DNA from: Sulfurimonas sp. HSL3-7
GTDB lineage: Bacteria > Campylobacterota > Campylobacteria > Campylobacterales > Sulfurimonadaceae
NCBI RefSeq assembly: GCF_039645985.1
Contig: NZ_CP147919.1
Span: forward strand, 310,001 to 374,000
Reading direction: 5' to 3'
DNA length: 64,000 bases
The translations under genes and the position numbers were made by a program. The notes under the pieces are model-generated. The model ran no database searches. It was given only the letters and a program-made list of their open reading frames with translations, and had not been told where the DNA came from. This document shows positions 1 to 64,000 of this stretch, one piece after another (within the stretch, counting starts at the first letter, position 1; each line of letters starts with the position of its first letter).

Positions 1-16
1 AGGAAATAAACCGTTA

Positions 17-35
17 TTGATTAAAAATTAATCAA
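17..35. promoter_or_regulatory. Perfect inverted repeat upstream of the porin gene
   Basis: TTGATTAA and TTAATCAA face each other across an AAA spacer, about 65 bases before the porin start. A palindrome of this size in an AT-rich upstream region could be a regulator binding site for the porin. It could also be the tail of a terminator belonging to a gene left of the window. Only the symmetry is observed; the role is inferred. Confidence 0.35.
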
Positions 36-100
36 ACATTGGTGTTTTAAATGGTCTTGTTATCATATACTTTTTCTACATCTAAATCACGGAGAGTTAT

Positions 101-1339
101 ATGAAATTAATTAAAATAAGTTTGTTGGCGGCAACGCTGGTTGCATCGAGCGCTTTCGCTATTGATAATGTAAAAGTATCGGGTAATGCTATGTTGTTTT
201 ACGGAACTAATGATGGTTTCGACACAGGTTTTAATTCGGATAAAGACGCATCATTGTTCGGTAAAGATTACTCTTGGGGTCAAACATCGTTAGGTCTTGG
301 CGTAACCGCTGATCTAACAGAAGGTGTCTCTTCGGGCGTACACCTAACGGCTATTTCGGCAATGGGTCTTACCAATATTGTCAGCGGCGTCTTTGAAGGC
401 GGGCTGACTGATGAATATTGGTTTGATGAAGCATGGCTTGCCGGTACATACGGTAAAACAACGGCTAAAGTCGGTCGTATGACGTTAGATACACCACTTG
501 CGTTTACGGAAACATGGTCAGTCGCTTACAATACATTTGAAGCCGGTGTACTTATTAATGAAGATATTCCTGATACCACACTAGTCGCTGCTTATATCGG
601 TGAAAGTAATAACGGTAATGCAATGGGTCAGTGGGGTACTGGTCAATATGCGGGTGTGACTGCAGATTGGGACGGAAGCCAAAACACGACTTTCGGTCTG
701 GTAAACGGCGGTAAAGGTGCCTATACAATCGGTGCTGTGAACAACTCATGGACACCGTTGACAGTACAAGGCTGGTTCTATAACCTGCCGTCAGCTGCGA
801 CTGCATACTGGGTTCAAGGAGACTTGGCGTTGGATATGGGTCTGTCTGTAGGTGCACAGGTAGCGGGTATCGATGCAAATGTAGCAACAGGCGATTCGAG
901 CAATATTGCCTATGCAGGAAAAGTCGGATATGAAATGAAAGATACGTTTGCAGTTTCTGTGGCTGGTTCACAAATCGGTGAAAATGATAATGGTATCGGT
1001 GCCGGTTTCAACGTTTTCGGTGCACAGTCAAAACTCTATACTGAAGCTTGGTGGAACTTCACTTATGTGGCTCGCCCTGATACAACAACGGTCAACGTGA
1101 CGGCTACAACGCCTGAAGAGTTGACATATGTCGCATTGGGTGTTTACGCTACACAGGCTACTGTCGGTGATAACGGTGGGGCTGCAACAGAAGTGGATAT
1201 GAGTGAGGTTACGTTGGAAGTGGCGAAATCATTTGGTCCGCTGGATGCAGGTCTCTACTATATCTTTACAGATGCAGAAGATCAAAATAACGGTGACGCA
1301 TACGGTTCAGCGCAAGTTTACCTTACTTACAACTTCTAA
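101..1339 (+). CDS. Outer-membrane porin
   Basis: This 412-residue protein is very probably a beta-barrel porin for small solutes. It begins with a classic Sec signal peptide (Lys-rich start, hydrophobic stretch, cleavage after Ala-Phe-Ala at about residue 20). The mature part is rich in alternating aromatic and polar residues and Gly, and it ends in a terminal Phe (YLTYNF), the signature recognised by the barrel assembly machinery. Length fits trimeric porins of Campylobacterota. A strong ribosome-binding site (GGAGAG) lies before the ATG, and a GC-rich hairpin follows the stop, so it looks like a single-gene unit. Its substrate specificity cannot be read from the sequence. Confidence 0.85.
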   Translation: MKLIKISLLAATLVASSAFAIDNVKVSGNAMLFYGTNDGFDTGFNSDKDASLFGKDYSWGQTSLGLGVTADLTEGVSSGVHLTAISAMGLTNIVSGVFEGGLTDEYWFDEAWLAGTYGKTTAKVGRMTLDTPLAFTETWSVAYNTFEAGVLINEDIPDTTLVAAYIGESNNGNAMGQWGTGQYAGVTADWDGSQNTTFGLVNGGKGAYTIGAVNNSWTPLTVQGWFYNLPSAATAYWVQGDLALDMGLSVGAQVAGIDANVATGDSSNIAYAGKVGYEMKDTFAVSVAGSQIGENDNGIGAGFNVFGAQSKLYTEAWWNFTYVARPDTTTVNVTATTPEELTYVALGVYATQATVGDNGGAATEVDMSEVTLEVAKSFGPLDAGLYYIFTDAEDQNNGDAYGSAQVYLTYNF

Positions 1340-1354
1340 TCTATCGAAGTTTTT

Positions 1355-1372
1355 ATCCGCCTTCGGGCGGAT
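1355..1372 (+). terminator. Hairpin after the porin gene
   Basis: ATCCGCC and GGCGGAT pair perfectly around a TTCG tetraloop 16 bases after the porin stop codon. The following bases are pyrimidine-rich but hold no clean T run, so this is a transcript-end stabilising hairpin or a weak intrinsic terminator. Confidence 0.6.
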
Positions 1373-1510
1373 CATCCTCCCCTTTACTGTTTCACTGTAC
1401 AGATAATTTATAGTTTATTGTCACTATTTACTTGTTGCGGCATCATTTAGCTCTCATAGGTATACCTTTATCTTAGTGGTATCAGAGTCTTCGGTGATCG
1501 TTTGTTCAAG

Positions 1511-2608
1511 TCAAAAGTGTTCATCCTCGTGAGATTCTTCTTCGCCTTCGGTTAAAGCCCAGATGCTAAATGGGATCATCTCTACCGGTACAAAAGGGTG
1601 CTGAAGCGTCGACTCGTTACTCATCGTGACAACTTCGACTTTTTTGATGCCGTTGGTAATGATAAAGGCCTCGATCTTCTCGATCTGTTTGAAGAGCGCT
1701 TCCCGGTTTCCAAAAGGCATACAGAGCACGATACGGTCCTGTGCAGGAATATAAAAGTCGATTCCTTCATCGTAGTAGAGGGTGAACTCTTTTTTGAACA
1801 TCTCCAAAAAGACCATGTTCTCGAAGAGACGGCCGAAATGTTTCTGGGTGCTGAGCGCATTTTTGACAGAGGTGTCACAATGGTAGAGCTTTTTGACGGC
1901 GCGCGGATGGTCGAATTTACCCAACAGATGGATATAGCCCTGACGAGCAAGGGTGTCGACGTTCTTGTAGAGCATGTCTTTGGAGATCTTGCGTGAAGAC
2001 TTGAGCCGCTCGTAGAGCATATAGGCAGAGACCTTCTGCGTAACAAGGCTGCAGCTCAGAAGCATGATATCAAAACCGGTAGGGGTAAGTGCATACTGCA
2101 AACTTCTCTGGATATGCCGGATACGCTCTTCGGAAGGAATGCGGTGCATAGCCGGAAATCCACCGAGCTGGAAAAAGTGGTTGAGCGCGCTTTCGTCGTA
2201 ACGCGGCTCAAAAGCAAGAAAACCCTCATACTCAAGCGGGTAGAGCCGTATGGTCAATAATTCATCATAGTCGTAATGATCAACAGAGGCGATGATGAGT
2301 TGTCGGATTTTGGGCAACGCGACGGCGTCATTATAGTTGTCCAGGGCAACGGTTGAGATATCGTTCTGGTTGCAAAAACGTGTCAGTGTGCTGTTAAGTG
2401 CCTCAAAATCGATCCTGAGATCATTGCAGTCTATATAGAGGTAGCTGCTTTTTTTACGCTGGAGCAAGGTGTGTTTGATAAGGGCGGATTTTCCCGACTG
2501 GCTGATACCGTTTATCTGGCAGGAACGGTCGTCTATCTGGTAGCGCCTCTCTATGTACTGCGGTGCGTGCAGGTCCTGTTTGTAAAACTCTTCGAGCAGA
2601 ATCTCCAA
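1511..2608 (-). CDS. AAA-type ATP-binding protein (AAA_14/DUF4143-like)
   Basis: A 365-residue cytoplasmic protein with a P-loop near the N terminus (GISQSGKS, residues 34-41) and a hydrophobic stretch ending in Asp about 20 residues later (YLYID) that fits Walker B. A later block, with LYPLEYEGFL followed by a Gly-Gly-Phe-Pro motif, matches the pattern of the AAA_14 plus DUF4143 proteins, a widespread family of ATPases with no agreed role. It is transcribed away from the ribosomal operon and shares the intergenic space with the rpsJ promoter. No partner gene is adjacent. Family assignment is from motif order; function unknown. Confidence 0.65.
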   Translation of the reverse strand: MEILLEEFYKQDLHAPQYIERRYQIDDRSCQINGISQSGKSALIKHTLLQRKKSSYLYIDCNDLRIDFEALNSTLTRFCNQNDISTVALDNYNDAVALPKIRQLIIASVDHYDYDELLTIRLYPLEYEGFLAFEPRYDESALNHFFQLGGFPAMHRIPSEERIRHIQRSLQYALTPTGFDIMLLSCSLVTQKVSAYMLYERLKSSRKISKDMLYKNVDTLARQGYIHLLGKFDHPRAVKKLYHCDTSVKNALSTQKHFGRLFENMVFLEMFKKEFTLYYDEGIDFYIPAQDRIVLCMPFGNREALFKQIEKIEAFIITNGIKKVEVVTMSNESTLQHPFVPVEMIPFSIWALTEGEEESHEDEHF

Positions 2609-2706
2609 ATGTGTCCTTCAAAATATAATTGATGCTACAGATTTTATCACTTCCTTCTAAAAAGGAAATAAATTCTGACATATTTCTTAAAATGGCTCCA
2701 AAACTC

Positions 2707-2735
2707 TTGAACTATTGTCGAGTAGTCGGTATAAT
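2707..2735 (+). promoter_or_regulatory. Sigma-70-type promoter of the S10/spc operon
   Basis: A -35 box TTGAAC (2707-2712) and a perfect -10 box TATAAT (2730-2735) are separated by 17 bases. They lie about 55 bases upstream of rpsJ. No other promoter this good is seen before any of the following ribosomal genes, most of which are separated by 0-12 bases, so it likely drives the whole cluster. Confidence 0.75.
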
Positions 2736-2790
2736 TCCGCTCCCTACAAATAGTCAGAGCAGTCTGACGAGTTCTTTATGAGGAAAAATT

Positions 2791-3102
2791 ATGGAAAAAA
2801 TTCGTTTGAAACTTAGAGCTTACGATCATCGTGTACTCGATCGTTCGGTTAGTTCTATCGTTGAAGCGGTAAAGCGTACAGGTGCGGAAATCCGCGGCCC
2901 GATCCCTTTGCCAACTAAGGTACGTAAGTACACTGTTCTTAAATCAGTACACGTCAACAAAGATTCACGTGAGCAATTTGAGATCCGTATGCACGCACGT
3001 CTAATCGACATCGTTTCTGCTACGCCGGAAACTGTTGATTCACTAATGAAACTAGATCTTGCACCGGAAGTGGACGTTGAAGTTCGCTCTATGGACAAGT
3101 AA
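2791..3102 (+). CDS. rpsJ: 30S ribosomal protein S10
   Basis: First gene of the operon; 103 residues, the normal size. S10 sits in the head of the small subunit and, in its free form, also partners NusB in transcription antitermination. The conserved [21 protein letters not shown] segment (about residues 39-58) is the S10 signature. The start is supported by a GAGGAAAAA ribosome-binding site. It stands behind the strong promoter at 2707-2735 and heads the order rpsJ-rplC-rplD-rplW-rplB. Confidence 0.98.
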
Positions 3103-3114
3103 GGAGCCTAAGAG

Positions 3115-3690
3115 ATGGAATATATTGTTGAAAAAATCGGTATGAGCCGTACAATTACTGTCCCTTCGACTTCAGTGACACTTCTTAAACTAAAAGAGGT
3201 GAAAGTGTGCGAAGTAAACGACGGTGTTGCAATCGTATCTTATAACGATGGTAAGAAGTCAAACAAAGCGATCGAAGGTCAGCAGAAGAAATACTCTCTT
3301 TCAGCTGAGTTCAACCGTTTCGCAACGATGAAAGTTGCAAACACTGAAGCGGGTGACCTTGATCTTTCTCCACTAGCCGAAGCAAAAATCGTCAAAGCCT
3401 CTTTCGAGACTAAAGGTCGCGGTTTTGCCGGTGTTGTAAAACGCTGGAACTTCGGTGGTGGTCCAGGCTCACACGGTCACCGTTTTCACCGTACAGGTGG
3501 TTCAATCGGTAATGCTGAGTGGCCAGGTCGCGTTATGAAAGGTCGTAAGATGTCAGGTCAATACGGTAACGAAAAAGTGACTGTAAAAAATGAGATCGTG
3601 TCTTTCGATGCTGAGAACGGCGTTATTGCACTTAAAGGTTCAATCCCAGGTGCTAACGGTTCTCTAGGACGTATAAAGGTAGTTAAATAA
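3115..3690 (+). CDS. rplC: 50S ribosomal protein L3
   Basis: 191 residues. L3 is a primary 23S rRNA binder whose central extension reaches towards the peptidyl transferase centre. The highly conserved Gly/His-rich extension ([19 protein letters not shown], about residues 119-137) is intact, including the Gln/Gly surroundings used for folding into rRNA. Its stop codon TAA shares its last base with the ATG of rplD, which indicates translational coupling. The protein is slightly shorter than enterobacterial L3, as usual in this phylum. Confidence 0.97.
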
Positions 3691-4304
3691 TGAGCGCTGT
3701 AGTTCTAAACGATAAATTTGAAAAAGCTTCTGAGCTAACGCTTCCGGAAAGCTTTTCGGGTATCAACCCACACAACCTTTACCTATATGTGAAATCGTAC
3801 CAAGCTGGTATACGTGCAAACACAGCCTCTACTAAGACACGTTCTGAAGTAAGCGGTGGTGGTAAGAAACCATGGGCTCAAAAGGGTCGTGGTGGTGCTC
3901 GTGCCGGTTCAACTCGTTCTCCTGTATGGGTTGGCGGTGGTCAGGTCTTCGGTCCGAAATCGAACCGTAACTATGACCTCAAAGTTAACAAAAAACAAAA
4001 AAAAGTTGCACTTAACTTTGCACTGAACGAACTTGCAAATGCTGGAAAGCTTTTCATCGTTGACAGTATCGAAGTGGCTTCTGGTAAAACAAAAGATGCA
4101 GCAGCGATCTTTAATAAACTTGAAGTACGTGATGCGCTATTCGTAAAAGAGTTGATTGACGAAAATACATTTATGGCATTCCGCAATCTTCAATCTTGTT
4201 ACCTAGTTGAAGGTAACGAACTAAATGCTTTCTTAGCAGCAACATACCGTTCAGTCGTTATCGAAAAAGCGGTTTGGGAGAAACTAGTGGAAGGGGCTAA
4301 ATAA
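3690..4304 (+). CDS. rplD: 50S ribosomal protein L4
   Basis: 204 residues. L4 lines the exit tunnel with a long basic loop, visible here as a Gly/Arg-rich run ([20 protein letters not shown], about residues 54-73). In Escherichia coli L4 also represses its own operon by acting on the leader. The leader here is only about 50 bases, with no obvious equivalent structure, so that control is doubtful. The gene overlaps both neighbours by one base (TAATG type junctions). Confidence 0.97.
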
Positions 4305-4585
4305 TGGCAGATATTACAGATATCAAGTCAATCTTGTATACAGAAAAGACCCTTGGTCTTCAGGAAGATGGTGTTGTCGTTGTACAGACATCTCCTCGTG
4401 TGACAAAAACTGGTCTTAAAGAGATCTTCCGTGAGTACTTCGGTATCGTGCCAGCACGTATCAACTCACTGAACCAATCTGGAAAAATTAAAAAATTTCG
4501 TGGTGTAACCGGTAAGCAGAACGACTTTAAAAAGTTTTATGTGAAGCTACCAGAAGGTGCACAGATCGAAAGTTTGGCGGTATAA
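4304..4585 (+). CDS. rplW: 50S ribosomal protein L23
   Basis: 93 residues, normal length. L23 lies at the tunnel exit and is the docking site for trigger factor and SRP. The N-terminal TEKTLGLQE and the [15 protein letters not shown] region (about residues 33-47) match the family. It starts on the last base of the rplD stop codon and ends one base before the rplB start, so the three genes are read as a tightly coupled block. Confidence 0.96.
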
Positions 4586-4586
4586 G

Positions 4587-5432
4587 ATGGCAATGAAAAC
4601 ATACAGACCAATAACACCGAGTCGTCGTTTCTATACAAACATCGACAGCAGTGATATTACAGCGAAACCTTCAGTTCGCTCATTGTTGAAAAAACTTCCT
4701 GCACACGCCGGTCGTAACAACAATGGTCGTATCACTTCTCGTCACAAGCAAGCGGGTGCGAAAAAACTTTACCGTATCATCGATTTCAAACGTAACAAGT
4801 TTGGTATCCCTGGTACAGTATCGGCTATCGAGTACGATCCGTACCGTAACTGTCGTATTGCACTTGTTACCTATGCTGACGGTGAAAAACGTTACATCAT
4901 TCAACCGAAAGATCTAAAAGTCGGTGATGTTGTTCAATCAGCTGAAAGCGGTCTTGATATCAAGCCTGGTAACACAATGAAATTGAAAAACATCCCGGTT
5001 GGTACGGTTATTCACAACCTTGAGTTGAAACCTGGTAAAGGCGGACAGCTTGTTCGTTCAGCCGGCGGTTCAGCTCAGATCATGGGTCGTGACGGTAAAT
5101 ACGTTTCAGTGCGTCTTCCGTCATCTGAGATGCGTCTTGTCCTTGGTGAATGTCTTGCAACGATCGGTACTGTCGGTAACGAAGAGTTCGGTAACATCGT
5201 TTGGGCTAAAGCAGGCCGTTCACGTCACCGTGGTATCCGTCCACAGACACGTGGTTCTGCAATGAACCCTATCGATCACCCGCATGGTGGTGGTGAAGGT
5301 AAGACAAACTCTGGTCGTCATCCAGTTACTCCATGGGGTAAACCGACTAAGGGTGCGAAAACACGTCGTAAAAAAGCAAGTGATAAACTTATTATTACAC
5401 GTCGCAAACCAAATGCTAAAAGGGTAGGTTAA
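4587..5432 (+). CDS. rplB: 50S ribosomal protein L2
   Basis: 281 residues. L2 binds 23S rRNA at the subunit interface and is needed for peptidyl transferase activity. The hallmark [15 protein letters not shown] near the C terminus carries the conserved His. The start chosen is the ATG at 4587 ([12 protein letters not shown]). A longer in-frame reading from 4557 would run back into rplW and lacks a ribosome-binding site, so it was discarded. Confidence 0.97.
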
Positions 5433-5434
5433 TT

Positions 5435-5713
5435 ATGGCTCGTTCAGTAAAAAAAGGTCCATTCGTAGACGACCACTTGATGAAAAAAGTGCTTGCAGCC
5501 AAAGAAGCTAAAAGCAACAAGCCAATCAAGACTTGGTCACGCCGTTCAATGGTTCTTCCAGAGATGATCGGCTTGACACTTAATGTTCACAACGGCCGTC
5601 AGTTTGTTCCTGTATACGTTACAGAGAACCACATCGGTTATAAACTTGGCGAATTCGCACCAACACGTACATTCAAGGGCCACAAAGGTTCTGTACAGAA
5701 GAAGGTAGGTTAA
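5435..5713 (+). CDS. rpsS: 30S ribosomal protein S19
   Basis: 92 residues. S19 is a head protein of the small subunit that contacts S13 and the decoding region. The family pattern [19 protein letters not shown] at the N terminus and [11 protein letters not shown]-like segment (here [16 protein letters not shown], about residues 69-84) are complete. It lies two bases after rplB and two bases before rplV. Confidence 0.97.
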
Positions 5714-5715
5714 TC

Positions 5716-6033
5716 ATGGCTAGAGCACTATTGAAATTCATCCGTGTTTCACCGATCAAATCTCGTCTTGTTGCACGCGAAATCCAAGGTATGAACGCAG
5801 AAGAGGCTCTTGCAGCTTTGGAGTTCACACCAAACAAAGCGGCTAAGATCATCTATAAGGTACTTGCATCTGCAGTAGCGAATAGCGGTCTTGAAGCAGA
5901 AGATTGTGTTGTAAAATCTTGTCGTGTTGACAACGGTCCGGTACTTAAACGTTTCCGTCCACGTGCTCGTGGTATGGCATCGGGTATCCGCAAACCAACA
6001 GCACATATCTTAGTAGAAGTAGAGGGCAAATAA
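5716..6033 (+). CDS. rplV: 50S ribosomal protein L22
   Basis: 105 residues. L22 reaches into the exit tunnel with a beta hairpin; macrolide-resistance changes in other bacteria map to that loop. The hairpin is visible here as [25 protein letters not shown] (from about residue 75). No unusual insertion is present. It is placed between rpsS and rpsC with 2-base and 1-base gaps. Confidence 0.96.
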
Positions 6034-6034
6034 T

Positions 6035-6742
6035 ATGGGTCATAAAGTTAATCCTATTGGTCTTCGCCTAGGTATCAACCGTAACTGGGAATCTCGCTGG
6101 TATCCATCGTTTGACTCTGCTGCGGCTAACCTTGGCGAGGATTATAAAATCCGTACTTTCTTGAAGAAAGAGCTTTACTATGCTGGTGTTGCGAACATCA
6201 TCATCGAGCGTACTGCGAAGCGCCTTCGTGTCACTATCGTAGCAGCTCGTCCTGGTATCATCATCGGTAAAAAAGGTGCTGATATCGAGAAATTGAAAGT
6301 CAGTCTTCAAAAACTGATTGGTAAAGATATCTCTATCAATATCAAAGAAGAGAAAAAAGCAATGATCTCAGCACAACTTGTGGCTGAAAATGTTGCAACG
6401 CAACTTGAGCGTCGTATCGCGTTCCGCCGTGCGATGAAGAAAGTTATGCAAAATGCACAGCGTTCTGGTGCCAAAGGTATCAAGATCTCTGTTGCAGGTC
6501 GTCTTGGTGGTGCTGAGATGGCACGTACTGAGTGGTATCTTGAGGGACGTGTTCCTCTTCATACACTTCGTGCAAAAATCGATTACGGTTTCGCTGAAGC
6601 ACAGACTACATACGGAATCATCGGTATTAAAGTCTGGATCTTCAAAGGTGAGGTACTGACTAAAGGTATCCCTGCTGAAGCCAAAGAAGAAAAAACTGAG
6701 AAACGTGAACGTCGTCCACGTGCTCCGAGAAAGGCTGATTAA
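6035..6742 (+). CDS. rpsC: 30S ribosomal protein S3
   Basis: 235 residues. S3 shapes the mRNA entry channel. A KH domain is evident, with the GxxG loop as GKKG at about residues 78-81, followed by the C-terminal S3 domain. The tail (about residues 212-235) is very basic and charged (many Lys, Glu, Arg), as in other members of the phylum. It begins one base after rplV. Confidence 0.97.
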
Positions 6743-6744
6743 TC

Positions 6745-7170
6745 ATGTTGATGCCTAAAAGAACAAAATACCGTAAGGTAATGAAAGGTCGTAACCGCGG
6801 TTACGCTCGTTCTGGTTATAAACTAGCGTTTGGCGATATCGCATTCAAAGCGGTAGAAGCAGGTCGTATCAACTCTCGTCAGATTGAATCGGCTCGTATC
6901 TCTGCGACTCGTCACATTAAACGTCAAGGTAAGATCTGGATCCGTGTATTTCCAGCTAAACCACTAACAGCCAAGCCTCTTGAAACTCGTATGGGTAAAG
7001 GTAAAGGTTCTGTTGATAAATGGGTTATGAATATCAAGCCAGGTCGTATTATTTTTGAAATGGGTGGTGTACCTGAAGAGTTGGCGCGTGAAGCACTGAC
7101 ACTTGCAATTCACAAACTACCGTTCAAATGTAAAATTATTACTGCGGAGATGAACAATGAAATATTCTGA
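6745..7170 (+). CDS. rplP: 50S ribosomal protein L16
   Basis: 141 residues. L16 helps organise the A site of the large subunit. The N-terminal [11 protein letters not shown] is the usual form in this phylum, which supports the start at 6745 over the internal ATG two codons later. The KGxVDKWV and [12 protein letters not shown] motifs are present. Its 3' end overlaps rpmC by 14 bases. Confidence 0.97.
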
Positions 7171-7342
7171 TTTTGCTGATAAAAACGTTGCTGAACTTCA
7201 AGCGATGCTTAAAGAGAAGAAGACTGAGTTGTTCACTTTGAAGATCAAACAAAAAATGATGCAATTGACTAACACAAGCGAACTTCGTACTGTGAAAAAA
7301 GATATTGCTCGTATCAACACTGCTCTTGCAGCAGTGAAGTAA
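7157..7342 (+). CDS. rpmC: 50S ribosomal protein L29
   Basis: 61 residues, a small two-helix protein at the tunnel exit next to L23. The pattern [20 protein letters not shown] followed by [16 protein letters not shown] is typical. The start lies inside the end of rplP (14-base overlap), where the sequence GGAGATGAACA provides the ribosome-binding site, so L16 and L29 are probably coupled. Confidence 0.96.
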
Positions 7343-7352
7343 GGAAAGCACT

Positions 7353-7598
7353 ATGAGTCAACGTGAAATTCAAGGTGTAGTAGTAAAGATCGCTGGTGAT
7401 AAGACAGCTTCTGTTTTGGTAGAGCGTCGTGTTATGCACCCACGTTACCACAAAGTTGTCAAGCGTTTTAAAAAGTATCTTATCCATGATGAGAAGAACA
7501 CTCTAAAAGAAGGTGACGTCGTCGTTGCTGTTGAGTGTCGTCCGCTTTCTAAAACGAAATCATACCGACTTAAAAACGTTGTTGTAGGAGCTGAGTAA
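7353..7598 (+). CDS. rpsQ: 30S ribosomal protein S17
   Basis: 81 residues, an OB-fold protein that binds 16S rRNA early in assembly. The segment [24 protein letters not shown] and the later [18 protein letters not shown] are diagnostic of S17. The stop codon overlaps the rplN start by one base. Confidence 0.97.
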
Positions 7599-7966
7599 TG
7601 ATCCAGAGTTTTACACGTTTAAAAGTTGCTGATAACACAGGTGCTAAAGAGATCATGTGTATCAAAGTTCTTGGCGGTTCTAAGCGTCGCTATGCAACTG
7701 TTGGTGACGTTATCGTAGCATCAGTCAAAAAAGCGATCCCGACAGGGAAAGTAAAAAAAGGTCAAGTTGTTAAAGCTGTTGTTGTTCGTACAAAAAAAGA
7801 GGTTCATCGTGAAAACGGTTCTCTTATCCGTTTCGATGACAATGCCGCAGTAATCCTTGATGCAAAAAGAGAGCCTATTGGTACTCGTATTTTCGGGCCT
7901 GTAAGTCGTGAAGTACGTTACGCTGGTTTCATGAAAATTGTATCACTAGCGCCGGAGGTTGTTTAA
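7598..7966 (+). CDS. rplN: 50S ribosomal protein L14
   Basis: 122 residues, the standard length. L14 sits at the subunit interface and is the binding site for the silencing factor RsfS. The family signature [21 protein letters not shown] (about residues 10-30) and [13 protein letters not shown] near the C terminus are intact. First gene of the classical spc block, but here it runs on from rpsQ with no separate promoter. Confidence 0.97.
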
Positions 7967-7968
7967 TT

Positions 7969-8199
7969 ATGGCAAAGTTTAATTTCAAAAAGGGTGATAC
8001 TGTTGAGATCATCGCTGGTGACGATAAAGGCACTAAAGCGACAGTTCTTGCAGTAATGCCAAAAAAAGGTAAGGTTATTGTTGAGGGTTGTAAAATCGCT
8101 AAGAAAACAGTTAAACCTACTGAAGAAAACCCTAAAGGCGGATTCATGAACAAAGAGATGCCGATAGATGTCTCTAATGTCCGCAAAGTGGAGGCGTAA
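7969..8199 (+). CDS. rplX: 50S ribosomal protein L24
   Basis: 76 residues, shorter than the roughly 104 of Escherichia coli L24 but normal for Campylobacterota. L24 is one of the two assembly-initiating proteins of the large subunit. A KOW motif is seen near the start ([23 protein letters not shown]). It lies between rplN and rplE with gaps of two and three bases. Confidence 0.96.
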
Positions 8200-8202
8200 C
8201 CG

Positions 8203-8754
8203 ATGGCACGTTTAAAAGAAAAATATCTTGCTCTTAAGCCACAGCTTCAAGAGCAACTGGGCATCAAAAACCCTATGGAGATCCCAGCATTTGAAAAAAT
8301 CGTTATCTCTGTAGGTACCGGTTTTGCGATGAAAGATAACAAGCTTATCCAAAACATCCAAGACACGATCTCTGCGATTGCGGGTCAGCATGCATCGGTT
8401 GTCGAAGCGAAGAAATCGGTAGCGGGTTTCAAAGTACGTGAAGGTATGCCGGTAGGTGTTCGTGTAACACTTCGTGGCGCTAAAATGTACGAATTCCTTG
8501 ACCGTTTGGTTGCTATCGCGCTTCCACGTGTTAAAGACTTCCGTGGTGTACCTCGTAACGGTTTTGATGGTCGCGGTAACTACAACTTCGGTCTGGATGA
8601 GCAGTTGATCTTCCCTGAAGTTAATTACGATTCGATCATGCAGATCCACGGTATGAACATCACTGTTGTCACAACAACACAAAGTGATAAAGAAGCCTTT
8701 GCTCTTCTTGAAGCAATGGGTATGCCGTTCACTAAGGAGCGCACAAATGGCTAA
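8203..8754 (+). CDS. rplE: 50S ribosomal protein L5
   Basis: 183 residues. L5 forms part of the central protuberance and carries 5S rRNA into the ribosome. The pattern [28 protein letters not shown] (about residues 86-113) is characteristic. The last eight bases overlap the start of rpsN, which implies coupled translation of L5 and S14. Confidence 0.97.
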
Positions 8755-8932
8755 AAAATCAATGATCGCGAAAGCGAAACGCACACCTAAGTATGCGGTT
8801 CGCGCTTATACACGTTGCCAGATCTGTGGTCGTCCACACTCTGTCATTCGTGATTTCGGCATCTGCCGTGTTTGCTTTAGAAAAATGGCAAACGAAGGTC
8901 TAATCCCAGGTGTTAGAAAGTCTTCTTGGTAA
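8747..8932 (+). CDS. rpsN: 30S ribosomal protein S14, zinc-binding type
   Basis: 61 residues, the short zinc form of S14. The ligands are two CxxC pairs, C24/C27 and C40/C43 (CQIC and CRVC). The start is the ATG at 8747 ([14 protein letters not shown]). An open frame begins at 8666 but would read far back into rplE without a ribosome-binding site, whereas AAGGAG lies just before 8747. Overlaps rplE by eight bases. Confidence 0.97.
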
Positions 8933-8986
8933 GCTTCGGCTTCCATGGAGAAACTCCTAACAGTAGCAAATACTGTGACAGTATTT
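8931..8986 (+). promoter_or_regulatory. Two hairpins between rpsN and rpsH, candidate S8 control site
   Basis: This 72-base gap is the longest inside the ribosomal cluster. It begins with AAGC-TTCG-GCTT, starting inside the rpsN stop codon. A second hairpin, AAATACTG and CAGTATTT around TGA (8968-8986), ends 18 bases before rpsH. In Escherichia coli S8 controls the spc operon by binding mRNA. A structured leader directly before the S8 gene could serve a similar purpose, but this is inference from position. Confidence 0.4.
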
Positions 8987-9004
8987 AGCAAATAAGGAAA
9001 AATA

Positions 9005-9400
9005 ATGGTAAATGATTTAATTTCGGATTCGTTGACACGTATTCGTAATGCGGCTATGCGTCGTCTTGATGTTACGACACTAATGCACTCAAAAAGTGTT
9101 GAAGCTGTTGTGGCTATTTTAGCTGACAAAGGCTACATCGACTCTTTCAACGTGGTTGAAAACGGCCCTAAAAAAAGCATCAACGTTGTGTTGAAGTATG
9201 ATGAAAACGGTAAGACTGTGATCAATGAGATGAAACGTGTTTCTAAACCTGGCCGTCGTGTGTACAAGCATGCTGCTGATATTAAACGTTTCAAAAACGG
9301 TTACGGTACGATCATCGTTTCAACATCTAAAGGCGTTCTCCCTAATGATAAAGCTTTCGAGCTTGGCATTGGCGGCGAAGTCATGTGTACAGTTTGGTAG
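9005..9400 (+). CDS. rpsH: 30S ribosomal protein S8
   Basis: 131 residues, normal. S8 binds the central domain of 16S rRNA. The N-terminal [16 protein letters not shown] and the C-terminal [11 protein letters not shown] (the latter with the conserved GGE) are complete. Preceded by a gap holding two hairpins and an AAGGAAAAA ribosome-binding site, unlike its tightly packed neighbours. Confidence 0.97.
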
Positions 9401-9412
9401 GGGGTAGATAAT

Positions 9413-9949
9413 ATGTCACGTATTGGAAAAAATCCTGTTGAAGTACCGGCTGAAATTAAAGTTAGTGTTGATGGAGCGATCGTTACTTTCGTAAAAGGTA
9501 ACGTAACGCGTACGTTGGACACTAAAGGGAATGTAGCGATCGAACTAGACGGTCAGACACTTACATTCAAAAACCTTTCTGATTCTCGTGAGCACCGCGC
9601 ATTCTGGGGAACATACCGTTCACTGGCTGCAAACATTGTCAAGGGTCTTACAGAAGGTTTTACAAAACAACTTGAGATTAACGGTGTTGGTTACCGTGCT
9701 GCCGTTCAAGGTAAAGTACTTAACCTTCAACTGGGCCACTCGCATGATATCAACTATGATATTCCTGCCGGTCTAGATATCTCAGTTGAGAAAAACGTGA
9801 TCACGATCAAAGGTAGCGACAACCAGCAAATCGGTCAAGTTGCAGCTGAGATCCGTTCATTCCGTCCGCCAGAACCTTACAAAGGTAAAGGTGTGAAATA
9901 CATGGAAGAGACTATCGTGCGTAAAGCCGGTAAGACTGCTAAGAAATAA
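9413..9949 (+). CDS. rplF: 50S ribosomal protein L6
   Basis: 178 residues. L6 lies near the factor-binding centre and consists of two similar alpha/beta domains. The N-terminal [12 protein letters not shown] and the C-terminal signature [13 protein letters not shown] (about residues 151-163) identify it. It follows rpsH by 12 bases with GGGGGTAGA as ribosome-binding site. Confidence 0.97.
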
Positions 9950-9960
9950 GGGGCGTTGAG

Positions 9961-10317
9961 ATGAATGCAAAAACTTTAAAAATCAAAGCTAAAAAGCGTA
10001 TCCAACGTAAGCGCCGTATTCGCGCAAAGATCTCAGGAACTGCTGCACTTCCACGTGTATCGGTTTTCCGTTCAAATCGTTACCTGTCTGCGCAAGCGAT
10101 CAACGATGAGACGGCAACAACGTTAGCTGCTATTCACTCTAAGGCTTCTGGTCTTAAAGCGAACAGAGAAGATGCGGCGAAACTTGCTGAGCAATTTGCT
10201 GCTACACTTAAAGGTGCTGGTATCAATGAGATTGTATTTGATCGTAACGGTTACCAATATCACGGTGTGATCGCTGCTTTCGGTGAAGCACTTCGTGCAA
10301 ACGAAATTAAGTTTTAG
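9961..10317 (+). CDS. rplR: 50S ribosomal protein L18
   Basis: 118 residues. L18 binds 5S rRNA with L5. The N-terminal part is strongly basic ([17 protein letters not shown]), followed by [15 protein letters not shown] and, near the end, [20 protein letters not shown], all family hallmarks. Starts 11 bases after rplF with an AAGGGGC ribosome-binding site. Confidence 0.97.
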
Positions 10318-10323
10318 GGGCTG

Positions 10324-10770
10324 ATGATGAATACAATCAACAGAGAAGATTTCGAAGAATCGATCGTAAACATCGGTCGTGTAACAAAAGTTGTAAAAGG
10401 TGGACGTCGTTTCCGTTTTACAGCACTAGTGGTTGTCGGTAACAAAAATGGTACCGTCGGTTACGGTGTCGGTAAAGCGAAAGAGGTTCCTGATGCAATC
10501 CGTAAAGCAGTAGACAATGCCTTCAAAAACTTAACTACTGTTAAGATTAAAGGTACTACTATTGCTCACGATATTGAGCACAAATTCAATGCTAGTCGTG
10601 TATGGATGGCTCCGGCATCAGAAGGTACAGGTATTATCGCCGGTGGTGCGCTTCGTCCTGTTCTTGAGCTTGCCGGTATCCAGGATATCTTGACGAAGTC
10701 TATTGGCTCAAACAATCCAAATACCGTTGTACGTGCGACTGTCGAAGCACTTGCAAACATGAAAGGATAG
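10324..10770 (+). CDS. rpsE: 30S ribosomal protein S5
   Basis: 148 residues. S5 is important for decoding accuracy and helicase action at mRNA entry. The double-stranded RNA-binding fold shows as [22 protein letters not shown] (about residues 19-40), and the S5 C-terminal domain follows. Two adjacent ATG codons (10324, 10327) are both possible starts; GGGGCTG is the ribosome-binding site for either. Confidence 0.97.
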
Positions 10771-10773
10771 GTC

Positions 10774-11172
10774 ATGGCATTAGAAAACTTAACACCTGCA
10801 GAAGGTTCTACACAGTCTCGTAAACGTGTAGGACGCGGTCAGGGTTCAGGCATGGGTAAAACATCGACTCGTGGTCAAAAAGGTCAAAAATCCCGTACAG
10901 GTTACAAACGCAAGCGTAACTTCGAGGGTGGACAGCAGCCGTTGGCACGCCGTCTTCCTAAGATCGGTTTTACGTCACGTGTTGAAAAACCGTACGTGAT
11001 CAATGTCGAGAAAGTAACTGCAGTTGCTGAACTTGCAGAGATCACAATGGCTACAATTCGTGAAGTACACAAACTTAGCAAAGAGACAACATGTGTTAAA
11101 CTTGTTGGTGCTTCTGCTAAGGACCTTGCTTCTAAAATTAAAGACGAAAACGTTACAACAACTGGCAAATAA
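10774..11172 (+). CDS. rplO: 50S ribosomal protein L15
   Basis: 132 residues. L15 is a late-assembly protein of the large subunit. The Gly/Lys-rich N-terminal arm ([22 protein letters not shown], from about residue 17) and [17 protein letters not shown] are diagnostic. No rpmD (L30) gene is present between rpsE and rplO; its absence is common in this phylum. The stop overlaps the secY start by one base. Confidence 0.97.
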
Positions 11173-12434
11173 TGAACCAGCAACTTGTAAACAAGATCTT
11201 AATAACGATCGGGTTTCTCTTCATCTACCGTCTACTGGCATACGTGCCGGTACCGGGGGTAGATACTGCGGTAATCGCATCTTTCTTCGACTCTCATCAA
11301 TCTGATGCTCTTGGACTTATGAATATGTTCAGTGGTAATGCAGTCGAACGTCTCTCAATTATTTCACTCGGTATCATGCCTTATATCACCGCCTCAATCA
11401 TCATGGAACTTTTAGCAGCGACATTCCCGAATTTGGGTCAGATGAAAAAAGAGCGCGACGGTATGGTGAAATATATGCAGATCATCCGTTATGCAACGAT
11501 CGCCATCACTATTGTGCAGGCGATCGGTGTGAGCATTGGTCTACAAAGTTTGACGGGGCCTGACGGCTCAAGTGCGATCTTAACAGACCACACGACATTT
11601 ATCGTAATCTCTGCAGTCTCCATGCTTGCAGGAACGATGCTGTTGATGTGGATTGGTGAGCAGATCACGCAAAGTGGTATCGGTAACGGTATCTCTTTGA
11701 TTATCTTTGCGGGTATCGTTTCGGCGATTCCAAGTGCGATCGGTCAGTCGATCTCTATGGTCAACGAGGGAGCAATGAGTTTTTTAACGGTTCTTGCTAT
11801 CCTTGCACTGATCCTGGTGACTGTCGGTGTTATTATCTATGTAGAACTGGGTGAGCGCCGTGTGCCTGTCACCTATGCAAAGAAAACGATGATGCAAAAC
11901 CAAAATAAGCGTGTTATGAACTACATCCCTATCAAGGTCAACTTGTCAGGTGTTATCCCGGTCATCTTCGCATCGGCTATTTTGATGTTCCCGATGACGG
12001 TACTTTCAAGCAGCACGAACCCTACGGTTCAGGCGATTGCGGATGTATTGAATCCAAACAGTTATTTCTTTAACTTTTTGACCTTTACCTTTGTTATCTT
12101 CTTTGCATTTTTCTATGCATCGATCGTCTTTAACGCAAAAGACATCTCAGAGAATTTGAAGCGTCAAGGTGGGTTCATCCCTGGTGTCCGTCCGGGAGCG
12201 AGTACGGCTGCTTTCCTAAATGAGACAGCTTCTCGCTTGACGATTACGGGTGCCCTCTATCTTGGTCTGGTGGCAACGCTGCCGTTTATGATCATCAAAG
12301 GGATGGGTGTTCCTTTCTTTTTCGGCGGTACTGCCGTTCTTATCGTTGTTCAGGTAGCCCTTGACACAATGCGTAAGATCGAAGCTCAGATCTACATGAG
12401 CAAGTACGAAACTATCAGCGCGGTTGGTCTGTAA
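11172..12434 (+). CDS. secY: Protein translocase subunit SecY
   Basis: 420 residues, with the ten transmembrane segments expected of the central channel of the Sec translocon. Conserved landmarks are the N-terminal RLLAYVPVPGVD, the plug-region GGNAxxRLS-like FSGNAVERLSIISLGIMPYI (about residues 52-71), and the cytoplasmic loop motif SGIGNGISLIIF. The C-terminal loop QGGFIPGVRPG, used for SecA contact, is present. Coupled to rplO by a one-base overlap, as in most bacteria. Confidence 0.97.
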   Translation: MNQQLVNKILITIGFLFIYRLLAYVPVPGVDTAVIASFFDSHQSDALGLMNMFSGNAVERLSIISLGIMPYITASIIMELLAATFPNLGQMKKERDGMVKYMQIIRYATIAITIVQAIGVSIGLQSLTGPDGSSAILTDHTTFIVISAVSMLAGTMLLMWIGEQITQSGIGNGISLIIFAGIVSAIPSAIGQSISMVNEGAMSFLTVLAILALILVTVGVIIYVELGERRVPVTYAKKTMMQNQNKRVMNYIPIKVNLSGVIPVIFASAILMFPMTVLSSSTNPTVQAIADVLNPNSYFFNFLTFTFVIFFAFFYASIVFNAKDISENLKRQGGFIPGVRPGASTAAFLNETASRLTITGALYLGLVATLPFMIIKGMGVPFFFGGTAVLIVVQVALDTMRKIEAQIYMSKYETISAVGL

Positions 12435-12436
12435 AT

Positions 12437-13195
12437 ATGGCTATTGCGATTCGCAAAAACGTTGAAATAGAAAAACTGCGTGCTGCCAACAAGATCGTTG
12501 GCGAGACGCTTAACCTGATGCGGGAAAATACCCGTGTCGGTGCTTCGCTTAAAGAGCTTGATGCGATGGCGGAAGACTATATCCGTTCGCAGGGCGCTCT
12601 TCCTTCGTTCAAAGGCCTCTACGGTTTTCCCAATGCAGTCTGTACCTCCGTTAATGAAGTGATCATACACGGCATTCCGAGTGATTACAAACTGCAAGAG
12701 GGTGATATCGTCGGTTACGATATCGGAACGAAATTTGAGGGCTATTACGGTGACGCAGCCATTACCGTCGGTGTCGGTCAGATAAGTGAAACGGATGAGA
12801 AGCTGATTGCCTGTGCCAAAGATACCCTCTACTATGCAATCGAGAATATCAAAGACGGCATGCGGTTCAAAGAGCTCTCCTACCTGATGCAGGAGTTTAT
12901 CCTGAGTCGCGGTTTTGTACCGCTTCGTGACTTTTGCGGTCACGGTATCGGTAAACAGCCGCACGAAGAGCCTCAGATCCCGAACTATCTTGACGGCGGG
13001 AACCCAAAAGCGGGTCCGAAGATCAAGAACGGCATGGTCTTCTGTATAGAGCCGATGATCTGCCAAAAAGAGGCGAAACCCGTGATCCTGGAGAACGGGT
13101 GGGATGTCGTTAGTAAAGATGGCCTACGCGGGTCGCATTATGAACATACTGTTGCTGTCGTTGGCGGCAAAGCAGAAATACTTTCACAAGGATAA
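12437..13195 (+). CDS. map: Methionine aminopeptidase, type I
   Basis: 252 residues; removes the initiator methionine from nascent proteins in the cytoplasm. The five metal ligands of the pita-bread fold are visible: Asp in YDIGTKFEGYYGD (two Asp, about residues 95-107), His in CGHGIGKQPHE (about residue 171), Glu in FCIEPM and Glu in HYEHTVAV. It has no N-terminal zinc extension, so it is the short bacterial type. It follows secY by two bases, an arrangement shared by many bacteria. Confidence 0.97.
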   Translation: MAIAIRKNVEIEKLRAANKIVGETLNLMRENTRVGASLKELDAMAEDYIRSQGALPSFKGLYGFPNAVCTSVNEVIIHGIPSDYKLQEGDIVGYDIGTKFEGYYGDAAITVGVGQISETDEKLIACAKDTLYYAIENIKDGMRFKELSYLMQEFILSRGFVPLRDFCGHGIGKQPHEEPQIPNYLDGGNPKAGPKIKNGMVFCIEPMICQKEAKPVILENGWDVVSKDGLRGSHYEHTVAVVGGKAEILSQG

Positions 13196-13198
13196 TTC

Positions 13199-13417
13199 AT
13201 GGCAAAATCAGACGTCATTGAAGTTGATGGGAAAATAGTTGAAGCGCTGCCGAATGCAACATTCCGCGTAGAGCTTGATAACGGGCATGTGATCTTGTGT
13301 CACATTGCCGGCAAGATGCGTATGCACTACATCAAGATTTTGCCTGGAGACAGAGTAAAGCTTGAACTTACACCATACTCTTTGGACAAAGGGCGTATTA
13401 CTTATAGATATAAGTAA
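13199..13417 (+). CDS. infA: Translation initiation factor IF-1
   Basis: 72 residues, exactly the usual size. The single OB fold is clear ([21 protein letters not shown], then [25 protein letters not shown]). IF-1 blocks the A site during initiation. In many relatives rpmJ, rpsM, rpsK, rpsD, rpoA and rplQ come next; here the cluster ends and a structured repeat begins at the very next base after the stop codon. Confidence 0.98.
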
Positions 13418-13520
13418 TGGTTTCAGCTTCGGTGCACCCCGCACTGAAGTTCACTTCAGAGGGACGTGGTACACCCTTGGTGTTACTTCGGAACATTCTA
13501 CACAAGATCTAAAACTTCAT
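13417..13520 (+). repeat. Structured repeat C, copy 2, directly after the infA stop
   Basis: A stretch of about 104 bases that is homologous to 28094-28200. The outer ends pair (ATGGTTTCAG with CTAAAACTTCAT). Inside are a nine-pair hairpin with a five-base loop (CTTCGGTGC with GCACTGAAG) and a second hairpin (GTACACC with GGTGTTAC). The predicted shape is a three-way junction. It starts at the last base of the infA stop codon and runs in the same direction. It could act as a transcript-end structure, a small RNA or a mobile palindromic element. Confidence 0.6.
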
Positions 13521-13615
13521 AAAGTTCAGGCATGGTAAAAATGAACTTCGTTATCCTTCTCTATTTTCTATTCGCTCAATAATCCAGCTATAATTTCTAA
13601 AAACCGAGCTATATA

Positions 13616-14134
13616 ATGCAAAAACACAGCCAAAAGAGATGGACGCTCAAACGTATACTCAAAGAGATCGCTATTATGCTGCTTATGATTTTGGTGATCA
13701 GCAATGTCTTGAGTTATATACGTAAACCTGACATTACAGAGAATCAACTGCCTGCAATAAAAGCGTTGCTGATCAGCGGTGATCAGTTTGATTCCGCCGT
13801 TTTTGAAGGCAAACCGCTGCTTATTCATTTTTGGGCGACGTGGTGTCCCACCTGCAAGGTCGAAGCAGACAACATTCAGCGTCTCTCAAAACAATATAAC
13901 GTTGTAACATTTGCCGTGAAGTCAGGCGATAATGAAGCGCTGCGAACCTATATGGAAGAACGTGAATTTGATTTTGGTGTCATAAATGATAATGACGGAC
14001 GGTGGGCCAGTCGCTTTAATGTTCAAGGCTATCCGACAACATTTATCTATGATGCTTCGGGGGAGATCCGTTTCAGCGAGGTGGGCTACACCTCTACTGC
14101 CGGTTTACTGTTACGAATGTGGTGGGTCGATTAA
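13616..14134 (+). CDS. Membrane-anchored thioredoxin-fold protein (ScsD/TlpA-like)
   Basis: 172 residues. A basic N terminus is followed by one transmembrane segment (about residues 16-34) and a thioredoxin-like domain with the active-site motif WATWCPTCK (Cys77 and Cys80). This layout fits a periplasm-facing disulfide oxidoreductase of the ScsD/TlpA group, which reduces or isomerises disulfides in exported proteins. The cis-Pro region is present as GYPTTFIYDASGEI. The gene is monocistronic, and its stop codon overlaps the stop codon of the convergent DUF2461 gene. The electron partner is not encoded nearby. Confidence 0.82.
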   Translation: MQKHSQKRWTLKRILKEIAIMLLMILVISNVLSYIRKPDITENQLPAIKALLISGDQFDSAVFEGKPLLIHFWATWCPTCKVEADNIQRLSKQYNVVTFAVKSGDNEALRTYMEEREFDFGVINDNDGRWASRFNVQGYPTTFIYDASGEIRFSEVGYTSTAGLLLRMWWVD

Positions 14135-14823
14135 TCGCGTGATTTGGTCAGGCTCATTACATACAGCCACTGCTGCAGCGGCAGAAAAGTTTCATAATGT
14201 CTGTAAAGTTCAGGAATAAGTTTTTTTTCTGAGATAAGCGAAGCTTTGTCCGTATGATAGACGGCTATAGCTTTCATTCGGGCTAAATATTCCAGACTCA
14301 TCTTTTTGTCGAACCCTCTAGGCAGACGTTTATAGTGGGGTTCTTCAACAGTGTACCCTCTGTTCTTCAGCGCTTCCAGAATCAGGTGGAGTGCCTCACG
14401 GTTTTTATCGACTTTGATATAGTCGCGGTAAGCAGCTAAAAGATCAGGATCAAAGGTCCTTATACCGGAAGCGATGAGCAGCTCCCGGGGTGAAAAGTGC
14501 AGGTAAAAGCAGCTTGACTGCATCCGTATATCCTGGCCCTGCCAAAAGATAATGCCGATCTTGGATTTGATGGGGGTTTTGTCTTTGGAAAAACGGGTGT
14601 CACGATAGATACGAAAGAGAGAGTGGTTGATCTTCGGGATGGCATTGATCGTCGGTACAAGGGCCTGCAGATGTTCGCCCATCTCTTCGACAAAGGCACG
14701 GCTTGGTTCCAGGATGTATTTGGTATAGCCATCTTTATGGGCTTCAAACCACTCTTTGGTATTGTTTTGTTCAATTGACCTTAAAAAAGGGATGGCTTCT
14801 TTAGGAAAATGTTCGAATGGCAT
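14131..14823 (-). CDS. DUF2461 family protein
   Basis: 230 residues. The sequence follows the DUF2461 (TIGR02453) pattern: an N-terminal FLRSIEQNNTKEWFEAHKDGY, the central RIYRDTRFSKDKTPIKSKIG (about residues 70-89), then SCFYLHFSPRELLIASG. The family is widespread and has no established biochemical role. The gene reads away from the hypothetical gene at 14832-15278 in the same direction with only eight bases between them, so the two are probably co-transcribed. Its stop codon overlaps the convergent thioredoxin-fold gene. Confidence 0.8.
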   Translation of the reverse strand: MPFEHFPKEAIPFLRSIEQNNTKEWFEAHKDGYTKYILEPSRAFVEEMGEHLQALVPTINAIPKINHSLFRIYRDTRFSKDKTPIKSKIGIIFWQGQDIRMQSSCFYLHFSPRELLIASGIRTFDPDLLAAYRDYIKVDKNREALHLILEALKNRGYTVEEPHYKRLPRGFDKKMSLEYLARMKAIAVYHTDKASLISEKKLIPELYRHYETFLPLQQWLYVMSLTKSRD

Positions 14824-14831
14824 GGTCTGAC

Positions 14832-15278
14832 TTAAAGGGCCTGTGACAGAAAGGGGTCGTCGACCATCTCTATCGCTTTACGCCCTTCTTCTGAGACGAT
14901 ACCGAACTGGTGAACCAGGTTGGCCGCCTCTTTGACCTTGTTGCCGATCAGCTCGTCAACCTCGTTCAGGTTGTATTTGAATTTGAGTCCCAAGGTAATC
15001 TCGTCCATCTCAAAGATCTCTTCGAGTTCTTTATGAATCGCAACGATGCGCTCCATCAACGCAAGGCTTTTGTTGCGTGCCTGAAGAAATGTCGGCGACT
15101 TTTCGATGTAGTGTTTCATGTCATCCGGTGCGACGGATGCCATCTGGTTAAAGAGCTCTTCATATTCGGCTGATTTCTCTTTGAACTTCGTCGTTGTGAT
15201 GAAGTTCTGGATCTTCGCTTTGAACTTCGGGAACTCTTGTGAAAATTGTGCTTGCATGGGAAAATCTTTCCGGGGCAT
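14832..15278 (-). CDS. Conserved hypothetical helical protein
   Basis: 148 residues, or 141 if the second Met (MQAQFSQEF, start at 15257) is used; both starts have a purine-rich stretch upstream. The protein is almost entirely charged amphipathic helix, with Lys/Glu-rich segments and no signal peptide or membrane segment. I do not recognise a domain. It is the promoter-proximal gene of a two-gene unit with the DUF2461 gene. Confidence 0.65.
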   Translation of the reverse strand: MPRKDFPMQAQFSQEFPKFKAKIQNFITTTKFKEKSAEYEELFNQMASVAPDDMKHYIEKSPTFLQARNKSLALMERIVAIHKELEEIFEMDEITLGLKFKYNLNEVDELIGNKVKEAANLVHQFGIVSEEGRKAIEMVDDPFLSQAL

Positions 15279-15469
15279 AGGATACGCCCTCTGTTTTCGA
15301 CATTATATCGCTTTGAAAATGGATAAAAGATGAAAGAAGAGAGCTAGGTGATGTGCGGCAGGATTATATTAAATATGCAGGTGTCAATTTGTCTGTTTTG
15401 GTAGAGGGGCTGCCGTATGTTAATAAATAATATATTATAGTGTATAAATTTTTATTATGAAGAAATGAT

Positions 15470-16792
15470 ATGCATGACAACCACTATTTTCAGGTCGCCA
15501 TTATCGGCGGCGGCATCTCCGGAACTTCACTGCTTTACACCCTGGCCCGTTATACCGACCTCTCGAGTGTCGCTCTTTTTGAAAAGTATGATGAGATAGG
15601 CAGCGTCAACACCAATGCCAGAAGCAACTCCCAGACTTTGCACTGCGGCGATATCGAGACCAATTACACCTATGCGAAGGCCAAAAAGGTCAAACGTACG
15701 GCGAACATGCTGGAAAGATATGCCCTTAACCACGGCTACGGCGGCAAACATATCCACAAGGTTACGAAGATGGCACTGGGCGTCGGTGCCGAAGAAGTGG
15801 CCTATATCAAAAAGCGCTATAAAGAGTTCGTAGCGCTCTACCCCTATATGGAACTTTGGGATGAAACGGCCTTGGCCGAGATCGAACCGGCATTGATGGA
15901 AGGGCGGACTGAACCGGTTGTCGCGATGGGGGCAAAAGATCAATATTCTGCCGTAGACTTCGGTGCTATTGCGAAGAGCTTTGTCGATAATGCCAAAAAA
16001 GAGTCCAAAAAAGAGGTGGAGCTCTTTTTGAACACCCAGATAACGTCGATGAAAAAGCGGGGCGACAAAATTATTTTGGCAAGTGATGAGGGGGAGTATT
16101 TTGTGGACTTTGTCGTCGTCAATGCCGGGGCACACTCCCTGCTTTTGGCCCATCAAATGGGTTTCGGCGAGGCGTACTCCTGCCTGCCGATAGGCGGAAG
16201 TTTTTTTTATGCCAAAGAGAACATACTGAACTCCAAAGTCTATACGGTGCAAAACCCGAAACTCCCTTTTGCCGCTGTCCACGGCGATCCCGATCTGGTC
16301 AAAGACGGCATCGCCCGCTTCGGTCCGACAGCGCTGGCCCTGCCCAAACTGGAGCGTTACCGCGCAAGCCACTTTGTCGACTTTTTACATGCGCTCAGCC
16401 CTGATGAGACCGTCGTAAAGGTCTTCTACGATCTTCTGAAAGATGATGATATCCGCGACTACATTTTCAGGAACTTTATCTATGAGATCCCAGGTCTTCG
16501 GCGAAACGAGTTTGTCAAAGAGCTGAGAAAGATCATTCCGAATATTGAACCGGAGGAGATCGAGTTCGCCGAAAATGTCGGGGGTCTGCGTCCGCAGGTG
16601 ATCGACAAGGTGAAGAAAGAACTGCTTCTGGGCGAAGCGAAGATAGAGACAGAGATCGGCGTGATCTTCAATATGACACCCTCACCGGGTGCGACAAGTT
16701 GTCTCGGCAATGCCGAAGTAGATACAAGATTACTGTGCGATTATCTCGGTGTTCGTTTTTATGCGGAAAAATTCAAGAAAGAACTTGAATAG
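15470..16792 (+). CDS. mqo: Malate:quinone oxidoreductase-type FAD enzyme
   Basis: 440 residues. An N-terminal dinucleotide-binding motif (AIIGGGISGTSLLY, Gly at 13-15 and 18) binds FAD. The following NARSNSQTLHCGDIETNY matches the Mqo family. The enzyme is a membrane-associated dehydrogenase that oxidises malate to oxaloacetate and passes electrons to quinone. In Campylobacterota this route can replace NAD-linked malate dehydrogenase in the citric acid cycle. The electrons could feed the bc1 complex encoded at 22.9-25.6 kb. It stands alone, with an AT-rich upstream region. A related FAD oxidoreductase with another 2-hydroxy acid substrate cannot be excluded. Confidence 0.85.
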   Translation: MHDNHYFQVAIIGGGISGTSLLYTLARYTDLSSVALFEKYDEIGSVNTNARSNSQTLHCGDIETNYTYAKAKKVKRTANMLERYALNHGYGGKHIHKVTKMALGVGAEEVAYIKKRYKEFVALYPYMELWDETALAEIEPALMEGRTEPVVAMGAKDQYSAVDFGAIAKSFVDNAKKESKKEVELFLNTQITSMKKRGDKIILASDEGEYFVDFVVVNAGAHSLLLAHQMGFGEAYSCLPIGGSFFYAKENILNSKVYTVQNPKLPFAAVHGDPDLVKDGIARFGPTALALPKLERYRASHFVDFLHALSPDETVVKVFYDLLKDDDIRDYIFRNFIYEIPGLRRNEFVKELRKIIPNIEPEEIEFAENVGGLRPQVIDKVKKELLLGEAKIETEIGVIFNMTPSPGATSCLGNAEVDTRLLCDYLGVRFYAEKFKKELE

Positions 16793-16908
16793 AGCTAAGA
16801 TAGGTATCTCGCAGCCTTTGACTGTTGCATATCCTAGCAATTTGATCTGCCTGAAACCGATTTTTAGAAGTTGTGCAGGTCAAAAGAGAAAAGATGTGAT
16901 ATTTTTGT

Positions 16909-16973
16909 TATAATCACCCAAGCGTAAAATTCGAGCCTTTTTTCATCACCTGTACGGGGACGGTAAAAGCTCG
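16909..16973 (+). promoter_or_regulatory. Promoter -10 box and structured leader of the small lipoprotein gene
   Basis: A perfect TATAAT (16909-16914) lies about 90 bases before the lipoprotein ATG, which implies a long leader. Within it CGAGC (16932-16936) can pair with GCTCG (16969-16973), enclosing a smaller ACC/GGT helix. The role is unknown. The leader is too short on visible conserved features to assign a riboswitch class. Confidence 0.4.
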
Positions 16974-17001
16974 GAAAGCGACATATTCAAAGGGGATAAA
17001 T

Positions 17002-17181
17002 ATGAAAAAAATCTTTTCTGTAGCACTACTTGCATTGTTGGCAGTTGGATTTGCCGGTTGTAGTGCTAACGCACCAGAAGCAGCACCTGCAAAAGTACAA
17101 AATCAGGGGCAGCAGCCTGACGTTCTTAAAGCTGATGAGAACGGCATTATCGCTGTAGACCAAGCTCCAGTAGCTGAGTAG
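17002..17181 (+). CDS. Small lipoprotein
   Basis: 59 residues, below common gene-finder cut-offs. A lipoprotein signal peptide (MKKIFSVALLALLAVGFAGC) places the modified cysteine at residue 20. The mature peptide is only about 40 residues and rich in Ala, Pro and Gln, so it is a small surface- or membrane-attached peptide like the entericidin-type or unknown lipoproteins. An AAGGGG ribosome-binding site precedes the ATG, and an own promoter with a 90-base leader lies upstream. No function can be inferred. Confidence 0.75.
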   Translation: MKKIFSVALLALLAVGFAGCSANAPEAAPAKVQNQGQQPDVLKADENGIIAVDQAPVAE

Positions 17182-17261
17182 TCTCTGCGCAGGACTCTCC
17201 TGCGTTTTCCTTCCTTCTTCTTATATCTACATTTAAGACAACTCATTTTTAGAGTAATCAC

Positions 17262-17885
17262 ATGAACAAAACCAATTTAGCAGCACTTTTTCTTGGCCTT
17301 ATCCTGGTACTTCTTTTTCTGAACAGATTCGATACACCATCGCCTGAGAGACAAAGACTTGGATCTGATGCACGGGTACTGGCTTTCGGCGACAGTCTGA
17401 CCTATGGCTACGGTGCAGTGGAGATGAGTTATCCGAAACAGCTGCAAACACGTATCGGACGCAGTGTCATCAATGCCGGTATATCGGGGGAAGTTTCGTC
17501 AGCGGGATTAAAAAGGCTACCCGGATTGCTTGAGCGATACCATCCTGCGCTTGTGATCTTGTGTCACGGCGGCAATGATATTCTGAGACAATCGTCAAGA
17601 GAGCAGCTTAAACTCAACCTGATCGCGATGATACAGCTTTCACGAAAGAGCGGGGCAGAGGTACTGCTGGTCGGCGTGCCAGGTTTTGGGCTGTTCGGAC
17701 CCAATACCGTGGCGCTTTATGAAGAGATCGCCCAGGAAAAAGGTGTTCTTTTCGAAGGGAACATTCTAGAGAAGATAGAGAGTGAACCGGCATTGAAAAG
17801 TGACCGTATCCATCCCAATGCAATAGGATACGGGCTGATGGCTGAGGCCTTTGAAGCAGTGATAAAAGAGAACGGTCTGCTGTAA
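17262..17885 (+). CDS. GDSL-family lipase/esterase (TesA-like)
   Basis: 207 residues with an N-terminal hydrophobic segment (about residues 6-21) that anchors or exports it. The SGNH hydrolase blocks are complete: FGDSLT (catalytic Ser45), a Gly in NAGISGE, GGND (residues 103-106) and the DRIHPN dyad (Asp181, His184). It therefore likely hydrolyses thioester or ester bonds of lipids in the periplasm, like TesA/arylesterases. It follows the small lipoprotein by 80 bases and precedes mnmG. Substrate unknown. Confidence 0.87.
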   Translation: MNKTNLAALFLGLILVLLFLNRFDTPSPERQRLGSDARVLAFGDSLTYGYGAVEMSYPKQLQTRIGRSVINAGISGEVSSAGLKRLPGLLERYHPALVILCHGGNDILRQSSREQLKLNLIAMIQLSRKSGAEVLLVGVPGFGLFGPNTVALYEEIAQEKGVLFEGNILEKIESEPALKSDRIHPNAIGYGLMAEAFEAVIKENGLL

Positions 17886-18039
17886 AGAGAGCAGGTCCTG
17901 TTCGATTTTTGTACTTTCAAGGCTTAACAAATAGTAAAAATCAGAGACTAAGAGAGAGCCGCTGACTCTCTTTTGCCTCTTCACGCTATAATTGCACCAT
18001 TAAAAGCAGTATATGCTGCACCTTGAAAATGGAAAAGAT

Positions 18040-19923
18040 ATGAATTATGATGTAATCGTTGTCGGTGGCGGCCATGCCGGGGTCGAGGCCTCCCTGGCCG
18101 CTGCGCGTATGGGTCAGAAGACACTGCTGGTCTCGATGCTGGCTGAAAATGTCGGTGCAACGAGCTGTAACCCGGCGGTCGGCGGTCTAGCCAAAGGGCA
18201 TCTGGTGCGTGAACTTGATGCCCTCGGCGGCGAGATGGGGCTGATTACCGACGAAGCCGGGATCCAGTTTCGTATCCTCAACAACACCAAAGGGCCGGCA
18301 GTACGCGGAACACGCGCGCAGATTGACATGGACCAGTACCGTGTCATCGCGCGTAATATTGTGCTAAACACCCCGAACCTCGAGCTGTTGCAGGAGACCG
18401 TTGACGACCTGTTGATGGAAGGTGACAGCGTTGTCGGTGTGCGTACCAGCCTGCTCAATGAGTTCAGCGCGAAGAAAGTCATTTTGACGACAGGGACTTT
18501 TTTGCGCGGTGTCGTGCATGTCGGCGAGATCACACAGGAGGCGGGGCGTTTCGGCGAGTTCGCGGCCAATAAACTCTCCATCTCCCTGATGGATGCAGGT
18601 CTGACCATCGGCCGTCTCAAGACGGGAACCTGCCCGCGGATCGACAGTTCAAGTATCGATTTTTCTGTCATGGAAGAGCAGCCGGGCGATGAACTGCCGA
18701 CGCCGTTCAGTTTCCGAACCGACAGAGCGAAATTCAAAGAGAACAAACAGCAGCTGCCGTGTTATATCACCTATACCAATATTGACACGCATGAGATCAT
18801 CGAAAAGAACTTCTACCGCGCGCCGCTTTTTACCGGCCAGATAGAAGGGGTCGGACCGCGCTACTGCCCGAGTATCGAGGACAAGATCAACCGTTTCCGC
18901 GACAAAGAGCGTCACCACCTCTTTATCGAACCGCAGACGATGGACAACACGGAGTGCTACATCAACGGTATGAGCACCTCCCTGCCGCCTGATGTTCAGC
19001 AGGCGATGGTCCACTCGATCAAAGGGATGGAAAATGCGAAGATCGTCCGTTACGGGTATGCGATCGAGTACGACTACGTCGATCCGACGGAGCTGACCCA
19101 TTCGCTTGAGACCAAAAAGGTCAAGAACCTCTACCTTGCGGGACAGATCAACGGAACGACGGGATATGAAGAGGCGGCGGCACAGGGGCTGATGGCGGGT
19201 ATCAACGCCGCATTGAGCCTGCAGGAAAAAGAGCCGCTGATCCTGGGACGCGACGAAGCCTATATCGGTGTATTGATCGACGATCTCGTGACAAAAGGGA
19301 CGAAAGAGCCCTACCGTATGTTCACTTCACGCGCGGAGTACCGTCTGCTGCTGCGCGAGGAGTCGGCCGACATGCGCCTGAGCAAATACGGTCACGCGCT
19401 GGGTCTGATCAGTGACGAAGAACATGCCGCCGTCGAGAAGAAGATCGCTCAGATTAAAGAAGGCGTTGCACTCATCAATGCGACGGATTATACGCCGAAC
19501 AAAGAGTTTATCGCCTTTTTGGAGAGTATCGGCGAAGAGCGCATCAGCGACAAGGTCAATGCGCAGCAGATCATTGCCAGAAAGAGTTTTACCCTCGACA
19601 AACTGGCGAAACTGCTGCCGGAGCTGGCAAAGTTCGACGACTACATCCAGGAACAGATCCTGGTCGAGGCGAAATATGCACGCTATGTCGAAAAACAGCA
19701 GGATGACATTGAGAAGATGAAGCAGAACCTTCACATCAAGATCCCTGCAAACTTTGATTTTGCCTCGGTGCGCGGTTTCTCCAAAGAGGTGATCGACAAG
19801 CTCGAGAAGTTTCAGCCGCCGACCCTGCAGGCCGCTTCACAGATCTCGGGCATCACCCCGGCGGCCATCGAGATCCTGCATATCTATATCAAGATGTCGG
19901 AAAAGAAACAGCAGGCTTCGTAA
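18040..19923 (+). CDS. mnmG: tRNA uridine-5-carboxymethylaminomethyl modification enzyme MnmG
   Basis: 627 residues. With MnmE it installs the cmnm5 group on wobble uridine of several tRNAs. The FAD-binding GGGHAG motif is at residues 9-14, and the family motifs [12 protein letters not shown] and GTFLRG follow. The C-terminal helical domain is complete ([21 protein letters not shown]). The start at 18040 is preferred over an upstream in-frame codon at 18013 because GGAAAAG lies just before it and the product then begins like other MnmG proteins. The gene is clearly richer in G and C than the ribosomal cluster. Confidence 0.96.
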
Positions 19924-19947
19924 ACACTGCCTTGTTTGTGTCACTTC

Positions 19948-19974
19948 CCGTTTCCACATTGTACGTGGAAACGG
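19948..19974. repeat. REP-like palindrome, copy 1
   Basis: CCGTTTCCAC and GTGGAAACGG form a perfect ten-pair stem with a seven-base loop 24 bases after mnmG. It resembles the palindrome at 21459-21480 in stem composition, in the sequence before it (AAACAC and CCTTGTTTG/CTTCTTG) and after it (GGATATCTC and GTATCTC). A remnant of a REP-associated transposase lies 1.7 kb downstream, which supports a REP-type repeat. It may also act as a transcript end. Confidence 0.5.
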
Positions 19975-20217
19975 ATATCTCAATATAAACTTCCAAAAAC
20001 GTCCAGCATGTAATAGCCGAAGCTATGCTTTCACAATCTTTTGAAGCGTCACACTTAAATAAACTCAAACTATCCTGCAGTAAAAAAACTATTGTCGAAA
20101 AAGCATACCGGACTGCCCAGTTTTACACCGAATAGACAGTAGTTTCATTATTATAAGGCAACGCAACCGGGAAGAGTTTTAAATAGTTTTTTTTAATTTA
20201 TATTTATAAATTGTCAT

Positions 20218-20223
20218 TATAAT
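20218..20223 (+). promoter_or_regulatory. -10 box of the lipoprotein gene
   Basis: TATAAT lies 32 bases before the ATG of the lipoprotein gene at 20255, within a T-rich stretch. A convincing -35 box was not found; the region upstream is A/T rich throughout. GAAAGGATA before the ATG is the ribosome-binding site. Confidence 0.5.
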
Positions 20224-20254
20224 CGTAGTGTATTTTTAACTGAAAGGATATGCA

Positions 20255-21448
20255 ATGAAATTGATGAGTGCTATAGCGGTGTCTGCCGCGGCGGTATTGT
20301 TCACCGCGGGCTGCGGAGGCGGAGGCGGAAGTGACGGTACGACAGAACCGTCACTTCAAACAGGCTATTTCATGGACAGCGGTGTCGAAGGGGTAACTTA
20401 TACCCGTTCAGGCGATGGCAACGGTACCACGGGTGCTTCGGGTGCATTTGGTTACCTTTCCGGCGAGACCGTCACGTTCAGCATCGGCGGGCTGACCATC
20501 GGGCAGGCTGCTGGATCGCCAGTCATTACGCCGCTTGATTTTGCCCCGAATGCGACGACCCTTCTGGACCCAGAAGTCAATAATATCGTACGCCTGCTAC
20601 TTGCACTGGACGAGAATACGACCAAATCGGGGATTCAGATCTCTGATGCGACGATTCAGGCCGCTGCGGCCTGGACGACACCGGATTACAACCTTTCCGA
20701 ATCACAATTCTACGGTTCAGTCAGTTCGGCTCTTGGAGCCGATGCGCCTGCAACTCTACCGACTGCGGCACAGGCAGAAACACATTTTCTTGGGACGCTC
20801 GAATGCGCCTACAGCGGTGCGTACATCGGCCGCTGGAACACCTCGGATGACAGCGGCGACTGGGGCGTGTTGGTACAGGCTGACAACACCGTCATCGCAC
20901 GGGCGAAGAACGATTCATACACCACATTTATGGATCTGACGAGTGGCTCCAGGAATACCGTGGCGAGGACTCTCAGTTTCAGCGGCGGCCTGTACACCGT
21001 CGATCCTAGTGACCCCTACAATCCTTATTATGACGGCAGCGTAAGCGCCACCGCATCGTTTGCAGATGCGGACCATCTTGACGGAACCGCGACAGTCTCG
21101 CCTGACGGCATTTCCGTGGCGCTCACCGCAAACCGTATCGGCAGTTCGCCTACGGCCAAGTACCGTTTCACCGGTAGGTATACCGATACTACAGGATTCG
21201 GTGGGCTCTTCACCATGGACATCGATGCTGACGGCAAAGTGACAGGTTTGGGTTACGACATCGAAATGGACGAAAAATTCCCTATCAGCGGTCTGGTCGA
21301 AGGCACGACACTTACTTTCACTATTGACGATACGACGACCGGCGGCGGGAGTATTTACCTCGATAACGGTACGCTGAATGCAAGCTGGTCCGATCCAAGC
21401 GACGGTTCCAGCGGCAGTGTCAGCGGTACGGGCTGCCAGCTCAACTAA
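20255..21448 (+). CDS. Secreted lipoprotein of unknown function
   Basis: 397 residues. The signal peptide ends in a lipobox with Cys20, followed by a flexible Gly run (GGGGGSDG), which predicts a lipid-anchored, probably outer-membrane protein. The mature part is rich in Thr, Ser, Gly and Asp with many short beta-prone stretches (for example SGETVTFSIGGLTIG near residue 70). This suggests a beta-sandwich or repeat-type surface domain. A pair of cysteines (about residue 187 and the penultimate CQLN) could form a disulfide. I do not recognise the family. The gene is flanked by two REP-like palindromes. Confidence 0.7.
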   Translation: MKLMSAIAVSAAAVLFTAGCGGGGGSDGTTEPSLQTGYFMDSGVEGVTYTRSGDGNGTTGASGAFGYLSGETVTFSIGGLTIGQAAGSPVITPLDFAPNATTLLDPEVNNIVRLLLALDENTTKSGIQISDATIQAAAAWTTPDYNLSESQFYGSVSSALGADAPATLPTAAQAETHFLGTLECAYSGAYIGRWNTSDDSGDWGVLVQADNTVIARAKNDSYTTFMDLTSGSRNTVARTLSFSGGLYTVDPSDPYNPYYDGSVSATASFADADHLDGTATVSPDGISVALTANRIGSSPTAKYRFTGRYTDTTGFGGLFTMDIDADGKVTGLGYDIEMDEKFPISGLVEGTTLTFTIDDTTTGGGSIYLDNGTLNASWSDPSDGSSGSVSGTGCQLN

Positions 21449-21458
21449 ACACCTTCTT

Positions 21459-21480
21459 GTTCCCATCTCGCGATGGGAAC
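21459..21480. repeat. REP-like palindrome, copy 2
   Basis: GTTCCCATC and GATGGGAAC pair perfectly around TCGC, eleven bases after the lipoprotein stop. Such GTTCCCA..TGGGAAC palindromes are typical of REP families mobilised by REP-associated tyrosine transposases, and a fragment of one lies 220 bases further on. Confidence 0.55.
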
Positions 21481-21700
21481 GTATCTCTTTTACACTTTTT
21501 CTCTGCTCAATGCCTAGTACCTAAGCGTCTTATTTACGACAAATCAATACCTCGTCCCTGTATGCATGATGAGAACGATGCGGCTAATTATAATCTACAG
21601 TGACGGAATAAGTCTTTCTACAGGGTTTAGAAAAAATGGGGGGGGGTAGGTTACCGATACTAATTACGTTAGAATAAAACCGTCTTCAAAAAAATGAATC

Positions 21701-21880
21701 ATGGCAAGACTATCTCGAATAGAATTATCAGGCTTTCATCATGTGATCGAAAGAGGTGTAGAGAGAGGAGAGATCTTTATAGATATGGAAGAGTATAACA
21801 AGTTCCTAACATTGTTGTGTAAAATGCGTCTAAAGCATGAAGTAGGTGTACATAGTGTTTGCCTTATCCCCACATTATGA
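21701..21880 (+). pseudogene. Truncated REP-associated tyrosine transposase
   Basis: 59 codons remain. The N-terminal pattern MARLSRIELSGFHHVIERG, followed by a Tyr/Lys-Phe-Leu segment and HSVCLIP, matches the start of Y1 transposases of the REP-associated (RAYT/TnpA_REP) group. These normally continue with a His-x-His metal motif and a catalytic Tyr. Here the frame stops right at the place where the His pair should be (after CLIPTL), and the sequence behind it belongs to other features. The remnant is therefore inactive. The assignment rests on the N-terminal motif and on the nearby palindromes at 19948 and 21459. Confidence 0.7.
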
Positions 21881-21964
21881 AAACACACCATACTTTTCAG
21901 CTTCAGCCTTTCCTGTTATCTTTAGCCTATAATGCCTTTTATTAAATCCATTTACAAAGTTGTT

Positions 21965-22837
21965 ATGATGAGACTTTTTTACTATGTACATACCGGCCAC
22001 CGCATCGGGTTGGACCGTTTCCGCCGTGCGGCGACGATTATCCGCGCTCTGGGGGATGTCGATATCACCCTATTGACATCCGACTTCCGTATTGCTTCGG
22101 TAGCGAAGGATTTCGGGGTCAAGCGCTCCGTCGGGATCGATGTCGTCCGAAACATCCCGCAGATCGCCCATCACGGTGATAAGATCATCTTTGACTCGGA
22201 TGAGATCAATCCGGTGATGCATAAAGAGATGACGGAGTACTTTTCGACCTTTGTCCGTGTCAGTGATGATCCGAATGCGACGAAGCTGCCCGGAGAGTTT
22301 TTGATCTCGCCGTATCTGGAAGGCGAAGGTATCTGTCAAGGTGTCGCTGTTGACGATAAATATTTTGAAAAGGTTCCCAAAACAATAGAGAAGAGTTTTT
22401 TCTTCGGCGATGATGACTATGAAGAGGACCTGTTTAAAAACCTGGATATCTTTGAAGCGCTGGAAGCGGACCTGATCCTTGGATTTTACTTTTTCATGAA
22501 CTATGAAGAGAAGCTTGCCCCGGCCTTTAAAAAAGTCTATGAGTTCGAAGAGTATGATGAGGTGGTTCAGGGTTCCAAACTCTTTGTGACCGCTTCACCG
22601 CAGGCTGCCCTTGAGAATCTTGCTTCTGGCGGTCGTCCTGTCTTCATTCAGCGACCAGACTATGTGCGCGATTTCATCCCGCTTTTTGAATCGCTTAATG
22701 TCCCGATCGTGGAGGGATTTGACAGAACGGAACTCATGAAACAGCTTGAAATCTCTCTATCACACAATTATCACCAACTGGCACAATCTACACAGAAAAT
22801 TACCAAATTTCTTAAAGATATCTTATCTTTATCATAA
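21965..22837 (+). CDS. Conserved hypothetical protein, glycosyltransferase-like
   Basis: About 290 residues from the ATG at 21965 (another ATG follows at once; an upstream in-frame ATG at 21932 is less likely). The N-terminal segment LFYYVHTGHRIGLDRFRRAATIIRAL, the later ISPYLEGE, and the C-terminal SPQAALENLASGGRPVFIQR resemble the organisation of GT-B fold enzymes such as the MurG group: a nucleotide-sugar-type Gly-rich segment late in the chain. No classical catalytic motif is seen. It is encoded directly before petABC in the same direction with 55 bases between, including a palindrome. Function not known. Confidence 0.55.
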   Translation: MMRLFYYVHTGHRIGLDRFRRAATIIRALGDVDITLLTSDFRIASVAKDFGVKRSVGIDVVRNIPQIAHHGDKIIFDSDEINPVMHKEMTEYFSTFVRVSDDPNATKLPGEFLISPYLEGEGICQGVAVDDKYFEKVPKTIEKSFFFGDDDYEEDLFKNLDIFEALEADLILGFYFFMNYEEKLAPAFKKVYEFEEYDEVVQGSKLFVTASPQAALENLASGGRPVFIQRPDYVRDFIPLFESLNVPIVEGFDRTELMKQLEISLSHNYHQLAQSTQKITKFLKDILSLS

Positions 22838-22862
22838 ATTAATCTGCTTTAATCTACTATAG

Positions 22863-22879
22863 GTGTGAAAATTTCACAC
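22863..22879. promoter_or_regulatory. Perfect 17-base palindrome just upstream of petA
   Basis: GTGTGAAA and TTTCACAC flank a single central A, ending 13 bases before the petA ATG. The symmetry and the A/T-rich centre fit a dimeric repressor or activator site controlling the bc1 operon. The location also allows a hairpin that would cover the ribosome-binding region. No U-run follows, so it is not a standard terminator. Confidence 0.45.
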
Positions 22880-22892
22880 AGTGAGTATAGAA

Positions 22893-23414
22893 ATGAATCA
22901 AACTAGAAGAGGCTTTATGGGTAAAGCTTTCGGTGCTGTAGCAGGCGTCGGAGCTGTAGGTGCTTTATATGCCATGAAGAAGTCATGGGATCCGCTTCCG
23001 AGCGTCAAAGCTGCAGGTTTTACGACGATCGATGTTTCAGCATGTGTTGCAAACAAACTGATCGTTGAAAAATGGCGCGGTAAACCGATCTTTGTCTTAA
23101 AAAAGACAGCAGAGATGGTTGCTTCTCAAAACGAAGAGCAGGCAGCGCGTGATATCGTCGTCGGTGACGATCACTTTATGATCGCTATCGGCCTCTGTAC
23201 CCACCTCGGGTGTATTCCGGCATACCGTGAAGATAAAAAAGATTTCAAATGCGCCTGCCATGGTGGGGAATTTGACTTTGCCGGTATCGACACGCTTGCG
23301 CCGCCGCCAAGTCCTCTTGTCATCCCTCCTTTTAAGATCACAGGTAATTCCGTTGTTTTGGGCGAAGAGGGTCCTGAATATAAAAAGATGAAAGAATCTG
23401 GCGTTATCGCCTAG
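22893..23414 (+). CDS. petA: Ubiquinol-cytochrome c reductase iron-sulfur (Rieske) subunit
   Basis: 173 residues. An N-terminal twin-arginine type motif (TRRGFMGK, Arg5-Arg6) and hydrophobic segment target and anchor it. The 2Fe-2S ligands are in CTHLGC (Cys102, His104) and CACHGG (Cys120 or Cys122, His123), with the second box reading CACH rather than the commoner CPCH. It transfers electrons from quinol to cytochrome c1. The ATG at 22893 is chosen over a GTG at 22881 because it places the twin-arginine motif at the normal distance. First gene of petABC. Confidence 0.94.
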   Translation: MNQTRRGFMGKAFGAVAGVGAVGALYAMKKSWDPLPSVKAAGFTTIDVSACVANKLIVEKWRGKPIFVLKKTAEMVASQNEEQAARDIVVGDDHFMIAIGLCTHLGCIPAYREDKKDFKCACHGGEFDFAGIDTLAPPPSPLVIPPFKITGNSVVLGEEGPEYKKMKESGVIA

Positions 23415-23431
23415 CATAGAGGAGAGGTTTT

Positions 23432-24646
23432 ATGGCACATTTTGAAAAAGCAAACAGTCTGAACGAATGGCTTGACCAGCGTTTGGCAGTTAACACTCTT
23501 CGCCGTGTTCTGGCAAAAGAGTATTGGATTCCTAAAGATATCAACTTTCTCTGGGCGATGGGTATGGTACTTGCGGTTACATTCGGTATCCTGCTCGTTT
23601 CGGGTATTTTCCTGTTGATGTACTATCAGCCGAATGTCGCAACGGCATTTGACAGTGTCAACTACACGATTATGCAAGAGGTGGAGTTTGGCTGGTTATG
23701 GCGTCATGTCCACGCTGTAGCGGCGTCTGTCGTCTTTTTGATCATCTATATCCACATGTTCACGGGTATCTACTACGGCTCATACAAAAAAGGCCGTGAG
23801 ATGATCTGGATCTCGGGTATGCTGCTTTTTGTCGCATTCTCGGCAGAAGCGTTTTCGGGCTATATGCTTCCTTGGGGTCAGATGTCATACTGGGCGGGTA
23901 TGGTTATTACCAACCTCTTCAGCCTCGGTTCTCTGGAAGTGAACAGTCTTGTCGAATGGATCCGCGGTGACTATGTCCCTGCGCAGGCATTCCTTGACCG
24001 TTTCTTTATGCTTCACGTGCTTTTGATCCCGTTGGCGATCCTTGCGCTGATCGGTATTCACTTCGGTGCGCTTCGTATTCCGCACGTTAACAACCAGAAG
24101 GGTGAAGAGATCGATTTTAAAGTCGAAGCTGAGAAATACAAAGCGGGTAACAAAGCGGCTTCTAAAGTGATCGCGTTTGCGAACGACTTTATGAGTAAAG
24201 ACATGTTCGTTGTTGCCGTCTACCTGCTCTTTTTCTTCTACCTGGTCTTCTGGCATTTCAACTTTGCGATGGACCCGGTCAACTTTGATCCGGCTGACGG
24301 TCTTGTTACACCGGCACACATCTATCCGGAGTGGTATTTCCTATGGTCTTACGAGATCCTTCGTCCGTTCTCGAAAGATATCGGTCTGATCGCGTTCGGT
24401 TTTGCTCAGGTAATCTTCTTCCTGTTGCCGTTCCTTGACAGAAGTCCGAATGCCGTTCCGGCAAGCCGCCGCGGTGCATTTATGCTCTGGTTCTGGATCA
24501 TGGTCGTCGATATGATCGTCCTGACCGCGATGGGTAAATTGCCGCCGGAGGGTATCTTCAGTACTATCGGTCTGGTCGCCGCAGTTGTCTTTATCGCTTT
24601 GTGGGTTGCCCTGCCGTTTATTACAAAATTAGAAAAAAAGTGTTAG
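23432..24646 (+). CDS. petB: Cytochrome b subunit of the bc1 complex
   Basis: 404 residues, a full-length cytochrome b with about eight transmembrane helices. Haem-ligand His residues are in the helices around WRHVHAVAASVVFLIIYIHMF (about residues 90-110) and in the helix containing FMLHVLLIPLAILALIGIHF. The Qo-site PEWY motif is present (HIYPEWYFLWSYEILR, about residue 292). It carries out quinol oxidation and reduction across the inner membrane. Separated from petA by 17 bases with a GAGGAGAGG ribosome-binding site. Confidence 0.96.
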   Translation: MAHFEKANSLNEWLDQRLAVNTLRRVLAKEYWIPKDINFLWAMGMVLAVTFGILLVSGIFLLMYYQPNVATAFDSVNYTIMQEVEFGWLWRHVHAVAASVVFLIIYIHMFTGIYYGSYKKGREMIWISGMLLFVAFSAEAFSGYMLPWGQMSYWAGMVITNLFSLGSLEVNSLVEWIRGDYVPAQAFLDRFFMLHVLLIPLAILALIGIHFGALRIPHVNNQKGEEIDFKVEAEKYKAGNKAASKVIAFANDFMSKDMFVVAVYLLFFFYLVFWHFNFAMDPVNFDPADGLVTPAHIYPEWYFLWSYEILRPFSKDIGLIAFGFAQVIFFLLPFLDRSPNAVPASRRGAFMLWFWIMVVDMIVLTAMGKLPPEGIFSTIGLVAAVVFIALWVALPFITKLEKKC

Positions 24647-24659
24647 GGAGAAGATCATA

Positions 24660-25592
24660 ATGAAAGAATTATTTATATTAGCGGTTGTCACTTTCTTTTC
24701 TCTACTAACTTATTGGCTGGTAGAGCCGTTCGCTCACTCTCAGATGCATGCGCATATTGACAGCGAGCAGTTTGCTTACGCGGATCTTCCGTCGTTGACA
24801 AAAGAGGGTGATGCGACGCGCGGTGCCGACACGTTTATGGCAGGCGGCTGTATCGGCTGTCACAACGTCAAAGCACTGGGCATGGAGACGGGTATGTCTG
24901 CCAAAGACTCGGCGGCTGCTTACGGTGTCAACCCGCCTGACCTTAGTAACGCCGGTGCGATCTACGATGCAAAATTCCTTGCAGCCGTAATCAACAACCC
25001 GGCTCATGCAACGATGGTGGAACACAAGTTCTCAGACACACGTCCTCACCCGATGCCGAACTTCTACGGTGCGGGCGGTGACATCGAGCAGGAGACAGCG
25101 GATATCGTTGCCTACCTTCAGTCGATTGCCGTCAAAGCCGAAGAGGTGACACCGACGATGGCCTTTGAAAATGCCTGCGGCCGTTGTCATGCGGTACGTT
25201 ATACCAACTGGACGCAGATGGGTGAAAAACCGGCATTCAAGTACAAAAAAGACGAGCTTCGTTACGATGCCGATGTACTTGAGTACCAAGATTCTGTCAA
25301 AGCCTACATGGGTAAATTGCCGCCGGATCTTTCGATGTACATCCGTTCACGTAACGAGCACTATCTTTCGACATTCATCGAGAACCCGCAGCACCTTCTT
25401 AAAGGGACGGCAATGCCTCGTACGGGTGTAACTGCCGAATCTGCAGAGAAAGTGATCGAGTATCTTAAGATGGCGGGTGATCCGAAAGCCGAAGAGCGCA
25501 ACGAAGTCGGTAAGACTGTTATGATCTTCCTTGTCATCTTCGCAATCTTCGCGTATCTCTGGAAACGCCAGGTATGGAGAGACCTGCACTAG
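24660..25592 (+). CDS. petC: Diheme cytochrome c1 subunit of the bc1 complex
   Basis: 310 residues. An N-terminal membrane segment is followed by two c-type haem sites, CIGCH (residues 64-68) and CGRCH (173-177), and a C-terminal membrane anchor (VMIFLVIFAIFAYLW). Two fused cytochrome c domains in place of the single-haem c1 of other proteobacteria is the form known from Campylobacterota. It passes electrons from the Rieske protein to periplasmic cytochrome c. Last gene of the operon, followed by a hairpin. Confidence 0.95.
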   Translation: MKELFILAVVTFFSLLTYWLVEPFAHSQMHAHIDSEQFAYADLPSLTKEGDATRGADTFMAGGCIGCHNVKALGMETGMSAKDSAAAYGVNPPDLSNAGAIYDAKFLAAVINNPAHATMVEHKFSDTRPHPMPNFYGAGGDIEQETADIVAYLQSIAVKAEEVTPTMAFENACGRCHAVRYTNWTQMGEKPAFKYKKDELRYDADVLEYQDSVKAYMGKLPPDLSMYIRSRNEHYLSTFIENPQHLLKGTAMPRTGVTAESAEKVIEYLKMAGDPKAEERNEVGKTVMIFLVIFAIFAYLWKRQVWRDLH

Positions 25593-25605
25593 TAGGTTTT
25601 ATGCT

Positions 25606-25640
25606 GTTAAGAGAGTTTTTCTCTTAACGGTCTCTGTTTT
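25606..25640 (+). terminator. Terminator after petABC
   Basis: GTTAAGAG and CTCTTAAC form a perfect eight-pair stem 14 bases after petC, followed by a pyrimidine-rich stretch with a TTTT run. It closes the bc1 operon. Confidence 0.65.
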
Positions 25641-25885
25641 CTTCCCTTTTAAACACAAAATACATTCTCTTTTTCAAAGAAAAATCACACATAATTCGCT
25701 TATCTACAATAGAGAGGTGTAACCGTTCTTAATCAAAATCAAGATATTTCTCTCTGCTTTGCATTATAACCCTACTAATATATTTTATTTGATACCCTTT
25801 CATCTATTATTGAAAATTATATGAACCGAATATCACCATACCCAAGAAAGATTTCATCCTCAACGGTGAAGAAGAAGGAACTATT

Positions 25886-26851
25886 GTGTTAATTGACAGT
25901 TACGGCAGAACAGTGGACTATTTGCGTGTTTCGGTAACGGAACGCTGCAATTTCAGATGTCAATACTGTATGCCAGAAAAGCCTTTCTCCTGGGTTCCGA
26001 AAGAGAACCTTCTGAGCTTTGAAGAGCTTTTCGAATTTATTAAAGTCGCGATCGACGAAGGGGTCAAAAAGATCCGAATCACCGGCGGTGAACCGCTGCT
26101 TCGCGAAGACCTTGACAAGTTTATCAAGATGATCTACGACTATAAAAACGACATCGACCTGGCGATGACGACCAACGCCTTTCTGCTTAAAGGCGCGGCG
26201 CAGAAACTCAAAGACGCGGGGTTGAAACGTATCAATGTCTCAATCGACTCGCTCAAGCCGGAAATGGCGGAAAAGATCGCGAAAAAAGATGTTTTGAAAC
26301 AGGTTCTTGAAGGTGTTGAAGAGGCCCTGGCCGTCGGCCTGAAAGTCAAGGTTAACATGGTGCCGATGAAAGGGCTCAACGACAACGAGATACTGGATGT
26401 TCTGGAGTACTGTAAGGAACGTGGCATGGTGGTACGTTTTATCGAATATATGGAAAACGTCCATGCCGAAGTCGACATCAAGGGGATGCAGAGCCCGGAG
26501 CTGCTTTCTGTCATCGGCAGCCGTTATGCCTATGAGGATGAGGGTTTTGACGGCCACTCCCCGTCACACTACTACAAGCTCGAAGACGGCTACGAGTTCG
26601 GTATTATCGAGCCGCATAAAGACGACTTCTGTAAAAAATGCAACCGGATCCGTTTAACGGCCGAAGGCAATCTGATCCCCTGTCTCTATTTCGACGAGGC
26701 GATGAGCATTCATGACGCCATCAAGCGAGGCGACATCAAGGAGGCGGCACTGGTGCTTAAAGAGGTGATCCGTACCAAGCCGGAGAAGAACCGCTGGAAC
26801 GACGACGACCATGAGGTCTCTACCCGCGCGTTTTATGAAACCGGTGGATGA
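25886..26851 (+). CDS. moaA: GTP 3',8-cyclase MoaA
   Basis: 321 residues; radical SAM enzyme for the first step of molybdenum cofactor synthesis. The N-terminal cluster motif is Cys21, Cys25, Cys28 (CNFRCQYC). The second cluster is in the C-terminal CKKCNRIR plus a later Cys, and the essential C-terminal Gly-Gly is present. Translation appears to start at GTG 25886, with AAGGA seven bases upstream. Molybdenum cofactor is needed by the formate dehydrogenase-like protein at 38.5 kb, and moeA lies 3 kb away. The stop codon overlaps a palindrome that opens the next insertion-like block. Confidence 0.95.
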
Positions 26852-26868
26852 TTTCACGACGTGAAATC
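26850..26868. repeat. Palindrome at the moaA stop codon
   Basis: GATTTCAC and GTGAAATC are separated by GAC, forming a perfect eight-pair stem that begins inside the moaA stop. It directly abuts the left arm of the inverted repeats that flank the four-helix-bundle gene, so it may be part of that unit rather than a moaA terminator. Confidence 0.45.
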
Positions 26869-26884
26869 GGTAAATGGTGAATGG
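26869..26884. repeat. Left arm of inverted repeat around the four-helix-bundle gene
   Basis: GGTAAATGGTGAATGG here is complementary to the array at 27283-27312. The two arms enclose the 117-residue gene. Confidence 0.65.
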
Positions 26885-26912
26885 ATAATAGTAAATAGGA
26901 GAGGGTGTCTGT

Positions 26913-27266
26913 ATGCATAAAAATTTAGATGTATGGCAGAATTCAATGCATTTTGTTACTGCTCTCTATGAACTTACACAACAATTTCCATCGGATGAAC
27001 GGTTTGGATTAACAAACCAAATTCGAAGGGCTTGTGTGTCAATACCTTCGAATATTGCTGAAGGATCAGCTCGCCATAGTAATAAAGAGTTTGTTCAATT
27101 TTTGTACATTGCTCTAGGTTCAGCCTCAGAAGTAGAAACACAACTTCTGATAGCAAAGAATTTAAATTATGTACATTCTATTGATCCGCTGTATAATGAT
27201 CTACAGTCTATTAAACGCATGTTACTTGGACTCATCAGATCAAAACAAATTAGTAAAGACAGTTAA
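26913..27266 (+). CDS. Four-helix-bundle protein (23S rRNA intervening-sequence/S23 family)
   Basis: 117 residues with the family pattern LDVWQNSMHFVTALYELTQQFP, then FGLTNQIRRACVSIPSNIAEGSAR (about residues 30-53) and FVQFLYIALGSASEVETQL. Members form pentameric four-helix bundles and occur in 23S rRNA intervening sequences, in diversity-generating retroelements (Avd) and alone. No reverse transcriptase or variable repeat is visible here. The gene is AT-rich against its neighbours and enclosed by inverted GGTGAAT-type repeats. It splits moaA from queE, so it looks like a small mobile unit. Cellular role unknown. Confidence 0.88.
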   Translation: MHKNLDVWQNSMHFVTALYELTQQFPSDERFGLTNQIRRACVSIPSNIAEGSARHSNKEFVQFLYIALGSASEVETQLLIAKNLNYVHSIDPLYNDLQSIKRMLLGLIRSKQISKDS

Positions 27267-27282
27267 AATGCAATATGTTTTT

Positions 27283-27312
27283 CCCATTTACCATTCACCA
27301 TTCACCATTCAC
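27283..27312. repeat. Right arm: CCATTCA heptamer array
   Basis: Three to four tandem copies of a seven-base unit (ACCATTC), preceded by CCCATTT, form the inverse complement of 26869-26884. The array ends 20 bases before the queE start. A similar array (CCCTTCACCCTTCACC and onward) is found at 51555-51584 with no gene beside it. Confidence 0.65.
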
Positions 27313-27332
27313 ATCAAACAAAAGAGAACCTT

Positions 27333-28091
27333 TTGATCTACCTGGTCGAACATTTTTTCTCTATCCAGGGTGAGGGTCGCTATGTCGGCGTGCCCTCGCT
27401 CTTTTTCCGTTTCGGCGGCTGCAATATGCGCTGCGAAGGCTTCGGCTGCGAACAGCAGGCACCGGACGGCACCACGGTCCTGGGATGCGACACCGTCTAT
27501 GCGGTCAACCGGGAGCATTTCGCTTCGGAGTGGATCGAGATTAGAGAGCTGCAGCAGCTGCTGAGCGTCTTTGACCAGTATGAACTGCCGCCCAATGTTG
27601 ATGTGGTGTTGACGGGCGGTGAACCGCTGATGGTTGCGGACGATCCGATTTTTGTCGCTTTTCTGGAGGCGATAGTCGGAAGAGGTCTGCGTATCACCTT
27701 CGAGACGAACGGTTCTCTCGGGGTGGATTTTGAGAAGTACCCTGTCTATAAAGCGTGCGTCTTTGCCCTGTCCGTTAAACTTGAGAACAGCGGCGAGTCC
27801 TACAGCAAGCGGATCCGTCCGAATACGATCTTCTCCCTGGCGACCAATGCGAAAGAGGCCTTCTTTAAATTTTCGATAGACGCCGACTCGATCGACATCG
27901 GGCTGGACGAACAGATCGAGGAGATCCTCTCCCATGCACCGGGAACCCAGGTCTACTGCATGCCGGTCGGCGGCTCCAGAGCGGAGGTCGAGAGAAACGC
28001 GCTGCCGCTGATCGAATACTGCAAAGTGAAGGGGTACACCTACAGTGACCGTCTCCATATCCGCATCTGGGACGAAGTCCACGGCGTTTAA
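27333..28091 (+). CDS. queE: 7-carboxy-7-deazaguanine synthase
   Basis: 252 residues; radical SAM enzyme of the queuosine pathway that turns 6-carboxytetrahydropterin (product of QueD, encoded next) into 7-carboxy-7-deazaguanine. The N-terminal FSIQGEGRYVGVPSLFFRFGGCN is characteristic. The cluster cysteines appear as Cys30, Cys34 and Cys39, a CX3CX4C spacing with two Gly between, instead of the usual CX3CX2C. The GGEP motif (LTGGEPL) is present. Start is TTG at 27333, with AAGAGAACC upstream. Structured repeat C begins two bases after its stop. Confidence 0.9.
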   Translation: MIYLVEHFFSIQGEGRYVGVPSLFFRFGGCNMRCEGFGCEQQAPDGTTVLGCDTVYAVNREHFASEWIEIRELQQLLSVFDQYELPPNVDVVLTGGEPLMVADDPIFVAFLEAIVGRGLRITFETNGSLGVDFEKYPVYKACVFALSVKLENSGESYSKRIRPNTIFSLATNAKEAFFKFSIDADSIDIGLDEQIEEILSHAPGTQVYCMPVGGSRAEVERNALPLIEYCKVKGYTYSDRLHIRIWDEVHGV

Positions 28092-28093
28092 CT

Positions 28094-28200
28094 AAAAGTT
28101 ACAGCTTTAGCGCATCTTGCACCGGAGTTCACCGCTCGACGCACACTAGTGCGCCTTCGGGATCACATCCAGCACAATCTACACTAAATCTGAAACTTTT
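28094..28200 (+). repeat. Structured repeat C, copy 1, after the queE stop
   Basis: 107 bases related to 13417-13520. The ends pair as AAAAGTT-CAG with CTG-AACTTTT, with the single mismatch at the same place as in the other copy. The first inner hairpin (CTTTAGCGC with GCACCGGAG) has a five-base loop like copy 2. The second (CGCAC with GTGCG, loop ACTA) differs in sequence from copy 2 but occupies the same position. The shared first third (CAGCTT, GCA, GCAC, AGTTCAC) shows descent from one ancestor. Confidence 0.6.
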
Positions 28201-28237
28201 AACAGAGGTATATTTTTCTTCTCCCTTTTTTAAATGC

Positions 28238-28243
28238 TATAAT
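28238..28243 (+). promoter_or_regulatory. -10 box upstream of the queD leader
   Basis: TATAAT lies eight bases before the ATG of the duplicated queD start. The very short distance implies a nearly leaderless transcript for the first start copy. No good -35 box is evident; TTTCTTCTCCC lies upstream. Confidence 0.45.
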
Positions 28244-28250
28244 GCATTTT

Positions 28251-28391
28251 ATGATAATCAGAAAACAGTTTAAATTCGAGAATGTGAGAGTCGTTAGAAA
28301 AAGCCAACTTCTTGGCTTTTTTAGGCTCGGAACCAGAGGTGATGTACGAAGTACCACCGGCGGAGTCCAATCTAAAGTAGATATGCCATGA
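28251..28391 (+). CDS. Leader ORF carrying a diverged copy of the queD N terminus
   Basis: 46 codons. The first 16 residues (MIIRKQFKFENVRVVR) copy the true QueD start (MIIRKSFKFENAHIVR) with several changes, including loss of the metal-binding His. The rest is encoded by hairpin element B and ends in TGA, overlapping the queD ATG as ATGA. Initiation at queD may therefore depend on reading this leader, because no good ribosome-binding site precedes the real queD ATG. It is either a translated regulatory leader or a scar left by an insertion that duplicated the gene start. Confidence 0.55.
   Translation: MIIRKQFKFENVRVVRKSQLLGFFRLGTRGDVRSTTGGVQSKVDMP
28298..28355 (+). repeat. Repeat B, copy 1, inside the queD leader
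   Basis: Arms AAAAAGCCAA and TTGGCTTTTTT around a CTTC loop form a terminator-like hairpin (28298-28322). GGAACC follows at 28329, and a small GTAC-GAA-GTAC hairpin at 28344-28354. The same order recurs at 29151 and, in part, at 50335 and 50556. Placed between promoter and queD, the hairpin could attenuate transcription. Confidence 0.6.
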
Positions 28392-28969
28392 TAATTCGAA
28401 AGTCTTTTAAGTTTGAAAACGCGCACATAGTCCGCGGCTGCTCCTCTCAGCGCTGCCGGGCTTCGATTCACGGGCACTCCTACATCATCGAGATACTGTT
28501 TGAATCCAATTTCTTGGACAACGGCCAGATGGTCTATGATTTCGGTCTGATGAAGCAGAACATGAAAGAGCTGATCGACAGTTTTGACCATGCGATCACG
28601 CTGTGGGACGGGGATGATAAAGAGTATCTTGAAGATATGAAAAAACACTCTTCCCGCTGGGTGCAGCTGCCGGTCTCCCCCTCGGCCGAGCAGTTTTCGC
28701 GTGTGATCTTTGTGATGATCAACGAGTTGTTGAAACTGACCTCGATGGTCAACGGTGAAAAAGAGGTCCGACTCAACAGCGTCATCGTCCATGAGACCGC
28801 GACAGGGTACGCCCAGGGGTTTGAAGCCGACGCCTATTCGGAGCTGATGGGCAAGATCGATCCGGAGAAGATTGTTTTCAGCGACGCCGTACGTGCCGAC
28901 TGGCACGACCCTGAGCTTTGGGAGAAGATAAAAAAAGGCAACCATTTCATCAACCCCAAAACGGTTTAA
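28388..28969 (+). CDS. queD: 6-carboxytetrahydropterin synthase QueD
   Basis: 193 residues. It converts dihydroneopterin triphosphate to 6-carboxytetrahydropterin, the substrate of QueE encoded just upstream. Zinc ligands are the His in FENAHIV (residue 13) and the two His in ASIHGHSY (about residues 28-30), with the catalytic Cys in the preceding CSSQRC. It is longer than the roughly 120 residues of Escherichia coli QueD but similar to many epsilonproteobacterial homologues. Translation overlaps the leader ORF by ATGA. Confidence 0.92.
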   Translation: MIIRKSFKFENAHIVRGCSSQRCRASIHGHSYIIEILFESNFLDNGQMVYDFGLMKQNMKELIDSFDHAITLWDGDDKEYLEDMKKHSSRWVQLPVSPSAEQFSRVIFVMINELLKLTSMVNGEKEVRLNSVIVHETATGYAQGFEADAYSELMGKIDPEKIVFSDAVRADWHDPELWEKIKKGNHFINPKTV

Positions 28970-29730
28970 AATTAAATGGCATCACTGATATTTTAGATGT
29001 TGAAGTCTTATAATGAAGAATTATTATCTTTTAGTTAGAAGATTCAGGTTGACCGGACGAAGGTCCGGCAACGGGCGAAGCTAGAGAAATGCAAAGTCCG
29101 GGCAGTTTCACTTCGCTCTTCTTCTTTTTCGTTAGGTGAAAGCCGTTAAGAAAAAGCCAACTGCTTGGCTTTTTTAGGGTTGGAACCGTAGAAGTTATGT
29201 GAAACATCGTCGAAGGCGTTTCTTGAGCGAGCAAGAAGATAAAACACTAAAGTGTAATGCAGGGCGACACTAAATGTCGCATCGTAAAAAGTAACATACT
29301 AGCTATCAAAATACATTTAAAGAAGTTGTGCAGTTAAGATCTGTTGTGACACAAATATAGGAACGAATAACTTTTGTTTCATACACTCTTTCCTTTTTTT
29401 CTCCGCAAAAAAACGAAACCAAAAAAGCTCTCGAATCGGCTTCGAGGTTGACAGGCTGTCGACTACCTTCCTTACACTCTCTTTTCCTCTAAAAATTCCT
29501 AACTCGCTTACGCTCAGACAGAGTAATTTTCTTAACGAGAAAAAGAGAGTTCCAGTCAGCTCTGCAGATGCTTCGAAAAGAGCCAAGCGGTAACGCATTG
29601 ATTTGAAATTAAAAGCTGACGCTTTTCAATCCGGCTATGCCTTATTGCACGGAACATCGAATTTTCTACGTAATTCAAAATGTCAAAAAAATTGAATACT
29701 AACTATCTAAAACCATTCAAAAAAAGAAAA
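28970..29730. other. Gene-poor region between queD and moeA
   Basis: 761 bases with no credible gene. It contains a CCGGAC/GTCCGG hairpin around GAAG (about 29055-29070), repeat B copy 2 (29151-29207), and a stretch at 29381-29440 (CTTTTTTTCTCCGC then AAAAACGAAACC). That stretch resembles the motif at 51260-51320. The remainder is low-information sequence with many short inverted pieces, looking like decayed repeats. Confidence 0.5.
29151..29207 (+). repeat. Repeat B, copy 2
   Basis: Arms AAAAAGCCAA and TTGGCTTTTTT around CTGC (29151-29175), then GGAACC (29182-29187), then ATGT-GAA-ACAT (29197-29207). The last hairpin keeps the GAA loop but has a stem different from copy 1, so the base pairing, not the sequence, is conserved. 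Confidence 0.6.
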
Positions 29731-30948
29731 CTATTTTGTGAAAAGCGATTTCGGTTCGACGCAGTTGAAACTGAAGCGTGTCGGAATGATCTTGACGGCG
29801 TGCCCCTCTTCCAGCTCGCTCACACCCGCATCGACAAAGATCAAAGCATTGGCCTTCGCTAGCGGCGAGACCATGCCGGGCGCATACTTTTTGCACACGT
29901 CAAAACTTTCACCGTCATAATAACCCGGCACCAGGGTGTTGCGTCCGGGACGTGTTTTATAGCTTCCTTTGAGCTTGGCCTGCAGGGTGGCAAGGTACTT
30001 CTCGCTGACAGCGGAGAGCGCATTGATGGTACTTTGTCCGAATATCTCGAAGATAAGGGCTGCCGCCAGAGGATTGCCCGGCAGGTTCAGGACGTAGGTG
30101 TTGCCGATGCGGCCGAAAGTGGTCGGTTTCCCCGGTTTGATCTCGATTTTTTCAAAGATATTGGTGTAGTCAAAGGCTGCGAATGCCTCTTTGGTGTAGT
30201 CGGCATCGCCGACACTGACACCGCCCGAGGTGATAATGAGATCGGAGTCGAGTGCTGATTCGATCAGTTCGTGGATGCTCTCGAGCGAATCAACTGCGGT
30301 TCCGATGAACTGGACCGCACAGCCTAGCTCCTGGCAACGGGCCATGATGGTCGGCGTGTTGGTATTGTAGAGCTGGTAGTCCGTAACTTGCTCGAAGTGC
30401 ATTTTGAGCTCACTGCCTGAGGCGAAGAGGGCAACACGGGGCTTTTTATAGACGTGGACCTGGGAGATCCCCTGTGACGCCAGCAGAGTAATGTGGTGGG
30501 CATGGAGTCTTTCGCCTTTTTCCAGCAGACGGTCACCGCTTTGAATATCTTCACCGGTCAGGCGGATATGCTGAGCCGGGCGGATCTTTTCGGGCATCGT
30601 GATCTTGTCACTTTCAGCAGTGGTCTCCTCAACGGGAACGATCGCCTCACAACCGTGGGGGATACGGGCCCCGGTCATGATCTTGATGCAGTTTCCCTCC
30701 TGCAGCTTGATCTCCTCTTTGTCGCCGGCAAAGATCGTGTGAAGACATTCAAGAGACTTTCCTGCATCGGCATTTTTAACGGCATAACCATCCATCGCCG
30801 AGTTGTCAAAAGGGGGCAGGTTATGCGTGGCTGTGATCTCTTCGGCCAGGACATGTCCGAGCGCCATCTCAATAGGTAGTAACTGTATCGATTTTGGTTT
30901 TACATGTTCAAAGATAAGCGAAAGCGCCTCGTCAACAGTTACAGCCAT
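29731..30948 (-). CDS. moeA: Molybdopterin molybdenumtransferase MoeA
   Basis: 405 residues; inserts molybdate into adenylated molybdopterin. The three parts of the family are seen: N-terminal domain with PPFDNSAMDGYAVKN (about residues 39-53), the MPTb-like core with TSGGVSVGDADYTKEAF (about residues 241-257), the GKP and LPGNPLAA motifs, and a C-terminal beta domain. It is transcribed towards queD across a gene-poor region. With moaA it supplies cofactor for the formate dehydrogenase-like enzyme downstream. Confidence 0.95.
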   Translation of the reverse strand: MAVTVDEALSLIFEHVKPKSIQLLPIEMALGHVLAEEITATHNLPPFDNSAMDGYAVKNADAGKSLECLHTIFAGDKEEIKLQEGNCIKIMTGARIPHGCEAIVPVEETTAESDKITMPEKIRPAQHIRLTGEDIQSGDRLLEKGERLHAHHITLLASQGISQVHVYKKPRVALFASGSELKMHFEQVTDYQLYNTNTPTIMARCQELGCAVQFIGTAVDSLESIHELIESALDSDLIITSGGVSVGDADYTKEAFAAFDYTNIFEKIEIKPGKPTTFGRIGNTYVLNLPGNPLAAALIFEIFGQSTINALSAVSEKYLATLQAKLKGSYKTRPGRNTLVPGYYDGESFDVCKKYAPGMVSPLAKANALIFVDAGVSELEEGHAVKIIPTRFSFNCVEPKSLFTK

Positions 30949-31025
30949 AATAATCCTTTTATCAATAGATCAATTGCTTCAAATAAGCAGAAAGATTATA
31001 GAAGAATTTGTGTAAAATCTTGGTT

Positions 31026-31433
31026 ATGAATGCAATGTACAATATGAGTCTATCTGTTCACTGGTGGGGCGTCCTGCTTCTGATAGCAATTTTTTTGGCG
31101 AGTCTGTGGCAGCTTAACAGAAGCGAAGACGTAATAGCCTACCTGAAGAAGATGCGTATCCAGGGTCCGCTGATCTTCATGGCGATGTTCGTCCCTATCT
31201 TTACCGGTATGGTGATGATGGCCGCCAAACAGCTCAGTTTTACGATCCCGAATGTCGCAATGATTCTTCTTTCCGTTGTTCTTATCATCTTTGAGATCAA
31301 GCGGTCGAAACCGCTTAAGTATGCCTCGATCGCTGAAGAGGGGGCTTTTGAGAAGTATAAAAAAGATGCGCGGATAATTCTGATAAGCGAGATCGCCTTG
31401 ATCATACTCATCAGTATCTGGATGTTTATATGA
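31026..31433 (+). CDS. Small integral membrane protein
   Basis: 135 residues from the ATG at 31026 (a later Met at 31044 is also possible). Four hydrophobic helices are predicted by eye: about residues 10-28, 45-62, 71-88 and 115-133. A charged cytoplasmic loop with EEGAFEKYKKDAR lies before the last helix. It overlaps rsmE by an ATGA junction, so the two are translated together. No family recognised; the pairing with rsmE may simply be historical. Confidence 0.65.
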   Translation: MNAMYNMSLSVHWWGVLLLIAIFLASLWQLNRSEDVIAYLKKMRIQGPLIFMAMFVPIFTGMVMMAAKQLSFTIPNVAMILLSVVLIIFEIKRSKPLKYASIAEEGAFEKYKKDARIILISEIALIILISIWMFI

Positions 31434-32101
31434 GATTTCTGTTTGATGATGATGCGGGAAAAGAGCAGCTGGTATTGAAAGGCGAAGCTTTCAAATACAT
31501 CATCAAAGTGCGCCGGCATAAGATTGGTGATGAGCTCGGTTTCCGTCAACGAGAAGAGAGCCAGACACTCTACCGGTACAACATCGCAAATATCGATGGG
31601 CGAAGTGCGACGCTTGAACTGGTCAGCGCGGAAGAGGAAGCGGTCGCTGCCCCAAAGCCCCTGCATATCGGCTGGTGTGTGGTCGACAGCAACTCGGTCG
31701 AAAAGGTTCTGCCGCTTCTTAATGAGCTCGGTGTCACGAAGATAACCTTTATCTATTGCGACCGTTCGCAAAAGAACTTCAAGCCCGACTACAAACGTTA
31801 CAACCGTATTCTGGAAAGTTCGATGCAACAGTGCGGGCGCAGTACGCGGATGCGCTTCGATGAGGTGAAAAACATTGAAGCCTTTATCGCACAAAACCCG
31901 CAAACGGTGGTCTTCGACTTTTGTGATGAGGTCTTAGGCGAGAGCGGCGGCATAGACACGGTTCTTATCGGCAGCGAAGGCGGACTGAGTGAGGCCGAAC
32001 GTGCACTTTTACGGCAGCAGAAGGTCGTCCGTCTCGATACCCCGATGATACTCCGTTCCGAAACCGCAGCCACAGCGATCGCTTCGAAAATACTTCTGTA
32101 A
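31430..32101 (+). CDS. rsmE: 16S rRNA (uracil(1498)-N3)-methyltransferase RsmE
   Basis: 223 residues; SPOUT-family methyltransferase acting on U1498 of 16S rRNA. The N-terminal PUA-like part contains HIIKVRRHKIGDEL-like sequence (here FKYIIKVRRHKIGDEL). The trefoil-knot SAM site appears as VLIGSEGGLSEAE (about residues 178-190) and RLDTPMILRSETA (about residues 204-216). It starts inside the stop of the small membrane protein gene. Confidence 0.93.
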   Translation: MRFLFDDDAGKEQLVLKGEAFKYIIKVRRHKIGDELGFRQREESQTLYRYNIANIDGRSATLELVSAEEEAVAAPKPLHIGWCVVDSNSVEKVLPLLNELGVTKITFIYCDRSQKNFKPDYKRYNRILESSMQQCGRSTRMRFDEVKNIEAFIAQNPQTVVFDFCDEVLGESGGIDTVLIGSEGGLSEAERALLRQQKVVRLDTPMILRSETAATAIASKILL

Positions 32102-32154
32102 CCATTCTCTTCCCGACATCTTCTATGCCGCCTGCATCGTCGCGCAGAGAGGGC

Positions 32155-32183
32155 TTGCTAATTTAAGCGGATTTCGATACAAT
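32155..32183 (+). promoter_or_regulatory. Promoter of rpmE
   Basis: TTGCTA (32155-32160) and TACAAT (32178-32183) are separated by 17 bases, giving a transcript with a leader of about 75 bases before rpmE. Confidence 0.6.
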
Positions 32184-32195
32184 ACGCCTTCTTAA

Positions 32196-32215
32196 AATCC
32201 GCACCCGTACGGATT
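32196..32215 (+). promoter_or_regulatory. Hairpin in the rpmE leader, candidate L31 autoregulation site
   Basis: AATCCG pairs with CGGATT around an eight-base loop in the 5' leader of rpmE; a further GC-rich segment follows just before the start codon. Structured L31 leaders that mediate feedback control are known in several phyla. Whether this is one is inferred from position only. Confidence 0.35.
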
Positions 32216-32265
32216 CTAAAAATATACCGCGACTACGTACAGAGCGTGGCGCAAAAGGCAAGAAA

Positions 32266-32466
32266 ATGAAAAAAGAGATTCACCCTACATCGGTTGAGTG
32301 TAAAGTATCTTGTGCTTGTGGTAACGAATTTGTTACTAAAAGTACGAAAGACGAACTACGTGTCGATATCTGTAACGAATGCCACCCGTTCTTTACCGGT
32401 TCTGAGAAGATCGTAGATACTGCCGGACGTATTGAGAAATTCAAAGCACGTTACGCACAGAAATAA
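32266..32466 (+). CDS. rpmE: 50S ribosomal protein L31, zinc-containing form
   Basis: 66 residues. The zinc ligands of the C+ type are present: Cys16 and Cys18 (CAC) with Cys36 and Cys39 (CNEC). L31 bridges the two subunits at the central protuberance. The start is fixed by the family-conserved MKKEIHP and a ribosome-binding AAGGCAAGA. rsmI follows after 14 bases. Confidence 0.97.
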
Positions 32467-32480
32467 TCTAAGAGTAAGCA

Positions 32481-33299
32481 TTGCTTACCCTTGTCCCTAC
32501 TCCTATCGGCAATATCGGCGATATCTCGCTGCGCGCCATGGAAACGCTTTCACAAGCAGATATCCTGCTCTGTGAAGACACCCGAATCACCAAAAAACTT
32601 CTTAATATCCTGGATACGCGCTATAACCTGGAACGTCGTGAACAAGAATTTATCTCCCTGCATTCGCATAATGAGAAAGATTTTGTTGACAAACTGGAAC
32701 CCTCATTTTTTGAACAGAATGTTGTCTATGTGAGTGATGCGGGGATGCCGGGTATCAGCGATCCGGGGCAGACTCTGGTGCGTTATTGTATTGACAACGG
32801 GATCAAGTATGATATCCTGCCCGGGGCCAATGCGGTCTTGACCGCATTTGTCGCGAGCGGCTTTGTCGCAACGCAAATGCTCTTTTTCGGATTTCTGCCG
32901 CACAAAGGGAGCGATCGCAGCACAGCACTGCAAGAGGCACTGTTTAACGGCTATACAACGGTACTCTATGAAGCACCGCACCGCTTGATGAAACTGCTTG
33001 ATGAACTGGCCTTGGAAGCACCTGAACGCCGCCTCTTTTTAGCGAAAGAGCTGACCAAAAAGTATCAGAGCTATCTGCACGGTACGGCTGCCGAGATCAG
33101 ATCAAAGATCCCGGCACCGGTCAAAGGGGAGTGGGTTGTCGTTATCGAAGCAGGTGAAACCCATCGCTCCAGCATTAGCGAACGTGATATCCTGGCCTTT
33201 GATCTTCCTATCAAAGTGGCCTCAAAATTGATCGCAAAGATTACCGGAGAACATCCAAAAGCCTGTTATCAGCGTTTACTGGGCGAAAAGAAACAGTAG
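32481..33299 (+). CDS. rsmI: 16S rRNA (cytidine(1402)-2'-O)-methyltransferase RsmI
   Basis: 272 residues. The N-terminal LTLVPTPIGNIGDISLRA and the CEDTRITKKLL motif (about residues 31-41) identify the tetrapyrrole-methylase-like RsmI fold. SDAGMPGISDPG (about residues 86-97) is the SAM-binding loop. It methylates C1402 in the decoding centre. The start is TTG at 32481 with AAGAG upstream, which places the conserved block at the right distance. Probably co-transcribed with rpmE. Confidence 0.94.
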   Translation: MLTLVPTPIGNIGDISLRAMETLSQADILLCEDTRITKKLLNILDTRYNLERREQEFISLHSHNEKDFVDKLEPSFFEQNVVYVSDAGMPGISDPGQTLVRYCIDNGIKYDILPGANAVLTAFVASGFVATQMLFFGFLPHKGSDRSTALQEALFNGYTTVLYEAPHRLMKLLDELALEAPERRLFLAKELTKKYQSYLHGTAAEIRSKIPAPVKGEWVVVIEAGETHRSSISERDILAFDLPIKVASKLIAKITGEHPKACYQRLLGEKKQ

Positions 33300-33438
33300 C
33301 CGAAAGCTCTTCGTCCCGCCAAAAAAACAGATGCTTTTACGCCTCTTTAAGCCCATAAAATCCCGCCTTGCACGAACGATATAACACAAAAATATTTTTC
33401 TCACATTTTTAAAAGAAATTTTTGGATAAAATCATCGG

Positions 33439-34116
33439 ATGTTAATCTATGGAAAACAACCAGTTTATTATCTTCTTGAGAAGTACCCGCACCGTATTGA
33501 GACGCTCTATCTAGCAAAAGAGCTGGAAAAAAAAGAGTACTCGCGCCTTATGCGGATGGGTGTTACTATCAAACGTATACCGCCCGAGGCTGCTCAGAAA
33601 ATGGCTAAAAACGGAAACCATCAGGGGTTTCTGGCCGATATAGATGGGGTTGAAGTCAAAAGCCTTGAGGCCCTGCGCACCAAACCGTTTATTGTCATTT
33701 TAAGCGGCATCACTGATGTCGGGAATATCGGCGCCATTATCCGAAGTGCTTATGCCCTTGGGGTTGACGGTATCGTCGTATGCGGCATAAAGCATCTAAA
33801 CCTTGAAGCTATAGTCCGCAGCTCATCGGGTGCGATCTTTGACATGCCGATAGCGATCGTCAATAATGTCCACGATGTACTGAATGATCTGAAGACCTCA
33901 GGTTACTATATCTATGGTGCCGTAATGGACGGAGAAGACATCAACGGTGCGAATATCACTTATAAAAGAGCCTTGGTCTTGGGCAATGAGTCAGAGGGGC
34001 TTTCTAATCGCGTGGTTGAAAAACTTGATTATCCGGTGAGCATTAAAATGGCACACGGTTTTGATTCGCTCAATGTCAGTGCCGCCGGCGCAATTTTAAT
34101 GGATAGGATGCGTTAG
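33439..34116 (+). CDS. rlmB: 23S rRNA 2'-O-ribose methyltransferase RlmB (TrmH family)
   Basis: 225 residues, SPOUT/TrmH family. The three knot motifs are clear: LSGITDVGNIGAIIRSAYALG (about residues 90-110), ALVLGNESEGLS (about residues 177-188) and SLNVSAAGAILMDRM at the end. The short N-terminal domain with IYGKQPVYYLLEK fits RlmB, which methylates G2251 in the peptidyl transferase centre. A related TrmH enzyme is possible. A likely -10 box (GATAAAAT) lies shortly before the start; its stop overlaps the next gene. Confidence 0.87.
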   Translation: MLIYGKQPVYYLLEKYPHRIETLYLAKELEKKEYSRLMRMGVTIKRIPPEAAQKMAKNGNHQGFLADIDGVEVKSLEALRTKPFIVILSGITDVGNIGAIIRSAYALGVDGIVVCGIKHLNLEAIVRSSSGAIFDMPIAIVNNVHDVLNDLKTSGYYIYGAVMDGEDINGANITYKRALVLGNESEGLSNRVVEKLDYPVSIKMAHGFDSLNVSAAGAILMDRMR

Positions 34117-34118
34117 TG

Positions 34119-34994
34119 ATGGATGATTTTGAAAAGCTTCAGGAGTTAGGCAGCAAGAAGATCGCCTCAGCAACACACATTCCGGTGGCGCATGTAGAGG
34201 CGATCTTGAATAAAGAGTTCACGCTTTTTGCAAAGGCACAGTTCTTTGGCTTTCTCTCCATACTCGAGCGCGAATATAAAGTCGACCTTTCAGCACTAAA
34301 GCAGGAGTACCTTTTTGCGCGGGCGCAGGAAGAGATGGCGCACGAGAGCAGTTTTGAGATTCCCGAAACGGCCCCAAAGCTGTTTGAAAAGAAAAAAGTT
34401 CTCTATGGGGCTTCAGCGGTTGCTGTTGTTCTTGTGCTGATCCTGCTGTTTACTTTCATCGATTTTTCGGTACCTGAAGAGGCGAAGATAGAGATCAACA
34501 ATACGGCAATAGATCAGGCGAAAAAGAATTTGAATCTGGAACCTGTTCATGCGGCTAATGTTGATGAGCCGATCAAAGACAACGAGGTCGAATCGGCCGA
34601 GTTCGGACAAGACGTTTCGGAGAGCAACGCGACGGCTGTGCCTGACAGCCAGGCACAGCAAGTGAGTGCACAGCTCCAGCAGGAACCACTCAACGGTCCG
34701 GAACCGACGGTACCGCTCTACTTACGTATCGTTCCGCATGGAAAGCTGTGGCTGGGTATTATCGATGCAGAGACGCATAAACGCAAAGTAAAGATCATTA
34801 CTGAGCCTCTTGATCTTGACGGGAAAAAAGAGTGGCTTATCATGACCGGATACGGTTATCTTGACATGGAGTGTGGCGATACAACAAAAAAATATAGAGT
34901 AAATGACAAACTGCTCTTTTTATATGAGAGCGGCGTTTGTCATAAGATTGATGAAGATGAGTTCAAAGCGCGGAATAAAGGTAAATTGTGGTGA
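34119..34994 (+). CDS. Single-pass membrane protein, RodZ-like layout
   Basis: About 291 residues. A cytoplasmic N-terminal helical part (about residues 1-75, resembling a small HTH domain) is followed by one transmembrane segment (about residues 88-108). A Gln/Glu/Asn-rich linker and a C-terminal periplasmic domain (about residues 190-291) come next. This order is that of RodZ-type proteins, but sequence similarity is not strong enough to name it. GTG at 34116 is an alternative start. The gene overlaps the next one, which encodes a periplasmic protein, so the two may work together at the envelope. Confidence 0.6.
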   Translation: MDDFEKLQELGSKKIASATHIPVAHVEAILNKEFTLFAKAQFFGFLSILEREYKVDLSALKQEYLFARAQEEMAHESSFEIPETAPKLFEKKKVLYGASAVAVVLVLILLFTFIDFSVPEEAKIEINNTAIDQAKKNLNLEPVHAANVDEPIKDNEVESAEFGQDVSESNATAVPDSQAQQVSAQLQQEPLNGPEPTVPLYLRIVPHGKLWLGIIDAETHKRKVKIITEPLDLDGKKEWLIMTGYGYLDMECGDTTKKYRVNDKLLFLYESGVCHKIDEDEFKARNKGKLW

Positions 34995-35824
34995 AAAAGC
35001 TGCTGCTTGTTTTGGTCTTGGCCCTCTCGGTTTTTGCACAGGAAGTGATAGAAGAAGAGCTTCTTGACGAGAAGATCATCTCTTTTATCGGCGAAGAGTC
35101 TTATTCAAAAAACAGAGATTACATTCATATTATCTTTAGAGATACAAAAAATTTTTACACGAAAGAGCATATCAATGTCGTAAAAGTTGTTGAGACGCTG
35201 CAGGAAAATGGGTTGCTGCACCTCTTCTTTGAAGAGCCGCAGCAGTATGAGATGACCTTTCATTCAACCGGTTCGCCGCTCTTTTTTGTCAAGTTGATGG
35301 GTGACACCCTGCGCTCTATGGGGTATTACCGCTATGTGACGAAAGAGTCGAAAAATGATGAAAGTGGTTTTGAGTGGACTATTTCACTCGAAGCGGAGTA
35401 TGTGACGGACCCGGTACTGTTACGTAAAGAGCTTTCAACGTGCGGATGTGACATCATCGATATTGTACGCAACTCCGCAACGGATTGGCACTATGATATC
35501 GACACCTCAAAAGCACATCTTAAAGTCGATCAGCTTGAAATTGGAAAGAAGAAAAAATACAGTCGTCTTCAATATGCCAAGTGGCTTGATGTCGATCATA
35601 TCAAATCGATGCAGATCAAAAGCCACAGGGCAAATTTCTGGTACCCGTATATCGCACTTTATGACAGCTCACTGCGACTGTTAAAGGTGATAAAGCAAGA
35701 TGAAGAGACAAGCGAATTTAATTTGAATTTACCGCAGGAAACACGCTATATAAGGGTCAGTGACCTTTACACAATAACAAATATCAGATATGGACTTGAA
35801 TTTAGTCCTTCCGGGAAAAAATAG
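34991..35824 (+). CDS. Conserved periplasmic protein of unknown function
   Basis: About 277 residues with a Sec signal peptide (KKLLLVLVLALSVFAQ; cleavage after Ala is likely near residue 16). Mature sequence is acidic near the start and contains a Cys-Gly-Cys (ELSTCGCDIID, about residue 155). It ends in a beta-rich part with EFNLNLPQETRYIRVSD, a pattern seen in jelly-roll or discoidin-like folds. GTG at 34988 is also possible. It overlaps the preceding membrane protein gene by four bases. No family is recognised. Confidence 0.65.
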   Translation: MKKLLLVLVLALSVFAQEVIEEELLDEKIISFIGEESYSKNRDYIHIIFRDTKNFYTKEHINVVKVVETLQENGLLHLFFEEPQQYEMTFHSTGSPLFFVKLMGDTLRSMGYYRYVTKESKNDESGFEWTISLEAEYVTDPVLLRKELSTCGCDIIDIVRNSATDWHYDIDTSKAHLKVDQLEIGKKKKYSRLQYAKWLDVDHIKSMQIKSHRANFWYPYIALYDSSLRLLKVIKQDEETSEFNLNLPQETRYIRVSDLYTITNIRYGLEFSPSGKK

Positions 35825-35832
35825 GAGAAACA

Positions 35833-37059
35833 ATGTTTAATGAAATTCAGTTTGACCGAATACAGAGACTTCCGAAGTACGTATTCGCCGAAGTTAACGA
35901 ATTGAAAATGTATGAACGTCGTGCAGGTGCTGACGTCATCGACTTTTCTATGGGTAACCCTGACGGTGACACGCCGGAGCATATTCGCGAAAAACTTATT
36001 GAGTCGGCGCAAAAGACAAAAACACACGGTTATTCAGACTCCAAAGGGATCATCAAATTGCGCAAGGCAATCTGTGACTGGTATAAAGAGCGCTATGAGG
36101 TCGATCTGGACCCGGTAACCGAAGCGGTAGCGACCATGGGCTCAAAAGAGGGCTATGCCCACCTTGCATACGCCATTACCAACCCCGGTGATGTGATCGT
36201 CGTACCGGACCCGACCTATCCGATCCACTCCTACGGTTTCGTTCTTGCCGGCGGCAATGTCCAGAAGATGGAACTGCCGTTTGACGAAGATTATAATGTG
36301 GATGAAGATCAGTTCTTTGTGAACCTTGAAACAGCGTTCAAAGACTCTTTCGTCAAGCCGAAATATGTGGTGGTCAACTTTCCTCACAACCCGTCGTCAG
36401 CTACGGTGACGCCGGAGTTTTACACGCGTCTGGTCGCTCTGGCGAAGAAAGAGCGTTTTTACATCATCTCCGATATCGCGTACGGCGATATTACGTTCCG
36501 CGGCTATAAGACGCCGTCGATCATGAGCGTACCGGGAGCCAAGGATGTGGCAGTGGAAAGCTTCACCCTTTCGAAAAGCTACAATATGGCGGGCTGGCGT
36601 GTCGGCTTCTTTGTCGGGAACCCCAAGCTGATCGGAGCACTTCAGAAGATCAAATCGTGGCTGGACTACGGTATGTTCACCCCGATCCAGGTGGCGGCTA
36701 CGGTTGCTTTGACCGGCGATCAGAGCTGTGTCGAAGAGATCGTCAACAAGTATGACAAACGACAGGATGTGCTGGTCGAAACCTTCAACCGTGCAGGCTG
36801 GCCGGTAAAACTCAACCGTGCCTCCATGTTTGTCTGGGCGAAGATCCCCGAATGCGCTGCGCATCTGGGTTCACTGGAGTTCAGCAAGCGTCTATTGGTC
36901 GAAGCACAGGTCGCGGTCGCTCCTGGCATCGGCTTCGGCGAATACGGTGAGGGGTATGTCCGTATCGCATTGATCGAGAACGAAAACCGTATCCGTCAGG
37001 CCGGTAAAAATATCAAACGCTTTTTACAGCAGTTTGAAGAGGAAAATATTGATGGTTAA
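35833..37059 (+). CDS. PLP-dependent class I aminotransferase (AlaC-like)
   Basis: 408 residues, fold type I. The substrate-binding YSDSKGI(I)KLR, the NFPHNPSSATV motif (about residues 183-193) and the PLP-lysine segment FTLSKSYNMAGWRVGF (Lys near 243) are conserved. Homologues with this pattern include AlaC and LL-diaminopimelate aminotransferases. As dapB is present at 43.0 kb but no other dap genes are in view, the substrate cannot be decided. The stop overlaps hom by eight bases, so transamination and the aspartate pathway are coupled in expression. Confidence 0.85.
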   Translation: MFNEIQFDRIQRLPKYVFAEVNELKMYERRAGADVIDFSMGNPDGDTPEHIREKLIESAQKTKTHGYSDSKGIIKLRKAICDWYKERYEVDLDPVTEAVATMGSKEGYAHLAYAITNPGDVIVVPDPTYPIHSYGFVLAGGNVQKMELPFDEDYNVDEDQFFVNLETAFKDSFVKPKYVVVNFPHNPSSATVTPEFYTRLVALAKKERFYIISDIAYGDITFRGYKTPSIMSVPGAKDVAVESFTLSKSYNMAGWRVGFFVGNPKLIGALQKIKSWLDYGMFTPIQVAATVALTGDQSCVEEIVNKYDKRQDVLVETFNRAGWPVKLNRASMFVWAKIPECAAHLGSLEFSKRLLVEAQVAVAPGIGFGEYGEGYVRIALIENENRIRQAGKNIKRFLQQFEEENIDG

Positions 37060-38311
37060 AGTCGGTGTAATCGGTGTCGGAACAGTTGGAACATCCGTTG
37101 TAAAGATTCTTAATGACAACAAAGAGATGATCACGGCACGTGCAGGCCGTGAAGTGATCGTGACCTCAGGCGTGGTCAAGAACCTTGCAAAAGAGAGAGG
37201 GCTTGATATCAAGCTCACCGATAATCCGTACGATATCGTCAACGATCCTGAGATCGATGTGGTCGTTGAACTGATGGGCGGCGTGGATGAGGCGTTCGAA
37301 GTGGTCAAAACGGCCTTGCAAAACGGCAAGGCCGTTGTCACAGCCAACAAGGCGCTTCTCGCCTATCATCGTTACGAACTTCAGGATATCGCCAAAGATC
37401 TTCCCTTCGAATTCGAAGCGAGTGTCGCCGGGGGGATCCCGATCATTAATGCTCTCCGTGACGGCCTTTCAGCGAACCATATCGAGTCGATCGTCGGCAT
37501 TATGAACGGGACATCGAATTACATGATGACCAAGATGACAGATGACGGTGTCGCTTACGATGCGATTCTGAAAGAGTCCCAGGAACTGGGTTATGCCGAA
37601 GCGGACCCGACCTTCGATGTCGGCGGATTTGATGCCGCACACAAACTTCTCATCCTTGCCTCTATCGCCTACGGGATCGATGCCAAACCGGAAGATATCC
37701 TGATCGAGGGGATAGAGAATGTGACCCAGGACGATATTGCCTTTGCCAAGGAGTTCGGTTACGCCGTAAAACTGCTTGCGATCGCCAAACGTGACGGTGA
37801 TGAAGTGGAGCTGCGCGTCCATGCCGCTCTGATCTCCAAAGATGAGATGATCGCCAAAATCGACGGCGTGATGAACGGCATCAGTGTCGTAGGCGACAAA
37901 GTGGGCGAGACACTCTACTACGGTCCGGGTGCCGGCGGCGATGCGACAGCGAGTGCCGTTGTGGCCAATATTATCGATATCGTCCGTTCGGGCAAATCGG
38001 CACCGATGCTCGGGTTTAACAAACCTTTGGAACATGGATTGACGCTAAAAGCCAAAGATGCCATTGCATCGAAATATTACATGCGTTTCAACGTGATGGA
38101 CAAACCGGGTGTCCTGGCCAAGATCACAGCGCTCTTCAGTGAGCATGATATCTCCATCGAGACTATTTTGCAGCGCCCGTCCGGTTCGGAATCGGTCAAC
38201 CTCCTGCTCTCGACGCATATGGCTGTTGAACGAAACATTCAGGATGTGATTTCCGTCGTTAAAACACTCGATTTTGTGATGGCTGACCCGGTTATGATCC
38301 GTATCGTCTAA
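37052..38311 (+). CDS. hom: Homoserine dehydrogenase
   Basis: 419 residues; reduces aspartate semialdehyde to homoserine for threonine and methionine synthesis. N-terminal NAD(P)-binding GVIGVGTVGTSV, catalytic-domain motifs TANKALLAYH and GGIPIINALRDGL (about residues 130-142), and a C-terminal ACT domain (FNVMDKPGVLAKITALF, about residues 349-365) that usually mediates threonine feedback. ATG at 37052 has GAGGA upstream and is chosen over the in-frame codon at 37034. Confidence 0.96.
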   Translation: MVKVGVIGVGTVGTSVVKILNDNKEMITARAGREVIVTSGVVKNLAKERGLDIKLTDNPYDIVNDPEIDVVVELMGGVDEAFEVVKTALQNGKAVVTANKALLAYHRYELQDIAKDLPFEFEASVAGGIPIINALRDGLSANHIESIVGIMNGTSNYMMTKMTDDGVAYDAILKESQELGYAEADPTFDVGGFDAAHKLLILASIAYGIDAKPEDILIEGIENVTQDDIAFAKEFGYAVKLLAIAKRDGDEVELRVHAALISKDEMIAKIDGVMNGISVVGDKVGETLYYGPGAGGDATASAVVANIIDIVRSGKSAPMLGFNKPLEHGLTLKAKDAIASKYYMRFNVMDKPGVLAKITALFSEHDISIETILQRPSGSESVNLLLSTHMAVERNIQDVISVVKTLDFVMADPVMIRIV

Positions 38312-38328
38312 GAACGATATTTTGGTAG

Positions 38329-38357
38329 AGTCCCTTCTTGAGAGAGGGGCTGTTTTT
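38329..38357 (+). terminator. Intrinsic terminator after hom
   Basis: AGTCCCTTCT pairs with AGAGGGGCT around TGAG, followed by GTTTTT, 17 bases after the hom stop. Stem plus T run is a standard Rho-independent terminator. Confidence 0.75.
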
Positions 38358-38531
38358 ACCTCAAACCGATAGTAATTTTTTTCTTCTGAAACCCCTTTGG
38401 TAACCCCAGTATTTTTAAACTTATTAAGTCATGACACTGTAAACTCTGAATGATAAAAATACTCAATAGTGCAGAATCGCTATCTTTACGTCTGTAGTCT
38501 TTAGTATTTAACTTCTCAATGGGGCAAAACC

Positions 38532-40589
38532 GTGGAAACAATCGATAGTGTATGTACATATTGTGGTGTAGGGTGTGATATTGCGGCAAATGTCGAAGAC
38601 AATAAAATCGTCAAGATTTTTGCCCATCCGGACGGGGTCGTATCGCAAGGGAAGCTCTGTATCAAAGGCAAGTACGGTTTTGACTTTGTCGATTCAGAAG
38701 AGCGGCTGCGAATACCGCGCATCAAAAAGAGCTTTTTAGAGAAGAACCCAGCTATCAAAGAGGCGATCGGTTCGAAACTGAACGATTTTGATGCCGTCTG
38801 GTATGAAACGGATCTCGATACGGCGACAACGGCCGCGGCTATGAAACTGAAAGAGATTCAGGCGAAGTACGGCAGAAAATCGGTCTGTTCCATCGGCGGG
38901 GCGAGAACCTCATGCGAGAACTCTTATCTGTTCCAAAAGTTCACCCGTCATACACTGAACTCGCCGCATGTCGATAACTGTGCGAGGGTCTGTCATTCAC
39001 CGTCGCTTAAAGGAATGCGTACGACCATAGGGGAGGGTGCCGCGACCAATCCGTACAATGACATCTACAATACGGAATTTATGATCGTTATCGGTTCGAA
39101 CACCACCGAAGCACACCCGATCATCTCAAACCGTATCCTGGATGTTGCAAGGGAACATGATAATCTGGCTGTCTTTGATGTCCGGGAGATCAAGCTTCAC
39201 CGTTTTGCCAAGTACAAAGCGATCATGCCGCATGAGGCGAATCTGCTGGTGTTGAACATGCTGGCCTATGTCATCATCGACGAAGAGTTGTATGCGGAAG
39301 ATTTTATCGCCGAGCGGACAACAGGGTTTTTGGCGTTCAAAGAGAAGATACTGAACGATCCTTATGCCAACCCGGACTATTTCAATGAGATAGAGGGGTA
39401 CGAATATATGGCGAAGATGATCCGCAAGGTGGCCCGTGAGTATGCCCTTAAAAAATCGATGATCTTCTGGGGTCTGGGTATCACGGAACATCTGGATGGC
39501 TCGTACGCCGTTATGGCGATCACCCACCTTGCCCTAATGACCGGCAACATCGGCAAAAGCGGTGCCGGATTGATGCCGCTTCGCGGACAGAACAATGTTC
39601 AGGGCACCTGCGACATGGGGATGCTGCCGTATTACGATCCGGACTATCAAACGCCTAAAGAGGTGGGCCTGATGACGCCGCAACTGGTGGATGAGATGCT
39701 CGAAGGACGCGTTAAAGCGGTGCTGAACATGGGCGAGGATCTGACCCATATCCATCCGAATCTCAACAAGATCGAACGTGCGATCGAAAACCTCGAACTG
39801 ATCATGGTCCAAGAGCTGTTCATGACTGATATCGCCCAGAAAGCGGATATCGTCATCGGCGTCAAGTCGGCCTATGAGAAGACGGGTGTCTATATCAATG
39901 CGATGCGCCGTCTGCACCTGTCGCAGCCGCTTGTCAAATCGGACCTGCCGGATGACTGGGAAGTGCTGAAACAGCTGGACAATAAAATGGGCGGTGACGC
40001 TGCGTATACCAGTTCGAAAGATATCTGGGAAGAGGTACAGCGTGTTGCCTACCGCCGTTTCAGCGGGGCGGACTATATCCGTTTGGAACGTCATCGAAAA
40101 CGTGGTCTGCAATGGCCGGTACACACGGAAGATACCCCAATCCTGCACCAACTGGATTTCCGTACGGAAGACGGGCTGGGTCGGTTTCATTACAAACAGT
40201 ATGAACTGCGTGGCATGGTTGAAGAGATCAGAAGTAAAAAACTGACGGGCTACCATTTGACGACAGGAAGAACGATCGCGCACTACAACAACGCGGCGCA
40301 AACAAAGCAGACCGAAGCATTGATGGACCGCTACAGTGAAGATATCCTGTTGGTCTGTGAAGAGGATGCGGCGGATTTCCCAAGCGAAAAAGTAATCTTG
40401 CAGACCGAGTACGGCAAGACAAATCCGCTGACGATCAAACTGACGGACAAGGTCAAACCTAAAACACTCTTTACGACATTCCACCATGCCGATTCGCGCA
40501 TCAATGCACTATTTGGTGATAAATGTGATGAATTGATCCTGACCGCGGCATTCAAGTCGATCAAAGTCGAGGTTGTTCCGGTTCCTTAA
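38532..40589 (+). CDS. Formate dehydrogenase-like molybdopterin oxidoreductase, Cys type
   Basis: 685 residues. An N-terminal 4Fe-4S site (CTYCGVGC with a later Cys in GKLCIKGK) precedes the molybdopterin-binding domains. The active-site region reads NCARVCHSPSLKG (about residues 153-165), where formate dehydrogenases carry Sec or Cys; here it is Cys. The Gly-rich LRGQNNVQGTCDMG (about residues 353-366) and the C-terminal dinucleotide domain are intact. No twin-arginine signal is present, so the enzyme is cytoplasmic. No beta or gamma subunit or fdhD is adjacent. A role as a soluble formate dehydrogenase is likely but other substrates are possible. Confidence 0.85.
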   Translation: METIDSVCTYCGVGCDIAANVEDNKIVKIFAHPDGVVSQGKLCIKGKYGFDFVDSEERLRIPRIKKSFLEKNPAIKEAIGSKLNDFDAVWYETDLDTATTAAAMKLKEIQAKYGRKSVCSIGGARTSCENSYLFQKFTRHTLNSPHVDNCARVCHSPSLKGMRTTIGEGAATNPYNDIYNTEFMIVIGSNTTEAHPIISNRILDVAREHDNLAVFDVREIKLHRFAKYKAIMPHEANLLVLNMLAYVIIDEELYAEDFIAERTTGFLAFKEKILNDPYANPDYFNEIEGYEYMAKMIRKVAREYALKKSMIFWGLGITEHLDGSYAVMAITHLALMTGNIGKSGAGLMPLRGQNNVQGTCDMGMLPYYDPDYQTPKEVGLMTPQLVDEMLEGRVKAVLNMGEDLTHIHPNLNKIERAIENLELIMVQELFMTDIAQKADIVIGVKSAYEKTGVYINAMRRLHLSQPLVKSDLPDDWEVLKQLDNKMGGDAAYTSSKDIWEEVQRVAYRRFSGADYIRLERHRKRGLQWPVHTEDTPILHQLDFRTEDGLGRFHYKQYELRGMVEEIRSKKLTGYHLTTGRTIAHYNNAAQTKQTEALMDRYSEDILLVCEEDAADFPSEKVILQTEYGKTNPLTIKLTDKVKPKTLFTTFHHADSRINALFGDKCDELILTAAFKSIKVEVVPVP

Positions 40590-40659
40590 ACCATGAGACG
40601 GCAAGGCAGTCAACCGTAAGTTTTGACATGCTTCTCACCTGTTTTGAAAGGATGATGCG

Positions 40660-40749
40660 ATGAGCCGAAACAAGGGATATGCCGAAAAGAAGTGTGCTGA
40701 ATGCACGCTTTTTACGGATAAAGTAAGATTAAATGGGAGGCCGACGTGA
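40660..40749 (+). CDS. Short ORF 1 of the yraN array
   Basis: ATG to TGA, 29 codons, with a good ribosome-binding site. It encodes the YraN-like start MSRNKG, then a Cys-containing tail (KKCAECTLFTDKV) from element A. Its TGA overlaps the GTG of the next unit (GTGA), so reading passes from unit to unit. Whether any product is stable is unknown. Confidence 0.35.
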   Translation: MSRNKGYAEKKCAECTLFTDKVRLNGRPT

Positions 40750-40835
40750 GTCGAGCCAAAGGATATGCCGTAAAGAAGTGTGCTGAATGCACGCTTTTTA
40801 CGGATAAAGTAAGATTAAATGGGAGGCCGACGTGA
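40746..40835 (+). CDS. Short ORF 2 of the yraN array
   Basis: GTG to TGA, 29 codons, MSRAKG followed by the same element-encoded tail with GYAVKKCAECT. Overlaps ORF 1 and ORF 3 by four bases each. Confidence 0.35.
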   Translation: MSRAKGYAVKKCAECTLFTDKVRLNGRPT

Positions 40836-40921
40836 GTCGAGCCAAAGGATATGCCGTAAAGAAGTGTGCTGAATGCACGCTTTTTACGGATAAAGTAAGA
40901 TTAAATGGGAGGCCGACGTGA
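40832..40921 (+). CDS. Short ORF 3 of the yraN array
   Basis: Identical in sequence to ORF 2. Its TGA overlaps the GTG start of the complete yraN gene, so translation of yraN may be coupled to it. Confidence 0.35.
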   Translation: MSRAKGYAVKKCAECTLFTDKVRLNGRPT

Positions 40922-41247
40922 GTCGAGCCAAAGGAACCATAGCTGAAGAAAAGGCGTGCGAGTTTCTGCGTGAACACGACTTTGATATCATTGACCGCAA
41001 TGTCTACAGCCGCTATGGTGAAATTGATATCATCGCGCTTAAAGAAGATGTATTGCATTTTGTTGAAGTGAAAAGTGCCACTGCGTATGACAGTGCCGTT
41101 CAAAACATCACCCCTGTCAAGCTGCAGCGTTTTCTGCTGACAGTAGCGAGCTATCTTAAAAAACACAAGCTTGATATGGCGTATTGCGTCGACGGTGTTA
41201 TTGTGACGCCGGATACGGTGACGCATATAGAAAATATTACGCTGTAG
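40918..41247 (+). CDS. yraN: UPF0102/YraN family endonuclease-fold protein
   Basis: 109 residues from GTG, with GGGAGG eight bases upstream, supplied by element A. The family pattern is complete: RAKGTIAEEKACEFL, then YGEIDIIALKEDVLHFVEVKS, which contains the Asp and Glu-x-Lys of the restriction-endonuclease-like fold. Function of the family is unresolved; a role in DNA or RNA processing is suspected. The intact gene follows three partial copies of its own 5' end. trxA follows after 200 bases. Confidence 0.92.
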   Translation: MSRAKGTIAEEKACEFLREHDFDIIDRNVYSRYGEIDIIALKEDVLHFVEVKSATAYDSAVQNITPVKLQRFLLTVASYLKKHKLDMAYCVDGVIVTPDTVTHIENITL

Positions 41248-41449
41248 GTAATCTTAAGTCAATATTAAAAAATTACAATAATCAAAGCAAGCATAGATTG
41301 CCTTTTTTTAAATAGGATAAAATTTCTCTGATTTATATCTCAGAAGGTAACGTTTTTCTTTTTTTAACATAGGATAACAGTGTCTAAATAAAAAATTAAC
41401 TGAAGAAGAGATATAATATTTTCATAAATTCATAACAAGAGGTAATCTC

Positions 41450-41767
41450 ATGGCTAAATATATTGAAGCAACATCTGCAGATTTCGATGCAACAATCGCT
41501 GAAGGCGTAACAATGGTAGATTTCTGGGCTCCATGGTGTGGACCGTGTCGTATGATCGCACCGGTAGTTGAAGAGCTTGCAGAAGATTTTGACGGCAAAG
41601 CTAAAATCGTTAAAATCAACACTGACGAAGAGCAGGACATTGCTGTTAAGTACGGTGTTCGCTCTATCCCGACAATCATCTTCTTTAAAGATGGTCAACA
41701 AGTCGATATGATGGTCGGTGCAGCTTCTAAAGATGCATTCGCGTCAAAGATTAACTCTCTTCTCTAA
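41450..41767 (+). CDS. trxA: Thioredoxin
   Basis: 105 residues, the standard size. The redox motif WAPWCGPC has its cysteines at 30 and 33; the cis-proline is in VRSIPTIIFF. It is the general cytoplasmic disulfide reductase, kept reduced by the thioredoxin reductase encoded next. A terminator follows, so trxB has its own transcript despite the proximity. AGAGGTAAT is the ribosome-binding site. Confidence 0.97.
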   Translation: MAKYIEATSADFDATIAEGVTMVDFWAPWCGPCRMIAPVVEELAEDFDGKAKIVKINTDEEQDIAVKYGVRSIPTIIFFKDGQQVDMMVGAASKDAFASKINSLL

Positions 41768-41793
41768 TCTTTACAAACGTAAACGGTTGTTCA

Positions 41794-41825
41794 AGCCAAG
41801 GGGTGAAAGCTCTTTGGCTTTTTTT
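41794..41825 (+). terminator. Intrinsic terminator after trxA
   Basis: AGCCAAGG pairs with CTTTGGCT and is followed by seven T residues, 27 bases after the trxA stop. Confidence 0.8.
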
Positions 41826-41884
41826 ATGCCTATTTTTCACGTTAAAGAGCTAGTTGCCGCTTACTAACGCCCCTTCGTCCTCTC

Positions 41885-41982
41885 AACTTATAGGACACCT
41901 CTTTTCCCTCCCTGCGGGCAACACAGAGAAACATACACGCTGTGTTGGTGAGACTGACTAGGGTTTTTAGAGTTCCCCTTAA
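41885..41982. mobile_element. Probable decayed copy of the 266-base MITE
   Basis: The end of this stretch, read on the minus strand, is GGGGAACTCTAAAAACCC, which agrees at 15 of 18 positions with the terminal repeat of the MITE at 49990. The inner CCCTCCC-GC-GGGC-A and AGAGAAA blocks also occur in that element. A central AACACAG/CTGTGTT stem is present. The left terminal repeat is degraded (GGACACCTCT). Confidence 0.4.
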
Positions 41983-42078
41983 GACAATCTGAATTATTCA
42001 AATGACAAAGAGTCTCTTTAGTAGTAAACGGGTATTATTTTAAACAAAATTGCAGTGATGAATTTAAAAGGAACCAAG

Positions 42079-43020
42079 ATGTTGGATTGTGCGATTATTG
42101 GTGGTGGACCGGCAGGTTTAACGGCAGGATTATATACAACTCGCGGCGGTTTGGCAAATGTGACAATGTTTGAAAAAGGGATGCCCGGCGGACAGATCAC
42201 ACAGAGTTCCGAGATCGAAAACTACCCTGGTGTCACAGGTGAAATCACAGGGATGGATCTGATGATGCCGTGGCCGGAGCAGTGCCAGCGCTTCGGACTC
42301 AAGCACGAAATGGTCGAAGTCAAACGTGTCAGTCAAAAAGAAGACGGCACCTTTGTCATCCTCAAAGAGAACGGCGAAACAGAAGAGGCCCTCTCTGTCA
42401 TCGTCGGTACGGGTTCAACACCGAGACGTGCCGGTTTCAAAGGCGAGGACCTGTTTTTCGGAAAAGGGGTCAGTACCTGTGCCACCTGTGACGGATTCTT
42501 TTACAAGGGCAAGGAGGTCGCGGTTGTCGGCGGCGGCGATACCGCTCTCGAGGAGGCCCTCTATTTAGCCAAGCTCTGCAGCAGAGTCTATCTGATACAT
42601 CGACGTGACCGTTTCCGTGCGTCACCCAACACCATTGAACGTGTCAAGAAAACAGAGAACATCGAGCTGATCGTCAATGCCTGTGTGGATGAAGTCGTCG
42701 GCGATGCAATGGGCGTAACGGGGGTGCATATGATTATCAATGACGGAACGCTACGCCAGCTAGACGTGCCGGGTATCTTTGTCTTTGTCGGCAATGATGT
42801 CAACAACCAGGTGTTGATGCAGGAAGACGGCACTTTTTTATGCGATATGACCGAATCCGGCGAAGTTATTGTCGATATTTCGATGCGGACTTCGGTACCG
42901 GGCCTTTATGCGGTGGGCGATATGCGTATAGCGGCACCGAAACAGGTCGTATCGGCTGCAGGTGACGGAGCGGTAGCAGCGCTGCAGGCGATTGCTTTCG
43001 TCGATGAAAAATTAAATTAG
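42079..43020 (+). CDS. trxB: Thioredoxin reductase
   Basis: 313 residues; NADPH-dependent flavoprotein that reduces thioredoxin. FAD motif [14 protein letters not shown] (about residues 6-19), redox motif CATC (Cys134, Cys137), NADPH motif [16 protein letters not shown] and a C-terminal [12 protein letters not shown] at 42079 is chosen because AAGGA lies just upstream and the FAD motif then sits at the N terminus; a longer frame begins at 42055. Confidence 0.95.
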
Positions 43021-43030
43021 AGGGTATAAA

Positions 43031-43798
43031 ATGATAAAAGCAGGTGTGTACGGAGCCAGCGGACGCGTTGGTCGTCTTCTCATTGAGGATCTTGCCAAAA
43101 CAGAGGGGATTGAACTTAGTGTCATTTATATCCGTAAAGAACTTAACTTTCCGCTGCAGGAGGGGATAACGGTTACGAATGATCTGGCAACATTTTTACA
43201 ACATTGTGACATTGTTATCGATTTTTCATTGCCGGAAGCGGCTCAGCTGCTTTTTGAAGAGGCTCTGAAATGCCCAAGACCGATCGTATCGGGGACAACA
43301 GGCTTCGATGAACACCAGCTTAACCTTCTTAAAACGGTGAGTGAACAGATGCCGGTACTGCATGCGACCAATATGTCACTGGGCGTGGCGATGTTGAGCA
43401 AACTGGTCAATACGGCGGCAAAGACGCTTGAAGGTTTTGATATCGAAGTCGTTGAGATGCATCACCGTCACAAAAAAGACGCACCAAGCGGGACGGCTTT
43501 GACCCTGGCAGAATCTGCAGCTGCAGGCCGCGGACTGGACCTTGACAGAGTCCGTGTCAGCGGACGTAACGGCAATATCGGTGAACGTTCCGAAGACGAG
43601 ATCGCAGTGATGGCGCTGCGCGGCGGTGACATTGTCGGCCGCCATACGGTCGGATTTTATAACGACGGTGAGTTTATTGAACTCAACCACACGGCTACCA
43701 GTCGCAACACCTTTTCAAAAGGGGCGATACGCGCGGCACAATGGCTGGCCGATAAAGAGAGCGGGCTTTACAGTATCGCAGACTGTCTGGAAATTTAA
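43031..43798 (+). CDS. dapB: 4-hydroxy-tetrahydrodipicolinate reductase
   Basis: 255 residues; NAD(P)H-dependent step of lysine and diaminopimelate synthesis. N-terminal GVYGASGRVGRLL is the nucleotide-binding loop; the substrate and catalytic segment EMHHRHKKDAPSGTAL (about residues 141-156) contains the conserved His pair and Lys. Ten bases separate it from trxB and twelve from purF, suggesting one operon trxB-dapB-purF. Confidence 0.96.
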   Translation: MIKAGVYGASGRVGRLLIEDLAKTEGIELSVIYIRKELNFPLQEGITVTNDLATFLQHCDIVIDFSLPEAAQLLFEEALKCPRPIVSGTTGFDEHQLNLLKTVSEQMPVLHATNMSLGVAMLSKLVNTAAKTLEGFDIEVVEMHHRHKKDAPSGTALTLAESAAAGRGLDLDRVRVSGRNGNIGERSEDEIAVMALRGGDIVGRHTVGFYNDGEFIELNHTATSRNTFSKGAIRAAQWLADKESGLYSIADCLEI

Positions 43799-43810
43799 AG
43801 AGGAAAATCT

Positions 43811-45163
43811 ATGCGTGAAAATTTGAACGAAAAGTGTGCCGTTGTCGGTATCTTTAATCATGAAGAGGCATCTAAACTGGCCTATTTTTCTTTACATGCC
43901 CTGCAACACCGGGGCCAGGAGGCTGCCGGAATCAGTTCCGGTGACGGCGAGCGTCTGCACACGATCAAGGACCGCGGTCTGGTCACTCAGGTCTTCGATG
44001 AGCAGAAACTTGGGACGCTTAAAGGGCATATGGCCATCGGGCATACGCGTTATTCGACAGCCGGGGACGACTCTATTTTGGACGCACAGCCTGTGCACGC
44101 CAATTATGATCTCGGTCAGCTCTCCATCGTGCACAACGGTAACCTGACCAACCATCAAGAGGTACGTCGGGAGTTGATCAAAAAAGGCGCGATCTTCCAG
44201 AGCTCCATGGACACCGAGAACCTGATCCACCTGATCGCCAAGAGTGATCAAGGAAAGCTGAAAGACCGTATCGTCGATGCAGTTAAAAAGATCGAAGGGG
44301 CCTACTCCCTGGTATTCCTGAGCCGTTCCAAGATGTTTGCAATGCGTGACCGTTTCGGTTTCCGTCCGCTCAGTCTCGGCCGTATCGGCGACGGTTACGT
44401 CGTCGCTTCGGAAACCTGTGCCTTTGACCTGATCGGGGCGGAGTACATCCGTGAAGTCGAACCGGGTGAATTGCTGATCTTTGAAAAAGGGAAGGCCATT
44501 CAATCCATCAAGGTCTATGAACCGACGCCGAAACACTGTATCTTCGAATATGTCTATTTCGCACGTCCCGATTCCCAGGTCTATGGACAGAATGTCTATC
44601 AGAAACGTAAAAACATGGGTATCGAACTGGCCAAAGAACAGCCGGTCGAAGCGGACATGGTCGTACCGGTCCCCGACGGCGGTGTGCCGGCAGCAATCGG
44701 TTATTCGCAGCAGAGCGGTATCCCGTACGAGATGGGGATCATGCGTAACCACTATATCGGCCGTACCTTTATCGAACCGACACAGGAGATGCGCGACCTG
44801 AAAGTCAAGATGAAACTTTCACCGATCACCAACCTGATCAAGGGCAAGCGTATTATTGTCATTGATGACTCGATCGTCCGTGGAACAACGTCACGCCGTA
44901 TTATCAGAATGCTCAAAGAGGCCGGTGCGGCCGAGGTGCATATGCGTATCTCCAGCCCACCGACGACTGACCCGTGTTTTTACGGGGTCGATACACCGGA
45001 CAAAGATAAACTGATCGCAGCCAACATGAACACCCAGGAGATCTGCGACTATATCGAGGCGGACTCTCTGGCCTACTTAAGCAATGAAGCACTGATGCGC
45101 AGTGTTAACTCCGAAGATGACAGCTACTGTACGGCATGTTTTACCGGCGAATATATTGTATAA
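43811..45163 (+). CDS. purF: Amidophosphoribosyltransferase
   Basis: 450 residues; first committed enzyme of purine synthesis, making phosphoribosylamine from PRPP and glutamine. The N-terminal-nucleophile Cys is at position 9 after a short propeptide (MRENLNEK, then CAVVGIF). The glutaminase motifs GHTRYST and the PRPP loop VIDDSIVRGTTSRR (about residues 352-365) are intact. The cysteines of the Fe-S form of the enzyme may be represented by Cys residues near the C terminus (DDSYCTACF). Confidence 0.96.
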   Translation: MRENLNEKCAVVGIFNHEEASKLAYFSLHALQHRGQEAAGISSGDGERLHTIKDRGLVTQVFDEQKLGTLKGHMAIGHTRYSTAGDDSILDAQPVHANYDLGQLSIVHNGNLTNHQEVRRELIKKGAIFQSSMDTENLIHLIAKSDQGKLKDRIVDAVKKIEGAYSLVFLSRSKMFAMRDRFGFRPLSLGRIGDGYVVASETCAFDLIGAEYIREVEPGELLIFEKGKAIQSIKVYEPTPKHCIFEYVYFARPDSQVYGQNVYQKRKNMGIELAKEQPVEADMVVPVPDGGVPAAIGYSQQSGIPYEMGIMRNHYIGRTFIEPTQEMRDLKVKMKLSPITNLIKGKRIIVIDDSIVRGTTSRRIIRMLKEAGAAEVHMRISSPPTTDPCFYGVDTPDKDKLIAANMNTQEICDYIEADSLAYLSNEALMRSVNSEDDSYCTACFTGEYIV

Positions 45164-45175
45164 GAAGTTAATTTT

Positions 45176-46141
45176 TTGAAGACAAAACAGATATATACTT
45201 TTGGCGAATACCTGCGAAACAAGTTCGGCGAAAAGGTCTATAAAGTCGGTATCAATATATCCGGATTTACCTGTCCTAACATAGACGGTACCGTAGCAAA
45301 GGGCGGATGTACCTTTTGCGAAAACGACTCCTTCAGTGCCAGCCTCGACCAGGTCAAAGAGCTAAAAGGGTTTTATCTCAATCTTGAATCCAAAGAGAAC
45401 CCGTATCTTGAGAAGCAGCTGCTGCAGCTACAGATGCAGTTTGACGCTCTGAGTGCCCGTCTCCGCCGTGAATACGGTGCAACAAAATTTCTGGTCTATT
45501 TCCAGTCTTTTACAAACACCTATGCCCCATTTGCGACCTTGAAAGCACTTTATGACAAGGCCCTCTCATTTGATGATGTTGTCGGGCTCAGCATCGGTAC
45601 ACGTTCAGACTCTATTACGCAAGAGACACTTGATTATCTCTCGGAACTTGCCAAAGTAAAAGAGATCTGGATCGAATTCGGGATCCAGTCGGTCTATGAT
45701 AAGACATTGGAACGTATCAACCGCGGGCATGATGCGAAGAATGTCAAAGAGTGGATCATCAAGTCCAAAGAGGCCGGTCTGAACGTCTGCGGCCACCTTA
45801 TTTTCGGCCTTCCGGGTGAAGACAAAGAGATGATGCTTGCGACGGCGAAAGAGGCCTATTCATGGGGTATTGACTCCGTGAAGTATCATTCGCTCTATGT
45901 CGTAAAACGTACGGCACTCGCCAACGAATATGCCCGCGGAGAGTTTACACCGATCAACGAAGAGGATTATCTTGATGTGTTGGTGAAAGCACTGCAGATG
46001 AAGCCTGAAAATGTCAGCGTACAGCGTATGACGGCAGGCATCGACGATGAGAGCCTGATCTCACCGGACTGGTGCCGCGACAAGAACAGACAGATCCGTC
46101 ATATCAATGCCGCTCTGAAAAAGGTCGGCCTGAAGTATTAG
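45176..46141 (+). CDS. TIGR01212-family radical SAM protein (YhcC-like)
   Basis: 321 residues. The cluster ligands lie in a variant arrangement near the N terminus: FTCPNIDGTVAKGGCTFCEN, with Cys32, Cys43 and Cys46 (CX10CX2C), typical of the YhcC/Elp3-related group rather than canonical CX3CX2C. The later EFGIQS and GHLIFGLPGE blocks fit the radical SAM barrel. The substrate is not known. Start is TTG at 45176, 12 bases after purF. It converges on the rhodanese gene with one base between stops. Confidence 0.88.
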   Translation: MKTKQIYTFGEYLRNKFGEKVYKVGINISGFTCPNIDGTVAKGGCTFCENDSFSASLDQVKELKGFYLNLESKENPYLEKQLLQLQMQFDALSARLRREYGATKFLVYFQSFTNTYAPFATLKALYDKALSFDDVVGLSIGTRSDSITQETLDYLSELAKVKEIWIEFGIQSVYDKTLERINRGHDAKNVKEWIIKSKEAGLNVCGHLIFGLPGEDKEMMLATAKEAYSWGIDSVKYHSLYVVKRTALANEYARGEFTPINEEDYLDVLVKALQMKPENVSVQRMTAGIDDESLISPDWCRDKNRQIRHINAALKKVGLKY

Positions 46142-46142
46142 G

Positions 46143-47021
46143 CTACCGGTGGAGCTCCCAGGCGTAACGTACCATCGCACTCTCATCCCTATTGCCCCAC
46201 TCCTTAAGAGAAGCATCATAGACTTTCAGATTTTTAAAAGCGAAGACCCCCTGCAGAATATACCAGGTTACGGCAGCCTGATAACCGTCAAGCCCGTATA
46301 CGATCACCTCTTCGGCCGGATCCAGTCTGAAACCCTTTAGGTAGATCTCTTCAAGCAGTGCTCTCTCGGCCAGCGTGTTGTCGCTTAGCAGACAGTTTTT
46401 CCAATAGCCGCACATGGCACCTTTGATATGCCCAAGGCGATAGACACCGGGACTTTTGTAGATACCGTAGTAGTGTTTGGCGGGACGGGCATCGAGGATG
46501 GGCACCTTCATGAGTTTGCCGGCAACGTAGCTGCGGTCAACGATCAGGTCATTGTTGGGGTGCGGGGTAAAGTCTGAGGGTGCTCTGTTCGTGATCGTTG
46601 TGACGCCGTCGTATTCATAGCGCCATTCATCATAACCGCCGTTGAGGATAGAGACCTTTGTGTGACCGAGACGGTGCAGTGCCAAAGCAAGATAGCTGGC
46701 ATGCAGAAGACCGTCGGGAGTGTTATGGTTATAGATAACGACATCAGAGTCGTTTTCGATTCCGAGTCGGCGTACGAGTTCGACAAGTTGAGGAATGTTC
46801 TGCATCTCATAATGGCCGTCGACCTCTCTACAAAGTTGGTTGATGTCGACATGGATGGCGGCGGGGATATGGCCTTTATGGTAGCTGCTGTGACTCCCGA
46901 CATCGAGGATAACAACTCCATCGGAGGGGAGGCGGCTGTGAAGCTCCTGAGCAGAGATAAAAGCTTCGGCTCCCAGGAGTTGAAGAGCGAAGCATAAGAC
47001 TATAGTAAGTACTCTCATCAT
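46143..47021 (-). CDS. Exported two-domain rhodanese-like protein lacking the catalytic Cys
   Basis: 292 residues with a signal peptide (cleavage near LLGAEA, about residue 20). Two rhodanese domains are visible: the first with VVILDVGSHSSYHKGHIPAAIHV, the second with PILDARPAKHYYG and RLGHIKGAMCGYWKN. In the active-site loop of the second domain, the expected YCxxGxxA reads YGLDGYQA, so Gly replaces the sulfur-carrying Cys. Sulfurtransferase activity is therefore unlikely. It may bind a ligand or partner in the periplasm, possibly linked to sulfur metabolism. Gene stands alone on the minus strand. Confidence 0.8.
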   Translation of the reverse strand: MMRVLTIVLCFALQLLGAEAFISAQELHSRLPSDGVVILDVGSHSSYHKGHIPAAIHVDINQLCREVDGHYEMQNIPQLVELVRRLGIENDSDVVIYNHNTPDGLLHASYLALALHRLGHTKVSILNGGYDEWRYEYDGVTTITNRAPSDFTPHPNNDLIVDRSYVAGKLMKVPILDARPAKHYYGIYKSPGVYRLGHIKGAMCGYWKNCLLSDNTLAERALLEEIYLKGFRLDPAEEVIVYGLDGYQAAVTWYILQGVFAFKNLKVYDASLKEWGNRDESAMVRYAWELHR

Positions 47022-47120
47022 ACATCCTGCTAATTTGAAATAGCTTTAATGATAAGATGCAAAGACTTTTATATAAATTAAATAATATAAGTAATTATTA
47101 TATAATACAAGACGGTGGTA

Positions 47121-47801
47121 TTATTTTGTTCTTGACGCTTTCTCTGTTATGCCGCTCATGCCGAATCGGCGTGCCAATTCCTGCTTGATACGGTCAGGCG
47201 AGATGTTTCGATAGCCGAGAGCGACCATGACATGATAGGTCAGATCCGCACATTCATAGATGATCTCCTCTTCGTTACCGTCTTTGATTGCAAAACTGAA
47301 CTCTCCGGCCTCTTCAACGACTTTTTTCAGGATGTCGTTCTCGCCTTTGGCGAAGAGTTTTGCTGTCCATGAACTTTCAGGATCGGCATGCTTTCGATCA
47401 AGGATAGTGTGATAAAGCGTGTCGATCACGCCGTACATCGCATCCGTATCGACGCTTTTGTCAATCGTCACTTCGCCGGAGTCCAACTCTGTAAAGAAAC
47501 ATGATTTTCGCCCCGTATGGCAAGCAACGCCGTCTTGAATGACTTTGAGGAGCAGGGTGTCATTGTCACAGTCGATCATGAAGGATTGAATATGCTGAAG
47601 GTGGTTGGAACTTTCACCTTTTTTCCAAATACGCTGTTTTGAGCGGGAATAGTAGTGGGCAAGTTTTGTTTCGAGTGAAAGCTGAAGCGCTTCTTTGTTC
47701 ATATAGGCCATCATCAGTACTTCGTTGGTGGTGCTGTCCTGAACAATGACCGGCAGCAGTTCTGATTTTTCCCAGTCAACGCGATTTAGTATCTCTTGCA
47801 T
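47121..47801 (-). CDS. hisI: Bifunctional phosphoribosyl-AMP cyclohydrolase / phosphoribosyl-ATP pyrophosphatase
   Basis: 226 residues, fused HisI-HisE. HisI part: VLMMAYMNKEALQLSLET (about residues 29-46), the metal-site DCDNDTLLLKV and GVACHTGRKSCF (about residues 91-102). HisE part after about residue 125: the KKVVEEAGEF helix and EIIYECADLTYHVMVAL, with the Glu/Asp cluster that binds magnesium. Catalyses steps two and three of histidine synthesis. It is not beside other his genes, as is common in this phylum. Confidence 0.95.
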   Translation of the reverse strand: MQEILNRVDWEKSELLPVIVQDSTTNEVLMMAYMNKEALQLSLETKLAHYYSRSKQRIWKKGESSNHLQHIQSFMIDCDNDTLLLKVIQDGVACHTGRKSCFFTELDSGEVTIDKSVDTDAMYGVIDTLYHTILDRKHADPESSWTAKLFAKGENDILKKVVEEAGEFSFAIKDGNEEEIIYECADLTYHVMVALGYRNISPDRIKQELARRFGMSGITEKASRTK

Positions 47802-47948
47802 AAGTGTTCCTGTCTATTTTACAAAATGGAGCCTCTATTGTACCAGATGGCCATAAATGCCGTTTGATCATGGATTAATAGAGGATAAAGGGTTCTCTGC
47901 GAGAGAGAACACTCGGTTTGTGCAGTTAAAGGAATGCCTTCCTTTGAC

Positions 47949-49022
47949 TTATTGGATGGCTGACTGTTTACGCGCGTCTTTCGTATCGACCCAGATATTC
48001 GGTGTTGAACCGCCAGGTGTCAGGAAGATCTTCGTATCTTTGTTTTCGCGCAGTGCTTCATTGAACTTGCCCTGGACCTGGATCTGTTCAAGCTGAAGAA
48101 GCTGTGTTGTCAACGATTTTGCGATCAACTGGTTGGCTTTGGCTTTCGCATCGGCTTCGATGGTAATCGCCTGCGCTTTACCTGACGCTTCGATCTTCAC
48201 GGCATCGGCACGACCCTGCGCTTCAGCAGCACGTTTAAGTGCCTCTTGTTTCGCACGTGCTACCTCTTGTTCGGCCTGTTGGACCTGCTGTTTGGCAAGC
48301 TGGACGCGTTCGATCTGGTCTTTGACCTTTTGCGGCAGGACGATCTCGCGAAGCTGGACCGACTGAAGCTCAGCCGGTGTGTTTTGAAGCCCCTGAATGC
48401 TTTCTCTCATCCCCTGCTCAATCGCCGTGGCGATGGCATTGCGTTTGGTCGGAAGGGCTTCGGCTTCATAGTTACCGATGATGTTGCGCACGACGTCACG
48501 CACAACAGGGTTGATGATCTTCTCTTCCCAGCTGAATCCCCAGTTGGAGATGGTCTGCGCCGCGTATTCGGCATTAAGGCGGTATTGAACCGTCAGCTCG
48601 ATGGAAACAGGCAGACCGCGTTTGTCAAGAACGGTGATCGCCGGTTTGACCTCGATCCCTTCACCCACTGCAGCGGTACGCTCTATACGGCTGGCATAGT
48701 TGATGATACGTACTTTTGTGTCAACGATATAGACTTTCTGGATCACAGGAAGAATGAAGTGCAGACCCGGCAACAGGGCCTGGGCCTCATACTTACCGTT
48801 GGTCGCCAAAATACCGCGCTCACCCTCCGTGATAATCACAAAAGGTTTTGCCAGGATCAGTAGTAGCAGGATACCGCCGATGAAATAGATGATCCCGGCT
48901 TTACCGCCGCCGAAATTAAAATCCATTTTCGGCGGTTTAGGAACATTAAACCCGCTATTGTTGGAGCTTCCGCCGCCGCTGCTTTTTTTCTTGTTGAAAT
49001 AATCGTTCATATCTGATGCCAT
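47949..49022 (-). CDS. SPFH/Band 7 (prohibitin-like) membrane protein
   Basis: 357 residues. A Gly/Ser/Asn-rich cytoplasmic tail is followed by one transmembrane helix (about residues 42-60), an SPFH domain starting at EGERGILATNGKYEAQALLPGLHF, and a long Ala/Glu/Gln-rich coiled coil (about residues 240-310). This is the layout of HflK and prohibitins, which form membrane rings that organise proteases such as FtsH. No hflC partner lies next to it, so it is closer to the single prohibitin type. ilvE lies 31 bases upstream in the same direction. Confidence 0.85.
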   Translation of the reverse strand: MASDMNDYFNKKKSSGGGSSNNSGFNVPKPPKMDFNFGGGKAGIIYFIGGILLLLILAKPFVIITEGERGILATNGKYEAQALLPGLHFILPVIQKVYIVDTKVRIINYASRIERTAAVGEGIEVKPAITVLDKRGLPVSIELTVQYRLNAEYAAQTISNWGFSWEEKIINPVVRDVVRNIIGNYEAEALPTKRNAIATAIEQGMRESIQGLQNTPAELQSVQLREIVLPQKVKDQIERVQLAKQQVQQAEQEVARAKQEALKRAAEAQGRADAVKIEASGKAQAITIEADAKAKANQLIAKSLTTQLLQLEQIQVQGKFNEALRENKDTKIFLTPGGSTPNIWVDTKDARKQSAIQ

Positions 49023-49053
49023 TATTGCTCCCGCTTCTGTTGTTTTTGTTTGA

Positions 49054-49971
49054 CTAGACGTAAGTCAAATAGTGTTCGTATTTAGGATTACGTCCGAAGA
49101 CCATATCAAAATAGGTGCTCTGGATCTTTTCCGTGATCGGACCGCGCTCGCCTTTGCCGATCATACGACCGTCAATCTCGCGGACCGGCGTCACTTCTGC
49201 GGCCGTACCGGTCAAAAATGCTTCGTCGGCAATGTAGAGCTCTTCACGGGTGATGCGGCGGCGAAGCACTTCGATACCCATATCTTCTGCCAGCTCGATG
49301 ACCGTTCTTTGCGTGATCGACTCAAGCGCATTATCGCTTGGCGGCGTAATCACTTTGCCGTCACGGATCATAAAAAATGCCGCACCCGTCGCTTCGGCTA
49401 CATAGCCCTGATCATCAAGGAGAAGTCCCTCATCATAACCGCATTCGATCGCCTCATGTTTTGCCAACTGTGAGTTGAGATAGTTGGCGGTTGCCTTGGC
49501 TTTACCCATGTTGGAGGTATTTGCAGGGCGGCTGAACGATGATATCTTAAGACGGATACCGCGTTTGAGTCCCTCTTCGCCTAGATAGGCTCCCCACTCC
49601 CAGGCGGCAAGTACGGTCTCGACCGGAGCATTTTTGTGATAGACACCCATAACACCGTACCCTAGAAAGGCAAAAGGACGGATATAGACATTGTCTCCGA
49701 TAAACTCGTTTTTACGTACCAGTTCGATCTGTGCCTCGTTAAGCTCTTCGGCAGTGTACGGCACATCGATAAGTGTCATCTTCGCTGATTCCAAAAGACG
49801 TTTTGTGTGCTCTTTCAGACGAAATATTGCGTAGCCTTTTTTCGTTTTATAGGCTTTAGTCCCTTCGATAACACCGTTTCCGTAGTGGATAGTGTGTGAC
49901 AGAACATGCGTCGTCGCCTCTTCCCAAGGGATAAATTTGCCGTTCATCCAGATATATTTTGCTGCATCCAT
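49054..49971 (-). CDS. ilvE: Branched-chain amino acid aminotransferase
   Basis: 305 residues, class IV (D-amino acid transferase fold) PLP enzyme. Key segments: YIWMNGKFIPWEEA, HYGNGVIEGTKAY, YIRPFAFLGYGVMG, the region with the PLP lysine in KATANYLNSQLAKHEA (Lys near 160), and EATGAAFFMIRDGKVITPP. C-terminal TGTAAEVTPVREIDGR is characteristic of IlvE. It makes or degrades Leu, Ile and Val. Its promoter side faces the MITE at 49990. Confidence 0.95.
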   Translation of the reverse strand: MDAAKYIWMNGKFIPWEEATTHVLSHTIHYGNGVIEGTKAYKTKKGYAIFRLKEHTKRLLESAKMTLIDVPYTAEELNEAQIELVRKNEFIGDNVYIRPFAFLGYGVMGVYHKNAPVETVLAAWEWGAYLGEEGLKRGIRLKISSFSRPANTSNMGKAKATANYLNSQLAKHEAIECGYDEGLLLDDQGYVAEATGAAFFMIRDGKVITPPSDNALESITQRTVIELAEDMGIEVLRRRITREELYIADEAFLTGTAAEVTPVREIDGRMIGKGERGPITEKIQSTYFDMVFGRNPKYEHYLTYV

Positions 49972-49989
49972 GAGTGCATTCCTACTTTA

Positions 49990-50255
49990 GGGCACCTCTA
50001 TAAACCCCAGCCAACCTCAGAGGGAAGAAAGAGAGATGAGAACGTGTAAAATCTTTTTTGAGTTGTAGCCAAAGCTACGACGATGAAAAGTTCTACGCGT
50101 TATCGCTCTCTTTATCCCTCCCGCAGGGCGATAGAGAGAAATCCACACTCCGCGTTGATCCTTTTGGCCTTAGCTACGGCTAGGGCTTCAAAGAATCGCC
50201 TTGATTGTGAACTTCTCTCTATCGCTGAGGCGGACTTGGGCTTATAGAGGTGCCC
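49990..50255. mobile_element. MITE with 18-base terminal inverted repeats and TTTA target duplication
   Basis: The left end GGGCACCTCTATAAACCC and the inverse complement of the right end (GGGCACCTCTATAAGCCC) match at 17 of 18 positions. TTTA stands on both outer sides (49986-49989 and 50256-50259). The 266-base body has no ORF but has inner inverted segments. This is the anatomy of a miniature inverted-repeat transposable element moved by a DDE transposase encoded elsewhere. The transposase family is uncertain; four-base duplications and G-rich ends are compatible with IS5-like relatives. Confidence 0.8.
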
Positions 50256-50334
50256 TTTAATTTAAATCGTTATTTAATGGAGGTGATTTTATCCAAAAAG
50301 TCATTAGCTTCTTGTTAATATGAGACCCGTCAAG

Positions 50335-50371
50335 AAAAAGCCAACTGCTTGGCTTTTTTAGGGTCGGAACC
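50335..50371 (+). repeat. Repeat B, copy 3
   Basis: AAAAAGCCAA and TTGGCTTTTTT around CTGC (50335-50359), then GGAACC at 50366-50371. Ten bases later element A begins, showing that B and A can occur as one composite unit. Confidence 0.6.
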
Positions 50372-50380
50372 AGAGCAGAT

Positions 50381-50434
50381 GATATGCCACTGAAAAGTGC
50401 CTGAACGGCACTCTTCGGTGGATAAAGTTATATA
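50381..50434 (+). repeat. Element A, solitary diverged copy
   Basis: Starts GATATGCC and continues through a hairpin (CCACTGAA with TTCGGTGG, AGTGCC with GGCACT, loop TGAAC) to GGATAAAGTTATAT. The stem differs from the yraN and DUF523 copies at many positions, yet pairing is kept by matching changes on both sides. No duplicated gene start is seen beside this copy. Confidence 0.65.
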
Positions 50435-50512
50435 TAGATAATCAACCAGTACCTGTGGCAGAGACATTCAAGCCAACTGCCCTAAAGAAACATCGTTGCG
50501 CGAGCGGTATCC

Positions 50513-50540
50513 TTGTTTTGGCTTTTTTAGGGTCGGAACC
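50513..50540 (+). repeat. Repeat B, partial copy
   Basis: Only the right half is present: TTGGCTTTTTTAGGG, then TCGGAACC. The left arm region reads CCTTGTT and no longer pairs well. Confidence 0.5.
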
Positions 50541-50555
50541 GCCAAAGGCGTAAAT

Positions 50556-50613
50556 AAAAACAGAAACTGCTTTCTGTTTTTTAGCCGACGCGCCTTTATG
50601 ATGTGCGAAGCAC
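50556..50613. repeat. Repeat B, copy 4, and probable terminator of the globin gene
   Basis: Arms AAAAACAGAAA and TTTCTGTTTTTT keep the CTGC loop of the other copies but use a different stem (CAGAAA/TTTCTG instead of GCCAA/TTGGC). A GTGC-GAA-GCAC hairpin follows (50603-50613). Read on the minus strand it lies just behind the globin stop and has a T run, so it can terminate that transcript. Confidence 0.6.
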
Positions 50614-50621
50614 CGACTGTT

Positions 50622-51080
50622 TTAAAAGGAAAAGGTGTTCGACGGCGTGTTGACCATATGTTTGGAGAAGACTTCGAGGTAGCGCCAGAATGACTCGATG
50701 TTGGCTTCGGAAACGCCTTCGTCTGCCAGCTCTTCGAGCAGTTTCGCGTAAAGCTCCAGCCAGACAACCCTTGCTTCAGCCGTGATGGCAAAAGGGGCGT
50801 GACGGTTGCCCATCATCGGTGCCCCGCGCGAGGCTTGAAAATACATCGGCCCGCCGCAGATCTGGATGAAAAAATCAGCTGCATGTTTTTTTGCCAGTTC
50901 GAAGGCATGCGGATCATCAACAGGGAAAAGATGTTTGATGGAACTCTCTTTGATCAGGTCGTAGTGGTCTGATATCAGCTTTCTGAAACGTGCTTCGCCG
51001 ACCTGCTGATAAAATTCCGGATAAGCTTTTGTGACAGGCGGTTTGTCGCCCAGACGAGAAGGTGTAATAGTCAGATTCAT
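50622..51080 (-). CDS. Truncated hemoglobin, group II-like
   Basis: 152 residues. The C-terminal half carries the family pattern FFIQICGGPMYF followed by RGAPMMGNRHAPFAIT and RVVWLELY; the His in NRHAPF is the proximal haem ligand, as in group II (HbO/YjbI-like) proteins. The N terminus, with a Pro-rich MNLTITPSRLGDKPPVTKAYP, is longer than usual. Such globins bind oxygen or nitric oxide and are linked to oxygen supply or nitrosative stress in microaerophiles. Single gene, with repeats behind it. Confidence 0.82.
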   Translation of the reverse strand: MNLTITPSRLGDKPPVTKAYPEFYQQVGEARFRKLISDHYDLIKESSIKHLFPVDDPHAFELAKKHAADFFIQICGGPMYFQASRGAPMMGNRHAPFAITAEARVVWLELYAKLLEELADEGVSEANIESFWRYLEVFSKHMVNTPSNTFSF

Positions 51081-51648
51081 GATATCCCTTTTTTTAAGTA
51101 TGGAATTCTAAGGTCTGCTTGGTAAGAGAGATGTTAAAAAATCGGAAAAGAAGGGATGCCTAAGGTGCGGGAGAAAGTGTATAGTACAAATCCCCATCCC
51201 CAATTCCCCGTCTATGCCATTCCGAATCTGTCAAGAATGTATTTTGATAGTAGCAGTGTCACTTTTTTTCTTTTGCTCGCCCAAAAGAAAAAAGTAACCA
51301 AAAAAAGAAAAGGGCTATACCCTCCGGCCAAAAGTCACTGCCAAGACTTTCATCTCTCTGCCGGTGGCATTCCGTCACTACTGCCGGAATTAATGCCCTA
51401 ACGCACACAGGGCATAACCATCCAAGATATCTGAATCGTCTTGAGAGTCGAAAGTCCTACACAAAGAAGCAGAGCCGGGTTAAAAAGCGGTAGCTGTCGG
51501 TTCTAAATCAATGTTTCCCGCATCCTGTTGCCAAAGGCAAACCTCTCGCTCTTTCCCTTCACCCTTCACCATTTACCCTTCACCTTGCCGAAGGTAAACC
51601 CTCCGGAAAAGATGCTAGAATAATATGAATATTTCTGAGGGATTATAA
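51081..51648. other. Gene-poor interval between globin and aldehyde dehydrogenase
   Basis: 568 bases. A segment at about 51258-51320 (CTTTTTTTCTTTTGCTCGCC, then AAAGAAAAAAGTAACC and further A-rich sequence) belongs to a motif that I have seen in many unrelated bacterial genomes, here translatable as LLLAQKKKVTKK. A TTCACCC-type heptamer array lies at 51555-51584. The rest has no visible structure. No gene is proposed. Confidence 0.45.
51555..51584. repeat. TTCACC heptamer array without gene
   Basis: CCCTTCACCCTTCACCATTT and a further ACCCTTCACC form a short array like the right arm of the four-helix-bundle unit (27283-27312). It may mark a place where such a unit was lost. Confidence 0.45.
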
Positions 51649-53064
51649 ATGAAAGCAAAGATATTTTTCGGTTCCAGTGAGGCAGAGACAACACGGTTCA
51701 GCGAACGGCTGAGCCCCTATGACAACAAAGTGGTCTCTACCGCACCGGTCTGCGGTGTCGAAGAGACAAAAAAAGCGCTCGAGATCGCTAAAAATGCAAC
51801 GGTCTCGGCAAAAGCGTCGACACTGGCACAGCGCTGTGCATGGCTGCTTGATGTTGCCGATAAACTGCGTGCGAACAGGGAAGATCTGGCGCGGACCATT
51901 ACCGATGAAGTGGGCAAACCGATTGCCTTCGCACGGGTCGAAGTCGACCGCTGTATCGAGACGGTCACGCTTTCGGCCGAGACGATGCGGACGATGCATG
52001 GTGAGACCATCAACACCGATGCGATGCCGAGCGGGAAGAAGACGATGGCCTTTTTCAGACGTGAACCGGTCGGTGTCGTCGCGGCGATCACCCCGTTCAA
52101 CTTTCCGCTCAACCTGGTTGCCCATAAACTTGCACCGGCGCTGGTCGCCGGTAATGCCGTGGTGTTGAAGCCGACGCCGGAAGCGCCGCTCACTGCCTAT
52201 AAATTTGCCAAGATGTTCATTGAGAGCGAGTATGCGGTCAAAGATGCGCTGAGCGTGGTCTACGGCGATGCCGAAGTGGGTTCGACGCTGGTCGGCTCCG
52301 ATATCCCCCGCGTGATCAGTTTTACCGGTTCGGTGCCGGTCGGCAACATCATCACCAAATCGGCCGGCATCAAAAAAGTGAGCCTGGAGCTCGGCGGCAA
52401 TGCAGCGACCTATATCGACAAGAGCGCCGACCTTGATCTTGCGGCGAACCGCTGCGCCCTGGGTGCCTTTGTCAACTCCGGACAGGTCTGCATCTCCCTG
52501 CAGCGTATCTATGTCGATGCGGTAGTCTATGATGAATTTGCGCAAAAGATGGCGGATGAGACAAAAAAACTGGTTGTCGGATCGCCGTATGACGACGATA
52601 CTTTCATGGGGCCGCTCATCAATGAGGAGTCGGCAGAGAGAGCCCTCTCCTGGGTGCAGTCCGCTATTGATGAGGGGGCACGTCCGGTGACAGAGGTCAA
52701 GTGTGAAGGGACGATGTTCTACCCGACCGTGATGGCCGACGTGACGGACGATATGGCGATCGTCTGCGAGGAGGTCTTCGCACCGATTGTCTCTCTTGTC
52801 AAAGTGGACGGTTTTGACGATGCCGCGCCGAGAATGAACAACTCGCCGTACGGCCTGCAGTTCTCGGTCTTTACCAACGACCTTGCATTGACGCAGCGCG
52901 CTGTCGATGAGCTGGACGCGGGCGGCATCATCATCAACGACATGCCGACCCTGCGTTTCGACATCCAGCCCTACGGCGGTGTGAAACTCAGCGGCGTCGG
53001 ACGCGAAGGACCGCATTTCGCGATCGAAGAGATGACCGAGATCAAGTCGGTCGTTATCTGCTGA
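51649..53064 (+). CDS. NAD(P)-dependent aldehyde dehydrogenase
   Basis: 471 residues, ALDH superfamily. Catalytic residues are visible: Asn151 (TPFNFPLNL), Glu247 in LELGGNAA, and Cys281 in SGQVCISLQRI. The nucleotide-binding FTGSVPVG (about residues 225-232) is present. The CISLQR form around Cys and the loss of an N-terminal extension resemble lactaldehyde or succinate-semialdehyde-type members; the substrate is not certain. The stop codon overlaps the ATG of the first DUF523 start copy. Confidence 0.9.
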   Translation: MKAKIFFGSSEAETTRFSERLSPYDNKVVSTAPVCGVEETKKALEIAKNATVSAKASTLAQRCAWLLDVADKLRANREDLARTITDEVGKPIAFARVEVDRCIETVTLSAETMRTMHGETINTDAMPSGKKTMAFFRREPVGVVAAITPFNFPLNLVAHKLAPALVAGNAVVLKPTPEAPLTAYKFAKMFIESEYAVKDALSVVYGDAEVGSTLVGSDIPRVISFTGSVPVGNIITKSAGIKKVSLELGGNAATYIDKSADLDLAANRCALGAFVNSGQVCISLQRIYVDAVVYDEFAQKMADETKKLVVGSPYDDDTFMGPLINEESAERALSWVQSAIDEGARPVTEVKCEGTMFYPTVMADVTDDMAIVCEEVFAPIVSLVKVDGFDDAAPRMNNSPYGLQFSVFTNDLALTQRAVDELDAGGIIINDMPTLRFDIQPYGGVKLSGVGREGPHFAIEEMTEIKSVVIC

Positions 53065-53180
53065 TGGCAAAAAAGAAAGCGATCGTCTCGGCATGTCTGT
53101 TGGGCGAGGCAGTGCGTTATGATGATATGCCGAATGAGAAATGTGCTGAATGCACATTTTCATCGGATAAAGTAAGATAG
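53064..53180 (+). CDS. Short ORF 1 of the DUF523 array
   Basis: 38 codons and TAG. The first 20 residues equal the DUF523 start (MAKKKAIVSACLLGEAVRYD); the rest is the element-encoded tail with EKCAECTFSSDKVR, in the same reading frame as the tail at yraN. Its ATG overlaps the aldehyde dehydrogenase stop. Confidence 0.35.
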   Translation: MAKKKAIVSACLLGEAVRYDDMPNEKCAECTFSSDKVR

Positions 53181-53192
53181 ATAGGATTGTCT

Positions 53193-53309
53193 TTGCGAAA
53201 GAAGAAAGCGATCGTCTCGGCATGTCTGTTGGGCGAGACAGTGCGTTATGATGATATGCCGAATGAGAAATGTGCTGAATGCACATTTTCATCGGATAAA
53301 GTAAGATAG
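53193..53309 (+). CDS. Short ORF 2 of the DUF523 array
   Basis: 38 codons and TAG from TTG, preceded by AGGATTGTCT from the element. Same tail as ORF 1. It stops 12 bases before the start of the intact gene. Confidence 0.35.
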   Translation: MRKKKAIVSACLLGETVRYDDMPNEKCAECTFSSDKVR

Positions 53310-53321
53310 ATAGGATTGTCT

Positions 53322-53774
53322 TTGCGAAAGAAGAAAGCGATCGTCTCGGCATGTCTGTTGGGCGAGACAGTGCGTTATGATGGAACCACCAAAAAAGACA
53401 ACAACGTGATCGAAGCACTCAAAGCGTACGAGATCATCCCGTTCTGCCCGGAAGATCCGGTAATGGGGACACCCCGCGAACGTATCTCGGTCATTAATGT
53501 CAACGGCGAATATAGGGTGATCACTGATAACAGCCGTATCGAAGTGACCACCGCCTTGAAGCTTCAGACAGAGAAGATGATAGAAGCCCATCCCGATGCC
53601 GATATCATCGTGCTCAAATCCAAGTCGCCCAGTTGCGGCTTGGGCACGACGCCGATCCTGAACACGAACAGAGAAGAGGTGAAACTGGGCAACGGGGTGG
53701 CCGCCGATCTTTTCAGCAACAGGTTCCCCGGCAGGGTCTTCGACGAATATTCGATCCTGACGCATCTTGCCTAA
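53322..53774 (+). CDS. DUF523 family protein
   Basis: 150 residues. The family pattern is complete: KAIVSACLLGETVRYDG at the N terminus, FCPEDPVMGTPRERI (about residues 43-57) and LKSKSPSCGLG (about residues 104-114), with conserved Cys residues at 11, 44 and about 111 that could hold a metal or Fe-S site. Biochemical role unknown. Start is taken as TTG at 53322, because AGGA lies six bases before it; the upstream in-frame TTG at 53316 is too close to that site. Two partial copies of its 5' end precede it. Confidence 0.82.
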   Translation: MRKKKAIVSACLLGETVRYDGTTKKDNNVIEALKAYEIIPFCPEDPVMGTPRERISVINVNGEYRVITDNSRIEVTTALKLQTEKMIEAHPDADIIVLKSKSPSCGLGTTPILNTNREEVKLGNGVAADLFSNRFPGRVFDEYSILTHLA

Positions 53775-53850
53775 GCATTGAAACATCATAAGCACCTTGC
53801 TATAATGCGGGAAATCTATGGCTTATAACGACATAAACAAAGGAGAAACA

Positions 53851-54360
53851 ATGTTGGAAACTGGAACCAAAGCACCGGAATTCTGTCTGCCGAACCAGGA
53901 TGAGGTGGAGATCTGCCTGCGCGATCTCAAAGGCAAGTGGATCGTTCTTTACTTTTACCCGAAAGACAATACCCCGGGCTGTACGACCGAAGCGTGCGAC
54001 TTTACGGCACAGATGCCGGATTTTGACGGCTTGAATGCCATTATCCTGGGTGTCAGCGCCGACTCGCCGAAGAAGCACCAGAACTTCATCGCCAAGCAGA
54101 ACCTCGGCCTCACGCTGCTGAGTGACGAAGCGACGACAATGATGCAGGATTACGGTGTCTGGCAGCTGAAAAAGAACTACGGCAAAGAGTATATGGGGAT
54201 CGTCCGTACGACCTATATCATCAACCCGAAAGGGGAGATCGCAGCCGGCTGGGAAAATGTCAAAGTCCGCCAGAAACGTAAAAAAGAGGGCGTGGCTTAC
54301 GAGATCGTCCATGTCGAAGAGGTCAAAAAAGAGCTGCAAGAACTTCAGGCCTCTCTCTAG
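53851..54360 (+). CDS. bcp: Peroxiredoxin, BCP/PrxQ type
   Basis: 169 residues; thiol peroxidase that removes hydrogen peroxide and organic peroxides, with electrons from thioredoxin. The peroxidatic Cys44 and resolving Cys49 lie in TPGCTTEAC, the intrahelical arrangement of the PrxQ group. FYPKDNTPG and the later GVSADSPKKH are conserved. ATG at 53851 has AAAGGAGAAA before it; the longer frame from 53818 lacks such a site. Confidence 0.95.
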   Translation: MLETGTKAPEFCLPNQDEVEICLRDLKGKWIVLYFYPKDNTPGCTTEACDFTAQMPDFDGLNAIILGVSADSPKKHQNFIAKQNLGLTLLSDEATTMMQDYGVWQLKKNYGKEYMGIVRTTYIINPKGEIAAGWENVKVRQKRKKEGVAYEIVHVEEVKKELQELQASL

Positions 54361-54367
54361 CACTTTG

Positions 54368-55153
54368 ATGAAGACGGAAAAACGCACCTCCTTCAGCATC
54401 TTCGCCTCGGTCATCCGGGCACTCTTTCTGAGGGAGATCCAGACACGGTTCGGAACAAAGAAATTCGGCTACATCTGGGCGCTGGTCGATGCTCTGAGCC
54501 AGATCATCGTGTTTTCCGTCATCAAGACACTGATTTCCGACAGTGCGATGCCGCAGATCGATTTTCCGGTCTTCCTGGCGACGAGTTTTCTCGCCTACAA
54601 CTTCTTCAGAGATATCGTGAAAAAGTCGATGGACGCCTTCGATGCCAACAGCGCGCTCTTCGTCTACAAGCAGGTCAAACCCATCGACACGGTTATCGCA
54701 AGGGTGCTGGTGGAGCTGGTGGTGCTCGTGGCGGCGACGGCAGTGCTGGTCGGTCTCGGCGCCTATCTCGGTTTTGACATGGCGGTGGAGAACATCAACA
54801 TGGTGCTTTTCGCCTTTGCCTGGATCGGACTTTTCGGCCTCTCGCTGGGGCTGTTTTTTGCCGTGGTCATCGTCTACTTCCCCAACTTCGGCCGCGTTGT
54901 CAACCTCCTTTTTACGCCGCTCTTCTTTCTTTCGGCGCTCTTCTACACGATGGCGAGCCTGCCGCCGGTCGCCCGGGAGGTGCTCTTCTACAACCCGGTG
55001 GTCCATTTCATCGAGATGATACACGGCTTCTATTTTTCGACGCTCAACACCGATTTCGTCGACTACTCTTATATGACCGCCTGGACGCTGCTGCCGCTCT
55101 TCCTCGGCCTCTGGCTCTACAGGCACTCGGAGAAAAGGATCATCGCCTCATGA
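54368..55153 (+). CDS. kpsM: Capsule polysaccharide ABC transporter permease
   Basis: 261 residues, ABC-2 type. The N-terminal RALFLREIQTRFGTKKFGYIWALVDALSQI motif is typical for KpsM/Wzm-like proteins, followed by about six transmembrane segments. With KpsT it moves capsular polysaccharide across the inner membrane. Starts seven bases after bcp (TTG at 54365 is an alternative) and overlaps kpsT by four bases. The gene begins a very GC-rich block. Confidence 0.9.
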   Translation: MKTEKRTSFSIFASVIRALFLREIQTRFGTKKFGYIWALVDALSQIIVFSVIKTLISDSAMPQIDFPVFLATSFLAYNFFRDIVKKSMDAFDANSALFVYKQVKPIDTVIARVLVELVVLVAATAVLVGLGAYLGFDMAVENINMVLFAFAWIGLFGLSLGLFFAVVIVYFPNFGRVVNLLFTPLFFLSALFYTMASLPPVAREVLFYNPVVHFIEMIHGFYFSTLNTDFVDYSYMTAWTLLPLFLGLWLYRHSEKRIIAS

Positions 55154-55830
55154 TCAGACTCTACCATGTCAGCAAGTACTACAAGACGGAGCAGGGCAAA
55201 AAGTACATCCTCAACGACGTGACGATGACGATCCCCTCGGGCGTGAACATCGGCATACTGGGGCGAAACGGTGCCGGCAAATCGACCCTGCTGCGGATGC
55301 TCGGCGGCATCGACTTCCCCAACGAAGGGGTGATCACCTCGGAGCAGAGCTTCTCCTGGCCGATGGGGCTCGGCGGCGGCTTCCAGGGGAGCATGACGGG
55401 GCGCCAAAACATCAAGTTCGTCTGCCGCATCTACGGCAAAAGCGAGGCGCAGATAAAGCAGATCATGGAGGAGGTGGCGGCGTTCAGCGAACTCGGCGAC
55501 TATTTCGACATGCCGATCAAGACCTACTCGAGCGGCATGAAGTCGAGGCTCAGCTTCGGTCTGAGCCTCGCTTTTGATTTCGACTACCTGATCATCGACG
55601 AGACCCTCTCTGTCGGCGACAAAAACTTCCAGGCCAAATCCAAGGCGGCGCTGCGGGCGAAGATAGAGAACTGCCATATTTTGCTGGTCAGCCACGCTAT
55701 GCCGACACTCCGGGAGCTCTGCGACGTCGGCATCGTCGTCGACAACGGCACGATTCGCTATTTTGACAAGATCGATGACGCGATTAACCTCTATGAATCA
55801 CTAAATTTGGTAGAATCACACCATGATTAA
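55150..55830 (+). CDS. kpsT: Capsule polysaccharide ABC transporter ATP-binding protein
   Basis: 226 residues. Walker A GRNGAGKST (residues 38-46), signature YSSGMKSRLSFG (about residues 136-147) and Walker B FDYLIIDETLSVGD are intact. The signature SSGM replaces the usual SGGQ, as in the KpsT/Wzt family. Energises export of the capsule chain by KpsM. Overlaps both neighbours (ATGA with kpsM, eight bases with kpsE). Confidence 0.93.
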   Translation: MIRLYHVSKYYKTEQGKKYILNDVTMTIPSGVNIGILGRNGAGKSTLLRMLGGIDFPNEGVITSEQSFSWPMGLGGGFQGSMTGRQNIKFVCRIYGKSEAQIKQIMEEVAAFSELGDYFDMPIKTYSSGMKSRLSFGLSLAFDFDYLIIDETLSVGDKNFQAKSKAALRAKIENCHILLVSHAMPTLRELCDVGIVVDNGTIRYFDKIDDAINLYESLNLVESHHD

Positions 55831-57088
55831 ACAACTCTACATTCTTTCAAGAGCGGACGGGCCGCTGGGCAACGAGAAGTTCCGCACCGTCAAGAAGTCC
55901 TACGCCCGTTTCAGACGTTTCGGCTACAGGGGCATGCGCGAGCGCCTCGAGAAGGAGATCCGCGTCCTGAAAGAGGAGAACTACCTGCTCTACTACCGCC
56001 TCAGCGGCAGCTACGGCGCTGCGCTGCTTCGGCTTCTCTTCGTTTTTGCCTTTGTTGCATCGATGGTCTATATTCTTTTCATCAAGAGCGAGCTCTATCT
56101 CTCGAATGCCAGTGTGATCGTCAAGGACATCAACAAGAATCCCCAGGAGTCGATGGGGCTGAGCCTGCTGGGGGTCGGCACCTCGACGCAAATGCAGGAC
56201 GCCTTCGTCCTCGAGCAGTATCTCGGCTCCTATGACGTGCTCGATGTGCTGGACAGGGCGTTCAGCCTCAGCGAACACTACCACTCCGAGGCGCTCGACC
56301 CCTTCGAGCGCCTCTACACCTCGTCGCGCCGGGAGGACCTTCTGGAGCTTTACAACAAGCGGCTGCAGATAAACTACGACGAGATCTCGGGCATTCTGAC
56401 CATCGGCTTTCTGCACACATCGGCCGAAAAGGCGCAGAAGATCGTTGCCTTCCTGGTCGCCAGGGCGGAAACGCAGCTCAACCACTACAACCAGCTGCGT
56501 GCGCAGAAGCAGCTGACCTTCATCGAGGGGGAGCTTGAGAAGAGCAGGGAGAAGCTGGAGGCCTCCATCCGCGAGCTGGAGCTGTTCCAGAACGAGAACC
56601 GGCTGCTTGACCCTGCAGTCGAGGCGCAGAGCACCAACGCCATCATCGCCAACCTTGAAGCGAGCCTGGTCGAGAAAAAGGCCCGCTACAACCAGCTGCT
56701 GAGCTATATGAACAGGGAGAACATCGAGGTCGTACAGCTTGACGCAGAGATACGCGAGATCAAAAAAGCGCTCAGGCAGCTCAGAAGCTCTCTCTCTGGC
56801 AAGGGGGAGGGGAAGCTCAACGCCACGATGGTCGCGTATGAGAAGCTGATCCGCCAGGTCGATTTCGACACGGAGGTCTACAAGCAGAACCTGGCGCAGT
56901 ACGAGGTTGCCAAAGTCGAGACGGTCAAGGAGGCGAAGACCCTGACCGTGCTGACGCAGCCCAACCTGCCCGACGACTACGCCAGGCCGGAAAAACTGCG
57001 CGAGAGCATCACGCTGTTTCTGGTGCTGCTGCTTGGGTACGGCATCGTCTCGCTCGTGTTGACCATCGTCCGTGACCATAAAGATTGA
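55823..57088 (+). CDS. kpsE: Capsule polysaccharide export inner-membrane protein
   Basis: 421 residues, polysaccharide co-polymerase type. Two transmembrane segments, about 68-87 and 395-413, bracket a long periplasmic region with coiled coil (about residues 205-310, many Glu, Leu, Lys, Gln). This is the layout of KpsE, which links the ABC transporter to the outer-membrane exporter. N terminus is unusually basic. The terminal stop overlaps the upstream region of kpsD. Confidence 0.88.
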   Translation: MIKQLYILSRADGPLGNEKFRTVKKSYARFRRFGYRGMRERLEKEIRVLKEENYLLYYRLSGSYGAALLRLLFVFAFVASMVYILFIKSELYLSNASVIVKDINKNPQESMGLSLLGVGTSTQMQDAFVLEQYLGSYDVLDVLDRAFSLSEHYHSEALDPFERLYTSSRREDLLELYNKRLQINYDEISGILTIGFLHTSAEKAQKIVAFLVARAETQLNHYNQLRAQKQLTFIEGELEKSREKLEASIRELELFQNENRLLDPAVEAQSTNAIIANLEASLVEKKARYNQLLSYMNRENIEVVQLDAEIREIKKALRQLRSSLSGKGEGKLNATMVAYEKLIRQVDFDTEVYKQNLAQYEVAKVETVKEAKTLTVLTQPNLPDDYARPEKLRESITLFLVLLLGYGIVSLVLTIVRDHKD

Positions 57089-57102
57089 AAAAAGGTAGTC
57101 AA

Positions 57103-58722
57103 ATGTTTTTACGCGTTGTTTCACTGTTTCTTCTCCATGTCTGCGCTCTGGCAGCGATAGAGCTCTCAAGCGCCACTGCAGTCTCCGAAGAGGTGGATGC
57201 ATCCAGGATCGAGACCTCCGCAAAGGTCTTCGGTCACAACCTCTTCAACGGCAGTTTCGCCTCGAACACGCAGTTTCGTTACAACCCCAACTACCGCATC
57301 AACATCGGCGATACGATCAATGTCAAGATCTGGGGTGCCATCGAGATCGAGGCTGCCCTCACCGTCGATTCGCAGGGTAACATCTTCATCCCCAAGGTCG
57401 GGACGCTGCGGGTGATGGGCACGCGCAACGACGAGCTCAGCCGGAAGCTGCAGAATGCGATAAAAAAGGAGTTCCGCAGCAATGTCTATGTCTATGCCGA
57501 CCTTGTCTCCTACCAGGCGGTCAGCGTCTTCGTGACGGGGGCCGTCAACAAGCCCGGGCTCTACGAGGGGCTTTCATCGGACTCGGTCCTGCAGTTCATC
57601 GACAAGGCGAAAGGGATCAACGCCGAGACCGGAAGTTACCGCAACATCCTGATATTGCGCGAAAACAGGGAGGTCAAAGCGCTTGACCTCTACAAGTTCA
57701 TGCTCAGCGGCGACCTCGAGCTCTTCCAGTTCCAGATGGGCGACGTCATCGTCGTCGACAGTGTCCGCAACTACCTCGAGATCACGGGCGATGTCAAGCG
57801 CCCCTACCGCTACGAACTGAAGTCGCCCTACACGACCCTCGGCATGGTCAAGAAGGTGGTGCTGCCGAACCCGACATCGACCAATGTCATCGTCACCCGC
57901 TGGAACCAGGACAACGAGCAGAGCGCGCAGATCTACAAGATATCGGAGAACGAGGAGCTCAAGCTCTATGCCGGCGAGAGCGTCGAGTTCATCCCCGACC
58001 ACCAGGCGCAGAGCCTTACGATCAACATCGAGGGGGAACATGCCGACACCCACCGTCTGGTGGTGCCGAAAGGGACGACGCTCAAAGAGCTCTACAGCCG
58101 CATCCGCATGTCGCCGCTCTCCGACAGCAGCTCCTTTCAGCTCTTCAGGAAAAGTGTCGCCACGCAGCAGAAGGAGCTGATCAGCGCCTCTCTGGACGAC
58201 CTGGAGGCAAAGACCCTTACAACGGGTTCCATGACGGGCGAAGAGGCCGTCATTAGAAAACAGGAGGCCGCGCTGGTGCTGAACTTCATCGAGCGGGCCA
58301 GGAAGGTGGAGCCCAAAGGGCAGGTGGTCATTAACAGGGACACGAACCTCTCCCGGGTCGTTCTGGAAAACGAGGACACCATCTTCATACCGAAGAAGAG
58401 CCATATGGTCCTTGTGCAGGGTGAGGTGCAGCTGCCCGGTGCACAGACCTTTGTCGAATCGCTGCACTTCAAGGACTACATCGACGCCTGCGGCGGCTAC
58501 AGTTTCAGAGCCGACAGAAGGCAGGTCCTGATCATCCACAAGAACGGTTCGGTGACCCCCTACGATGCGGGCGCCTGGTTTGCCGGCGACGCTTCGGTCG
58601 AACCCGGCGACTCCATCCTGGTGCTGGGCAAGGTCGACACGAAGTACCTCCAGGCCATTAAAGACATCACACAGATCATCTACCAGATCGCCGTCGGCGC
58701 GGCGGTCGTCATAAGGTATTAA
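57103..58722 (+). CDS. kpsD: Polysaccharide export outer-membrane protein (Wza/KpsD type)
   Basis: 539 residues from ATG 57103 (AAGGT upstream; TTG at 57085 is a longer option). A Sec signal peptide (cleavage near CALA) is followed by the Poly_export domain, YRINIGDTINVKIWGAIEIEAALTVDSQGNIFIPKVGTL (about residues 63-101). Several SLBB domains come next: VFVTGAVNKPGLYEG, LEITGDVKRPYRYEL and VLVQGEVQLPGAQTF. It forms the periplasmic and outer-membrane conduit for capsule export. Size fits KpsD rather than shorter Wza. Last gene of the GC-rich export block. Confidence 0.9.
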   Translation: MFLRVVSLFLLHVCALAAIELSSATAVSEEVDASRIETSAKVFGHNLFNGSFASNTQFRYNPNYRINIGDTINVKIWGAIEIEAALTVDSQGNIFIPKVGTLRVMGTRNDELSRKLQNAIKKEFRSNVYVYADLVSYQAVSVFVTGAVNKPGLYEGLSSDSVLQFIDKAKGINAETGSYRNILILRENREVKALDLYKFMLSGDLELFQFQMGDVIVVDSVRNYLEITGDVKRPYRYELKSPYTTLGMVKKVVLPNPTSTNVIVTRWNQDNEQSAQIYKISENEELKLYAGESVEFIPDHQAQSLTINIEGEHADTHRLVVPKGTTLKELYSRIRMSPLSDSSSFQLFRKSVATQQKELISASLDDLEAKTLTTGSMTGEEAVIRKQEAALVLNFIERARKVEPKGQVVINRDTNLSRVVLENEDTIFIPKKSHMVLVQGEVQLPGAQTFVESLHFKDYIDACGGYSFRADRRQVLIIHKNGSVTPYDAGAWFAGDASVEPGDSILVLGKVDTKYLQAIKDITQIIYQIAVGAAVVIRY

Positions 58723-59196
58723 ACTTAATTCGGTCCCCGGAGGTATTGGAGACGGCTTAGCGCCGTCACACCAAATTTCTGTACCCGGGCTGCGACCGTT
58801 TCTTCCCATTTGCTTTACGATTTGCAATTACCTCTTCCTGTTGTCACACACTCACAGCAGATTTTAAAAACATCCTCCTGATTTTTGAAGCTTTTCATGC
58901 CGTTGCAAGCAAAAAAAGTGTACAATGGCGACTCTTAATTTTTATTGTTTTTCGTTAAACAGTCATTGTCCTGCAGGCCGAAGAAGACACTTCATGGATC
59001 TTTACAGAGATCAAAACAGCGTCTTTCATTAAGAAAAGACGATACCGATCTGCTATTCGTGCCTCTCTTAAAGACCTGAAAATATAAAATAACTAAAAAT
59101 ATTTAAATTTGATTTTTTATGTAATATAAATGTTATATGATCCTGACTCAATTTACGGATTAAAACAGATGAGTTTCAAGAGAGAGTGAGTTATTT
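58723..59196. other. Interval between kpsD and the glmS remnant
   Basis: About 470 bases. A GACGGC/GCCGTC hairpin (58751-58767, loop TTAGC) probably marks the end of the kps transcript. From about 59080 the sequence becomes very AT-rich (runs of A and T, ATGTAATATAAATG), which could hold promoter elements for the following genes. Nothing else recognised. Confidence 0.45.
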
Positions 59197-59446
59197 ATGT
59201 GTGTGGGATTGTCGGAAAAGCTGCTCTTCAAGGAACTGGGCACGCGATGCGACGATCTGCAGCGTTAGTTGCTACGTCTGTGACAAGGCTGATGAGCAAA
59301 TCGTCCTGCAGCCGAGAGAGCACAATATGCTGGAGTTCTATGCGATGATGGTCGTGACCCGTCTGCTGGCGCTCGAGGTCTCGGTTCGTCTGGGCAACGA
59401 TGTCGATATGCCGCGCAATCTTGCGAAAAGCGTGACGGTAGAATAA
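59197..59446 (+). pseudogene. glmS: Remnant of glmS (glucosamine-fructose-6-phosphate aminotransferase)
   Basis: The last 35 codons in frame (ending [17 protein letters not shown]) reproduce the highly conserved C terminus of GlmS, preceded by REHNMLEF and a plausible SIS-domain tail back to about 59245. At 59197, ATGTGT then GGGATTGTCGGA spells the GlmS N terminus (Met-Cys-Gly-Ile-Val-Gly) apart from two inserted bases. The N-terminal nucleophile and the C terminus are thus joined with about 550 codons missing. The remnant cannot encode an enzyme. In a capsule locus, glmS would supply UDP-GlcNAc for wecB. Confidence 0.65.
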
Positions 59447-59471
59447 AAATAAGCATAATAAAGAGGAAAAA

Positions 59472-60611
59472 TTGAAAAAAGTATTAATAGTTTTTGGAAC
59501 ACGCCCGGAAGCGATCAAGATGGCGCCGCTTGTCAAAGAGTTCGAGAAGCATGCCGATGTGTTCGACATGAGAGTGTGTGTCACTGCGCAGCACCGTGAA
59601 ATGCTCGACCAGGTGCTTGAACTCTTCGAGATCAAGCCAGATTATGACCTGAACATTATGAAAAACGGGCAGGACCTCTACGATGTGACCTCGAAGGTGC
59701 TGTTGGGAATGCGCGATGTCCTTGATACGTTCAAACCTGATGTTGTTTTAGTGCATGGTGACACAACGACAACGATCAGTACTACACTCGCGGCTTTTTA
59801 TCAAAAGATCGAAGTGGGGCATGTTGAAGCTGGCCTGAGAACAGGAAATATCTATTCACCGTGGCCGGAAGAGGCAAATAGACTTTTAACAACACAGATT
59901 ACAAAGTATCATTTCGCGCCGACATTGACAAACAAAGAAAACCTGCAAAAAGAGCATATAAGCGATAAAGATATTATCGTGACAGGTAATACTGTCATTG
60001 ACTCTCTCTTCATGGTAAGAGACAAGATCGATACAGACGAGCAGTTAAAAACAGATATCCTGACAAAGATTACAGCTCTTGGATACACACCGACTGACGA
60101 TCGAAAACTTGTTCTCGTAACGGGCCATCGCCGCGAAAACTTTGGAGATGGTTTTTTAAATATTTGTAATGGACTCAAAGAACTTGCACAAAAACACCAA
60201 GATGTTGATTTTGTCTATCCTGTCCATCTCAACCCGAATGTTCAAAAGCCTGTTAAAGAGATATTGACCGGCATAGATAATGTCTATTTGATAGAACCTT
60301 TAGACTATCTGCCGTTCGTTTATCTTTTAAACAGATGTCATATGATCTTGACAGATAGTGGCGGTGTTCAGGAAGAGGCACCTTCATTAGGCAAGCCTGT
60401 TCTGGTAATGCGAGATACTACGGAACGACCTGAAGCATTGGCTGCAGGAACGGTCATGCTGGTCGGCACAAACAAAGAGACGATCGTCAACAGTGTCTCA
60501 AGACTGTTGGAGGATGAGGTGATGTACAAAAAAATGGCGTATGCACACAACCCATACGGTGATGGGAACGCATGTCGTAAAATCGTAAATTTTTTAAAGG
60601 AAAATATATAA
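59472..60611 (+). CDS. wecB: UDP-N-acetylglucosamine 2-epimerase
   Basis: 379 residues; interconverts UDP-GlcNAc and UDP-ManNAc for the capsule. N-terminal [18 protein letters not shown], the catalytic-region HGDTTTT and [19 protein letters not shown] (about residues 114-132), GHRRENFG (about residues 213-220), and the UDP-binding [29 protein letters not shown] are all present. Start is TTG with GAGGAAAAA upstream. Base composition drops sharply towards AT after about 59,740, inside the gene. Confidence 0.95.
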
Positions 60612-61841
60612 ATGAGATTTGATTCAGTCTGTATGGTGGGTTTAGGTTATATCGGTTTGCCGACGGGAGCAGTTTTTGCAAAAAGTGGTATAAAAGTCAA
60701 AGGTGTAGACATTAATCAGCACGCTGTCGATACGATCAACCAAGGAAAGATCCACATTGAAGAGCCCGGACTCGAGGCGCTTGTAAAAGAGGTTGTTGAT
60801 GCCGGTATGTTGGAAGCATTTACAACGCCACAAAAAGCAGATGCTTTTATTATGGCTGTGCCAACACCATTTAAAGGCGAGGATCATGAACCAAACCTTG
60901 ACTATATAGAGTCAGCTACGAGAAGCCTTGCAAAAGTACTTGAAAAAGGCAACCTTGTAGTTCTTGAGTCAACTTCTCCGGTAGGTGCTACAGAGAAAAT
61001 GGCTGCATGGATAGCAGAGGAGAGACCAGACCTTACTTTCCCTCAAACACATGGTGAAGACTCAGACATACGCATAGCACATTGCCCGGAAAGAATTTTG
61101 CCTGGACAAATGATCAGAGAACTTGTGGAAAATGATCGTATCATCGGCGGTATGACTCCAAAATGTGCAGACTATGCGGCAACGCTTTACAAGACGTTTG
61201 TAGAAGGTGAGTGCAGTATTACAACTGCAAGAACAGCAGAGATGTGCAAGCTGACGGAAAACTCTTTTAGAGATGTGAACATTGCTTTCGCAAATGAGCT
61301 TAGTTTGCTATGCGATGAGATGGGTATAAATGTTTGGGAACTTATAGAAATGGCAAACAAACACCCAAGGGTAAGCATACTTCAACCTGGGTGCGGAGTA
61401 GGTGGACACTGCATAGCAGTTGACCCATGGTTCATTGTGCATGACTTTCCGGAAGGAGCAAGACTTATAAAAACAGCTAGAGAAGTAAATGATGGAAAGC
61501 CTCATTATGTGATTTCAAAAGTGAAAGAAGCTGTAAAAAATATAACAAATCCAAAAATCGCTTGTTTGGGTCTTGCTTTCAAGCCGGATATCGACGATCT
61601 GCGTGAATCGCCGGCACTGGAGATAACCAAAATGCTTTCAGATGTTGAAGGTTTTGAGATACTTGCAGTGGAACCGAATATCGATGTGCTTCCTCCTGTT
61701 TTGAGCAACAGGAAAAATATCGAACTGGCTCCTTTGACAGAGGCGGTAGAACAAGCGGATGTTCTTGTTGTTCTGGTCAAGCATAAAGAATTTGTTGCAT
61801 TGCAAACTTTGCAGCAAGTATTAGATTTTGTAAATATATAA
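60612..61841 (+). CDS. wecC: UDP-N-acetyl-D-mannosamine dehydrogenase
   Basis: 409 residues; oxidises UDP-ManNAc twice to UDP-ManNAcA. N-terminal NAD motif MVGLGYIGLPTGAVFA (about residues 9-24), the ECSITTARTAEMCKLTENSFRDVNIAFANE segment with the catalytic Lys, and the Cys in PGCGVGGHCIAVDPWF (Cys about residue 261) are intact. It begins on the base after the wecB stop, so the two enzymes are made together and suggest a ManNAcA-containing capsule. It is AT-rich except for a short GC-rich patch near 61,570. Confidence 0.95.
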   Translation: MRFDSVCMVGLGYIGLPTGAVFAKSGIKVKGVDINQHAVDTINQGKIHIEEPGLEALVKEVVDAGMLEAFTTPQKADAFIMAVPTPFKGEDHEPNLDYIESATRSLAKVLEKGNLVVLESTSPVGATEKMAAWIAEERPDLTFPQTHGEDSDIRIAHCPERILPGQMIRELVENDRIIGGMTPKCADYAATLYKTFVEGECSITTARTAEMCKLTENSFRDVNIAFANELSLLCDEMGINVWELIEMANKHPRVSILQPGCGVGGHCIAVDPWFIVHDFPEGARLIKTAREVNDGKPHYVISKVKEAVKNITNPKIACLGLAFKPDIDDLRESPALEITKMLSDVEGFEILAVEPNIDVLPPVLSNRKNIELAPLTEAVEQADVLVVLVKHKEFVALQTLQQVLDFVNI

Positions 61842-61864
61842 TAAGATTGTAAAGGTTGATACAA

Positions 61865-64000
61865 ATGTCACATTCGAATCCGCTTTCTGTTGTTTCGGCT
61901 GATGTCAGCAATGAAAAGGAGCTTCTATTGCATCCCCCTTCACTTTTGACGACTGATGCTATCTTGGAAGATGAACATCTTCTGCAAACAAGCCCCTACT
62001 GGATCACCTTACATGTGAAAGCGGGCGAGCGATATAATTTTTCAGGTTATCTCAGAAGCCAGCCCGGTGAAAATAGAGATGCTGCATTAATTCTTCTTGA
62101 TTTCGGAAATTATGAGATGGATGAAGAGACCTGTAGACTTAACGGGTTGAAAAAGTCAAAAGTCGGTATTTATAGCTATCTGCCCGTTGGGAAAACGATT
62201 AGTGTATGGTCTTTTAACATACTTATTCCCGAAGAGATAGGAATCTTGAAAATAGGTTTTCGAACATGGAAGAACAGCCATGATGTCATTATTCATAAAG
62301 AAATCAATATTTCAAAAGATGTTTGTTACTCAAAAATATACAATGAATTGCAGTATACAAAACAAAGAAAACGGTCGTTGAAACTAGCCTTGATTCATGA
62401 AAAACAAGCGACTGAAAATGTGCGTAAAACATTGTCGTTTAAACTCGGTTACTTGCTTATACATGCTACAAAATCACGAAAGGATTTTTTTAGACTTCCG
62501 AAAGACCTGTACCAGCTTTATCGAAATAAACATAAGAAAGAGTTATTGTCATATCATCAGAAAGAAGAAGATAAGAACCTTGTCTGGAAAACAATTTCTG
62601 ATGCAGTTTTTCATAAAACCATCAATGTTATACCGAACAGTCAAGTTGAGCTGAACGGCAAAATAATTACGTTGTTGGGTGAAAAGGATAATGCAGCGCT
62701 AATACAAGTCGATTTTTTAAATTTGAAGATTGCGAAAGAATCTGCAAAAAAGCTTGGACTTCGGTATTCCCAAAAGCTAGGATTTTATATTTACCTGCCT
62801 ACTGCAAATCCAGGGGAACATGACTGGAAGGCAACATTTAAAACACCCGAACACTGTAAGAAAGTGAAGTTAACATGGCTTCCATGGTATAACAACAACA
62901 TCATTCAGATCGCTTTGACAGAAATGGCTGAAAAAAACGTGCCGAAAGCCAAGGTCGCAAAAAATTATATTGAACAGATGAAGGTTGTTTGGGAAAAAGA
63001 AGGGCGTCAAAAAGCGGAGGAGTACATTGTAAATTCTCAACTGCCTGCTTACCACAGAGCAGACCTGTATGAAGCACTTGCGGACATGGAAAGTGTGTCA
63101 ATGAAGGGGCGCTACTATCTTTTGGCATACCAGGAAGACCCTGAATATGAAAGGGCCGCCAAAATGTTCCGTCGTATCGTTGATGCCGGTCTGCTCGAAA
63201 CGGCCAAAAAAATCCTCGAGGATTTCGAACGGAAAAACTACTCCGTCCAGCCGGCCGATCTGCGCAACGTCAATTATGCCAGAGGCTATGTCTCGCTGTA
63301 CAACCGTCTGCCGCAACTGTCTTCAGGTGTGGTCAAGCCCCTGGAAGAGAACACGCACAAGGTCATGATGTTCCTGCATGCGTCCCTGCCTCATCATTCC
63401 AACGGCTACGCAACCCGGTCGCATGCCGTATTGACCACGCTGCTGAAAACATCCAGCTACAGTGTTGAAGGCGTAACACGTTCGGGATACCCGCTCGATG
63501 TGGGTATCAAAACCTTCGAAGAGAAGGATGTCGTAGATGGTGTGAGCTACTCCAGGCTGAGCGCTGCCCATTACTATGACCAGCCGATGGACCAGTACAT
63601 CATGACGGCTGCCGATGAGATAGAAGAACGGCTTGTCGAAGAACAACCTTCGATTGTCCATTCCGCCTCCGCATTCTATACGGCACTTCCGGCGCTTATC
63701 GCGGCCCGGCGGTTGGGCATTCCCTTCGTCTACGAAGTGCGCGGACTCTGGGAGATCACACGGGCTTCGACACTGCCGGGATGGGGAGAAACAGAACGTT
63801 TCACTCTGGAAAGCAGTCTGGAAGCCCTTGTGGCAAAGGAAGCCGACCAGGTTGTCGCGATTACCAGCGGGCTGAAAGACGAACTCGTACGCCGCGGGGT
63901 GGATGAAGCGAAGATTACCATCATCCCCAACGCCATCAACACAGAACATTTCAAGCCTCTTGAGCCGAACGAAGCACTGAGAAAGAAGATCGGGCTGAAA
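61865..64000 (+). CDS. Large glycosyltransferase, 3' end beyond the window
   Basis: The frame is open for 712 codons from ATG 61865 to the window edge. Residues 1 to about 470 hold two segments of a beta-rich pattern (CWITLHVKAGERYNFSGYL-type phrases, here residues 50-66) that may be sugar-binding. After about residue 500 a GT-B glycosyltransferase begins (FLHASLPHHSNGYATRSHAVL, then YEVRGLWEIT and AITSGLKDELVRRGVDEAKITIIPNAI), like GT4 enzymes. It likely adds sugars to the capsule. The first part is AT-rich and the second GC-rich, with the change near 63,110. Confidence 0.75.
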   Translation, partial: MSHSNPLSVVSADVSNEKELLLHPPSLLTTDAILEDEHLLQTSPYWITLHVKAGERYNFSGYLRSQPGENRDAALILLDFGNYEMDEETCRLNGLKKSKVGIYSYLPVGKTISVWSFNILIPEEIGILKIGFRTWKNSHDVIIHKEINISKDVCYSKIYNELQYTKQRKRSLKLALIHEKQATENVRKTLSFKLGYLLIHATKSRKDFFRLPKDLYQLYRNKHKKELLSYHQKEEDKNLVWKTISDAVFHKTINVIPNSQVELNGKIITLLGEKDNAALIQVDFLNLKIAKESAKKLGLRYSQKLGFYIYLPTANPGEHDWKATFKTPEHCKKVKLTWLPWYNNNIIQIALTEMAEKNVPKAKVAKNYIEQMKVVWEKEGRQKAEEYIVNSQLPAYHRADLYEALADMESVSMKGRYYLLAYQEDPEYERAAKMFRRIVDAGLLETAKKILEDFERKNYSVQPADLRNVNYARGYVSLYNRLPQLSSGVVKPLEENTHKVMMFLHASLPHHSNGYATRSHAVLTTLLKTSSYSVEGVTRSGYPLDVGIKTFEEKDVVDGVSYSRLSAAHYYDQPMDQYIMTAADEIEERLVEEQPSIVHSASAFYTALPALIAARRLGIPFVYEVRGLWEITRASTLPGWGETERFTLESSLEALVAKEADQVVAITSGLKDELVRRGVDEAKITIIPNAINTEHFKPLEPNEALRKKIGLK

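Follow-up and report, generated by a model that had tools for sequence, protein, structure and literature searches.

SXT-type ICEs in prfC carry their own replacement 5′ end together with an integrase. In target-primed insertion, as known from LINEs and SINEs, one junction is sharp and the other variable, and the target duplications vary in length or are lacking. Among the short bacterial repeats, REP and REPIN elements and REPtrons are GTAG- or CGTC-tagged palindromes with a RAYT/TnpA-REP protein (PMC3733652, PMC8266576, PMC3116915), the defining tag being an unpaired GTAG or CGTC beside the stem (PMC3733652). Rickettsia palindromic elements (RPE) are palindromic repeats of about 150 bp, read as in-frame inserts within proteins (PMC10969869).

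The locus compared here with these systems lies upstream of yraN in Sulfurimonas sp. HSL3-7, within a window of 64,000 nucleotides (the whole stretch of DNA that was analysed). The source genome, designated G000, is one contig of 2.87 Mb. A first-pass annotation had described a threefold repeat of the gene start, interrupted by a hairpin element. Three 86-bp units were indeed found, spaced 86/86, with an identity of at least 95% and followed by an intact gene from the GTG at 40918. Units 2 and 3 are identical and unit 1 is different (ATG, MSRNKG), as had been described. Each unit comprises a start codon and further yraN sequence as far as the first base of codon 6, then a hairpin element of 54 nt (here called E) and 17 nt with a ribosome-binding site (RBS).

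40660..40745, + strand: yraN unit 1, native start (ATG, MSRNK plus one base), E, locus-specific spacer with RBS
40676..40729, + strand: E copy 1 (yraN)
40746..40831, + strand: yraN unit 2, duplicated yraN start (GTG), E, spacer
40762..40815, + strand: E copy 2 (yraN)
40832..40917, + strand: yraN unit 3, identical to unit 2
40848..40901, + strand: E copy 3 (yraN)
40918..41247, + strand: intact yraN (UPF0102), 109 aa, GTG start

The element had been given a length of 68 bases, which had to be revised: the part common to different loci is about 54–55 nt, and the following 17 nt with the RBS are locus-specific. The array scores 516 in TRF, and the folding energy of its hairpins is −17.8 to −20.5 kcal/mol (z about −5.7). 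Five occurrences of the motif GATATGCC..GGATAAAGTAAGAT were counted in the window, where shuffling gave an expectation of 0.00, and the motif is therefore not a product of chance. A second array, of two 129-bp units (53064–53321), was located upstream of a DUF523 gene, together with a single copy elsewhere in the window.

50381..50433, + strand: E copy 6, single and intergenic, with no clear duplication ending at the copy
53064..53192, + strand: DUF523 locus unit 1, beginning with 20 codons from the native start of the gene (DUF523, 2-thiouracil desulfurase family), followed by E and spacer
53124..53178, + strand: E copy 4 (DUF523)
53193..53321, + strand: DUF523 locus unit 2, TTG start
53253..53307, + strand: E copy 5 (DUF523)
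53322..53774, + strand: intact DUF523 gene, TTG start, 150 aa

Other repeats were recorded in the window. At 49986–50265 lies a MITE-like repeat without E, bounded by the terminal inverted repeats AAGGGCACCTCTA..TAGAGGTGCCCTTT; copies of this repeat in the congener G003 have E in mid-repeat. A further repeat, GCGAAACCAGAGTCGATG .. variable short hairpin .. CCGACGTCGGCTTGGACATCAAT, occupies 50330–50620 and recurs at loci L075, L086, L099 and L100; it is found near AAGCCAACTGCTTGGCTTTT hairpins, with E at the same point in several genomes and no duplication. An intergenic tandem heptamer, CCATTCA, is present in four copies at 27284–27312, and CCATT-rich stretches resembling it occur upstream of znuB in G004 and G001.

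A search of the complete genome and its relatives showed that the array is not unique. Covariance models, built from the window copies and the yraN copy of a congener and later refined, showed E, an element of about 55 nt, to be present in several Sulfurimonadaceae genomes with tens of copies each; matches extended throughout the genus and into further genera of the family. The refined model gave 27 copies in G000, 19 in G002, 25 in G003, 33 in G014, 25 in G062, 20 in G013 and 25 in G079, and only 2–6 in several congeners. G006 and G031 likewise belong to the E-rich genomes, and G001, G004 and G074 to the E-poor ones. A strict motif had no match among about 85k genomes or in viral contigs, being too narrow. 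With a looser motif, 13 contigs from about 85k genome records were matched, MAGs among them, all labelled Helicobacteraceae, Sulfurimonas, Sulfurimonadaceae or Campylobacterales; one viral contig also matched, lacked the long stem and was judged a chance hit. Rfam contained no family matching E in ten E loci, where only tRNA and unrelated weak matches were returned. The literature searched held no account of such an element, many subscription papers lying outside its coverage.

The consensus of E reads roughly GATAY-NYC, stem, GRR-TAAARTARNAT and then a weaker NAATAG, and in 119 distinct junctions the ends were GATAY.. and ..TAAARTARNAT. The stem covaries: two-sided changes were seen in 13 of 14 pairs, in 120 cells against 35±6 after shuffling (0/500 shuffles), and the signal was lost when the partner was slid. 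E thereby has the structured single-stranded hairpin of the REP type, with conserved structure. Covariation is also present within single loci, namely ruvA (5/13 pairs), pfkA (4/16) and a tRNA site (3/15). Retention of the stem at fixed sites, including antisense downstream of the tRNA, may reflect a need for continued activity or a function in place.

At every locus, the DNA to the left of E was compared with the DNA to its right. Of 143 copies, 49 have an anchored duplication, in which the left flank ends 0–1 nt from E and recurs to the right of it; values of up to 122 were observed, against a 99th percentile of 8.0 for the null. The duplicated stretch X, present in about a third of the copies and mostly 24–119 bp long, produces the arrangement X-E-X′. 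Two thirds of the copies have no detectable duplication, and the right junction is thus variable; some copies sit within other repeats and may have hitch-hiked there. The hosts of X are the starts of yraN, ruvA, znuB, pfkA, maf, DUF523 and ccoS and the 3′ ends of metH, tRNA and 5S rRNA, the identity of eight host genes having been checked with Pfam. From the end of E to the end of the repeat, 24 bp were counted at ccoS, 32 at yraN, 32–33 at ruvA, about 32–34 at codon 4 of znuB, 40 at codon 8 of znuB in another genus and 34 at a gene end in G079. The longer values are 72 at pfkA, 74 at DUF523 and 104 at maf, and among the 3′ ends about 87–93 at metH, 116 at the tRNA and about 106–129 at 5S rRNA. 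A helical-turn spacing of these lengths was considered and dropped after further loci gave 24, 34 and 78 bp. E is in sense orientation at 5′ ends and antisense at 3′ ends (metH, tRNA, 5S), with the intact copy to its right in both, as selection for survival of the host gene would give.

Further arrays were noted in passing. In G000, arrays of diverged E units lie directly 3′ of 5S rRNA genes, with the 5S 3′ end in every unit (C1:2477260–2477474, 2789682–2789896 and 897132–897359; L178, L179 and L083). At L180–L183 of the same genome, E copies are followed by the common sequence 'atggtttaccacttgtgc', perhaps a composite repeat that carries E along. L346 of G079 is a very young array at a gene 3′ end, with near-identical E copies and a 34-nt duplication which includes the stop codon.

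The left junction obeys a simple rule. Of the 119 distinct left junctions, 90% have A at position −2 (background 32%) and only 7% have A at position −1. Nineteen target sites could be reconstructed, either from the intact side or from a repeat copy lacking E; A at −2 and G at +1 were each found in 18 of them, giving A-N|G. Comparison of the MITE-like repeat of G003, filled with E, with the E-free copy of the window showed the same left junction (CTAAG|G), about 20 nt replaced and no duplication. By analogy, this pairing of a sharp with a variable junction would resemble target-primed insertion more closely than cut-and-paste transposition.

The set of genomes contained one genome per species, and insertions were read from sequence comparison, none being caught de novo. 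In relatives without E, at yraN and the other E loci compared, the start is single and uninterrupted. At the yraN site itself, a single unit is present in the congener G002, against three in G000, and other relatives lack the hairpin there. This comparison supports the annotated tandem amplification following insertion. Between G005 and G007, pfkA differs by one unit within nearly identical flanks. As X and X′ are direct repeats, units can be gained or lost by unequal recombination. Many of the insertions appear to be old, since mean identity is 0.79 for copies that share a locus in different species and only 0.69 for those from different loci (0/5000 permutations), the genome having no effect. 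At the tRNA site, the ends of E are 92–100% identical between genomes, against 60–81% for the surrounding intergenic DNA. The same ruvA site is occupied in three genera, g1, g8 and the more distant g7, which may be due to old descent, transfer or a strong site preference; it could also mark an old functional leader instead of ongoing mobility.

Where E lies at a gene start, the old start codon opens a leader ORF, consisting of X and E, which runs into the element; in yraN unit 1 it spans 40660–40749 and its stop falls on the next start codon. Of 17 units whose length is not divisible by three, 16 have a leader frame that stays open to or past the start of X′, maf being the sole exception; the other two frames are open in 0/17. 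Twelve of the open leaders have no stop before the X′ start and four, all pfkA, have a single stop abutting it. All seven units with a length divisible by three have a stop in the leader frame (7/7), so that no extended protein would be made. Each locus keeps one unit length in different genera, 87 bp at znuB and 86 bp at ruvA, the latter in seven genomes of three genera; the exception is G014 (59 bp), where 27 nt were lost in frame. Between the codons of X and X′, 19 synonymous and 9 nonsynonymous differences were counted (one genome per locus; p = 2×10−6 against an approximate expectation of 25% synonymous). These frame and codon counts are strong but not independent, as the species share ancestry. 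A conserved peptide encoded by E was considered and rejected; the read-through peptides vary between loci and frames, and the claim is therefore limited to conservation of the frame. That the leader is often kept open to the new start codon, at ruvA in three genera, suggests translational coupling. In the simplest reading, ribosomes would begin at the native start, read on across the hairpin and terminate on the new start codon, where they would re-initiate; such a leader would be hard to lose.

Several other explanations were weighed. The first-pass annotation had likened the element to SXT in prfC, entering the gene and bringing a fresh 5′ end. Entry right after the start stands, with a non-coding E at that position, an intact 5′ end downstream and the hairpin absent or present in one unit in relatives. 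Carriage of the 5′ end as cargo, possibly as a cassette of E and X moving between species at a fixed gene, has little probability. It would agree with the constant unit length at ruvA and znuB and with the frequent differences between X and X′ at synonymous positions. However, E is found at many genes, each with its own locus sequence duplicated, and the 3′ ends of tRNA, 5S rRNA and metH are duplicated equally. In young cases X equals X′, perfectly at znuB in G013 (40/40) and the gene end in G079 (34/34) and nearly so at ruvA in G062 (30/32). At maf it is X′ that matches the E-free congener G003, the left X being the divergent one, and the copy at the tRNA site has unrelated DNA to the left of X. 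As X is locus-specific and always local, the repeated gene end is a target duplication and not cargo, and E carries no yraN start. A somewhat better, still improbable, case can be made for E as mainly a conserved cis-acting RNA leader, its arrays arising at gene edges from slippage induced by the hairpin and from tandem duplication, not from transposition. Vertical conservation by locus, covariation within loci and the conserved leader frame all fit this view. Against it are the presence of E at unrelated 5′ and 3′ ends, on either strand relative to the gene, the sharp A-N|G junction and the MITE-like repeat with E in one copy and not in another; slippage moreover gives no account of how E reaches new loci.

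Movement of a REP-like element by a Y1 transposase (RAYT/TnpA-REP) is about as unlikely as the carriage of a 5′ end. The single-stranded hairpin with conserved unpaired bases beside its stem would suit such an enzyme, and Y1 genes are present in G000. Yet E has neither a GTAG nor a CGTC tag, and Y1 (PF01797) is absent from G079 (25 copies) and the near-complete G013 (20 copies), both rich in E, and from the incomplete G002 and G006, while many genomes lacking E have it. In the literature compared, REPs are not described as making long target duplications. Programmed ribosome bypassing, of the type of T4 gene 60 or the mitochondrial byps, would have ribosomes initiating at the left X and skipping both E and X′. 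The X of yraN and ruvA does end in a GGA codon that recurs at the same place in X′, and the left X stays coding. The junction codon is nevertheless different at pfkA, maf, DUF523 and znuB, the model does not suit intergenic or antisense copies, and X′ retains its own start codon, usually with an RBS, overlapped or abutted by the leader stop in a way that fits re-initiation; bypassing is thus very improbable. An assembly artefact is scarcely credible: many E copies do lie at contig ends in draft genomes, but G000 is a single contig and the same structures recur in independent assemblies of several species.

Taken as a whole, E is best explained as a small non-autonomous mobile hairpin of the Sulfurimonadaceae, with an A-N|G left junction, a variable right junction, target duplication, amplification and a coupled leader (probability about 0.72). 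The insertion chemistry would be such that the left end of E joins the target exactly between N and G and the right end at a variable point, often about 24–119 bp to the left, to give X-E-X′, and sometimes not, leaving no duplication. For yraN, the order of events that we infer is insertion of E after codon 5 with duplication of about 32 bp, followed by unequal recombination between the direct repeats to three units. The old start would then open the leader ORF through E to the new start codon, and yraN would probably be translated in vivo by coupling and re-initiation, by which the leader frame would be held for long times. Insertions near a gene start or near the 3′ end of a tRNA, rRNA or CDS would survive because the duplicate leaves one intact gene to the right of E. 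No mobilising enzyme for E was found, and the distribution of the Y1 transposase does not track the element. A more specific version is possible but doubtful. E would be SINE-like, a bacterial element consisting of a structured nucleic acid some 55–60 nt long. Its target-primed insertion would open the DNA at A-N|G, with closure of the second strand at a variable distance. E would duplicate up to about 120 bp, settle in gene starts without killing the gene and become locked in by leader coupling.

E illustrates how a compact bacterial gene can survive the entry of a mobile element: where the target duplication exceeds the distance to the gene edge, this edge is regenerated. At ruvA, pfkA, yraN and znuB, the start has been moved behind a hairpin leader, probably translated, and this arrangement was retained across species, providing a test bed for coupling and for the fixation of elements. 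Like REPs and REPINs, E is a short, non-coding, dispersed and non-autonomous hairpin whose stem is flanked by conserved unpaired bases and shows compensatory changes; unlike them, it has no GTAG/CGTC tag, is larger, has long target duplications in about a third of the copies and shows no association with Y1. It shares with RPE a palindromic repeat entering protein-coding genes, but here the gene edge is duplicated and the protein unchanged, the leader ORF ending at or before the X′ start and the intact gene standing separate. Bacterial MITEs are likewise small, non-autonomous and dispersed and leave direct repeats. E differs from them in the lack of conserved terminal inverted repeats, its short conserved unpaired ends not being mutually inverted and its stem varying with compensatory changes. 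It also lacks the short target duplication of fixed length (mostly 24–119 bp in E, or none). As after SXT insertion, the downstream gene has an intact 5′ end, whereas E is without coding capacity and the piece that is repeated comes from the locus itself. With one precise and one variable junction, and a duplication or none, E shares the junction signature of target-primed insertion with LINEs and SINEs, which use an RNA intermediate and a reverse transcriptase; the likeness concerns the junctions, in an element of different size and host. The insertion signature of E fits none of the element classes tested, and the enzyme behind it may therefore be new.
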